From Syntrophomonadaceae bacterium (GTDB lineage: Bacteria > Bacillota > Dethiobacteria > DTU022 > UBA8154), in assembly GCA_003556225.1 (NCBI GenBank), contig PWRN01000088.1:1-36674 (forward strand): a stretch of 36,674 nt of DNA, given 5' to 3'. The position numbers and the translations under genes were made by a program. Below the pieces are notes generated by a model that had not been told where the DNA came from, searched no databases, and saw only the letters and a list, made by a program, of their open reading frames with translations. Shown piece by piece: positions 1 to 36,674 of the stretch (the first letter of the stretch is position 1; each line of letters opens with the position of its first letter).

Positions 1-21
1 AGCAGCGTGGCGATGCCAGCT

Positions 22-1272
22 TCAGGCACGGTTTGACTCCCTGTTAAAGGTTTTCACCACCAGGCAGGCATTGGTGCCGCCGAAACCAAAGGAGTTGGAG
101 ACGGCAACATGGATATCCATGGGGCGCGACTTGTTGGGTGTATAATCCAGGTCACAGGTGGGATCCGGAAATTCATAATTGATCGTGGGCAGAACCACAC
201 CTTTTTGCATGCTAAGCAAAGTCGCCACCAGCTCCACCCCGCCTGCGGCGCCTAACAAGTGGCCGATCATGGACTTGGTAGAGCTCAGGGCCAGCCTGGG
301 TGCATGTTCCTGGAAAAGCCGCTTTATTGCCAGGGTTTCAATCTTGTCGTTATATTCTGTAGACGTTCCATGGGTGTTAATGTAGTCCACTTCCGTGGGC
401 TGCAGATCCGCATCCTGCAGCGCTCTTTGCATGCAGAGGTACGCCCCCTGTCCCTCGGGGTCGGGAGCCGTAACGTGATGCGCGTCTCCTGACATCCCGT
501 ATCCCACGATTTCCGCGTAAACCGGCGCTTTTCGCTGCAGGGCATGTTCTGCCGTCTCCATGATGAGCAAGCCGGCACCTTCTCCCATGACAAAACCGTC
601 TCGCTTCAAGTCGAAAGGCCGGGAGGCCTTTTCCGGCTCATCGTTGCGCGTCGACATGGCCCGGGCGGCACAGAAACCAGCGAAGGCAATGGAGGTAACG
701 GGGGCTTCCGCTCCGCCGGCGATCATCACGTCGGCTTCCCCTCGCTGTAAAATCCGGTACGCTTCACCGATGGAATGGGTGCCGCTGGCACAAGCGGTCA
801 CCAGCGTGGTATTGGGCCCCCTCAGCCCATAGGTAATGGAAATATACCCCGAGGCCATATTGGCGATCAGCATGGGAACGAGAAAAGGACTAACACGGCG
901 CGGTCCCTTATCCAGGAGAATCTTGAACTGTTTTTCAATGGTATCCAGACCCCCGATCCCCGAACCGACAATGACCCCGATTCTCTCCCGGTCTTCCCTG
1001 GAGAGGTCCAGTTCCGAGTCTTCGAGCGCCATATGAGCGGCTGCCTGGGCGAAATGGGTAAAACGATCCATCTTTTTTACATCTCGTTTTTCCATAAAAT
1101 CCTGGGGTTCAAAATGATCAATCGTTGCCGCCATGTAAGTGGGGAAATCTCGCAGGTGGTCGATGGTTTTCACACCGCTCTTCCCCTTGGCCAGGTTTCC
1201 CCAAAACTCGTCTTTACCAATTCCGATGGGTGTTACGGCACCGACCCCGGTGACAACCACTCTTTTATACAC
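22..1272 (-). CDS. fabF: beta-ketoacyl-ACP synthase II (FabF)
   Basis: This 416-residue condensing enzyme elongates acyl-ACP with malonyl-ACP in cytoplasmic type II fatty acid synthesis. The full thiolase-fold catalytic set is visible: nucleophile Cys161 in TACASGTHS, His301 in NTHGTSTEYND, Lys333 and His338 in KSMIGHLLGAAGG, and a C-terminal glycine-rich SNSFGFGGTNA motif. Length is normal for FabF. The start is a GTG at 1272 with an AGGTGA-type ribosome-binding site just upstream. It is the last gene of the fab run inside the window, 81 bp after acpP; its stop lies 21 bp from the left edge, so what follows is unseen. FabB-type enzymes are related, but the position next to acpP favours FabF. 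Confidence 0.97.
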   Translation of the reverse strand: MYKRVVVTGVGAVTPIGIGKDEFWGNLAKGKSGVKTIDHLRDFPTYMAATIDHFEPQDFMEKRDVKKMDRFTHFAQAAAHMALEDSELDLSREDRERIGVIVGSGIGGLDTIEKQFKILLDKGPRRVSPFLVPMLIANMASGYISITYGLRGPNTTLVTACASGTHSIGEAYRILQRGEADVMIAGGAEAPVTSIAFAGFCAARAMSTRNDEPEKASRPFDLKRDGFVMGEGAGLLIMETAEHALQRKAPVYAEIVGYGMSGDAHHVTAPDPEGQGAYLCMQRALQDADLQPTEVDYINTHGTSTEYNDKIETLAIKRLFQEHAPRLALSSTKSMIGHLLGAAGGVELVATLLSMQKGVVLPTINYEFPDPTCDLDYTPNKSRPMDIHVAVSNSFGFGGTNACLVVKTFNRESNRA

Positions 1273-1353
1273 TCACTTCACCTCACCTGAACGCGCGATT
1301 ATCGAATCAACCCGGGAGTCCTGCCGGCCAGGGCAGAACGCCACGAAGCGTAT

Positions 1354-1584
1354 TTATGCTGTTTTCCCCTCTATGTAACTGACGATGTCGCCCACGGTTT
1401 TGATGTTTTCCACTTCTTCATCTGCGATTTCCAGGTCAAATTCTTCCTCCAGGGCCATCACCAACTCTACAACATCGAGGGAATCAGCATCAATGTCTTC
1501 AAAGGTTGTTTCCAGGTTGATTTTTCCTTCTTCAACATCGAGTTGCTCTACGATCAGTGCTTTGATCTTAGAAAATATATCCAT
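1354..1584 (-). CDS. acpP: acyl carrier protein
   Basis: This 76-residue acidic protein carries growing acyl chains on a 4'-phosphopantetheine arm. The attachment serine is Ser35 in the [10 protein letters not shown] motif, and length and helical-acidic composition match classical ACPs. The ATG at 1584 is preceded by a strong GGAAGGAGGTGG ribosome-binding site, in keeping with the high expression expected of ACP. It lies between fabG and fabF in the canonical firmicute order, so it should serve all the neighbouring Fab enzymes and feed PlsX. Confidence 0.97.
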
Positions 1585-1617
1585 GATTCCACCTCCTTCC
1601 GGTAAAATAAGACCACC

Positions 1618-2361
1618 TTATAGTGATAATCCACCGTCAATAGAAATAACCGTTCCCGTAATATAGTTTGCGCCCACAGCGAGAAAGAGCACCGCTTCGG
1701 CCACATCGGCCGGTGTCCCAAAGGCGCCAAGCGCAATGCGATTTTTTGCTTCCGCTTTTAAGTTCTCCGGCAGATCATCTGTCATCTCTGTTTCAATAAA
1801 CCCGGGTGCCAGGGCGTTTACCGTGATTCCCCGCTTGCCAACTTCTTTCGCCAGGGACTTGGTAAAAGCGATCACGCCGGCTTTTGCCGCGGCGTAATTC
1901 GCCTGCCCGCTGTTCCCGACCAGGCCCGCTACCGAGGCGATGTTGATGATCCGTCCCCCGCTTTTTTGTTTAAGTAAAGGGCGCAAAACAGCTTTGCAGC
2001 AGTTAAAAACGCCTTTCAGATTGGTAGCCACGACGACATCCCAGTCTTCTTCCTTCAAGAGGGCCAGCAGGTTATCCCGCCGCACACCGGCATTATTCAC
2101 TAGTATATCAATTCTGCCGAAATGGTCAATAGCTGCTTTGATCATGCTTTCACATTCTTCCAGGACCGTCACATCCGCCCTGTAGAGCATTCCTTCTCCA
2201 CCCGCACGCTTGATTTCCTCCAGGGCTTGCTCCGCGGCAGCTGCGTTTTGCTGGTAATTAATCACCACTTTTGCGCCGGCACCGGCCAACGCCAGGACAA
2301 TCGCCTTGCCAATACCCCTGGATCCGCCGGTAACCAGCGCCACCTTGCCTGCCAAATTCAC
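1618..2361 (-). CDS. fabG: 3-oxoacyl-ACP reductase (FabG)
   Basis: A 247-residue short-chain dehydrogenase that reduces 3-oxoacyl-ACP to 3-hydroxyacyl-ACP with NADPH. The Rossmann motif TGGSRGIG is at residues 11-18, NNAG at 89-92, and the catalytic tetrad is Asn114, Ser143, Tyr156 and Lys160 (NYAAAK). The chain ends in ITGTVISIDGGLSL, typical of FabG. The start is a GTG at 2361 that lies directly behind the fabD stop codon (TGA at 2363-2365), so translation is probably coupled; a purine-rich GGAAGGGGG lies at the right distance inside the end of fabD. The operon context separates it from the many other SDR reductases. Confidence 0.96.
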   Translation of the reverse strand: MNLAGKVALVTGGSRGIGKAIVLALAGAGAKVVINYQQNAAAAEQALEEIKRAGGEGMLYRADVTVLEECESMIKAAIDHFGRIDILVNNAGVRRDNLLALLKEEDWDVVVATNLKGVFNCCKAVLRPLLKQKSGGRIINIASVAGLVGNSGQANYAAAKAGVIAFTKSLAKEVGKRGITVNALAPGFIETEMTDDLPENLKAEAKNRIALGAFGTPADVAEAVLFLAVGANYITGTVISIDGGLSL

Positions 2362-2362
2362 A

Positions 2363-3301
2363 TCAATTGCCCCCTTCCATCAACTTCAGTATTCTGTGTA
2401 GTGTTTCCATGTCCTCTACGTGGTGGGATTCCACCTCGTGTGCTATTTTCCTCATAAAACCGGTGAGAACCCGCCCCGGCCCCACTTCAATGAATAGATC
2501 ATACCCGTCTGCCAGGAGCCTTTTCATCGAAGCCTCCCACAGCACCGGGTGAGAAACCTGTCGCACCAGGGACTCCCGGATATCATCGGCATTTTCTAAA
2601 TAGCGGGCATGGACATTGGCAACCACGGGAAAATGCGGGGTTTTGATCTCGATGCGCTGCAAAAGGTCATTCATTTTTTCCTCGACGGGCTGGAGCAGTT
2701 TGCAGTGAAAGGGCGCGCTGACAGAGAGCATCATCGCCCGCGCTTTTTTCTCTTTCGCCAACCGGCATACTTCCTCCACGGCCTCCCGGTCACCCGAAAC
2801 CACGATCTGACCGGGACAATTATAGTTTGCCGGTTCCGCGTACCCGGAGTCGGCCGCCTCCGCGCACAATGCTTCCACATCCCCGGCGCTTAACCCCAAA
2901 ACTGCGGCCATGCCTCCCTGCCAGTGGGGGACCGTTGTCTGCATGTAATGACCCCTCATTTTGACCAGCGGCAGGGCATCTTCAAAGCGAATTGATGTCG
3001 CACAAACCAGCCCGCTGTACTCCCCCAGGCTCAAGCCGGCAGCAGCCTCGGGCTGCAACCCTTTTTTCTGCAGCACGGCCAAAATAGCCATGCTCACCGT
3101 CAGGATCGCCGGTTGGGTTACCTCCGTACGCCGCAAATCATCCTCGCTGCCGTGAAAAATAAGCTGGCTCAGGGGGTAGCCGAGAATCTCGTCGGCGAGC
3201 TTGAAACAGTCCATGGCTTCCGGAAAGGACTCCGCAATATCTTTCCCCATCCCCACATGCTGGGAGCCTTGCCCCGGGAAAAGAAAAGCACATTTCGTCA
3301 T
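2363..3301 (-). CDS. fabD: malonyl-CoA:ACP transacylase (FabD)
   Basis: A 312-residue acyltransferase that moves the malonyl group from CoA to ACP. The chain opens with the family signature FLFPGQGSQHVGMG; the nucleophile is Ser91 in GLSLGEYSG and the catalytic His is His199 in SAPFHCKLL. The residue before the nucleophile is Leu instead of the textbook His (GHSLGE), a variation I believe is seen in other firmicutes. I chose the ATG at 3301 because it gives the standard MTKCAFLFPGQG start with AGAGGTGA about 10 nt upstream; an in-frame TTG at 3322 would add seven unconserved residues. It sits between fabH and fabG. Confidence 0.96.
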   Translation of the reverse strand: MTKCAFLFPGQGSQHVGMGKDIAESFPEAMDCFKLADEILGYPLSQLIFHGSEDDLRRTEVTQPAILTVSMAILAVLQKKGLQPEAAAGLSLGEYSGLVCATSIRFEDALPLVKMRGHYMQTTVPHWQGGMAAVLGLSAGDVEALCAEAADSGYAEPANYNCPGQIVVSGDREAVEEVCRLAKEKKARAMMLSVSAPFHCKLLQPVEEKMNDLLQRIEIKTPHFPVVANVHARYLENADDIRESLVRQVSHPVLWEASMKRLLADGYDLFIEVGPGRVLTGFMRKIAHEVESHHVEDMETLHRILKLMEGGN

Positions 3302-3325
3302 GGTCAGGTATTCACCTCTCAACGC

Positions 3326-4321
3326 TTACCAGCGAAGGACAGCGGCACCCCAGGTTAACCCGGCGCCAAAGGCAACCAGGGCCAGGAGATGACCTTCTTT
3401 GATTTTCCCGCTTTCCACCGCTTCATCCAGGGCAACGGGGATCGACGCCGAGGACATGTTGCCAAATCGTTCAATATTCACAATGACCTGTTCCGGAAGC
3501 AACCCCAACTTTTTTGACGCCGACTCAATAATGCGGATATTGGCCTGGTGGGGGATTAAATAGTCCAGGTTTGTCGGGCTCAACTCGCAGATATTGAGGA
3601 CTTCCAACGTGGATTCGGTCATTACCTTCACAGCGAATTTAAAGATTTCCTTCCCGTTCATCCGTACATAGTGCATACGATCCTCCACCGTCCCGTAATT
3701 CGCCGGGTTTTTTGTGCCCCCGGCCGGGGTGTACAGAAGCTCTGCCTTGTCTCCATCGGCGTATAATTTCGAGGCCATGAGTCCCCGTTCTGCTTCCACG
3801 CGGGTGATCACGGCCGCCCCGGCGCCGTCCCCGAACAAGACGCAGGTATTGCGATCCTGCCAGTCCATGATCGGCGTTAACACGTCCACGCCAACCAGGA
3901 GAACATTTTTTACGGTTCCCGCCTGGATAAACTTTTCCGCCACGGTTAACCCGTAAAGAAAGCCCGAGCATCCCGCAACCAGGTCAAAAACAAAGGCATT
4001 GCGGGCCTGTAACTTGGATTGAACCAGGCAGGAAGCCGAAGGAAGGGTTAAATCCGGGGTCACCGTGGAAACAATCAGGAGGTCAACTTCCTCCGCTTTC
4101 AGCCCGGCCCTCTCCAGGGCAATCCGAGAAGCGGTGACACAGAGGTCCGAGTTGGTTTCATCCCCGGTAACCATGCGGCGCTCCCGGATCCCCGTGCGGG
4201 TTTGAATCCAGTCATCGCTGGTTTCCAGGATTGTTTCCAGGTCGGCATTTGTAATTTTTCCAATGGGTAATGCCCGCCCCGTGGAGATAATCCCCGCGTT
4301 GTACTGCCCCAAATTGCTCAT
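3326..4321 (-). CDS. fabH: beta-ketoacyl-ACP synthase III (FabH)
   Basis: This 331-residue initiating condensing enzyme joins an acyl-CoA primer to malonyl-ACP. The catalytic triad is visible: Cys118 in DLVAGCSGFLYGL, His258 in IPHQANIRI and Asn288 in FGNMSSASIP. The N-terminal signature SDDWIQTRTGIRERR is also present. The ATG at 4321 overlaps the plsX stop by 4 bp (ATGA), so the two genes are translationally coupled. The primer preference (branched or acetyl) cannot be read from the sequence. Confidence 0.97.
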   Translation of the reverse strand: MSNLGQYNAGIISTGRALPIGKITNADLETILETSDDWIQTRTGIRERRMVTGDETNSDLCVTASRIALERAGLKAEEVDLLIVSTVTPDLTLPSASCLVQSKLQARNAFVFDLVAGCSGFLYGLTVAEKFIQAGTVKNVLLVGVDVLTPIMDWQDRNTCVLFGDGAGAAVITRVEAERGLMASKLYADGDKAELLYTPAGGTKNPANYGTVEDRMHYVRMNGKEIFKFAVKVMTESTLEVLNICELSPTNLDYLIPHQANIRIIESASKKLGLLPEQVIVNIERFGNMSSASIPVALDEAVESGKIKEGHLLALVAFGAGLTWGAAVLRW

Positions 4322-5328
4322 CCTTTCAGCTTGCTCAGACGAAGCGTCTCTGCAATTTTTTCATTCGTCTTGTTGTTTACCGTGACCATAGCCTGCCTGA
4401 AAATTGCCTGGCTGATGGCTTTCCCCTGGGAGGAGCCGTGGCATTTAATGCAGACCCCTTTCACGCCGATCAACAGAGCTCCGCCGTGCTCTGAATCATC
4501 CAGTGAAGTGCGAACCCGCCTGAAGACAGAAAGCAACAACGTGGACGCCAGGCGCGCCTTGATATCCTTTTTGATCTCTTCTTTCAGCAGGGCAAAAATA
4601 TCCCTGGAAACCCCTTCGATGGTCTTCAAGAGAACATTGCCGACGAAGCCGTCACAGACCAGCACATCGGCTTTATTCTGGAACATTTCTTTCGGTTCCA
4701 CATTTCCCACGAAATTGTTGAGGTGCTCTCCCAGGAGGCCGTACGCCAATTTTACCTGCTGGTTGCCTTTATTTTGTTCGCTTCCCACGTTCAGCAGCCC
4801 AACCCGGGGGTTCTTTTTTCCCAGCACTTGCGAAGCATAAATATTGCCCATGAGGGCATATTGGATCATGTGATCGGCCTTGGCATCCATGTTTGCACCC
4901 ACATCCAGGACGACAATTCCGCCCCCCTCGAAAGTGGGAATTACCGTGAGCAGTGCCGGCCGTTTGATGCCCGGAATCCGCCCTAGAAATAACAACCCCC
5001 CGGCCATCAACGCCCCCGTATTCCCCGCGCTCACGACAGCATCTGCCTGTCCGCTGCGAACCAACTGCATGGCGGCAACCATGGAGGCTTTTTTCTTGCG
5101 ACGAATGGCCAGGCCAGGGTCTTCGTCATTCCCAATGGCCTCATCGGTATGCATGATCCGGATGCGAGATGAGTTGATCTTCTGTGTAGTGCTCCGGAGA
5201 ATGGCTTCTTCCGCACCTACAAGTGTGACTTCAAGCTCCGGGGATTTTTCGACAGCCATGATCGCCCCCTTGACAATCTCACCGGGGGCATGGTCCCCTC
5301 CCATGGCATCAACCGCTACGCGCAACAA
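4318..5328 (-). CDS. plsX: phosphate acyltransferase (PlsX)
   Basis: PlsX converts acyl-ACP to acyl-phosphate, the donor for PlsY in glycerolipid synthesis, and links fatty acid to phospholipid synthesis. The family start RVAVDAMGGDHAPGEIVKGA is clear, followed by the conserved VSAGNTGALMAGG and VCDGFVGNVLLKT segments. About 336 residues from the chosen start matches the usual length. The frame is open further upstream to a TTG at 5373, but that adds 15 residues with no family counterpart. A TTG at 5328 (or 5325) has AGGGAG about 9 nt upstream and gives the usual short N-terminus, so the exact start is uncertain. No fapR gene precedes it, unlike in Bacillus. Confidence 0.94.
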   Translation of the reverse strand: MLRVAVDAMGGDHAPGEIVKGAIMAVEKSPELEVTLVGAEEAILRSTTQKINSSRIRIMHTDEAIGNDEDPGLAIRRKKKASMVAAMQLVRSGQADAVVSAGNTGALMAGGLLFLGRIPGIKRPALLTVIPTFEGGGIVVLDVGANMDAKADHMIQYALMGNIYASQVLGKKNPRVGLLNVGSEQNKGNQQVKLAYGLLGEHLNNFVGNVEPKEMFQNKADVLVCDGFVGNVLLKTIEGVSRDIFALLKEEIKKDIKARLASTLLLSVFRRVRTSLDDSEHGGALLIGVKGVCIKCHGSSQGKAISQAIFRQAMVTVNNKTNEKIAETLRLSKLKG

Positions 5329-5485
5329 GCACTCCAACTCCCTTAAAAACTTATGATCCACCTTGATGCTCAAGTTTGCCAGGAAAACACCTCTTATATT
5401 CCTGGATACGAATTTCCGTACAAATAAAAGAATCCCCGGGTAACGTCATGAGAAAAAAGTTCAATCCCTACCCAGGCACTTTAGG

Positions 5486-5662
5486 CTACTGCTCTGAAAC
5501 AACTTTCTTGTCTTTGTAGTACCCACAGCTGGGGCATACCCTGTGCGCCAGCTTGGCTTCACGGCAGTGTGAACATTTTACAAGTCCAGGCAGGGCCAGC
5601 TTCCAGTGTGCCCTGCGTTTATTCCTCCTGGTTTTCGATGTGCGTCTCTTGGGAACAGCCAT
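5486..5662 (-). CDS. rpmF: 50S ribosomal protein L32
   Basis: A 58-residue basic protein of the large ribosomal subunit. It starts [20 protein letters not shown], the standard L32 N-terminus, and carries two zinc-ligand pairs, CSHC and CPSC, in the second half, so this is the zinc-binding C+ form. The ATG at 5662 is preceded by GGAGGTGTTAAG. rpmF lying upstream of plsX is a widely conserved bacterial arrangement. Here a 235-bp gap separates it from the DUF177 gene, where the two are often nearly adjacent, and 157 bp separates it from plsX. Confidence 0.97.
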
Positions 5663-5897
5663 CTTAACACCTCCTTAAACAGGTCAGCATGGGGTCTTTT
5701 GCTCGAGTTTTGATCCTAAAGTATGGAAAAAAGAAGACTTCTGAAGCGGAAATTTAACCCTCCCCCGGCAACCGGTTTCCTGGCCTTCCGGGTTTCTTCC
5801 GCTGTTGGAATTTGTCACGGAGTCCGCGGCGATCTCCGGGGTCCAGGGTAAATGAAACAGGTACGGGCGCCGTTGGCGCAAGCCGTATCCTGGAATC

Positions 5898-6434
5898 TCA
5901 AAAGTTTTCCTTGTATAGGTCCAGGGCAGACCAGCGGGGATCGATACGGTTCTGCTCACATGAGCAGTTTTCAAGATTTCGATTCACCCCACAAGCGCTG
6001 CAAAGCCCTTGACAGTCATCCCGACAGATCACTTTAAGGGGTTGGCTCATGTAGAACAGCTGGGTAAAATAATCATCCAGTTCAAGCAGATCGCCCTCGA
6101 AAGCAAAATGCTCTCCATCTCGCATCGCTACCTCGGCGTCAGCCGGGTATCCCGACCCTGTGCCCTTTGACAGGTGGGTGAATTCGTCGTAAATCATTTC
6201 ACCGAGCTGCAGGGTCACGGGTGCCAGGCAGCGATGGCAAGAAACGAGAACTTCCGTTTGCCACATCCCTTTCAATAAAACCCGGTTCTGCACATAGGCC
6301 GCTTTTACATCAACATGAAGCTGCACGACCTGGGGCTGGTAGATATCTTGTCGGACAGAGGAAAGCTCAACGGTTCCAGAATAAGATAAAAAGTCTCCAT
6401 CTCCTTTTTTAAGCTCGGGAACATAGAGCCTCAT
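5898..6434 (-). CDS. DUF177 (YceD/YlbN) family protein
   Basis: A 178-residue member of the DUF177 family, which is nearly always encoded next to rpmF; a role in 23S rRNA or ribosome-related metabolism has been proposed for relatives but is not firmly settled in firmicutes. Seen here: an N-terminal beta-rich half, a CHRC pair near residue 67, an acidic middle region, and a C-terminal CRDDCQGLCSACGVNRN motif that could bind a metal together with the later CSC. The ATG at 6434 has GAGGAGGGATAAC upstream. It is the first gene behind the strong promoter at 6462-6490 and so heads the rpmF-plsX-fab operon. Confidence 0.92.
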   Translation of the reverse strand: MRLYVPELKKGDGDFLSYSGTVELSSVRQDIYQPQVVQLHVDVKAAYVQNRVLLKGMWQTEVLVSCHRCLAPVTLQLGEMIYDEFTHLSKGTGSGYPADAEVAMRDGEHFAFEGDLLELDDYFTQLFYMSQPLKVICRDDCQGLCSACGVNRNLENCSCEQNRIDPRWSALDLYKENF

Positions 6435-6461
6435 CGTTATCCCTCCTCAAAACTAAACTTA

Positions 6462-6490
6462 ATTATAATGAGATTTACCGGTGTTGTCAA
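6462..6490 (-). promoter_or_regulatory. consensus sigma-A promoter of the DUF177-rpmF-plsX-fab operon
   Basis: On the minus strand, TTGACA (6485-6490) and TATAAT (6462-6467) are separated by exactly 17 bp. Both hexamers match the consensus perfectly. The DUF177 ATG lies 27 bp beyond the -10, leaving a short leader with its ribosome-binding site. I saw no FapR-like operator around it. Confidence 0.92.
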
Positions 6491-6530
6491 GAATATGCCC
6501 CTTCCCGTTCTTGTCCGTTTCCCCGGGGGA

Positions 6531-6932
6531 TCAATAGGTCACAGCATCGACATCTTCCACGCTGGCGTCGGAAAAACCCACCACAATTCGGTTGGGGACG
6601 CACACAATGCTCTGGTAACCGCGGTCAATCCAACCCGTGTGGGAGCATATCCCCCGCGGGCATAATTCATCGTCGATGGGCAGCATGCGCACTTTTCCAT
6701 TTACAATTTCCACCACGGCCTCGTGTTGATTTTTCGATCCGAAGGCGATGGGGACCTCCTGGTCGGTGATCTCGTTAAAGGAAATCTCCTTGACCAGCTC
6801 GTTGTCCACGTGAATGGTAATATACCGCTGCTCCATTCCCGTATCGAAGGTGAAATTGACGTAAAAACCGAGCAGGCTGAGGCCTAATATGATCACGATA
6901 AAGGCCTTGTCGTAGAGAGTCAACAGTTTCAC
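6531..6932 (-). CDS. NusG domain II-containing membrane-anchored protein
   Basis: A 133-residue protein with one N-terminal membrane segment (about residues 9-27, AFIVIILGLSLLGFYVNF) followed by an extracytoplasmic beta-rich domain of the NusG_II type. The signature is CPRGICSHTGWIDRGYQSIVCVPNRIVV near the C-terminus, with three Cys residues. Families with this domain are common in Clostridia and their function is unknown; they are often linked to isoprenoid or redox genes, but here the protein stands alone. Start GTG at 6932 has AGGAGTAGACACG upstream. It has its own promoter (6998-7026) and a palindrome in the leader (6961-6974). Confidence 0.85.
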   Translation of the reverse strand: MKLLTLYDKAFIVIILGLSLLGFYVNFTFDTGMEQRYITIHVDNELVKEISFNEITDQEVPIAFGSKNQHEAVVEIVNGKVRMLPIDDELCPRGICSHTGWIDRGYQSIVCVPNRIVVGFSDASVEDVDAVTY

Positions 6933-6960
6933 CGTGTCTACTCCTCGTTAGAAAATAAGT

Positions 6961-6974
6961 TGAACTGCAGTTCA
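6961..6974. promoter_or_regulatory. perfect 14-bp palindrome, candidate operator
   Basis: TGAACTGCAGTTCA is a perfect inverted repeat. It lies between the -10 (6998-7003) and the ribosome-binding site of the NusG_II gene, roughly 20-30 nt downstream of the expected transcription start, where a dimeric repressor could block elongation. No regulator gene is nearby, so the ligand and protein are unknown. Confidence 0.4.
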
Positions 6975-6997
6975 CAAAGTTTTTGCTTCGTTCCTTC

Positions 6998-7026
6998 ATT
7001 ATAAAGCAGTGCGCTGCGGAAGACAA
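6998..7026 (-). promoter_or_regulatory. promoter of the NusG_II gene
   Basis: Minus-strand TTGTCT (7021-7026, 4/6 match) and TATAAT (6998-7003, perfect) are 17 bp apart. The promoter reads toward the GTG at 6932 and lies in the gap after the EamA gene. Confidence 0.7.
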
Positions 7027-7099
7027 CAGGCTCTTGCCCGGAGGATGGCCGGAACCCGCTGTGCCGCACCGGGAGCTCCAAGGCCGGCTGGAAGTGCTT

Positions 7100-7975
7100 T
7101 CACCTGCTGATCAGGACGATTCCGCACAAGACGAGGAGCACCCCCAGGTACTGGTCCGCGTAGAGCACTTCTCCAAAGAAGAGAAAAGCAAAAACGATGG
7201 CGGCAACAGGCTCAAGTGCCACGGCAATGCTGGCTTTTCCCGCTTCGAGGTAGGATAAAGCCAGGATATAAAGGGTGTACGCCAGGAACGTGGCAACCAA
7301 AACCAGCCCGGCCAGGGCAAAAGCCGATATAAAGGAAATATCATGGGAAAACAACCGCCAGGGGGGATGAAACAGTGCAAAGAAGAAAGAGCCGAAAAGA
7401 AACATGTAGAACATCTTCGTTAATTGTGCCGCCTTGACCAGGGGTATTTTCCCGAACACACTGAGCAGTCCAAAGGTAAACCCCGCTCCCAGTCCCAGCA
7501 GCACACCGGTAGAATTGATCCTCAACAGGGCCACCTGGTACGCTTGCACGACAAAAATGGTGCCGGAGAGAAGCAGGCCGATGGAGATTAGCTTTACCCG
7601 GGTGATGGGTTCTCCCAGGACCACAGAAGAGAAAAAAACAACGAACAAGGGAGACGTATAGAGCAGAACAACCGCAACCGAGATCCCGACCTGCTGCACC
7701 GCCTGCAGGTAAAAATAATTGAAGAGAGTGACGCCGATGAAGCTGAAGATAGCCAGGAAGGCCAGCTCTTTTGTAGAGATGGCCAGGCGGGAAACTCGCC
7801 CCGGGAGAAAAAAAAACAGGAAAACCAGGGTCGTAAAGAAGATGCGGGCCGAGGCGACCGATAAGGGATCAAAGCCCTGCTGAAACAACATCGTGCTGAA
7901 CAAGCCCGTTGTTCCCCAGCAGATTCCCGCGCCCATGGCCATGAACAAGCCTTTTCGAAAATTTCCCTGGTCCAT
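7100..7975 (-). CDS. DMT-superfamily (EamA) permease
   Basis: A 291-residue polytopic membrane protein with about ten hydrophobic segments arranged as two EamA repeats. The first runs from MGAGICWGTTGLFSTMLF to about residue 140 and the second from LGLGAGFTFGLLSVFGK to the C-terminus. The motif near the end of the second repeat, SIAVALEPVAAIVFAFLFFGE, is typical of the drug/metabolite exporter family. The substrate cannot be read from sequence; relatives export amino acids or metabolites. The ATG at 7975 follows GGAGGAGG. The gene diverges from the acyl-CoA-ligase-like gene and has its own promoter at 8026-8055. Confidence 0.93.
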   Translation of the reverse strand: MDQGNFRKGLFMAMGAGICWGTTGLFSTMLFQQGFDPLSVASARIFFTTLVFLFFFLPGRVSRLAISTKELAFLAIFSFIGVTLFNYFYLQAVQQVGISVAVVLLYTSPLFVVFFSSVVLGEPITRVKLISIGLLLSGTIFVVQAYQVALLRINSTGVLLGLGAGFTFGLLSVFGKIPLVKAAQLTKMFYMFLFGSFFFALFHPPWRLFSHDISFISAFALAGLVLVATFLAYTLYILALSYLEAGKASIAVALEPVAAIVFAFLFFGEVLYADQYLGVLLVLCGIVLISR

Positions 7976-8025
7976 GAAGAGGGACCTCCTCCTGGATATG
8001 ATCGCGCGCTGCAGACCGCCGCTTT

Positions 8026-8055
8026 ATTGTAGTGCAAATGCAGAGAAAAAATCAA
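8026..8055 (-). promoter_or_regulatory. promoter of the EamA gene
   Basis: Minus-strand TTGATT (8050-8055) and TACAAT (8026-8031) are 18 bp apart, about 50 bp before the EamA ATG. It lies back to back with the plus-strand promoter at 8078-8106; the two -35 boxes are only 22 bp apart, so co-regulation is possible. Confidence 0.65.
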
Positions 8056-8077
8056 GCCTGAATTACAAGAAATTGTA

Positions 8078-8106
8078 TTGAATATTTGGACTAATTCGAT
8101 TACAAT
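8078..8106 (+). promoter_or_regulatory. promoter of the acyl-CoA-ligase-like gene
   Basis: TTGAAT (8078-8083) and TACAAT (8101-8106) are separated by 17 bp, 43 bp before the TTG start at 8150. Confidence 0.7.
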
Positions 8107-8149
8107 AACTCTAGACACCATTTAAGACCACACAAAGGAGGATGATCCC

Positions 8150-9733
8150 TTGGAGGCTACACTTCTTCACCACTACCTGGAAAAAGCAGCAGACCTGCAC
8201 CCTGAAAAAGAGGCTTTAACAACCGGAGCAGCACGCGTTACGTATGCAGAGTTTTTAGACACGTCAAAAAATTTGGCCAGGGCCTTGCTTGAACTGGGCG
8301 TAGAGAAAGGAGACCGGGTTGCCGTTTTGATGCCAACCTCCATCGAGTACATTTATACCTACATGGCCGCATCCATGGTTGGCGCCATCCTGGTTGGAAT
8401 CAATCCCAATTACAAGGGCCCGGAAATCGCTTATATTTTAAACAATTCGCTGCCCCGGGTCCTGATCATGAAGGATAAACACCGCGATGTTGATCTGCAA
8501 AAGGTCATCCGAGAACATATTTTCCCAGGGGTAATTCCCTACATCGTGATCCAAAACACCCAACAGAAGAAGAAATTCCTGATCCGCAGGGCCATTGACT
8601 TTGAGACGTTGATGGACATAGAAAGCCAGTTTGATGAAGAGGCCCTGTCAGAGCGAAAAGAGACCGTCGCCCCCGGTGATGGTGTGCTGGTCATCTACAC
8701 GGCGGGAATCATGGGTAAACCGAAAGGTGTGGTTTTAACGCATCAAAACATTCTCACCACCACCCGCGTTCAGGCGCAATACTGGGAAATTGTGCCTGAG
8801 GATCGCATTCTCCTGCACCTGCCCATGAGCCATATCGGGGGAGCCGTTGAACTTTTTATTACCGGACTTACGGCAGGAGCAACCCAGGATGTGATGAGCC
8901 ACTTCAATCCCCTGGAGGCGATGAAACGTATTGAAAATGAAAAGATCACGGTTTTGGGGCAGGTTCCCACCATGTACGTAATGATGTTTCATGCGCCCGG
9001 GTTTGAACATTACGATCTTTCCAGCCTCCGCATGCTTGCCGTGGCAGGCGCTCCGTCCACCCGGGAAATCATCGAAAAAATGTCCCAGATCGTCGACGGG
9101 CCGGTCAGAACCGGATACGGCCTTTCAGAAACAGCGGGGTTTGTCACCCACAGTTTAACCGAGGACCCTCCCACCAAGCTGTATGAAACCGTGGGGAAGC
9201 CGGTTCCAGATTTCCAGTTTAAGATTGTGGACGAAGAGCGAAAGGAACTACCGGAGGGCGAAACCGGCGAAGTTGCCATCAAGGGCGATTGCGTGTTCAA
9301 GGAATACTTTGAACAGCCCACAGAAACGGAAAAGAGCATCGACCCGGAGGGCTGGTTTTATACCGGGGACATGGGATTTTTTGATCAAGACGGTTACCTG
9401 GTACTCCGGGGACGTAAAAAGGATATGATGATCACGGGTGGGTTTACGGTTTTCCCCCAGGAGATCGAGGATAAGTTAAACCGGCATCCCCAGATTCAAA
9501 TGGCCGCGGTTTGCGGCGTTCCGGACCCGGTTCTCGGCGAAATCGGCAGGGCCTTCGTCGTGCCGCAACCGGGCAAGATCTTCAAGCAGTCGGAAATCAT
9601 TGACTACCTGGGCCAGTACCTGGCGGATTTTAAAATCCCCCAGCAATTTTCATTTCGAGATTCTTTGCCGCTCACCCCCACGGGAGAAGTGGAAAAGCGG
9701 ATCCTGCAGGAAGAAATCGCCAACCAGGGTTAA
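8150..9733 (+). CDS. class I adenylate-forming (acyl-CoA ligase-like) protein with altered catalytic motifs
   Basis: A 527-residue member of the ANL superfamily, which activates carboxylic acids with ATP and transfers them to CoA. Most motifs are intact: TGYGLSETAG (A5), GWFYTGDMGFFDQDGYLVLRG (A7), GRKKDMMITGGFTVFPQEIE (A8). Two are not. The phosphate loop reads YTAGIMGKPKG (residues 183-193) instead of Y-T-S-G-T-T-G-x-P-K-G. The C-terminal motif reads TPTGEVEKR, with Glu513 where the catalytic Lys normally follows the Gly; Lys516 is nearby. It may be a weak ligase, a thioesterification-only enzyme or have another role. The TTG start at 8150 is supported by AAAGGAGG 8 nt upstream. The TRAP genes follow after 257 bp. 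Confidence 0.88.
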   Translation: MEATLLHHYLEKAADLHPEKEALTTGAARVTYAEFLDTSKNLARALLELGVEKGDRVAVLMPTSIEYIYTYMAASMVGAILVGINPNYKGPEIAYILNNSLPRVLIMKDKHRDVDLQKVIREHIFPGVIPYIVIQNTQQKKKFLIRRAIDFETLMDIESQFDEEALSERKETVAPGDGVLVIYTAGIMGKPKGVVLTHQNILTTTRVQAQYWEIVPEDRILLHLPMSHIGGAVELFITGLTAGATQDVMSHFNPLEAMKRIENEKITVLGQVPTMYVMMFHAPGFEHYDLSSLRMLAVAGAPSTREIIEKMSQIVDGPVRTGYGLSETAGFVTHSLTEDPPTKLYETVGKPVPDFQFKIVDEERKELPEGETGEVAIKGDCVFKEYFEQPTETEKSIDPEGWFYTGDMGFFDQDGYLVLRGRKKDMMITGGFTVFPQEIEDKLNRHPQIQMAAVCGVPDPVLGEIGRAFVVPQPGKIFKQSEIIDYLGQYLADFKIPQQFSFRDSLPLTPTGEVEKRILQEEIANQG

Positions 9734-9808
9734 AAACTACCAGGGGCGTTCATATATTTAAATTTTCAGATAGAAGGATTATTTGTTTGCGTAAAGAATT
9801 AATACTTG

Positions 9809-9891
9809 ACACGGTAGCACGGCAAGAACGCAGCAGCGCTTTCATCATGAACTTCGTTTATCCGCCATAGTAGAATGGAAACACGGTAGCA
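9809..9891 (+). repeat. pair of 11-bp direct repeats upstream of the TRAP operon
   Basis: ACACGGTAGCA occurs at 9809-9819 and again at 9881-9891, with 72 bp between starts. Both lie in the non-coding region between the ligase-like gene and dctP, upstream of the terminator at 9930-9956. They could be binding sites for a regulator of the transporter. The rest of the 257-bp gap (9734-9990) shows no gene or recognised riboswitch. Confidence 0.45.
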
Positions 9892-9929
9892 TATTCAGTA
9901 GATTCTTGCTGATGTCTTGATCTTCTTAC

Positions 9930-9956
9930 CGGCATTCCTATGGAATGCCGTTTTTT
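9930..9956 (+). terminator. intrinsic terminator just upstream of dctP
   Basis: Stem CGGCATTCC (9930-9938), loop TAT, stem GGAATGCCG (9942-9950), then six T residues (9951-9956). The 9-bp stem is perfect. It could end the ligase transcript, although that gene stopped about 200 nt earlier. Only 34 bp separate it from the dctP ATG, so transcripts started upstream would have to read through it to express the transporter. Confidence 0.85.
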
Positions 9957-9990
9957 AATTTACCCATCACACCACAGGAGGCTGGCTGAA

Positions 9991-11064
9991 ATGAAAAAAA
10001 ATTTGAGGCATGGACTGGTTTGGGTTGGTATTGTCGTGCTGGTACTGGGCCTGGCAGCATGCGGGAACCCGGATCCCCAGGAGGAAGAAGCACCGGTGTC
10101 GGAAGAACCGATCAAATTTAACCTGGCCCACTTTTTCCCGGCTACCCATCCCGTCGAAACGGAACTCGTCCAGGCATGGATCGGAACCGTAGAGGAAGAG
10201 ACCGGGGGCAGGATCCAGATCGAGTCCTACCCGGGTGAAACCCTTTCAGGAGCAGCAGATACCTATGAAGGTGTCGTTTCGGGCATCGCGGATATCGGCC
10301 TTTCTTGTTTTACCTACACCCGCGGACGATTTCCCGTGCTGGAAGCTTTTGAATTGCCCGGGATCGTCTACAATAATTCGAAAGTGGCCAGCAAGGTGGC
10401 CTGGGAGGGCATCAAGGCGTTAAACCCCGAGGAAATCCAGGATACAAAACTATTGATGGTCTTTGCTACCGGCCCTGGCGATCTTTTTACCCGGGTTCCC
10501 GTGGAGAGCCTGGATGATCTTCGCAACCTGGAGATACGCGCCACCGGTTTAAGTGCCCGTACCCTGCAGGCCCTGGGTGCAATCCCCGTGGGCATGTCCC
10601 AGCCCGAAACCTATGAAGCCCTTTCCCGGGGAATCGTGGAAGGGAACCTGGCGCCGGTGGAAGTCCTGCAGGGGTGGCGGCACGCGGAAGTAACCGATTA
10701 TATTACCCAGACTCCGTTTTTATACAACACGCTCTTTTTCATTACCATGAACCTGGAGAAATTGAACAGTCTTTCGCCTGAACTGCAGGATTCTTTGCAG
10801 TCCGTAAGCGAGCAGGTTTTTGAGGGTAAGGCAATGAATCTCTGGGACTGGCAGAACGAATCCGCGCTGCAGTGGGCCGTGGAAGAAACCGGTCAAGAGA
10901 TTATCACCTTGAGTGAAGCCGAAGCAGCGCGCTGGATCGAACTGGTGATGCCGCTGCAAACCGACTTTATTGACAGCATGAACGAAAAAGGGCTCCCCGG
11001 GGAGGAGATCATGGAAACCGTGCAATCCCTGGCGGATCAGTACAATGAAACCTATCCGCAATAG
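9991..11064 (+). CDS. dctP: TRAP transporter solute-binding lipoprotein (DctP family)
   Basis: A 357-residue substrate-binding subunit of a tripartite ATP-independent periplasmic-type transporter. It has a lipoprotein signal peptide: a KKNLRH basic start, a hydrophobic core, and the lipobox LAAC with Cys24. The mature protein therefore sits on the outer face of the membrane. The DctP fold follows (IKFNLAHFFPATHPV onward), with the conserved LEIRATG arginine region that usually contacts a ligand carboxylate. I chose the ATG at 9991 because AGGAGG lies 9 nt upstream and the signal peptide starts there; upstream in-frame codons overlap the terminator. The ligand is probably an organic acid but is not determinable here. 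Confidence 0.93.
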   Translation: MKKNLRHGLVWVGIVVLVLGLAACGNPDPQEEEAPVSEEPIKFNLAHFFPATHPVETELVQAWIGTVEEETGGRIQIESYPGETLSGAADTYEGVVSGIADIGLSCFTYTRGRFPVLEAFELPGIVYNNSKVASKVAWEGIKALNPEEIQDTKLLMVFATGPGDLFTRVPVESLDDLRNLEIRATGLSARTLQALGAIPVGMSQPETYEALSRGIVEGNLAPVEVLQGWRHAEVTDYITQTPFLYNTLFFITMNLEKLNSLSPELQDSLQSVSEQVFEGKAMNLWDWQNESALQWAVEETGQEIITLSEAEAARWIELVMPLQTDFIDSMNEKGLPGEEIMETVQSLADQYNETYPQ

Positions 11065-11122
11065 CGCAAAAAGAGTGCAAGGACGACGATGACGATGCAG
11101 TTGCAGGAGGCTCCGAATATTG

Positions 11123-11611
11123 ATGTTTGCATTTAAGAAAAGCGTAGAACGTCTCAGCCGGGTTTTTGATCAGCTTGCGGGTTGGTGCCTGGTTGCAGCC
11201 GTGGCTTTGATCATCGGCAACATCCTGCTGCGGGTGTTGTTCTCGCGGCCATTTATGGGGACGTACGAGTTCGTCGGGTACATCGTTTCCGTTGTCATCG
11301 CTTTTTCCCTGGCCCACTGCGCCTTCAGGGGGGGGCATATCGCCGTCGGTTTTATCTTTGAACGCTTTCCCGGTCAAGTTAAAAAAATACTGGGAATCGC
11401 CATCCATGGCATTTCTTTCCTTTTTATCACCTTCCTGTCCTGGAGCGTGTTCCGTTACGCCGGGAGCATGGCAAAAAGCGGCGAGGTTTCTTCCACCACG
11501 GAGATCCCGTATTTTCCCTTTGTCTTCCTGGTATCCTGCGGCCTGCTGATGCTGGGCCTGGTCATCCTGGATAAACTGATCGACGCCCTTAAAGGAGCTG
11601 GGGAACGGTGA
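11123..11611 (+). CDS. dctQ: TRAP transporter small permease (DctQ family)
   Basis: A protein of about 162 residues with four hydrophobic segments, as expected for the small membrane subunit that couples DctP to DctM. Recognisable features are the N-terminal amphipathic stretch, the WCLVAAVALIIGNILLRVLF helix and the SRPFMGTYEFVGY segment typical of the family. The ATG at 11123 is preceded by GCAGGAGG at a slightly long distance; an in-frame TTG at 11120 has better spacing, so the start may be one codon earlier. The gene overlaps dctM by 4 bp. Confidence 0.9.
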   Translation: MFAFKKSVERLSRVFDQLAGWCLVAAVALIIGNILLRVLFSRPFMGTYEFVGYIVSVVIAFSLAHCAFRGGHIAVGFIFERFPGQVKKILGIAIHGISFLFITFLSWSVFRYAGSMAKSGEVSSTTEIPYFPFVFLVSCGLLMLGLVILDKLIDALKGAGER

Positions 11612-12918
11612 GCCCCTTACTGGCCGGCGTAACAGGAATTGCCGTTTTTTTTGTGTTTTTGATCTTAAAAATGCCCATTGCTTATGCCATGGCCCTGGTG
11701 GGGTTTGCGGGCTTTAGCTACCTCATTTCACCGGCTGCCGCCTGGAGAATGTCGTCCATTGAAATCTATGCGACCTTTTCTAATTATTCCCTGAGTGTGA
11801 TTCCCATGTTCGTCTGGATGGGGTTTTTGGCTTTTCACGCCGGGATTGGCTCCCGGCTGTACCTTTTCGCCTACAAGTTGCTGGGTCACCTGCCCGGCGG
11901 CCTGGCCATTGCAACCCAGGCTACCTGCGCGTTTTTCGGGGCCGTCTGCGGCTCCAATACGGCCACGGCGGCAACCATCGGGGCCATCGCCCTGCCGGAA
12001 ATGAAAAAATACCGCTATGACGATTCCCTCTCCACGGCCAGCGTGGCCGCGGGAGGGGCCCTGGGCGTTTTGATCCCGCCCAGCGTGATCTTTATCATTT
12101 ACGGCATCGCCACGGAGCAGTCCATCGGAAAATTGTTTATTGCCGGCATCCTCCCCGGTTTCTTGCTGATGGCCCTGTACATGATCACCATCTTTTTCCT
12201 GGCCCACCGGAACCAGGCCCTGGCCCCCCCGGGTGCCAGGGCAAGTTGGGGCGAGCGCTTCAAGGCCCTGCGAGGCGGCCTGCTGGAAGTGCTGATCGTT
12301 TTTTCCATTTCCCTCTGCGGACTGTTTGCCGGCTGGTTCTCGCCCACGGAGGCCGGCGCCGTGGGTGCCAGCGGCGTGTTACTGGTTTCACTGGTCGAAA
12401 GAAAATTAAGCTGGCAGGGGTTTAAGCATTCCTTGATCGATACCACGAGAACTTCGGCCATGATCATGTTCCTGGTCACAGGCGCCATCATCTTCGGCCG
12501 CTTCATTGCCATCAGCCGGCTGCCCTTTGAGCTGGCAGGCTGGGCCGGTTCCCTGGATCTGCCGAATTACGTGGTCCTCTTGATCGTGCTCGGCATCTAT
12601 TTTATCCTGGGATGTTTTATCGACGCCCTGGCCCTGGTCTTGCTGACCATTCCCATTTTTTACCCCGTGATCGTCACTACCCTCGGGTATGACCCCATCT
12701 GGTTCGGTGTAATCATTGTGCTCATCGTGGCCATGGGGGTGATCACCCCACCGGTGGGGATGAATGTCTACATTATCAAGGGCGTCGCCCCGACGATCCC
12801 GCTGGAAGTGATCTTCAAAGGCATCTGGCCCTTTATTTTCGCCCTGGCATTCTGCATCCTCCTTTTGACCGTATTTCCCCAGATTACCACCTTTCTTCCC
12901 GGCCTGCTGACCTATTAG
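11608..12918 (+). CDS. dctM: TRAP transporter large permease (DctM family)
   Basis: A 436-residue polytopic membrane protein that forms the ion-coupled transport channel of the TRAP system. Family features are the FGAVCGSNTATAATIGAIALPEM segment, the GGALGVLIPPSVIFIIYGI segment and the C-terminal ITPPVGMNVYIIKGVAP motif. Length and roughly 12 hydrophobic segments are typical. Its GTG start overlaps the dctQ stop (GTGA), so the three subunits form one operon dctP-dctQ-dctM. A bidirectional terminator at 13068-13104 ends the operon. Confidence 0.95.
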   Translation: MSPLLAGVTGIAVFFVFLILKMPIAYAMALVGFAGFSYLISPAAAWRMSSIEIYATFSNYSLSVIPMFVWMGFLAFHAGIGSRLYLFAYKLLGHLPGGLAIATQATCAFFGAVCGSNTATAATIGAIALPEMKKYRYDDSLSTASVAAGGALGVLIPPSVIFIIYGIATEQSIGKLFIAGILPGFLLMALYMITIFFLAHRNQALAPPGARASWGERFKALRGGLLEVLIVFSISLCGLFAGWFSPTEAGAVGASGVLLVSLVERKLSWQGFKHSLIDTTRTSAMIMFLVTGAIIFGRFIAISRLPFELAGWAGSLDLPNYVVLLIVLGIYFILGCFIDALALVLLTIPIFYPVIVTTLGYDPIWFGVIIVLIVAMGVITPPVGMNVYIIKGVAPTIPLEVIFKGIWPFIFALAFCILLLTVFPQITTFLPGLLTY

Positions 12919-12955
12919 CCAGGGAGACCCGGACCGGCAGTGCCGGTGCCAGGTT

Positions 12956-13050
12956 GGTATCTCGATTGCTGCCTGCGCCGGGCCACCCTCGGCTGCAGCG
13001 GGAAAGCGGGAGGGCTCCATCGCCCAGGCAGGGGTCCGGGGAGAGATACC
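12956..13050. repeat. nested inverted repeat in the dctM-uspA gap
   Basis: Outer arms GGTATCTC (12956-12963) and GAGATACC (13043-13050) enclose a second pair TGCCTG (12970-12975) and CAGGCA (13025-13030), and an inner pair CCCTC/GAGGG. Together they would fold a ~95-nt GC-rich structure downstream of dctM. It could be part of the dctM 3' end or a decayed mobile or structured element. No coding potential is convincing on either strand. Confidence 0.45.
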
Positions 13051-13067
13051 CGCGCTTGACGCAAAGC

Positions 13068-13104
13068 AAAAAACCGGCGAGCAGGTTTCTGACGCCGGAT
13101 TTTT
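13068..13104. terminator. bidirectional terminator between dctM and uspA
   Basis: Arms CCGGCG (13074-13079) and CGCCGG (13093-13098) are flanked by an A-run on the left and a T-run on the right, so it can end the plus-strand TRAP transcript and the minus-strand uspA transcript. Confidence 0.7.
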
Positions 13105-13130
13105 ACACGTTTTCATGATTATTCCGCTGG

Positions 13131-13574
13131 TTACTTCACGATCAGCACAGAAGTATGGGCACAGTGAGCCACCTTGTTGCTCACACTCCCCAGGATAAAC
13201 TCTTTGAGACCGCCCAGCCCGCGACTGCCAAGGATCACCATGTTATAGTCACCGCTGGTGGCCTCGTCGCAGATCACGTTGGCGGGCTGACCTTTCTTCA
13301 GCATCGTGCGCACTTCCATGCCGTGGTCTGCAAATACTTTTTTCGTATTCTCCAACACTTCCTGTGCCGCTTTCTCCATACCTTCCACCATGTTCTTCTG
13401 TAAAGCCACGGCCTGATCGTAGGATAAACCTTCCTGCCCCTTGAAAACCGGAACGTCCTGGGCGACAGACAATACCGTGAGATCGGCCTCCAGGGGCTTG
13501 GCAATTTCAATAGCCTTCTCTACCGCTTTAAACGAGTTCTCCGAGCCATCTGTTGCTAACAAAATTTTATACAC
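13131..13574 (-). CDS. universal stress protein (UspA family)
   Basis: A 147-residue cytoplasmic Usp domain. It starts VYKILLATDGSENSFKAVEKAI and carries the ATP-binding G-2x-G-9x-G(S) motif as GSRGLGGLKEFILGSVS, so it belongs to the nucleotide-binding class. The start is a GTG at 13574 with GGAGG 8 nt upstream; the open frame reaches 13622 but the extra residues are not Usp-like. It is the last of three minus-strand genes (DJ-1, macrodomain, Usp), 102 bp after the macrodomain gene, and may have its own promoter: a TGGTAAAAT extended -10-like element lies near 13660. Confidence 0.93.
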   Translation of the reverse strand: MYKILLATDGSENSFKAVEKAIEIAKPLEADLTVLSVAQDVPVFKGQEGLSYDQAVALQKNMVEGMEKAAQEVLENTKKVFADHGMEVRTMLKKGQPANVICDEATSGDYNMVILGSRGLGGLKEFILGSVSNKVAHCAHTSVLIVK

Positions 13575-13676
13575 CTCGATTACCTCCGTTCGCTTATTGA
13601 TTTTCTCCGGGGGATAGACCATTTCTGCTTATCAGGCCGAAAACCCTTCTTTCCGTGAAATTTTACCAGGAAACCG

Positions 13677-14222
13677 CTATCCTTTTTTTGCCAGGTTCAA
13701 CAGGGCGCGCTCAAAGACCAGGTAGTCGTTTTCTCCGAAGAGCACAAAGCGAACCCACCGGGGCTGTCCATGCTCCTTCAAGAACGCGATCACGGTCTGC
13801 AAAGCAATATCGGCCGCGGCTGCCACGGGATAGCCAAAAACCCCGGTGCTGATGGCGGGAAACGCGATGCTTTCAATATCATGGTTCTTGGCCAACAGAA
13901 GGCTTTCATGGTAACAGCTGGCCAGGTCGATGGCATTTTGGGGTGTGTTGCTGTAGACCGGGCCCACGGTGTGAATGACGTATTCTGCGGGCAGCTGGTA
14001 CCCCCGGGTGATCTTGGCCTGGCCTGTCTTGCATCCCCCCAGGGTCCGGCACTCCTCCCACAGCTGCGGACCTGCGGCCTTGTGGATGGCGCCGGCCACA
14101 CCCCCGCCGGGAGCCAGTTGTTCGTTGGCCGCATTCACAACCGCCTGGGTGTCTTGCCGGGTAATATCCCCCTGGACTACTTCAATCACCGCTGAACCGA
14201 TCTTTATGCTCGTACCAGCCAT
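13677..14222 (-). CDS. macrodomain protein (O-acetyl-ADP-ribose deacetylase-like)
   Basis: A 181-residue single macrodomain of the YmdB/MacroD class, which binds ADP-ribose and can remove ADP-ribose or hydrolyse O-acetyl-ADP-ribose. Family motifs are VQGDITRQDTQAVVNAANE at the N-terminus, PGGGVAGAIHKAAGP (the catalytic loop of the MacroD class), and AFPAISTGVFGYP (the phosphate-binding loop). The ATG at 14222 follows AAGGGAGGCTCGTTAACC. It lies 37 bp after the DJ-1 gene, so the two are probably co-transcribed. The physiological target cannot be deduced. Confidence 0.94.
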   Translation of the reverse strand: MAGTSIKIGSAVIEVVQGDITRQDTQAVVNAANEQLAPGGGVAGAIHKAAGPQLWEECRTLGGCKTGQAKITRGYQLPAEYVIHTVGPVYSNTPQNAIDLASCYHESLLLAKNHDIESIAFPAISTGVFGYPVAAAADIALQTVIAFLKEHGQPRWVRFVLFGENDYLVFERALLNLAKKG

Positions 14223-14259
14223 GGTTAACGAGCCTCCCTTTCTGAAACGGTTTAGATTT

Positions 14260-14787
14260 CTAATGCTCGGTGCCGTGATTGATCGATTTTAAAAACGCGA
14301 TCACTTCCCGGCAAAAAGCCGGCAGATCATCGGGTTTGCGAGAGGTGACCAGGTTTCCGTCCACGATTACTTCGGCGTCCAGGTAAAGCGCCCCGGCGTT
14401 GATCAGATCGTCTTTGATGGCATAGAATGCGGTGGCCCGACGCCCGTGCATGATCCCCGCGGAGATAAAGACCCAGGGGCCGTGGCAGATGGTAGCAACC
14501 AGCTTCCCTTCTTCATCCATCTCCCGGATAAACTGTAAAATCTCCGGGTAGCGTCTTAATTTATCCGGTGCGTAGCCGCCGGGCACAATAATGCCCTGAA
14601 AATCCACCGCCTTGATCGAAGTTGTATCCGTATCCACGGTAACCGGGTAACCATTTTTCCCCGCGTAGGTCTTTTTCTCACCCGTTCCGGCAATCACCAC
14701 CTCGATTTTTTCTTCACGCAGTCGAAAGTACGGGTACCAAAGTTCCATTTCTTCGTACAGGTCCTCCGCCAGGATAACCACCCGCAT
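14260..14787 (-). CDS. DJ-1/PfpI family protein
   Basis: A 175-residue class I glutamine-amidotransferase-like protein. The nucleophile elbow is ATICHGPWVFISA with Cys101 and His102, and the usual acidic partner is in the AEDLYEEME segment near the N-terminus. Members of this family act as proteases, chaperones or deglycases/glyoxalases in stress; which applies here is not shown. The ATG at 14787 has AGGAGG 8 nt upstream; a TTG two codons earlier is less likely. It heads a three-gene minus-strand run with macrodomain and Usp proteins. Confidence 0.92.
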   Translation of the reverse strand: MRVVILAEDLYEEMELWYPYFRLREEKIEVVIAGTGEKKTYAGKNGYPVTVDTDTTSIKAVDFQGIIVPGGYAPDKLRRYPEILQFIREMDEEGKLVATICHGPWVFISAGIMHGRRATAFYAIKDDLINAGALYLDAEVIVDGNLVTSRKPDDLPAFCREVIAFLKSINHGTEH

Positions 14788-14817
14788 GCGCAACCCCTCC
14801 TCGTGGAGTTTTTCTTC

Positions 14818-14902
14818 CAGGGAAACGGCAGCGAAAACTCACGATACTTGATAGCTAAATTCAGGCAAATTTGACTTTCCCTGCAGAAAAACAGGGAAAC
14901 GG
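14818..14902. repeat. short direct and inverted repeats upstream of the DJ-1 gene
   Basis: CAGGGAAACGG occurs at 14818-14828 and at 14892-14902 in direct orientation. The second copy also forms the right arm of a hairpin TTTCCCTG (14876-14883)/CAGGGAAA (14892-14899). They lie in the 268-bp divergent gap between the DJ-1 gene and the GNAT gene and could be regulatory. Nothing else is recognised in that gap apart from the promoter at 14986-15014. Confidence 0.4.
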
Positions 14903-14985
14903 TCGCGAATCCTCGCTGCACTTCTTCGACAGATTTCTTTATTCTAATTTCTCTAAAGCACCGGGTTATTCCTGCAAAGATGATC

Positions 14986-15014
14986 TGGTCAAACACGCAG
15001 AAATGCGTTAAAAT
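14986..15014 (+). promoter_or_regulatory. candidate promoter of the GNAT gene
   Basis: TGGTCA (14986-14991, 4/6) and TAAAAT (15009-15014, 5/6) are 17 bp apart, 41 bp before the ATG at 15056. Confidence 0.55.
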
Positions 15015-15055
15015 ACTTATTATGAGACATTATACCCGGGAAGGCGGCAACGACG

Positions 15056-15511
15056 ATGAAGTTCAGGAAGGCGAGAATGTCTGATGTGGAAAAAATGGCG
15101 GCCCTGATCAATAGCTACGCGAATCAAGGCCTGATGCTGCATCGGACCATTCCCTCCATGTATCAGAAAATTCGGGAGTACTCCGTGGTTGAAAAGGAGG
15201 GAACGATCGTGGGCGTGGGCGGTCTACACGTGATGTGGAAAGATCTGGCTGAAATATGTTCCCTGGCCGTTCACCCCGAACATATCAAAAATGGCCTCGG
15301 CCTGGCACTGGTGGATTGGTTGATTGTCGAAGGCCAGCAGCTGGGAATCGAGAAAATTTTTACCCTGACCTACCAGCCAACGTTTTTTGAAAGATGCGGT
15401 TTTACCCGCATTGATAAAGAACAATTGCCCCAAAAGGTCTGGACGGAATGCATTAACTGCCCCAAATTTCCCAACTGCGATGAAATCGCTCTCATCAGGG
15501 AGCTGCACTGA
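15056..15511 (+). CDS. GNAT N-acetyltransferase, short N-acetylglutamate synthase-like
   Basis: A 151-residue single-domain GNAT acetyltransferase. The pattern IPSMYQKIREYSVVEKEGTIVGVGGLHV, then EICSLAVHPEHIKNGLGLALVDWL (acetyl-CoA-binding motif A), and a C-terminal KVWTECINCPKFPNCDEIAL matches the short ArgA-like N-acetyltransferases of anaerobes that act in arginine synthesis. The three Cys residues in that tail are typical of this subgroup. Function as N-acetylglutamate synthase is inferred from family similarity; no other arg gene is near. It is a single-gene unit, with a promoter before it and a terminator (15514-15555) directly after its stop. Confidence 0.87.
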   Translation: MKFRKARMSDVEKMAALINSYANQGLMLHRTIPSMYQKIREYSVVEKEGTIVGVGGLHVMWKDLAEICSLAVHPEHIKNGLGLALVDWLIVEGQQLGIEKIFTLTYQPTFFERCGFTRIDKEQLPQKVWTECINCPKFPNCDEIALIRELH

Positions 15512-15513
15512 AA

Positions 15514-15555
15514 CTGGATCAAAAACCTCGCCGGCAGCGAGGTTTTTTGATCCAG
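15514..15555 (+). terminator. intrinsic terminator after the GNAT gene
   Basis: A near-perfect long inverted repeat: the left arm is CTGGATCAAAAACCTCGC and the right arm is GCGAGG, six T residues, then GATCCAG, around a short CGGCA loop. The A-run/T-run symmetry means it could work in both directions. It starts two bases after the GNAT stop codon. Confidence 0.9.
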
Positions 15556-15605
15556 CGGCGCGGCGGCGGGCGGCCAGGGGTTGATTGAAATCTTGCTTCA
15601 ACCTG

Positions 15606-15633
15606 TTTACTTTTTTATCTCAGCTGGTATACT
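15606..15633 (+). promoter_or_regulatory. extended -10 promoter of the DUF1786 gene
   Basis: TTTACT (15606-15611) and TATACT (15628-15633) are 16 bp apart, and the -10 is preceded by TGG, an extended -10 (TGn) element. The -35 lies inside a CTGTTTACTTTTTTATC stretch that recurs almost exactly at 18469-18486. Confidence 0.65.
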
Positions 15634-15654
15634 GATTTCAAGGTGGTGAGGCTC

Positions 15655-16698
15655 GTGGAAAGCAGCAGGCAGAAAAGAATTTTGGCGATTGATATCGGCG
15701 GCGGCACCCAGGATATCCTGGTTTATGAAAGTTGGAAGAACCCAGAAAACCTGATCAAGCTGGTTCTTCCCTCTCCCACGGTGATCATCGGCCAGCGCAT
15801 CAGGCAGGCCGCGGAAAAAAAGCTGCCCCTCTACCTTACCGGCACCGTGATGGGAGGGGGTAAAACCACCCGGGCCATCAAGGAACACCTGGGAAAAGGC
15901 CTTCCTGTCTACGCTGCACCGGGCGCGGCAAAAACCGTGTTCGATGATCTGCGCAAGGTAGAAGAACTGGGGATCATCCTTACGGAGGCGCCCCCGGAGG
16001 AACCCTTTTTTCAAGCTGAAATGAAAGACCTCAACCTGGGAGCGCTGGAGCGGGCATTTCATTTCTATGATATTGAACTTCCCCGGGACGTCGCCGTTGC
16101 GGTCCAGGATCACGGCGAAGCACCCCCGGGGGTGAGCAATCGCCTGTTTCGCTTCAACCACTGGGACACGTTTCTCCAGGAGGGAGGGATGCTGGAACAA
16201 TTGGCCTACTTCACTCCGCCGGATTACCTGACCCGCATGAAAGCCGTTCAACAAGAAAAGCCAGGAGCCATGGTCATGGACACCTGCGCAGCCGCGATCC
16301 AGGGCGCCCTGCTGGATCCCGCGGTAAAACAAGAACTTTTCCGGGGCGTCGTTGTGGTGAATATCGGGAACCAGCATACCTTCGCTGCTTTGATCAAGGA
16401 ACAGCGGATCTTCGGGCTTTTTGAGCATCACACCCACTTGATGACCGGGGAAAAGCTTTTTAAAATGGTCAACAAGCTGCGCAATGGCGAACTGGACCAT
16501 GAGGAAGTCTTCGCCGATGGCGGGCACGGCTGCAGTATGGCCGCAGATCGGACGGGAACCTTTAAGTTTGTCAGCGTGACCGGACCGCGCCGGTGCATCG
16601 CGGCCGATTTGAACTACCACAGTGCAAATCCTTTTGGAGACATGATGATGACCGGATGCTACGGCCTGGTTAAAGCCTTCCAGGAGTTCCACAAGTAA
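15655..16698 (+). CDS. DUF1786 ASKHA-fold protein of unknown function
   Basis: A protein of about 347 residues of the DUF1786 family, sometimes labelled pyruvate-formate-lyase-activating-like without experimental support. It begins RILAIDIGGGTQDILVYE, a phosphate-1 motif of the actin/sugar-kinase (ASKHA) fold, and has a second such motif, VVVVNIGNQHTFAAL, in the middle, so it should bind a nucleotide. The C-terminal half has four Cys residues (MDTCAAAIQG, GGHGCSM, TGPRRC, MTGCYGL) and the conserved FADGGHGCSM segment. The GTG at 15655 has a GGTGGTGAGG site upstream; earlier GTG codons at 15643 and 15646 are alternatives. It is a single-gene unit between a GNAT gene and a convergent isocitrate dehydrogenase. 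Confidence 0.85.
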   Translation: MESSRQKRILAIDIGGGTQDILVYESWKNPENLIKLVLPSPTVIIGQRIRQAAEKKLPLYLTGTVMGGGKTTRAIKEHLGKGLPVYAAPGAAKTVFDDLRKVEELGIILTEAPPEEPFFQAEMKDLNLGALERAFHFYDIELPRDVAVAVQDHGEAPPGVSNRLFRFNHWDTFLQEGGMLEQLAYFTPPDYLTRMKAVQQEKPGAMVMDTCAAAIQGALLDPAVKQELFRGVVVVNIGNQHTFAALIKEQRIFGLFEHHTHLMTGEKLFKMVNKLRNGELDHEEVFADGGHGCSMAADRTGTFKFVSVTGPRRCIAADLNYHSANPFGDMMMTGCYGLVKAFQEFHK

Positions 16699-16751
16699 GT
16701 TCCTCCACCACACAACCCGTTAGACTGTGCCCATGCCGGGCGCACAGCAAC

Positions 16752-16782
16752 AGCGGCAGGGCGAAATCTTCGCCCTGCCGCT
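16752..16782. terminator. terminator-like hairpin between convergent genes
   Basis: A perfect 14-bp stem AGCGGCAGGGCGAA (16752-16765)/TTCGCCCTGCCGCT (16769-16782) with an ATC loop, between the convergent ends of the DUF1786 and isocitrate dehydrogenase genes. The T-tract is weak on both strands, so it may slow or end transcription from either side. A smaller imperfect hairpin (CTGTGCCC/GGGCGCACAG, 16725-16747) precedes it. Confidence 0.7.
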
Positions 16783-16813
16783 CGTTTCTGTGGATCGTAA
16801 TGAACCCATTCAT

Positions 16814-17809
16814 TTATAGCTGGTCGATAATCGCCTGAGCCATCTCCGACGTGGTAGCTTTTCCTCCCAGATCATAGGTCACACAGGTCCCCCGGGCCAG
16901 GACCTCTGCCAGGGCGCGTTCGATTTTTTCCGCCACGTTTGTTTCTCCCAGGTGGCGAAGCATCAACACCGCGGAAAGCAGGATTGCCGTGGGATTAACC
17001 TTGTTCTTGCCCGCGTACTTGGGGGCGCTGCCATGCACCGGCTCAAAGATGGCAATATCCTTTCCGATATTGGCCCCAGGGGCTACGCCCAGCCCCCCGA
17101 CCAACCCGGCGCAAAGGTCGGAGATAATGTCCCCGTAAAGATTTGGCATGACCATCACGTCGTAGAGCTGGGGCTTGATCACCAGCTGCATACACATGTT
17201 ATCCACAATCCGGTCTTCGAACTTCACCTGGGGATATTCCCGGGAAATTTCCTGGGCCACGTTTAAAAACAGCCCGTCGGTGCACTTCATGATGTTCGCT
17301 TTATGTACAGCCGTGACTTTTTTGCGGTTATTTCTCACCGCGTACTCAAAAGCAAAGCGCACGATTCTCTCTGAACCCTTCCGGGTAATGATCTTGATGC
17401 TTTCCGCCGCATCCTCTCCTACCATGTGCTCCACCCCGGCATACAGATCTTCCGTATTTTCACGGACAACCACCAGGTCGATATGATCATAGCGACTCTG
17501 GATGCCCTTATAGGTCTTGGCTGGTCTCAAGTTCGCATAAAGATCCAGCTCTTTGCGCAGGGCAACATTTACGCTTCGGAAACCCGTTCCAACTGGCGTG
17601 GTCAGCGGACCCTTCAAGGCAATCTTGTTGCGCTTAATGGACTCCAGGACATCTTCCGGCAGCAGGTCTCCCCCTTTCTCATACGCCTGCAAGCCTGCTT
17701 CTTTTTTCTCCCATTCAATGGGAGCGCCAGCCGCCTTCAGGACAGCAACCGTGGCATCTGCTATTTCTGGACCTGTACCATCGCCGGGAATCAATGTGAC
17801 GGTATGCAT
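16814..17809 (-). CDS. isocitrate/isopropylmalate dehydrogenase family, NAD-type isocitrate dehydrogenase
   Basis: A 331-residue beta-decarboxylating dehydrogenase. It opens with [15 protein letters not shown] and has the substrate motif [31 protein letters not shown], the catalytic VHKANIMK lysine, [10 protein letters not shown] for the metal, and [15 protein letters not shown] in the cofactor site. The Ser in the [10 protein letters not shown] region and short length fit the NAD-dependent isocitrate or homoisocitrate dehydrogenases better than LeuB; isocitrate dehydrogenase is the best guess. ATG at 17809 follows GGAGG. No other TCA-cycle or leu gene is adjacent; the lytic transglycosylase gene ends 16 bp upstream of its start. 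Confidence 0.9.
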
Positions 17810-17825
17810 GTTTTTTACCTCCCAG

Positions 17826-18398
17826 TCAGTTTATTTCGCTATAGAGCAGCTTGTAGCGTTCATAGGTTCGAGCCACTTTCAAGACAAACTGGCGGGTCTC
17901 GGGAAAGGGGATCTTTTCTGCATTTTCCAGCGAACCATCCCATGTGCCCGTTTTCAGCCAGCGGGAAACATGGCCCTGCCCCCCGTTATAGGCGGCCAGG
18001 GCAGCGTAAACATTGCCATCAAAGATCTGCAGCAGGTTGTTAAAATACCAGGTTCCCAGGGCGATGTTCACCCGGGGCTCCAACAGGTCTTCCACTTCCT
18101 GCAGTTCTAGCCGGGCCATCTCTGCCGCCCAGGAACCCGTTGTGGGCATGAGCTGCATTAAGCCCATGGCACCCTTGGAAGACAAGGCATGATCCTTAAA
18201 GCGGCTCTCGACCCAGATGATGGCCGCGATGAGCCGGGGATCCTGATCGTGTTTTTCGGCTTCATGTAAAATCAACTCCCGGTGATAGAAGGGGTACACC
18301 AGGCGCTGCACCGCATGGGGATGGGCAGTAAAAAAGAGCATGATCAGACATAGAAAGAGTATGATCAAAAATATCCGCTGTCTTCGCCGTTCGTTCAA
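17826..18398 (-). CDS. membrane-anchored lytic transglycosylase (SLT domain)
   Basis: A 190-residue protein with a basic start, one N-terminal membrane helix (about residues 9-25) and an extracytoplasmic soluble-lytic-transglycosylase domain that cleaves peptidoglycan with 1,6-anhydro ring formation. The catalytic Glu is Glu64 in IIWVESRF, followed by [13 protein letters not shown] and later [13 protein letters not shown], all family hallmarks. The start is a TTG at 18398 with GGTGAT about 6 nt upstream. It lies 141 bp after coaE, an association of coaE with an SLT gene that occurs in other clostridia. Confidence 0.92.
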
Positions 18399-18468
18399 GC
18401 AGCCATCACCCGTTTTTGCCCCTTTTCTTGGAAGATCATGGCAACCTTTAGACGCGCTGGAGCTGAAA

Positions 18469-18537
18469 CTGTTTACTTTTTTTATCCAGGCAGCCCCATC
18501 ACCGCTCCAGGAAGGTTAAATGACCAAAGCTTAACCT
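18469..18537. other. coaE-SLT gap: repeat word and hairpin
   Basis: The gap downstream of coaE holds an inverted repeat AGGTTAA (18513-18519)/TTAACCT (18531-18537), a possible weak transcription pause on the minus strand, and the word CTGTTTACTTTTTTTATC (18469-18486), which nearly repeats the sequence at the -35 of the DUF1786 gene (15603-15619). Confidence 0.35.
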
Positions 18538-18539
18538 GG

Positions 18540-19175
18540 TTAGGCGGGGTCAACCGGTGATTTTTTCCTGCTGCGCTGGATTTCTACCAGTTTACGCCAG
18601 ACTTCAGCCGTTTGCTTTTCAAGATCTTCTTCCGTACCGTTGTTGTGCAACACGAAGTCCCCTGCGTTTATTTTCTGCTCCAGGGGCAGCTGTGCGCGAA
18701 TCCTGGCCAGGGCCTCGGATCTGCTGAGGCCGTCCCTTTTTTGAAGCCGCAGCAGCTGGTTTTTTTCACTGGACGCGACAACCACAACAACGTCTACCAC
18801 AGACTCCATCCCGGCCTCAAACAACAGCGGCACATCCCAGACCTGGATGCTGCAGGGATGTTGTTCTTCCAGGTCACGGCTGCGGGCTTGAAAGAGTTCG
18901 CCCACGCGCCCGTGGACAATGGCGTTTAACCTGGCCCGTGCTTCCTCCTGGTGAAAGACAATGTCCGCCAGGGCTTTACGGTCCAGCGTCCCTTCTTCCG
19001 TTAAAATCCCGCGACCCAGCCAGGATACAATCTCCCGGTACGCCGGCTTGCCGGGCTCCACGGCTTCTCTGGCCAACTGATCGGCGCAGATGCGCAGCGC
19101 GCCTTTCCGCTCCAGCGACCTGGCGACGGTAGATTTTCCACAGGCAATTCCCCCGGTTAAACCGACGGTCAGCAA
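18540..19175 (-). CDS. coaE: dephospho-CoA kinase (CoaE)
   Basis: A kinase of about 211 residues that performs the last step of coenzyme A synthesis, phosphorylating the 3'-hydroxyl of dephospho-CoA. The P-loop GLTGGIACGKST is right at the N-terminus; the DVPLLFEAGME segment and the LxxQ/R-rich lid region follow, and length is normal. The TTG at 19175 gives the usual short MLTVGLTGG start and has GGTGGGG 6 nt upstream; a GTG at 19187 would add four residues and is the alternative. The 487-bp gap upstream of the gene contains repeat element A. Confidence 0.94.
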   Translation of the reverse strand: MLTVGLTGGIACGKSTVARSLERKGALRICADQLAREAVEPGKPAYREIVSWLGRGILTEEGTLDRKALADIVFHQEEARARLNAIVHGRVGELFQARSRDLEEQHPCSIQVWDVPLLFEAGMESVVDVVVVVASSEKNQLLRLQKRDGLSRSEALARIRAQLPLEQKINAGDFVLHNNGTEEDLEKQTAEVWRKLVEIQRSRKKSPVDPA

Positions 19176-19338
19176 CTTAAACCCCACCTATCTCAGCATC
19201 CCCAGCCGCAGCAGGAAGGGGCAGCATCCAGGATCGGCCTGCACGCGCTGTCCGGGAACCTCAGTCAAGTATATAAAAGAATCCGGGTAAAATCAACCAC
19301 AGTGAAGCCTCTCTTTTTCCTGCGTTTCTAAATGCGAT

Positions 19339-19577
19339 GATCAATTTTAGTCAGGTAGCACAGCTGTTTTACCCACTTGTCCTCGGCTCACTGGATTTGC
19401 GAAATAATTTGTTTCGGTGCTCGGGGTTTCTGGCCGCCTCAAAAACTCCCTCGCTACACTCGCTCAAACAGTTTGAGGCGGCTTTACTGAAACCCCTACG
19501 CGCCTTCTTATCAAGGCAAATCCAATATTCGCCGAGGGCAAGCGGGGAAAAGACTTCATTCCTGAGCAAGTTTGATC
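19339..19577 (+). repeat. structured dispersed repeat, copy A
   Basis: This element fills much of the 487-bp gap between coaE and mutM; outside it (19176-19338, 19582-19674) I see nothing recognisable. Copy B is at 34304-34518 in the same orientation, sharing long identical runs. Copy A is almost entirely an imperfect inverted repeat. From outside inward the pairs are GATCAA/TTGATC, TCAGG/CCTGA, TTTTACCCACTTGTCCTCGGC-type arms (19367-19387 with 19531-19551), GGATTTGC (19393-19400)/GCAAATCC (19516-19523), GGGGTTTC (19423-19430)/GAAACCCC (19489-19496), and GCCGCCTCAAA (19433-19443)/TTTGAGGCGGC (19472-19482). The apical loop contains CTCGCTACACTCGCTCA. It could be a MITE- or REP-like mobile repeat or a structured RNA. 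The open frame on the minus strand looks spurious. Confidence 0.85.
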
Positions 19578-19674
19578 GCCAGGTTTTTAAATACCCCCAA
19601 CCAGCTGCTGCAAGTTTACAATCATCTGCCCGCGGCTTCATCTATGAGACCCGGGTAGGATGAAAAACCGACCT

Positions 19675-20529
19675 TTACGACTGTATCGAGCCGGGAGAAA
19701 GAAGGGGCGGCTCCTGGCAGCGCAGGCACAGGTAGGTTCCCCTGCCGCTGTGCACGATCCGGGCCAGGGGATGCCCGCAGTGAAAGCACGGCTCCTGTGC
19801 TTTTTGATACACCTTGAGGTGCTCCTGGAAAACGCCCCGTTGACCCTGCAGGCCGCGGTAGTCTGAAAAGCTTGTCCCCCCCCACTGGATGCTCTCCCGG
19901 AGGAGGGCGACAATGGAGGCATGCAAGGCCCGTTTTTCAGAGTCGGAGAGGGTTTTAAGCAGCCTGGCCGGATGGATCCTGGCCCGGTGCAGCGCTTCAT
20001 CCACGTAGATATTTCCCAGGCCTGCAATGTATCTCTGGTCCAACAAAAAGGATTTCAGGCGGGTATGAGGTTTTACCAATAGCTTTTCTTCGAAACGGGA
20101 AAAAGAGAAATCATCTTCCAGCGGGTCCAGGCCCAGGCAAAAAGCCGGGGAAACCTCCATTTCCCCGGCTTCCCACAGCCGAAACGTGCCGAACTTGCGG
20201 ACATCCTGAAAATGAAGGGTTTCAGTTCCCAAGAAGGTAAAAACGGCCCGGGTATGCGGTCCGGCCTCCACCGGGCCCGGGTAAAATAAGAATATGCCGG
20301 TCATCCTTAAGTGAATCTCCAGCAAGTATTGATCCAGGTAAACCAGGATATATTTTCCCCTGCGCTGGAGCGCCCTGACCTTTGCCCCACGGATCTTTTC
20401 CATAAATACCGCGGGATCCACGTTTTTTACCAGCCCCGGAAACGGCAGGCTTACCTGGGCGATGGTTTTGCCGGAGATGTGCTCCATTAAACCGCGTCGG
20501 ATACGCTCCACTTCGGGTAGCTCAGGCAT
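19675..20529 (-). CDS. mutM: formamidopyrimidine-DNA glycosylase (MutM/Fpg)
   Basis: A 284-residue bifunctional glycosylase/AP lyase that removes 8-oxoguanine and formamidopyrimidines. The catalytic N-terminus PELPEVERIRRGL (Pro2 and Glu3 after Met removal) is intact, the LQRRGKYIL lysine loop is present, and a C-terminal zinc finger CFHCGHPL...CLRC closes the protein. It starts 4 bp after the polA stop, so the two repair genes are co-transcribed. The polA-mutM-coaE order is common in firmicutes; here it is interrupted by repeat A before coaE. Confidence 0.97.
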   Translation of the reverse strand: MPELPEVERIRRGLMEHISGKTIAQVSLPFPGLVKNVDPAVFMEKIRGAKVRALQRRGKYILVYLDQYLLEIHLRMTGIFLFYPGPVEAGPHTRAVFTFLGTETLHFQDVRKFGTFRLWEAGEMEVSPAFCLGLDPLEDDFSFSRFEEKLLVKPHTRLKSFLLDQRYIAGLGNIYVDEALHRARIHPARLLKTLSDSEKRALHASIVALLRESIQWGGTSFSDYRGLQGQRGVFQEHLKVYQKAQEPCFHCGHPLARIVHSGRGTYLCLRCQEPPLLSPGSIQS

Positions 20530-20533
20530 GGTC

Positions 20534-23341
20534 CTACTTCCTTTCCAGGGGATACATGTGATACCAGTCCTGACCCACCCGCAGGTCCACCCGCAAGGGA
20601 ACCGAGAGGGGATAAACCCCCTCCATCTCTTCCTGGATCAGGTCTGCGGCCTCTCCCAGTTCTCCAGGGATAAGCTCAAATATGAGCTCATCGTGCACCT
20701 GCAGCAGCATGGCAAGTTCCCTCGCCTCCGCTTCAATTCTGCGATCAACCGCGATCATCGCGGCCTTGATCAGATCCGCAGCAGAACCCTGGATCGGTGT
20801 ATTCCGGGCCATGCGTTCCGCGAAACTGCGCTTGTTGTAATGGGGGTGGTTAATATCCACAAGGTAACGCCTGCGCTTCATGACCGTGGTCACATAGCCG
20901 TTCCTCCGGGCCAGCTTGATACATTCCTCGACGAAAGCTTGAACCCCGGGATACGTCTGAAAATAGTGTTCAATGTAATCCCTGGCCTCCGCGCGCGAAA
21001 TTTTCAGGTCCTGGGCGAGGCCGTAGTCGCTGATCCCGTAGATAATGCCAAAATTAACAGCTTTCGCCCGGCTTCTCATCAGGGGCGTGACGTCTTCCAG
21101 GGGCACGCCGAACACTTCAGACGCCGTGCGGCGGTGAATATCCTGCCCCCGGTTAAACGCGTCCAGGAAGTTGGGATCCTGGGAAAGATGTGCCAGGAGA
21201 CGAAGTTCGATCTGGGAATAGTCGGCAGCGAGCAGGATCCTGTCCCGGGTTGAAGGGGTAAAGGCCTGCCTCAGTTTGCGTCCCTCTTCCAATCGAACGG
21301 GAATGTTCTGCAAGTTGGGCTCGCTGCTGCTCAGCCTCCCTGTTGCCGTCACGGCCTGGTTAAAAGTGGTGTGAATTTTCCCCGTTTGCGGGTTAATCAG
21401 GGGGCGCAGCCCTTCCAGGTAGGTGTTTTTAATTTTCGATAACGTCCTGAACTTGAGGAGCCAACGGGCAATCGGGTGCAATTCGGCTAACTCTTCCAGC
21501 ACCTGGGAGTCGGTAGAATAGCCGGTTTTGATCTTTCTTCCCGCGGGCAGGTTGAGTTTCTCAAAGAGGATCCGGGAAAGCTGCTTGGGGGAATTCAAAT
21601 TAAAACGGGTGTCCGCCAGGTTGTAGATCTCTTCTTCGACCTGGCTCATCGCTGCATCGATCTCCTGGCTAATTTTCGTTAAAATACGTTCCTGCACCTG
21701 GATGCCGTGCAGTTCCATTTTTGCCAAAACCCTGACCAGGGGGAGCTCCAGGGTAAAGAAGAGATTTTCCAGCTGGCGCAGTTTTAACTGCTCCTCCAGG
21801 ATTTCTTTCAAGTCCAGGATACACCTGCACCCCCGGGCCAGGAAGTTCCGCTGCTGTTCTTGCTTCATTTCTTCCGCGGCCTTTTTTCCCGGCTCAGCAA
21901 GGGCCAGGCCCAGGTATTCCCCGGCCAGCAAAGAGAGGGAGAAAGAGGGTCGATCCGGATCGATCAAGTAAGCGGCCAACAGGGTATCAAAATAATCGCA
22001 GGAGGGTTGAAGGTGGAAATGCAGGAACCATTTCAACAAAACCTTGAGGTCATGGGCAACCAGCACGGTTTCGGTATTTTCGAGGATCGGCTGCAAGGCC
22101 CGCATAAAACCTTCTGCGGTCAGGCCCTGCTCCTGGAAAGCGAAGAGATAAACATCCCCGTTCGCTGCAGCAAGGGCGATTTCCTGCAGCTCGCGTGCAT
22201 CCCGGGGACCGCTTTCCCTGGGGAAAAGCGCCAGCATAGGAGAGGCTTTCAACTTCTGCAGGCATGAATCCAGGGCCCGCGGTGTTTCAATGCGGGTGTA
22301 GTGGAGGTTCCCGAAGGCTCCTTTTACAAACGAAAAGGCAGCTGAAGATGCGTTTTTCTCCCCGCCCTCTCCCTGCATGGCATCTTGCTGCTCCCCCGCC
22401 GTGAAAAGGTCAGGCTGCAGGTAGTGTGTTTCCGCCGGCGCCGACGCTTCCTCCCCGCCCTTAACTGGATGTTTCGAAGCGAGCGCCGGTATTTTTTCGA
22501 TGAGGGTGCGAAACTCCAGGCGGCTGAAGAGGGCCAGGAGCTTTTCCCAGTCGGGAGCGCTAACGTGGACATCCTGCAGCTGAAAAGGGAGGGGAACATC
22601 CGTGAGAATCCGCACTAAATCGCGGCTGAGGAAGGCCTGATCGGCATGGTCTACCAGGCTTTTGCCAATTTTTCCGGGTATTTCATGCCCGTGCTGGACC
22701 AGCGCCTCCAGGGAACCGTAGCGGGCCAGCAGCTGCACCGCCCGCTTCTCTCCGATCCCGGGGACACCCGGCACATTATCGGAACTGTCCCCTTTTAAGG
22801 CTTTGTAGTCGATCCATTGCGCCGGTGTCAACCCGTACTGCTCCCGCAATTTCTCCCGGTTGTACTCTTCCAGTTCACTGAGCCCCTTGCGCGTAATCAG
22901 CACGGCGACGTGGGGAGATAACAGCTGGTAAACATCCGCATCGGCGGTCACAATCATCACCTTCATACCCGCCTGCTCTGCCCGGGAGGCAAAGGTTCCG
23001 ATCAGATCATCTGCCTCGTACCCCTCCAGTTCGTACGTCGGGATCTTAAAGCCCTGGATTACATCTTTGATGATCGGGATCTGTTCTCTTAATTCTTCCG
23101 GGGTTTTTTCCCGGGTTGCTTTATAAGGCTCATACTGCCGGTGTCGAAACGTGGGGCCCGGGTAATCGAAAGCTACGGCGAGGCATTCGGGCTTTTTTTC
23201 TTCAAATAAACGCAGGAGCATATTGGTAAATCCCAGCACGGCATTGGTATGCAGGCCATTTTTCGTTCGCAGTTCCAGGGGTAAAGCAAAAAAAGCCCGG
23301 TAGGCCAGGCTGTGCCCATCCAAGAGGTACAGGGTTTTCAT
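20534..23341 (-). CDS. polA: DNA polymerase I (PolA), proofreading domain degenerate
   Basis: A 935-residue family A polymerase used for repair and Okazaki-fragment processing. Domains: 5'-3' exonuclease (about 1-290, starting KTLYLLDGHSLAYRAFFALP, with EGYEADDLIGTFA and GDSSDNVPGVPGIGEKRA), a 3'-5' exonuclease-like domain (about 320-520), and the polymerase domain with motif A DYSQIELRLLAHLS, motif B RSRAKAVNFGIIYG and motif C QVHDEL (His/Asp/Glu near 883-885). In the middle domain the metal-binding D-x-E is replaced by LFPRESG and the later Asp by AHDLKVLLK, so proofreading is probably absent, as in Bacillus-type enzymes. ATG at 23341, 21 bp after ribH. Confidence 0.97.
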   Translation of the reverse strand: MKTLYLLDGHSLAYRAFFALPLELRTKNGLHTNAVLGFTNMLLRLFEEKKPECLAVAFDYPGPTFRHRQYEPYKATREKTPEELREQIPIIKDVIQGFKIPTYELEGYEADDLIGTFASRAEQAGMKVMIVTADADVYQLLSPHVAVLITRKGLSELEEYNREKLREQYGLTPAQWIDYKALKGDSSDNVPGVPGIGEKRAVQLLARYGSLEALVQHGHEIPGKIGKSLVDHADQAFLSRDLVRILTDVPLPFQLQDVHVSAPDWEKLLALFSRLEFRTLIEKIPALASKHPVKGGEEASAPAETHYLQPDLFTAGEQQDAMQGEGGEKNASSAAFSFVKGAFGNLHYTRIETPRALDSCLQKLKASPMLALFPRESGPRDARELQEIALAAANGDVYLFAFQEQGLTAEGFMRALQPILENTETVLVAHDLKVLLKWFLHFHLQPSCDYFDTLLAAYLIDPDRPSFSLSLLAGEYLGLALAEPGKKAAEEMKQEQQRNFLARGCRCILDLKEILEEQLKLRQLENLFFTLELPLVRVLAKMELHGIQVQERILTKISQEIDAAMSQVEEEIYNLADTRFNLNSPKQLSRILFEKLNLPAGRKIKTGYSTDSQVLEELAELHPIARWLLKFRTLSKIKNTYLEGLRPLINPQTGKIHTTFNQAVTATGRLSSSEPNLQNIPVRLEEGRKLRQAFTPSTRDRILLAADYSQIELRLLAHLSQDPNFLDAFNRGQDIHRRTASEVFGVPLEDVTPLMRSRAKAVNFGIIYGISDYGLAQDLKISRAEARDYIEHYFQTYPGVQAFVEECIKLARRNGYVTTVMKRRRYLVDINHPHYNKRSFAERMARNTPIQGSAADLIKAAMIAVDRRIEAEARELAMLLQVHDELIFELIPGELGEAADLIQEEMEGVYPLSVPLRVDLRVGQDWYHMYPLERK

Positions 23342-23362
23342 CAGACCCGTTCATCCTTTAGC

Positions 23363-23830
23363 TTATCCAAATTTATACAGCAGATCCACCATCTCAATGG
23401 CACCCATGGCGGCGTCCCAACCCTTGTTACCCGCTTTCGAACCTGCCCGTTCAATGGCCTGCTCCAGGGTATCACTGGTGATTACACCAAAGGTCACGGG
23501 GATTTCCGTTTCCAGGGTGACCTGGGCAACGCCCTTGGCGACCTCTGAAGCGACGTATTCGAAATGCGGTGTTTCACCGCGAATCACTGCACCCAGGCAG
23601 ATTACCGCGTCAAAACGACCGCTTTTTGCCGCTTTCTTAGCCATGAGGGGTATTTCGAAGGATCCGGGCACCCAGAACACTTCCATGTCTTCATCACGGG
23701 CATCATGCCGTTTTAACGCGTCCAGCGCTCCACCCAGGAGCTTGGAAGAAATCAGTTCATTAAACCGGCTGACCACCAGGCCAAAACGATATCCTTTTGC
23801 GCTAAGGTACCCTTCAACACGCTTCACCAT
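23363..23830 (-). CDS. ribH: 6,7-dimethyl-8-ribityllumazine synthase (RibH)
   Basis: A 155-residue enzyme that condenses 5-amino-6-ribitylaminouracil with 3,4-dihydroxy-2-butanone-4-phosphate, the penultimate step to riboflavin; it forms icosahedral shells in many bacteria. Recognisable are [49 protein letters not shown] (with the catalytic His in the GETPHF segment) and [16 protein letters not shown] chose the ATG at 23830, which matches the family length and has AGGAGGGTGAG about 8-10 nt upstream; the frame is open to 23965 inside ribBA. Last gene of the rib block, followed by polA. Confidence 0.96.
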
Positions 23831-23852
23831 CCTGCACTCACCCTCCTCTTGC

Positions 23853-25070
23853 TTAACAGTTTTCTTTCTTGAATTCCAAAAGATGTCCCAACTTGTTCTT
23901 CTTCGTTTGCAAATAATAACGGTTGTGCTCCCCTGCTGGTATTTCCAGGGGGACACGTTCGACAATGGTCAGGTTGTAACCCTCCAGGCCCTTGACCTTC
24001 CTGGGGTTATTGGTCAAGAGGCGCATCTGCTTCACGCCCAGGTCCACCAGGATCTGGGCCCCAATTCCATAATCCCGCAAATCTGAAGGAAAGCCCAGTT
24101 CTTCATTGGCCTCAACGGTGTCGCGACCGCAGTCCTGCAGGTGGTATGCCTTGAGCTTATTGACCAGGCCGATCCCCCGCCCTTCCTGCCGCATGTAGAC
24201 GATGATCCCGTTGCCCTCCCCGGCAATCTGCTTCATGGCCTGGCTCAACTGCCGGCCGCAGTCACAGCGCAGAGAACCGAGGACATCGCCCGTTAAACAT
24301 TCGGAATGCACCCGCACCAGCACAGGCCTGGCAGGGTCAATCTCGCCCACTACAAGGGCCAGGTGAGTTTTATGATCCACGTTGTTATCGTAGGCAATGA
24401 GCTGGAAGTCTCCATACTGGGTAGGCAAAACGGTTTCCGCCGACCGCCAGACCAGCTGTTCCTTCTTCATGCGGTACTGGATCAAATCGGCAACGGTGAT
24501 GATCTTGAGATCGTGCACCTTGATGTACTCCATTAATTCCGGGATCCGGGCCATGGTGCCATCCTCGTTCATGATTTCGCAGATCACGCCGGCAGGGTAG
24601 AGGCCGGCCAGCTTGGCGAGATCGATACTGGCCTCTGTATGTCCGGCGCGGCGCAGGACGCCTCCTTCTTTGGCCCGCAGGGGGAAGATATGACCCGGCC
24701 GCGTAAAATCAGCGGGACAGGCCTGGGGATCGATGATTTTTTGGATGGTCAGGGCCCGCTCATGGGCAGAAATCCCCGTTGTCACCTCTTTGGCGTCCAC
24801 GGAAACAGTAAACGCCGTTTCATGACTGTCGGTATTGTGGGTGACCATCAGGGGAAAATCCAGCTCATCGATGCGCTCCGGCGTGAGCGGGACACAGATC
24901 AATCCTCGTCCATAACGAGCCATGAAGTTAACGGCATCGGGCGTTACTTTTTCCGCGGCCATGACCAGATCGCCTTCATTCTCGCGATCTTCATCGTCCA
25001 CCACCACGATCATTTTTCCTCGTTTCAGGTCTTCTATGGCCTCCTCAATCTTGTGAAACCTTTCATCCAA
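23853..25070 (-). CDS. ribBA: bifunctional DHBP synthase / GTP cyclohydrolase II (RibBA)
   Basis: A 405-residue fusion that makes both riboflavin precursors. The N-terminal RibB part (about 1-200) contains [19 protein letters not shown] and the [16 protein letters not shown] segment; it forms dihydroxybutanone phosphate from ribulose 5-phosphate. The C-terminal RibA part (about 205-405) opens GTP's ring and has the zinc ligands in [15 protein letters not shown], then [14 protein letters not shown] and [24 protein letters not shown]. Both halves look intact. Start is a TTG at 25070 with AAGGAG 9 nt upstream. The upstream gene rpe supplies/consumes ribulose 5-phosphate, a metabolic link to RibB. 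Confidence 0.97.
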
Positions 25071-25709
25071 GCCAGTTCACTCCTTCAACAATCAACTAAA
25101 AATCAAAACCCCAATTCCTGTAAATAGGTATATGAAATGCTGGATTGGCCCTTTTCCCGTCCCGTTTCCAGTAAAAGCTTTTCCACGTACTTGGCCAGCA
25201 TATCCGCTTCCAGGTTGACCGTATCACCGCTACGCTTGGTTAAAAAGGTGGTTTGCTGCAACGTGTGCGGGATCAGGGACACGGTAAACCAGTTTTTCCC
25301 CAGGTCCACCACGGTCAAACTGGTGCCATCAACAGCAATTGACCCCTTTTTGATCGTATACCGCAGCACTTCGGGGGGTGCGTTGATTTTTTTCACCAGG
25401 GCATTTCCTTCCTTTTGTACGGCGATGATCTCACCCACACCGTCCACATGTCCCGAGATAAAATGTCCTCCCAGGCGGCCGCCCACGGGCAGGGCCCTTT
25501 CCAGGTTCACTTTGTCCCCCGGTTTCAGCATGTAAAGGTTAGTTTTGCGCAGGGTTTCGGGCATCACGTCGGCATAGAAGGAAGAGGCAGTTAAGCGGGC
25601 CACCGTTAAACAAACCCCGTTGACGGCGATGCTGTCGCCCAGGGCCAGATCATCCATCACCCGTGTCCCTTTCATCACCAGGTATGTGCCGGAAGCAGCG
25701 GATTGGCGC

Positions 25710-26894
<1,185 letters not shown>

Positions 26895-26902
26895 TCAATT
26901 GC

Positions 26903-26930
26903 ATTATACCACAAAGCATCTCCCGGTTAA
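26903..26930 (-). promoter_or_regulatory. extended -10 promoter of the riboflavin operon
   Basis: Minus-strand TATAAT (26903-26908, perfect) is preceded by TGG (extended -10) and, 16 bp upstream, by TTAACC (26925-26930, 4/6), which overlaps the rpe stop codon. The leader before the ribD ATG is only about 40 nt, too short for an FMN riboswitch. Confidence 0.75.
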
Positions 26931-27601
26931 ACGTTCTTTTCCTGCTGACCCATTTCCCTGAAAGCTTGCACGACCCTTGCAGGCTGGTCGTTCCCAAAAA
27001 GGGCCGAACCGGCCACCAGCACATCGGCGCCTGCTCGAATCACGGACGCAGCCGTTTGTTCATTAATGCCCCCGTCCACCTGGATTAAAAAGTCCAGGCG
27101 GCGCCGTTCCCGGATGCGGGCCAGTTTTTCAATCTTGGCCAGGGCAGAAGGGATAAAGTCCTGCCCGGCAAATCCCGGGTTTACCGACATGACCAGGACC
27201 AGGTCCAGGCTCTCCAGGGTATAATCCAGGATGCCGGGTGGTGTGGCAGGGTTCAAGGCCACACCGGTTTGACAGCCGGAATCGCGAATCAATTGGATCA
27301 CCCGGTTTAAATGTACGCAGGCTTCTGCATGAACGCATAACAGGTCAGCCCCGGCCCTGGAAAAAGCAGGGATGAAGCGCTCGGGTCTTTCGATCATCAG
27401 GTGCACATCCAGGAACAAATTCGTGTGGGGGTGCAGCGCCTGCACGATCAAGGGTCCCAGGGTGATGTTGGGAACAAAGTGACCATCCATCACATCGACG
27501 TGGAGCCAATCCGCGCCGGCGTTTTCCATGCGCTGCACGTCCTCCAGTAGAGAAGCAAAGTCTGCGGAGAGAATAGACGGGGCAACTTTGATGGTTTTCA
27601 A
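26927..27601 (-). CDS. rpe: ribulose-phosphate 3-epimerase
   Basis: A 224-residue TIM-barrel enzyme interconverting ribulose 5-phosphate and xylulose 5-phosphate. Metal and catalytic motifs are all visible: KVAPSILSADFA, LHVDVMDGHFVPNITLGP, DVHLMIERPE, VMSVNPGFAGQDF and QVDGGIN. The start is a TTG at 27601 with AAGGAG 7 nt upstream. Its place after rsgA matches the classic firmicute cluster (prpC-pknB-rsgA-rpe). Its stop codon is embedded in the promoter of the rib operon. Confidence 0.96.
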   Translation of the reverse strand: MKTIKVAPSILSADFASLLEDVQRMENAGADWLHVDVMDGHFVPNITLGPLIVQALHPHTNLFLDVHLMIERPERFIPAFSRAGADLLCVHAEACVHLNRVIQLIRDSGCQTGVALNPATPPGILDYTLESLDLVLVMSVNPGFAGQDFIPSALAKIEKLARIRERRRLDFLIQVDGGINEQTAASVIRAGADVLVAGSALFGNDQPARVVQAFREMGQQEKNV

Positions 27602-27634
27602 TGCGCATCTCCTTTGAGATCCTGAGATTAATTC

Positions 27635-27672
27635 ACGGACCCTGGCAGGCTTCTTCCCCTGCAGGGGTCCGT
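27635..27672 (-). other. hairpin in the rsgA-rpe gap
   Basis: ACGGACCC (27635-27642) pairs with GGGTCCGT (27665-27672), and inner GCAGG pairs with CCTGC; the region also includes the perfect palindrome CCCCTGCAGGGG (27656-27667). It lies in the 119-bp gap, about 35 bp upstream of the rpe start in the direction of transcription. There is no T-tract, so it is not a standard terminator; it may stabilise or process the transcript. Confidence 0.45.
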
Positions 27673-27720
27673 AAATTTGCCTGGCCCGTTTCGCGCTACC
27701 CGGGGAAAGCCCGGTTCTCG

Positions 27721-28605
27721 TTAGTAGCGCTGTTCTTTTCTTTTAATTTCCTGTAAAAAAGAGAGGTAGTTCCGGTAGCGCCAGGGGGCTAGTTTCCCTG
27801 CTTGTAAAGCCTCTTTTGCTGCGCAGTGGGGCTCCGCTTCATGCAGGCAGTCATCAAACCGGCATCCGCCGGCATGTTCCGTAATGTCCGGGAAACAGCC
27901 CGGCAGATCTTGTAAGGCAATATCTTCCAGGTCCAAGCGCTGAAAACCGGGGGTATCAACAAGATAGCCCGTGTCTCCCCAGGGAATGAGCTCTACGGCA
28001 CGGGTGGTGTGTTTTCCTCTTCTACTTTTATTGCTTACTGCGTCCACGCGCAGGTCGGCGCCAGGAATGAGCTGGTTGATCAGGGTTGATTTACCGACGC
28101 CCGAGGGACCCGCCAGCACCGTGATGCACCCGTCCAGGTACCGGCTGATCGTGTCGATGCCCTGCCCGGAAAGGGCGCTGGAGATCACAACCCGGTAGGA
28201 ACAATCCTGGTACGTGGATTTGACCCGTTGAATCTCCTCCCGGGCTGCAGCGGCAGCCAGGTCAATCTTATTCAAGCAAAGGATCATTCCCAGTTGTTTC
28301 GCTTCGACGGAGACAACAATCCGATCCAGCAACGCAAGGTCCAGGGGAGGATCAGCGACAGACATCAAGGCCACGACCTGATCGACGTTGGCCACGGAAG
28401 GGCGATGGATCTGGCTCTTCCTGGGATACACGTCTTCGATAACCGGATCGCCGTTTTCGGGGCACATCACGTTTACCCTGTCCCCTACGACCAGGTCCTG
28501 ACCCCGTTCTTTTATTTTACCCCTGGCGCGACAGCAAAAGGTTTCTCCGTTTGCTGTCCTCACATAATAGAACCCTCCCTTGGCTTTAACCAGGCGACCT
28601 TCCAG
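27721..28605 (-). CDS. rsgA: ribosome small-subunit-dependent GTPase (RsgA), non-canonical start
   Basis: A circularly permuted GTPase that helps mature the 30S subunit. After an N-terminal OB-fold come LCLNKIDL (G4), the P-loop GPSGVGKST (G1), DTPGFQ (G3) and a zinc motif in GGCRFDDCLHEAEPHC. The conserved N-terminus EGRLVKAKGGFYYV lies upstream of the first canonical start (GTG 28563). In frame no ATG, GTG or TTG precedes it back into pknB. A CTG at 28605 sits exactly 7 nt behind a perfect AGGAGG and would give 294 residues, the normal length. I therefore place the start there. Starting at 28563 would lose about 14 conserved residues of the OB-fold. Confidence 0.9.
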   Translation of the reverse strand: MEGRLVKAKGGFYYVRTANGETFCCRARGKIKERGQDLVVGDRVNVMCPENGDPVIEDVYPRKSQIHRPSVANVDQVVALMSVADPPLDLALLDRIVVSVEAKQLGMILCLNKIDLAAAAAREEIQRVKSTYQDCSYRVVISSALSGQGIDTISRYLDGCITVLAGPSGVGKSTLINQLIPGADLRVDAVSNKSRRGKHTTRAVELIPWGDTGYLVDTPGFQRLDLEDIALQDLPGCFPDITEHAGGCRFDDCLHEAEPHCAAKEALQAGKLAPWRYRNYLSFLQEIKRKEQRY

Positions 28606-28652
28606 TAATATTCCTCCTATCCCGGGAAATAACGTTAGTAAACAGGAGCTGC

Positions 28653-30593
28653 TTAAGGATACGTAAAGGTGTCAATGGTGACAAAATCATCGTTGCGAAG
28701 CTCCATTAAGATCACCTGTCCGGAGCCGTATATTTCCATGGAGATCGATTCTCCCTTGAATTCGCCTTCGAAGATAGTCCGCCTTCCTTCCTCGTCGTCC
28801 ACATCCACGCGAATATACTGAAATAATTCGACTTCCGGGACGATCGTCAACGGGTGGACTTCATATTCTGGTGGCTCACTGCCCAGGCTGATCACCAGGT
28901 CAACGGGATCACCTTCTTGCACCATGGTACCCGCTTCGGGGTGCTGGGAGATGATTTTGCCCTCACCCAACTCGTCTGAGTGTTCCTCGTCAATGTTTCT
29001 CAAGACCAGTTCATAGAGGCTGAGCCACTCCCTGGCATCTTTCTCATCCCACCCGTGAAAATTTCTCAGCGAGAACGGTTGTTGCCCGCTGCTGACGACG
29101 ATCTGAACCGTTTCATTCCGGGCAAGGCGAAAGCCATCCCCGGGATCCTGCCGCATGACCAGGCCGGCAGCAACATCATCGCTGTATTCTTCTGAACGCT
29201 CGATATCCAGCTGCAAATCACTCAAAAGCAAGCGGGCTTCCCGCTCGGTTCGACCGAGAAGAGAGGGCACTTCCACCAGGTCGGGGCCCAGGCTAATCAC
29301 CAGTTCCACCGCCCGTTCTTGTTTCACGCTTCTTCCCGCCAGGGGGTTTTGGGAGATCACGTGATCAACCGGAATGTCCTCGTTGTGCACTTCGTTCTCA
29401 ATCACAAAATCCAGGCCCACTTCTTGCAGCTTTTCTTCTGCCTGGGCCAAACTTAAGCCCTGGAGGTCGGGTACGGTGACTTCAGGTACCTGCAGCAGGC
29501 CGGCAATAAAACCATAACCGAACCAGACCACAAAAAAGAGCGCCGCCAGCAGGGAACCGTAGAGAATGGCTTTTTTCACAGGAAAACTATCTCCGTCTTC
29601 TTCATCTTCATCTTCCTCTTCTTCCTCGTAGTGGCTATCATCCGCCTTGTTGGCCTGCAAATCCTGGGCCCGCCGGGCCTGATCGATTTGTTCATAGGAA
29701 AGAAGCCGGTTTTTTAAGTCATTTTTCACGTGGTTGTTCTTGTTTTGGGCGTTCAACCACTCTTCCAGGTCCTGCAGCAGCTCCGCCGCGTTTTGATAGC
29801 GCATGCTGCGTTCTTTACGCATAGTCCGCAGAATGATCATCTCCAGCTCCGAGGGGACCGCCGGCTCAATCTGTCGGGGAGGGGTGATATCCTCCTGCAG
29901 GTGTTTTAAGGCAACAGAAATCGGGCTTTCCCCGAAAAATGGCAGTGTGCCGGTGAGCATTTCATACATCACAACACCCAGGGAGTAAACGTCTGATTTC
30001 TGGTCTGCGATGCTTCCCCGGGCCTGCTCCGGGGAAGAATAATACACCGAACCCATCAAGGACTTTCCGTGGGTAATCGTTGAATCCGTGGCTGCACGGG
30101 CGATGCCAAAATCCGCTACTTTGATCCGCCCTTCCTGGGTAAGCATAATGTTTTGCGGCTTGATATCCCGGTGAATCACATTATGCCGGTGTGCGTGAAC
30201 CAGGGCATCACAAATTTGTTGTGCAATGTGCACGGCTTCTTCAGGCTTAAGCCGGCCGTCGCGAAGAATCACGTCTTTCAACGTATACCCGTCCACGTAT
30301 TCCATGACAATATAATAAATGTCCTCTTCCTGGCCCTCATCGTAAACATTAACAATGGCCGGATGGGAAAGCTTGGCCGCGGCCTTGGCCTCTTGTTGGA
30401 AGCGGCGGATGAACTCTGTATCATGGGCAAAATGTTCGTAAAGAATTTTTATCGCGACCGCGCGATTCAGTTTCAGATCATGACCGCGGTAAACCCGCGC
30501 CATGCCCCCTTCGCCGATGCCTTCTTGAATTTCGTAGCGATTTCCTAACTTCTTACCGATCAACACCCTCACCAAGCCTTCGTCTGGATTCAT
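28653..30593 (-). CDS. PASTA-domain serine/threonine protein kinase (PknB/PrkC)
   Basis: A 646-residue membrane kinase that senses muropeptides in relatives. The cytoplasmic kinase domain (about 18-280) has the glycine loop IGEGGMARVYRG, Lys49, HRDIKPQN (141-148), DFG (161-163) and SPEQ. A juxtamembrane region with an acidic run (EEEEEDEDEEDGD) leads to a membrane helix at about 342-367. Three extracytoplasmic PASTA repeats follow (about 372-437, 438-503, 506-571), the third divergent (starts FSLRNFHGW), and a non-PASTA beta-rich tail to 646 that I do not recognise. The ATG at 30593 overlaps the prpC stop by 4 bp, so kinase and phosphatase are coupled. Confidence 0.96.
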   Translation of the reverse strand: MNPDEGLVRVLIGKKLGNRYEIQEGIGEGGMARVYRGHDLKLNRAVAIKILYEHFAHDTEFIRRFQQEAKAAAKLSHPAIVNVYDEGQEEDIYYIVMEYVDGYTLKDVILRDGRLKPEEAVHIAQQICDALVHAHRHNVIHRDIKPQNIMLTQEGRIKVADFGIARAATDSTITHGKSLMGSVYYSSPEQARGSIADQKSDVYSLGVVMYEMLTGTLPFFGESPISVALKHLQEDITPPRQIEPAVPSELEMIILRTMRKERSMRYQNAAELLQDLEEWLNAQNKNNHVKNDLKNRLLSYEQIDQARRAQDLQANKADDSHYEEEEEDEDEEDGDSFPVKKAILYGSLLAALFFVVWFGYGFIAGLLQVPEVTVPDLQGLSLAQAEEKLQEVGLDFVIENEVHNEDIPVDHVISQNPLAGRSVKQERAVELVISLGPDLVEVPSLLGRTEREARLLLSDLQLDIERSEEYSDDVAAGLVMRQDPGDGFRLARNETVQIVVSSGQQPFSLRNFHGWDEKDAREWLSLYELVLRNIDEEHSDELGEGKIISQHPEAGTMVQEGDPVDLVISLGSEPPEYEVHPLTIVPEVELFQYIRVDVDDEEGRRTIFEGEFKGESISMEIYGSGQVILMELRNDDFVTIDTFTYP

Positions 30594-31333
30594 TGCAACA
30601 CGCGAATAAGCAGCACCGTAATATTGTCCAGCCCTCCCTGGTCGTTTGCTTTCGTCACCAGTGCCTGCACTCTATCCTCCAGGGTTGCCGTGCTATAAAT
30701 GATCTCCCGGAGGGGTTCAAGGGGAAGCATGGAGGTTAACCCATCGGTGCACAACAGGATCACGTCATCGCTTTGTAGCGCAACGTGGTAGAAATCGACC
30801 TGGGGGGGAGAAGGGGTGCCGAGGGCCCGGGTGAGCATATGGCGCTGGGGATGGGTGCGCAGTTCATCTTTCTTGATTTCCCCGTTCTTCCACAACTCCA
30901 TGACCAGGGAATGATCTTCGGTGATCTGCTGATGTTCCCCGTCACGAAAAAGATGGGCCTGGCTGTCTCCAACATGGCCCACCAACAATTCTCCCTTGAG
31001 CACGGCTGCCACGGTAAGTGTCGTACCCATCCCCTCGAGTTCGGTGTTTTCCTTTTGCGCCTGCAGGATGCGTTCGTTGGCATCTAAAAAGGCGGTATGT
31101 AAAAATGCCTCCAGCCGTGGGGGATCAAAATTTTCCCGGGCGTGACGAACAGGCGCAATTTGATCCTGGATGGCCTGGATCGACAGGGAACTGGCTACCT
31201 CGCCGGCTGCGTGCCCTCCCATGCCATCCGCCACAGCGAAGAGGTGGATAGGGCCATCAGAAGGCACAAAGTAACAATCCTGGTTCTTTTCCCGCACCCG
31301 CCCCCGATGAGTACGCACCGAAAACTCAAGCAT
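30590..31333 (-). CDS. prpC: PP2C-type protein phosphatase (PrpC/Stp)
   Basis: A 247-residue PPM phosphatase that reverses the action of the neighbouring kinase. Metal-binding motifs are visible: RVREKNQDCYF near the start, VADGMGGHAAGEVAS with Asp36 and Gly37, GHVGDSQAHLFRDG, LLCTDGLTSML, and the C-terminal GGLDNITVLLI. I chose the ATG at 31333 with a GGGGAGGAG site; the open frame reaches 31360 but adds nothing conserved. It precedes pknB with a 4-bp overlap, the standard arrangement. Confidence 0.95.
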   Translation of the reverse strand: MLEFSVRTHRGRVREKNQDCYFVPSDGPIHLFAVADGMGGHAAGEVASSLSIQAIQDQIAPVRHARENFDPPRLEAFLHTAFLDANERILQAQKENTELEGMGTTLTVAAVLKGELLVGHVGDSQAHLFRDGEHQQITEDHSLVMELWKNGEIKKDELRTHPQRHMLTRALGTPSPPQVDFYHVALQSDDVILLCTDGLTSMLPLEPLREIIYSTATLEDRVQALVTKANDQGGLDNITVLLIRVLQ

Positions 31334-31424
31334 GCTCTCTCCTCCCCTTACTCCACCCACCGTTCAGGGTAAGTATAACAAAAACCGTCGGCAAGATCAA
31401 TTCCGGGCTGGCGGGAAGCCCTGC

Positions 31425-32834
31425 CTAACTTCCAATGCCATTTTTTCTGATCTTGGCGATAAAAAACCCGTCTAAATCGTCTTTGTGAGGCCAGAGCCGC
31501 ACGATTCCCGCTTCCTTTTCCGCTTCAACCAGGCCTGCCGGCAGTAGCGGGGCTAACAGGGCCGGCTCGCTGGACGGCTCGTTCTCCAGGAACGCCTGCA
31601 CGACCTGGTCGGTTTCTTCGGGTTCCAGCGTACAGGCACTGTAGACCAGCACCCCTTTGGGCTTTAAGGCGCGATAGGCCGCGGCGAGCAGTTCCTTTTG
31701 CAGGAGCTGGAGAGCCACAATATCTTCAGGCTCCCTTTTCCACTTGAGATCGCTCTTGCGGCGAATAACCCCAAGCCCGGAGCAGGGAACATCCAGGAGA
31801 ACGCGGTCAAACCGCTCATGGTAATGGGCGGGCATTTGACGCCCGTCCAGGGGTTCCGTGCGGACAATGGACACCCCCTGGCGTGCCGCCGCCTCCTGGA
31901 CTAGCTTTAAGCGCTGGGGGTAGAGATCGGAAGCCCGGATTTTTCCGCGGTTCTGCATCAGCAGACCCATGTGCACCGTCTTCCCACCCGGCGCGCTGCA
32001 GACATCGAGAACCCGTTCCCCCGGTTGGGGATTCAGCAAGTGAGATACCAGCATAGAAGATTCTCCCTGCACCTGGAACAATCCTTCCTGGAAGCTTTTT
32101 AAACTAGAAAGATTTCCCGCCAGCTGGAGATGCAGGCCTTCTGGCGCATAACGGCATTCCTGGGACTCTACGTCCTCCTGGTGCAACCTATGCATTAAAT
32201 CTTTTCTGGAGTTGCGCAGGGTATTGGTGCGCACAGTCAAGGGCGGCGCCTTGTTGCCCGAGATGCAAAGAGCTTCTGTTTCATCCCATCCCAGGCGATG
32301 AAGCCAGCGCTGCACCATCCACAGCGGGTACGAATAACAAAGGGAGAGGTAGGACTCTGGCTGGGTATCCCGGGAAGGCCAGGGAAGAGATTCTTTCTCC
32401 GCGCTCACCTTGCGCAGTACGGCATTGGTTAAACCGGCTACACCCCTGTGCCCGTATCTCTGGGCCAGCTTGACAGATTCGTCCACGGCGGCCGCGTCCG
32501 GGATGCGATCCAGGTAGAGGATCTGATAAACACCCAGGCGCAAAATCGTGCGAATCCACGGGGTCAACTTATCCAGCGGGTGCTTTAAAAATTGTTGAAG
32601 TACCCAATCGAGGGTATTCCGGCGCTGGATCGTCCCGTAAACCAGTTCCGTTAAGAGGCTCCTTTCGTTACCAGGCAGCAACACGCGGTTCAACACCCGG
32701 CTCAAAGCCAGGTTGGCGTAGGTCTGCTTTTCTTCCAGGTCTTTCAACACTTGCAAGGCGATTTCCCGTGTTTGCCCTTCCTGCCCTGGAGCCCGGGCAT
32801 TTTCCCGTGCAGTCAACTGTTTTTTGTTCGCCAT
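31425..32834 (-). CDS. rsmB: 16S rRNA (cytosine-967-C5)-methyltransferase RsmB
   Basis: About 469 residues. The N-terminal part (about 25-160) is a NusB-like RNA-binding domain (TREIALQVLKDLEE... LTELVYGTIQRRNTLDWVL). The C-terminal part is the methyltransferase: SAM motif VLDVCSAPGGKTVHMG, DVPCSGLGVIRRKSDLKW with the motif IV Cys, and VYSACTLEPEE with the motif VI Cys nucleophile. The start is uncertain: ATG at 32834 has only a weak GGGGGA upstream, and ATG codons at 32882 and 32876 in the same frame would add non-conserved residues. It lies between DUF6391 and prpC; the rlmN gene often found after rsmB is absent. Confidence 0.94.
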   Translation of the reverse strand: MANKKQLTARENARAPGQEGQTREIALQVLKDLEEKQTYANLALSRVLNRVLLPGNERSLLTELVYGTIQRRNTLDWVLQQFLKHPLDKLTPWIRTILRLGVYQILYLDRIPDAAAVDESVKLAQRYGHRGVAGLTNAVLRKVSAEKESLPWPSRDTQPESYLSLCYSYPLWMVQRWLHRLGWDETEALCISGNKAPPLTVRTNTLRNSRKDLMHRLHQEDVESQECRYAPEGLHLQLAGNLSSLKSFQEGLFQVQGESSMLVSHLLNPQPGERVLDVCSAPGGKTVHMGLLMQNRGKIRASDLYPQRLKLVQEAAARQGVSIVRTEPLDGRQMPAHYHERFDRVLLDVPCSGLGVIRRKSDLKWKREPEDIVALQLLQKELLAAAYRALKPKGVLVYSACTLEPEETDQVVQAFLENEPSSEPALLAPLLPAGLVEAEKEAGIVRLWPHKDDLDGFFIAKIRKNGIGS

Positions 32835-32895
32835 GGGTCCCCCAAATCTTGGTGGTCTCCAGGGCCCGTGGGTCATGGTCATGGTCGGGCCCTGT

Positions 32896-33528
32896 TCACC
32901 ATTTTCTCGTTCGCACAAAATAACGTCTTCCCGGGGGAGCGAAGAGACCACCCCGCCCGGTGTAAGCCAAATCCCGTTCAACGCCGACGATTTCCATGCG
33001 ATCCACTTCCGTCGACGTGGTAATGTATTTCTGGATCACCCAGCCCAGGGGAGTCCCCAGGAGATACGCGGCCAGAATGGCCAGCAAGACGAATAAAATC
33101 CCAAAATAACCGGCACTCCACAGGACATAAATGAAGAAGATCGAGGCCACGAGGTTGGCCGCGAGCATACTGGTCCCGCATCTCCTGTGGATGGCCAGGT
33201 GATCTTCTCCCCTTTTTAGCTTCAGCAGTCCCACCCTGGCCGCTTCTTCAACCAGGTCCGGGGCCACGGGACCCTGGATCATGAAGCCCTGTTCTTGGCC
33301 CATTCCCGTAAGATTTAAGCAGCCCAGCTGGCTTTCGATCACGTTGATCGTCGCATGTTCCAGGGCGTGATTAATTCGTAGCTGTGGATTCAACGCAATT
33401 TTAACCAGCTGAAACGGAATTGTAATCATGTTAAAAATGGAGTAAAGGGCAAATTGAAACGGCAAAAAAATTAACCCCAACAGGATAAAAAAGCCGATAA
33501 AGATCAGAAATAGAAAAAAGAAGAACAT
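32896..33528 (-). CDS. DUF6391 family membrane protein
   Basis: A 210-residue protein whose N-terminus is a long hydrophobic stretch (about 1-45), followed by the family motif INHALEHATINVIE (about 52-65), which resembles a metal-binding HxxxH site, a soluble segment and a second pair of hydrophobic segments (about 120-165). The C-terminus is basic. The family is conserved, of unknown function. Start ATG at 33528, 25 bp after the YugP gene, so the two membrane proteins are probably co-expressed. A protease-like role is possible from the HALEH motif but unproven. Confidence 0.8.
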   Translation of the reverse strand: MFFFFLFLIFIGFFILLGLIFLPFQFALYSIFNMITIPFQLVKIALNPQLRINHALEHATINVIESQLGCLNLTGMGQEQGFMIQGPVAPDLVEEAARVGLLKLKRGEDHLAIHRRCGTSMLAANLVASIFFIYVLWSAGYFGILFVLLAILAAYLLGTPLGWVIQKYITTSTEVDRMEIVGVERDLAYTGRGGLFAPPGRRYFVRTRKW

Positions 33529-33553
33529 CTCTAGCTCCCCGCTGCAGCCAAGA

Positions 33554-34234
33554 TCAATTTCTCCCCCTGAGCAGCAGCAGCCTCAAAAGCTGGGCCAGGG
33601 CCATTGCCAGGGCGGCAATATACGTTAGGGCCGCCGCATTCAGAACTCTTTTGGCCCCGGTGAGCTCCTCGCCTTGCAGCATGCCGCCTCCCTCCAGTAA
33701 GGCCATGGCTCTCTTGCTGGCATTCAGCTCTACCGGCAGGGTGATCGCCTGGAAAAATAACGCGAACAAGAATACAGCAATCCCGATGTCCATGAGAAAT
33801 CCCTGCTGAAAGATCAAACCAACCAGAAAGAGGGGAAAGGCGGCCTGGGACCCAAAACCGGCCAGGGGAACAATGGCGTTACGGATATTCAGCGCAAAAT
33901 AATCCCTGCCGTGCTGGATGGCATGTCCGACTTCGTGAGCGGCAATGCCAATGGAGGCCAGGGAATCTCCCCGGAACACCTCCGGGGAAAGTCGGACAAC
34001 TTTTTCCCTGGGGTCATAGTGATCCGTCAACTGCCCCCGGGTCTGTGTAACCTTTACCTCGTCAAGGCGGGCGCCATCCAGTAGCATGCGGGCGACCTTT
34101 TCCCCCGTTAATCCGGAGCGAGAGCGCAGACGGGAATAACGTTGATAGGCCCCTTTAACCTTGGCCTGGGCGTAAAAAGCAAAAATCATGGCCGGGACAA
34201 CAAAGATGATAAAACCGCTGTCCAAAAACCACAT
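33554..34234 (-). CDS. zinc metallopeptidase, YugP family
   Basis: A 226-residue integral membrane metallopeptidase. It has an N-terminal membrane helix, a soluble part with the zinc site HEVGHAIQH (His100, Glu101, His104), and then three hydrophobic segments. The ITLPVELNASKRA stretch downstream provides the usual third ligand region (Glu). Members of this family are of unknown substrate. The ATG at 34234 has AAGGAGGTTGATCTC upstream. It lies downstream of repeat B and upstream of the DUF6391 gene in the def-fmt-rsmB neighbourhood, a common clostridial arrangement. Confidence 0.93.
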   Translation of the reverse strand: MWFLDSGFIIFVVPAMIFAFYAQAKVKGAYQRYSRLRSRSGLTGEKVARMLLDGARLDEVKVTQTRGQLTDHYDPREKVVRLSPEVFRGDSLASIGIAAHEVGHAIQHGRDYFALNIRNAIVPLAGFGSQAAFPLFLVGLIFQQGFLMDIGIAVFLFALFFQAITLPVELNASKRAMALLEGGGMLQGEELTGAKRVLNAAALTYIAALAMALAQLLRLLLLRGRN

Positions 34235-34303
34235 GTGAGATCAACCTCCTTAAAGCTTTTTCCTCTTTCCTGGTAATCAAACTTGCTTAAAAATCAACCC
34301 TCA

Positions 34304-34518
34304 TTTCCCCGTTTACCCTCAACCACAGGATTTGCGACAGGGTTTGTCTCGGTGCCCGGGGGGGATCAAGTTGCCTCAAAAACGCCTCGCTACGCTCGCT
34401 CAGACAGGTTGAGGCGGCTTTGCTGAAACCCCTGCGCGCCTTTTTATGCAGGCAAATCCCATGTTTGCTGAGGGCCAGCAGGGAAACAACCGTGAGATCT
34501 GGCGAAACTCGATCGCCA
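34304..34518 (+). repeat. structured dispersed repeat, copy B
   Basis: Occupies most of the 346-bp gap between the DUF116 and YugP genes and aligns with copy A (19339-19581) over about 200 bp. Outside it (34235-34303 and 34519-34580) I see nothing. Arms: TTTCCC (34304-34309)/GGGAAA (34481-34486), CCCTCA (34316-34321)/TGAGGG (34469-34474), GGATTTGC (34328-34335)/GCAAATCC (34452-34459), AAGTTGCCTCAA (34368-34379)/TTGAGGCGGCTT (34409-34420). The loop CTCGCTACGCTCGCTCA differs from copy A at a single base. Two C-G pairs of copy A are U.G pairs here. The spacing between the right-hand GCAAATCC and the shared GATCGCCA word differs from copy A by only one base. The small open frames inside it are spurious. 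Confidence 0.85.
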
Positions 34519-34580
34519 TCTTCTCGTATCGTTTCTCTGCAGCAGGGAGCGCTGTGCAGCCAACTCCCTGGCTTTCCTTA

Positions 34581-35387
34581 TTATCTTGCCCCTTTTGCCT
34601 GCTCCAGGTGTTCCAGTTGTATGGACAAGGCCTCCTGTAGCGCCCCCATGTCAACCCGCGTATTCAAGCAGGGCCCCTGGGGTCGCTGGTTCACCACGCC
34701 AATCACGGCCAGGGGGAAGCTGTCAAGAACACCACTGGAGAGGTCCCGCTCACAGGCAACGGCCACAACCGCCTGCGGATCGTGCTGGGTCAAGGCCCGC
34801 CGGGCCATGGTCCCGCCGGCGACAACTTCCACGTTGACTCCTTTTTCCGCCGCCAAATCCAAGATCTCGCCTACCTGGCAGCGGCCGCATTTCTGGCAAT
34901 TGTCCGTGCTCAAGGTGATTTTATGCGGGCAGGAATCCCTTTGTAAGCAGTGAGGCAATAAGATCAGGTACTGCCGGGCGTGCACTCTTTGTCGCCGGGC
35001 ACGAACCAGCTGGTTGTTCACTTCAATAAACGAGCGCTGGATTTTATCTTGCGCGATCTGAAATAACCTGCCCAAAGCGATCACCACGGGAAACAGGAGC
35101 AGCAGGGTTTTATCGATTAACCAATCCATCCCCGGGAAAGACCGGTTCCCCAGGATCGTGCTTGTCATCGCCAGCAGGCCGATAAAAAAGAAAAACAGGA
35201 TCAACAAGAAAAGGCCGGTCAACAGCATCAAGATGTTCCGGAAAAGAAAGGATTGGGGATCACGGGCGTACACAAAGAGGTAAACGGTGACGCCTATTAA
35301 GATCAGGAGGGAAACCAGGACCAAACCCAAAAATATGCGTTTTTTCTCCTGTGGCCTCTGGCTCATTTCCTCAGCCAAGCTTTTCAC
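34581..35387 (-). CDS. DUF116 domain-containing membrane protein
   Basis: A 268-residue protein. Two hydrophobic segments near the N-terminus (about 20-40 and 50-75) and a third around 95-105 anchor it to the membrane. The C-terminal DUF116 domain carries a Cys cluster: PHCLQRDSCPHKI, then NCQKCGRCQVG, then CERD, which could bind a metal or Fe-S centre. DUF116 genes next to fmt are a recurrent firmicute arrangement, function unknown. GTG at 35387 overlaps the end of fmt; an ATG at 35366 directly behind the fmt stop is an alternative start. It lies just upstream of repeat B. Confidence 0.88.
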   Translation of the reverse strand: MKSLAEEMSQRPQEKKRIFLGLVLVSLLILIGVTVYLFVYARDPQSFLFRNILMLLTGLFLLILFFFFIGLLAMTSTILGNRSFPGMDWLIDKTLLLLFPVVIALGRLFQIAQDKIQRSFIEVNNQLVRARRQRVHARQYLILLPHCLQRDSCPHKITLSTDNCQKCGRCQVGEILDLAAEKGVNVEVVAGGTMARRALTQHDPQAVVAVACERDLSSGVLDSFPLAVIGVVNQRPQGPCLNTRVDMGALQEALSIQLEHLEQAKGAR

Positions 35388-36315
35388 CCACTTCCAGCGG
35401 GTAGCCCCTTAAAAAATCTCCTGCATGCATACGCTTTTTCCCTGCAAGCTGCACTTCAAGAACCTGCAGGAAGTCCTGTCCGGTCAATACCGAGAAACTG
35501 TCACGGCCCACGCGGCAGATCGTCCCCGGGGTAAGGTCCCGAACAGCCCCGGTCTGCCCCGCGGTCTTTTCGGCGGGAATCACTTTTCTCAGCTTTAATC
35601 GTTTCCCGTGAAGCCAGGTGTACGCGCCGGGGAATGGTTCCAGGCCACGGATTTGATGATCGATCGCCTCTGCAGGCCTGGCCCAGTTTATCCGCTCGTC
35701 CTCAGGCGTCAGCGGGGGGGCATAGGTTGCTTTTTCCTCTTCCTGCGGATGTCGCGGCGCCTTACCCTGTGCCAGCAGTTCCAGGGCCGAAAGGAGCAGT
35801 TCCGCCCCCTGCCGGGCCAACCTCTGCTGCAGCGAACCGTACGTTTCCCCGAGAGCGATCCGCGCTGTTTCCTGTAAAATAATATCCCCGGCGTCCAGCT
35901 CCTCGGCCATGAAGAGCACCGTCACCCCCGTCTCTTTTTCACCAACCATGATGGCCCGGCGAATCGGGGCAGCGCCCCTGTATGCCGGCAGTAACGAAGG
36001 GTGGAGATTGAGGCATCCCAGCGGGGGGTATTCCAGGATTTCCGGGGGCAGCTTCATCCCGTAGGCGACATTCACCAGTACATCGGGCTGGAGTTGTTCA
36101 ACCAGCCGGTATAATTCTTTTTTGCCTGTCGGCTGCCAAACCTGGAGCCCTAACTCCAGGGCCGCTTTTTTCACCGGGGGAAACGATACCTGTTTCCCTC
36201 GCCCGGAAGGTCGATCCGGCCGGGCGATTACAGCCGCGGGGCGAAAATCGCCCTGGGCCAGGAGCTGCAGGGAAGGAAGGGCAAAGGGAGAGGCAGCCAG
36301 CAACAGCAGCTTCAT
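35371..36315 (-). CDS. fmt: methionyl-tRNA formyltransferase (Fmt)
   Basis: A 314-residue enzyme that formylates initiator Met-tRNA with 10-formyl-tetrahydrofolate. Features: the Rossmann start MKLLLLAASPFALPSL, the catalytic LNLHPSLLPAYRGAAPI (Asn, His), ELDAGDIIL with the catalytic Asp, and the C-terminal OB-like tRNA-binding domain (about 205-314). I chose the ATG at 36315, which matches the family N-terminus; the frame is open to 36339, where an ATG overlaps the end of def. Note AASP where most family members have a GTP turn. It is coupled to def, the enzyme that later removes the formyl group. Confidence 0.96.
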   Translation of the reverse strand: MKLLLLAASPFALPSLQLLAQGDFRPAAVIARPDRPSGRGKQVSFPPVKKAALELGLQVWQPTGKKELYRLVEQLQPDVLVNVAYGMKLPPEILEYPPLGCLNLHPSLLPAYRGAAPIRRAIMVGEKETGVTVLFMAEELDAGDIILQETARIALGETYGSLQQRLARQGAELLLSALELLAQGKAPRHPQEEEKATYAPPLTPEDERINWARPAEAIDHQIRGLEPFPGAYTWLHGKRLKLRKVIPAEKTAGQTGAVRDLTPGTICRVGRDSFSVLTGQDFLQVLEVQLAGKKRMHAGDFLRGYPLEVGEKLG

Positions 36316-36328
36316 GGAGGACACGTGA

Positions 36329-36674
36329 TCACCTGTCATTCGCGTTCATTTTTTTGATTTCTTCCGCATCGAGCAGCCTGATGGCCCTGTCTAAAAACAA
36401 AATTCCCTCCAAGTGGTCAATTTCGTGCTGCAAGATCCGCGCCAGCAAGTCCTGCCCTGTCACCCGGATATCGTTTCCGTCCCGGTCTTTTCCTTCTACC
36501 TCCACCTCCGCTGCACGGGTAACTTCGCCATAGGCTCCCGGACAGCTCAGGCACCCCTCCACGTCGATCACTTCTCCCCGGCTCACCGCGATCTCGGGGT
36601 TAATGATTTCGAAGATATCATCCTGGTGGCGAACAACAATAATCCGCTTGGCGATGCCCACCTGGGGAGCGGCA
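36329..36674 (-). CDS. def: peptide deformylase, cut by the right window edge
   Basis: The last 115 or so residues of a metal-dependent deformylase that removes the N-formyl group from nascent proteins. All three family motifs can be seen: the end of motif 1 (AAPQVGI) at the window edge, motif 2 VEGCLSCPG with the metal-binding Cys, and motif 3 QHEIDHLEG with the two His ligands and Glu. The frame runs off the window, so the N-terminal ~30-40 residues and the start are missing. A GTG at 36661 is internal (the valine of PQVG). Its stop lies just upstream of fmt. Confidence 0.96.
   Translation of the reverse strand, partial: AAPQVGIAKRIIVVRHQDDIFEIINPEIAVSRGEVIDVEGCLSCPGAYGEVTRAAEVEVEGKDRDGNDIRVTGQDLLARILQHEIDHLEGILFLDRAIRLLDAEEIKKMNANDR

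Follow-up and report, generated by a model that had tools for sequence, protein, structure and literature searches.

A palindromic, probably MITE-like repeat family in a Syntrophomonadaceae bacterium and the hairpin apex found in other palindromes of Bacillota

Introduction

The element analysed here is like the bacterial MITEs, such as ERIC, RUP, Correia/NEMIS, bcr1 and Nezha, in having a length within 70-300 bp, no coding capacity and terminal repeats (TIRs), and also in its tens of copies, its AT-rich intergenic targets, direct repeats that fade with age and transcripts that could form stem-loops (PMC10969869, PMC3733652). Unlike the named MITE families, to which no sequence relation has been established, it is palindromic over nearly its whole length. 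It also differs from them in that two unlike types of TIR are always paired, the core is invertible relative to the ends, and the hairpin apex is common to other palindromic families of the phylum. A further comparison is with the GTAG- or CGTC-tagged REPs and the RAYT/TIRYT elements, which are likewise dispersed intergenic palindromes with a hairpin that carries conserved unpaired positions (PMC3733652). REPs are hairpins of 20-40 bp tagged GTAG or CGTC, whereas the present element is about ten times longer, at ~250 bp, and has the ends CCTGG../..CCA; unlike REP/RAYT elements it makes 9-bp duplications, has no adjoining tyrosine transposase and conserves the apex of the hairpin rather than its foot. 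The TMECO intrastrand triplex repeats of Escherichia coli are also intergenic, without strand bias and mirror-like in sequence, but they are G/C-rich 37-mers (PMC4666352), whereas in the present family a long palindrome encloses the apex described below, a short mirror repeat of A, C and T. Our searches of the palindrome and REP/MITE literature returned no description of this family, and a literature search on the apex string returned none.

Two copies of the element in the window

The window, the whole stretch of DNA that was analysed, comprises 36,674 nucleotides of a contig from a Syntrophomonadaceae bacterium. An initial annotation had proposed that it holds two copies, A and B, of one dispersed repeat, and both proved to be real: they can be aligned end to end, and the family covariance model (135-position model R2, the training set of which included copy A) matched the whole window at 19393-19527 (152.5 bits) and 34328-34463 (109.4 bits) and at no other position. 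These matches, both on the plus strand, mark the conserved hairpin core of each copy. Copy A sits in a 487-bp gap with coaE and mutM on either side and copy B in a 346-bp gap with a membrane-protein gene on each side, as judged by eye from the translations.

The limits first given to both copies were too narrow. Copy A is a full element of 250 bp at 19334-19583, with its core on the plus strand, a beta-type TIR on the left (CGATGATCAATTTTAGTCAGG, 19335-19355, plus strand) and an alpha-type TIR on the right (TGGCGATCAAACTTGCTCAGG, 19561-19581, minus strand), both located by a TIR pattern search. Inside these ends lies an inverted repeat of ~20 bp, with its left arm at 19368-19387 (TTTACCCACTTGTCCTCGGC) and its right arm at 19531-19550 (GCCGAGGGCAAGCGGGGAAA), both on the plus strand. 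The apex of the hairpin, AAACTC followed by a variable piece and TCAAACA, occupies 19443-19470 on the plus strand and its sequence is conserved across Bacillota. Copy B spans about 34269-34519 (~251 bp, plus strand) with the opposite arrangement of ends. Its left terminal repeat had been overlooked; comparison of flanks and end types places it at 34271-34291 on the plus strand, as a degraded alpha type. The apex of copy B, identified from the sequence and the model alignment, lies at 34380-34406 (plus strand), the right inner repeat (GCTGAGGGCCAGCAGGGAAA) at 34467-34486 (plus strand) and the right, beta-type TIR, found by the pattern search, at 34498-34518 (minus strand). The inner repeat GCTGAGGGCAAGCAGGGAAA, 20 bp long, was seen at two places in the window, where 0.01 occurrences would be expected. 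Copy A folds far more stably than its shuffled versions (-109.2 against -72.7 kcal/mol, z = -7.5). The fold of copy B is much weaker against shuffles (z = -2.35), and copy B is therefore the more decayed of the two.

Size and setting of the family

The family is not confined to the two copies of the window; a total of only two would have counted against a dispersed repeat. A BLAST search of the bacterium's own assembly (G000; 1.81 Mb in 108 contigs) with copy A gave 34 rows at E<1e-5. We set aside six as the opposite arm of a copy already listed, which leaves 28 loci. With a covariance model built on the 89-nt core, 18 matches were found in the same genome at E<=0.001, and the TIR pattern search adds end-only relics to the family. 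The second genome of the genus, congener G001, holds a similar set of copies. In the named collection the exact pattern matched Syntrophomonadaceae bacterium isolate CSSed11_70. The sediment datasets of a soda-lake metagenome study (PMC6146748) include CSSed11, which we read from the sample names given there as Cock Soda Lake 2011.

All 25 loci that we examined are intergenic, as judged with a crude ORF caller, and the open reading frames within the element are only overlapping junk, giving it no coding capacity. The element had been described as running against the flanking genes. This is correct for copies A and B, whose four flanking genes (4/4) all lie on the minus strand, but it does not extend to the family, as over the 25 loci the neighbours are co-directional, convergent and divergent and the orientation to genes is not fixed.

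Three further observations concern individual loci. At contig ends in both species (L010, G000:C96:16228-16527, and L090, G001:C190:1-264) two elements follow each other head to tail across a shortened junction, GAAACCGGGCCCACGGGATTTGC, either as a dimer or through assembly collapse of a tandem array. A match resembling a TPP riboswitch (L020:1123-1281, minus strand, on G000:C70; 48.5 bits, below the gathering score of 54.3) has a half copy of the element close by. An alpha-end relic present in both species (L082:905-932 and L468) lies just downstream of a TGATATAAT-like sequence and directly upstream of the start of a lepA-like gene, and may now be part of the gene leader.

Terminal repeats, target duplications and internal arrangement

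Full copies are about 250 bp long and the aligned copies have their outer ends in common. The TIRs are ~21-23 bp and fall into two distinguishable types, alpha (consensus CCTGGTGATCAAGCTTGCTCAGGAATGAA) and beta (consensus TGGCTATTAAGTTTAGTCAGGTTTCGCCGCC), with one alpha and one beta end in every two-ended copy that could be scored. Two-ended copies measure 227-248 bp between the TIRs, and matches to the TIR pattern pair at 244-248 bp; the pattern search also recovered internal-deletion forms of 56, 97 and 138 bp.

The initial annotation saw no target-site duplication, which proved to be wrong. We compared the left and right flank of each of 19 copies against re-paired flanks from other copies, and obtained a summed 9-mer match of 124 against 94.6 ± 4.75 in permutations, none of 20,000 being as high. 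The signal is best at 7-9 bp and the duplication is AT-rich. Copy A itself is flanked by a 9-bp duplication, TTTCTAAAT at 19325-19333 and TTTTTAAAT at 19584-19592, which agree at eight of nine bases; at L032, the ortholog of copy A in the sister species, TTTCTAAAT stands on both sides, a perfect 9/9. A second perfect 9-bp repeat flanks L037 (ATTATGTTA on both sides). The target duplication of copy B is poor, at 5/9.

Full copies share one layout, in which an end is followed by the ~20-bp inner repeat, the hairpin core, the inner repeat again and the other end. With orthologs merged, we counted 16 independent insertions, 11 of them with the alpha end to the left of the core and five with the beta end to the left. 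In these five the core is inverted relative to both ends, for which the simplest account would be inversion between the 20-bp inner repeats.

The TIRs, the 9-bp duplications, the dispersed intergenic copies and the lack of coding capacity support the suggestion, made in the initial annotation, of a MITE mobilised by an unlinked enzyme. We conclude that the element is very probably a non-autonomous palindromic DNA transposon of the MITE-like kind, about 250 bp long. In such a system a trans-acting enzyme would bind the TIRs, cut the target with a 9-bp stagger, by chemistry of the DDE type, and then insert the element.

Pairing in the hairpin core

Between genera the core changes in sequence while its pairing is kept. 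In a covariation set of 17 sequences from six genomes, which were aligned by sequence (MAFFT) and not fitted to structure, 15 of 34 pairs are changed on both sides, with none of 500 shuffles as high. We counted 39 compensatory cells in this set against 9.4 in shuffles, and shifting the pairing partners abolished the signal. These compensatory changes between genera, together with the strong fold of copy A and an apex that is unpaired and conserved, speak for the other possibility raised in the initial annotation, a structured RNA family, with transcription of every copy and a hairpin that works as RNA, be it a regulator, a stabiliser or a small RNA.

G·U and A·C are mirror images of one another on the two strands, and a structured RNA would prefer G·U on the strand that is transcribed. 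In the model-fitted alignments they occur 29 against 29 and 24 against 23 times, and in a structure-blind alignment of the arms from many genomes 198 against 179 times (p = 0.35, nominal as the elements are not independent). Twelve tRNAs from the same loci gave 20 G·U and no A·C, a control that is illustrative only, being biased by the ARAGORN pairing rules, which favour G·U. Within the bacterium's own genome the two arms match at 0.69 within a copy and at 0.69 between copies, while the same arm matches at 0.79 between copies. The arms thus match equally well within and between copies, and inserted copies are therefore not individually kept paired in this genome; the pattern is that expected for neutral decay of inserted copies. 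No Rfam family overlapped the element, also at permissive thresholds, and TIRs and target duplications are unexpected for an RNA gene. Set beside the mixed orientation to genes, these results make the structured RNA highly unlikely in our view. The missing excess of G·U, the missing co-evolution of the arms within copies and the mixed orientation fit a DNA hairpin that the mobile lineage requires, not an RNA that functions at each site.

We also observed that over all aligned elements pyrimidine-pyrimidine mismatches between the arms outnumber purine-purine mismatches by 649 to 319 on the strand that reads AAACTC..TCAAACA; part of this asymmetry may stem from a conserved T-rich bulge.

Decay of inserted copies and search for an autonomous partner

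If the element is a MITE-like transposon, the active lineage would require the hairpin in its DNA form in order to propagate, and copies once inserted would decay freely through point mutation and through deletions that start at the tip of the element or end in the loop. Comparison of orthologous sites in the two species revealed such truncations. The right half at L016 is a full copy at the orthologous L035, the 97-bp L054 has its counterpart in L079 with one end missing, L067 pairs with the 56-bp L074, and L006 has lost an internal piece that is kept in L034. For the first three of these pairs, unchanged flank adjoins the truncated copy at the tip of the element or within a few bases of it. 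Right-half copies have their breakpoints in the region of the loop, from query position 121 to 162. Cleavage at a single end followed by repair would give truncations of this kind. We considered the half copies as separate short elements and excluded this, as L035 is full where L016 is a half.

We looked through part of the two genomes for a clean empty site and found only occupied sites or deletions of the element plus flank; the sole candidate, L038 against L473, has a 50-bp flank deletion as well. No autonomous copy with the same TIRs was found in either genome of the genus. Among 98 genomes of the class the TIR pattern occurred in these two only, both fragmented MAGs, and we identified no TIR pair that spans a gene. 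Several of the genomes analysed are fragmented MAGs, with contigs broken at the repeats. MAGs often drop multi-copy transposons, and the missing autonomous copy is for this reason weak counter-evidence.

A different source of mobility would be a REP/RAYT-type system, in which a tyrosine (HUH) transposase of the REP-associated kind moves the hairpins. Many genomes with related hairpins do have Y1-transposase genes (253-319 aa), among them congener G001 with one such gene (L149:19-780, G001:C131), which has GGGACA-type inverted repeats nearby and is absent from the bacterium's own assembly. GGGGWSAS repeats have been reported beside TIRYT genes, and the GGGACA-type repeats at L149 and L151 resemble these (PMC3733652). 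The inverted repeats beside the Y1 genes at L149 and L151 are unrelated to the hairpin, however, and in the 18 genomes searched, with the surroundings of each match scanned, no hairpin core lay near any Y1 gene. The bacterium's own genome has no Y1 gene, and a 9-bp duplication is not HUH chemistry. We regard such a system as extremely improbable here, and the REP-like character first suggested, in the strict sense of a GTAG- or CGTC-tagged, RAYT-linked hairpin, does not hold.

The hairpin apex beyond the genus

With the core model we identified relatives in G025, G053, G024 and G091, which belong to other families of the class, and an extended model matched 14 of 398 genomes of the phylum, the best new one at 77 bits. 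Constant among these relatives is AAACTC, a small hairpin and TCAAACA, whereas the rest of the palindrome arms differ. The apex usually sits above a GC-rich stem, beside a bulge like TNTTCCT, and in many relatives the apex AAACTCGCTTCGCTCAAA is a mirror repeat. The hairpin copies of G053 (L171-L174) are also surrounded by further dispersed pieces of palindrome, AAACACTGCCGGGCAGCGCGA, which suggests nested or composite repeats.

The bare pattern AAACTCGN{3,14}CTCAAACA is present in 52 of the 398 genomes; by our sums it has 137 matches, and the reversed control has about 37. Where a match is single, it is in most cases due to chance. Clusters of 23, 17, 10, 8, 7 and 7 matches per genome occur, against at most two per genome in the reversed control, and of 30 apex loci tested, eight exceed the 99th percentile of random places in the palindromy of their arms, where 0.3 would be expected. 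The multi-copy genomes G125, G360, G143, G298, G363 and G458 hold dispersed palindromes with the apex, although a few of the copies listed for them have weak arms. In all, the apex stands at the centre of palindromes with unrelated arms in at least 15 genera of Bacillota, genomes found by the covariance model included. The strict core pattern was not found in viral contigs; the matches of the loose apex pattern there, among those listed, are in our judgement mostly chance. Distant BLAST against plasmid and phage collections gave no match.

In genus g77 (G125 and G360) the apex-proximal 40 nt of the arms match at 0.77-0.79 within copies and at 0.54-0.58 between copies, and the pairing of each copy is therefore maintained, by selection or by correction at the level of DNA. 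The latter is at the heart of another explanation, under which the elements are a decayed family of ordinary inverted repeats, with their palindromy kept by template-switch correction between the arms and not by a function. Correction of this kind yields compensatory changes without selection, and both the absence of a strand signature and the arm match in g77 agree with it. It would, however, erase two features that are conserved across genera, the T-rich, asymmetric bulge and the apex, in which one side never complements the other, and we consider this explanation unlikely.

The common apex suggests a shared recognition site. It is possible, though we put it forward tentatively, that the palindromes belong to a superfamily of DNA palindromes throughout Bacillota, with arms and ends specific to each lineage, built around one hairpin tip with a T-rich bulge below it. 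The tip would be recognised by an as yet undescribed enzyme that processes DNA, or by such a host factor, through which the palindromes are propagated or maintained, and in some lineages, such as g77, each inserted copy would individually be kept palindromic.

Implications

As a MITE family, the element is an ordinary kind of thing; the apex is the unusual part. The same unpaired, mirror-symmetric motif tips palindromes of ~200-270 bp, whose arms show no relation between one genus and the next. Because a long palindrome is as a rule cut and lost, the recurrence of this tip points towards shared machinery by which such palindromes are moved, protected or used. With the motif, the model and the list of genomes, this idea can be tested.
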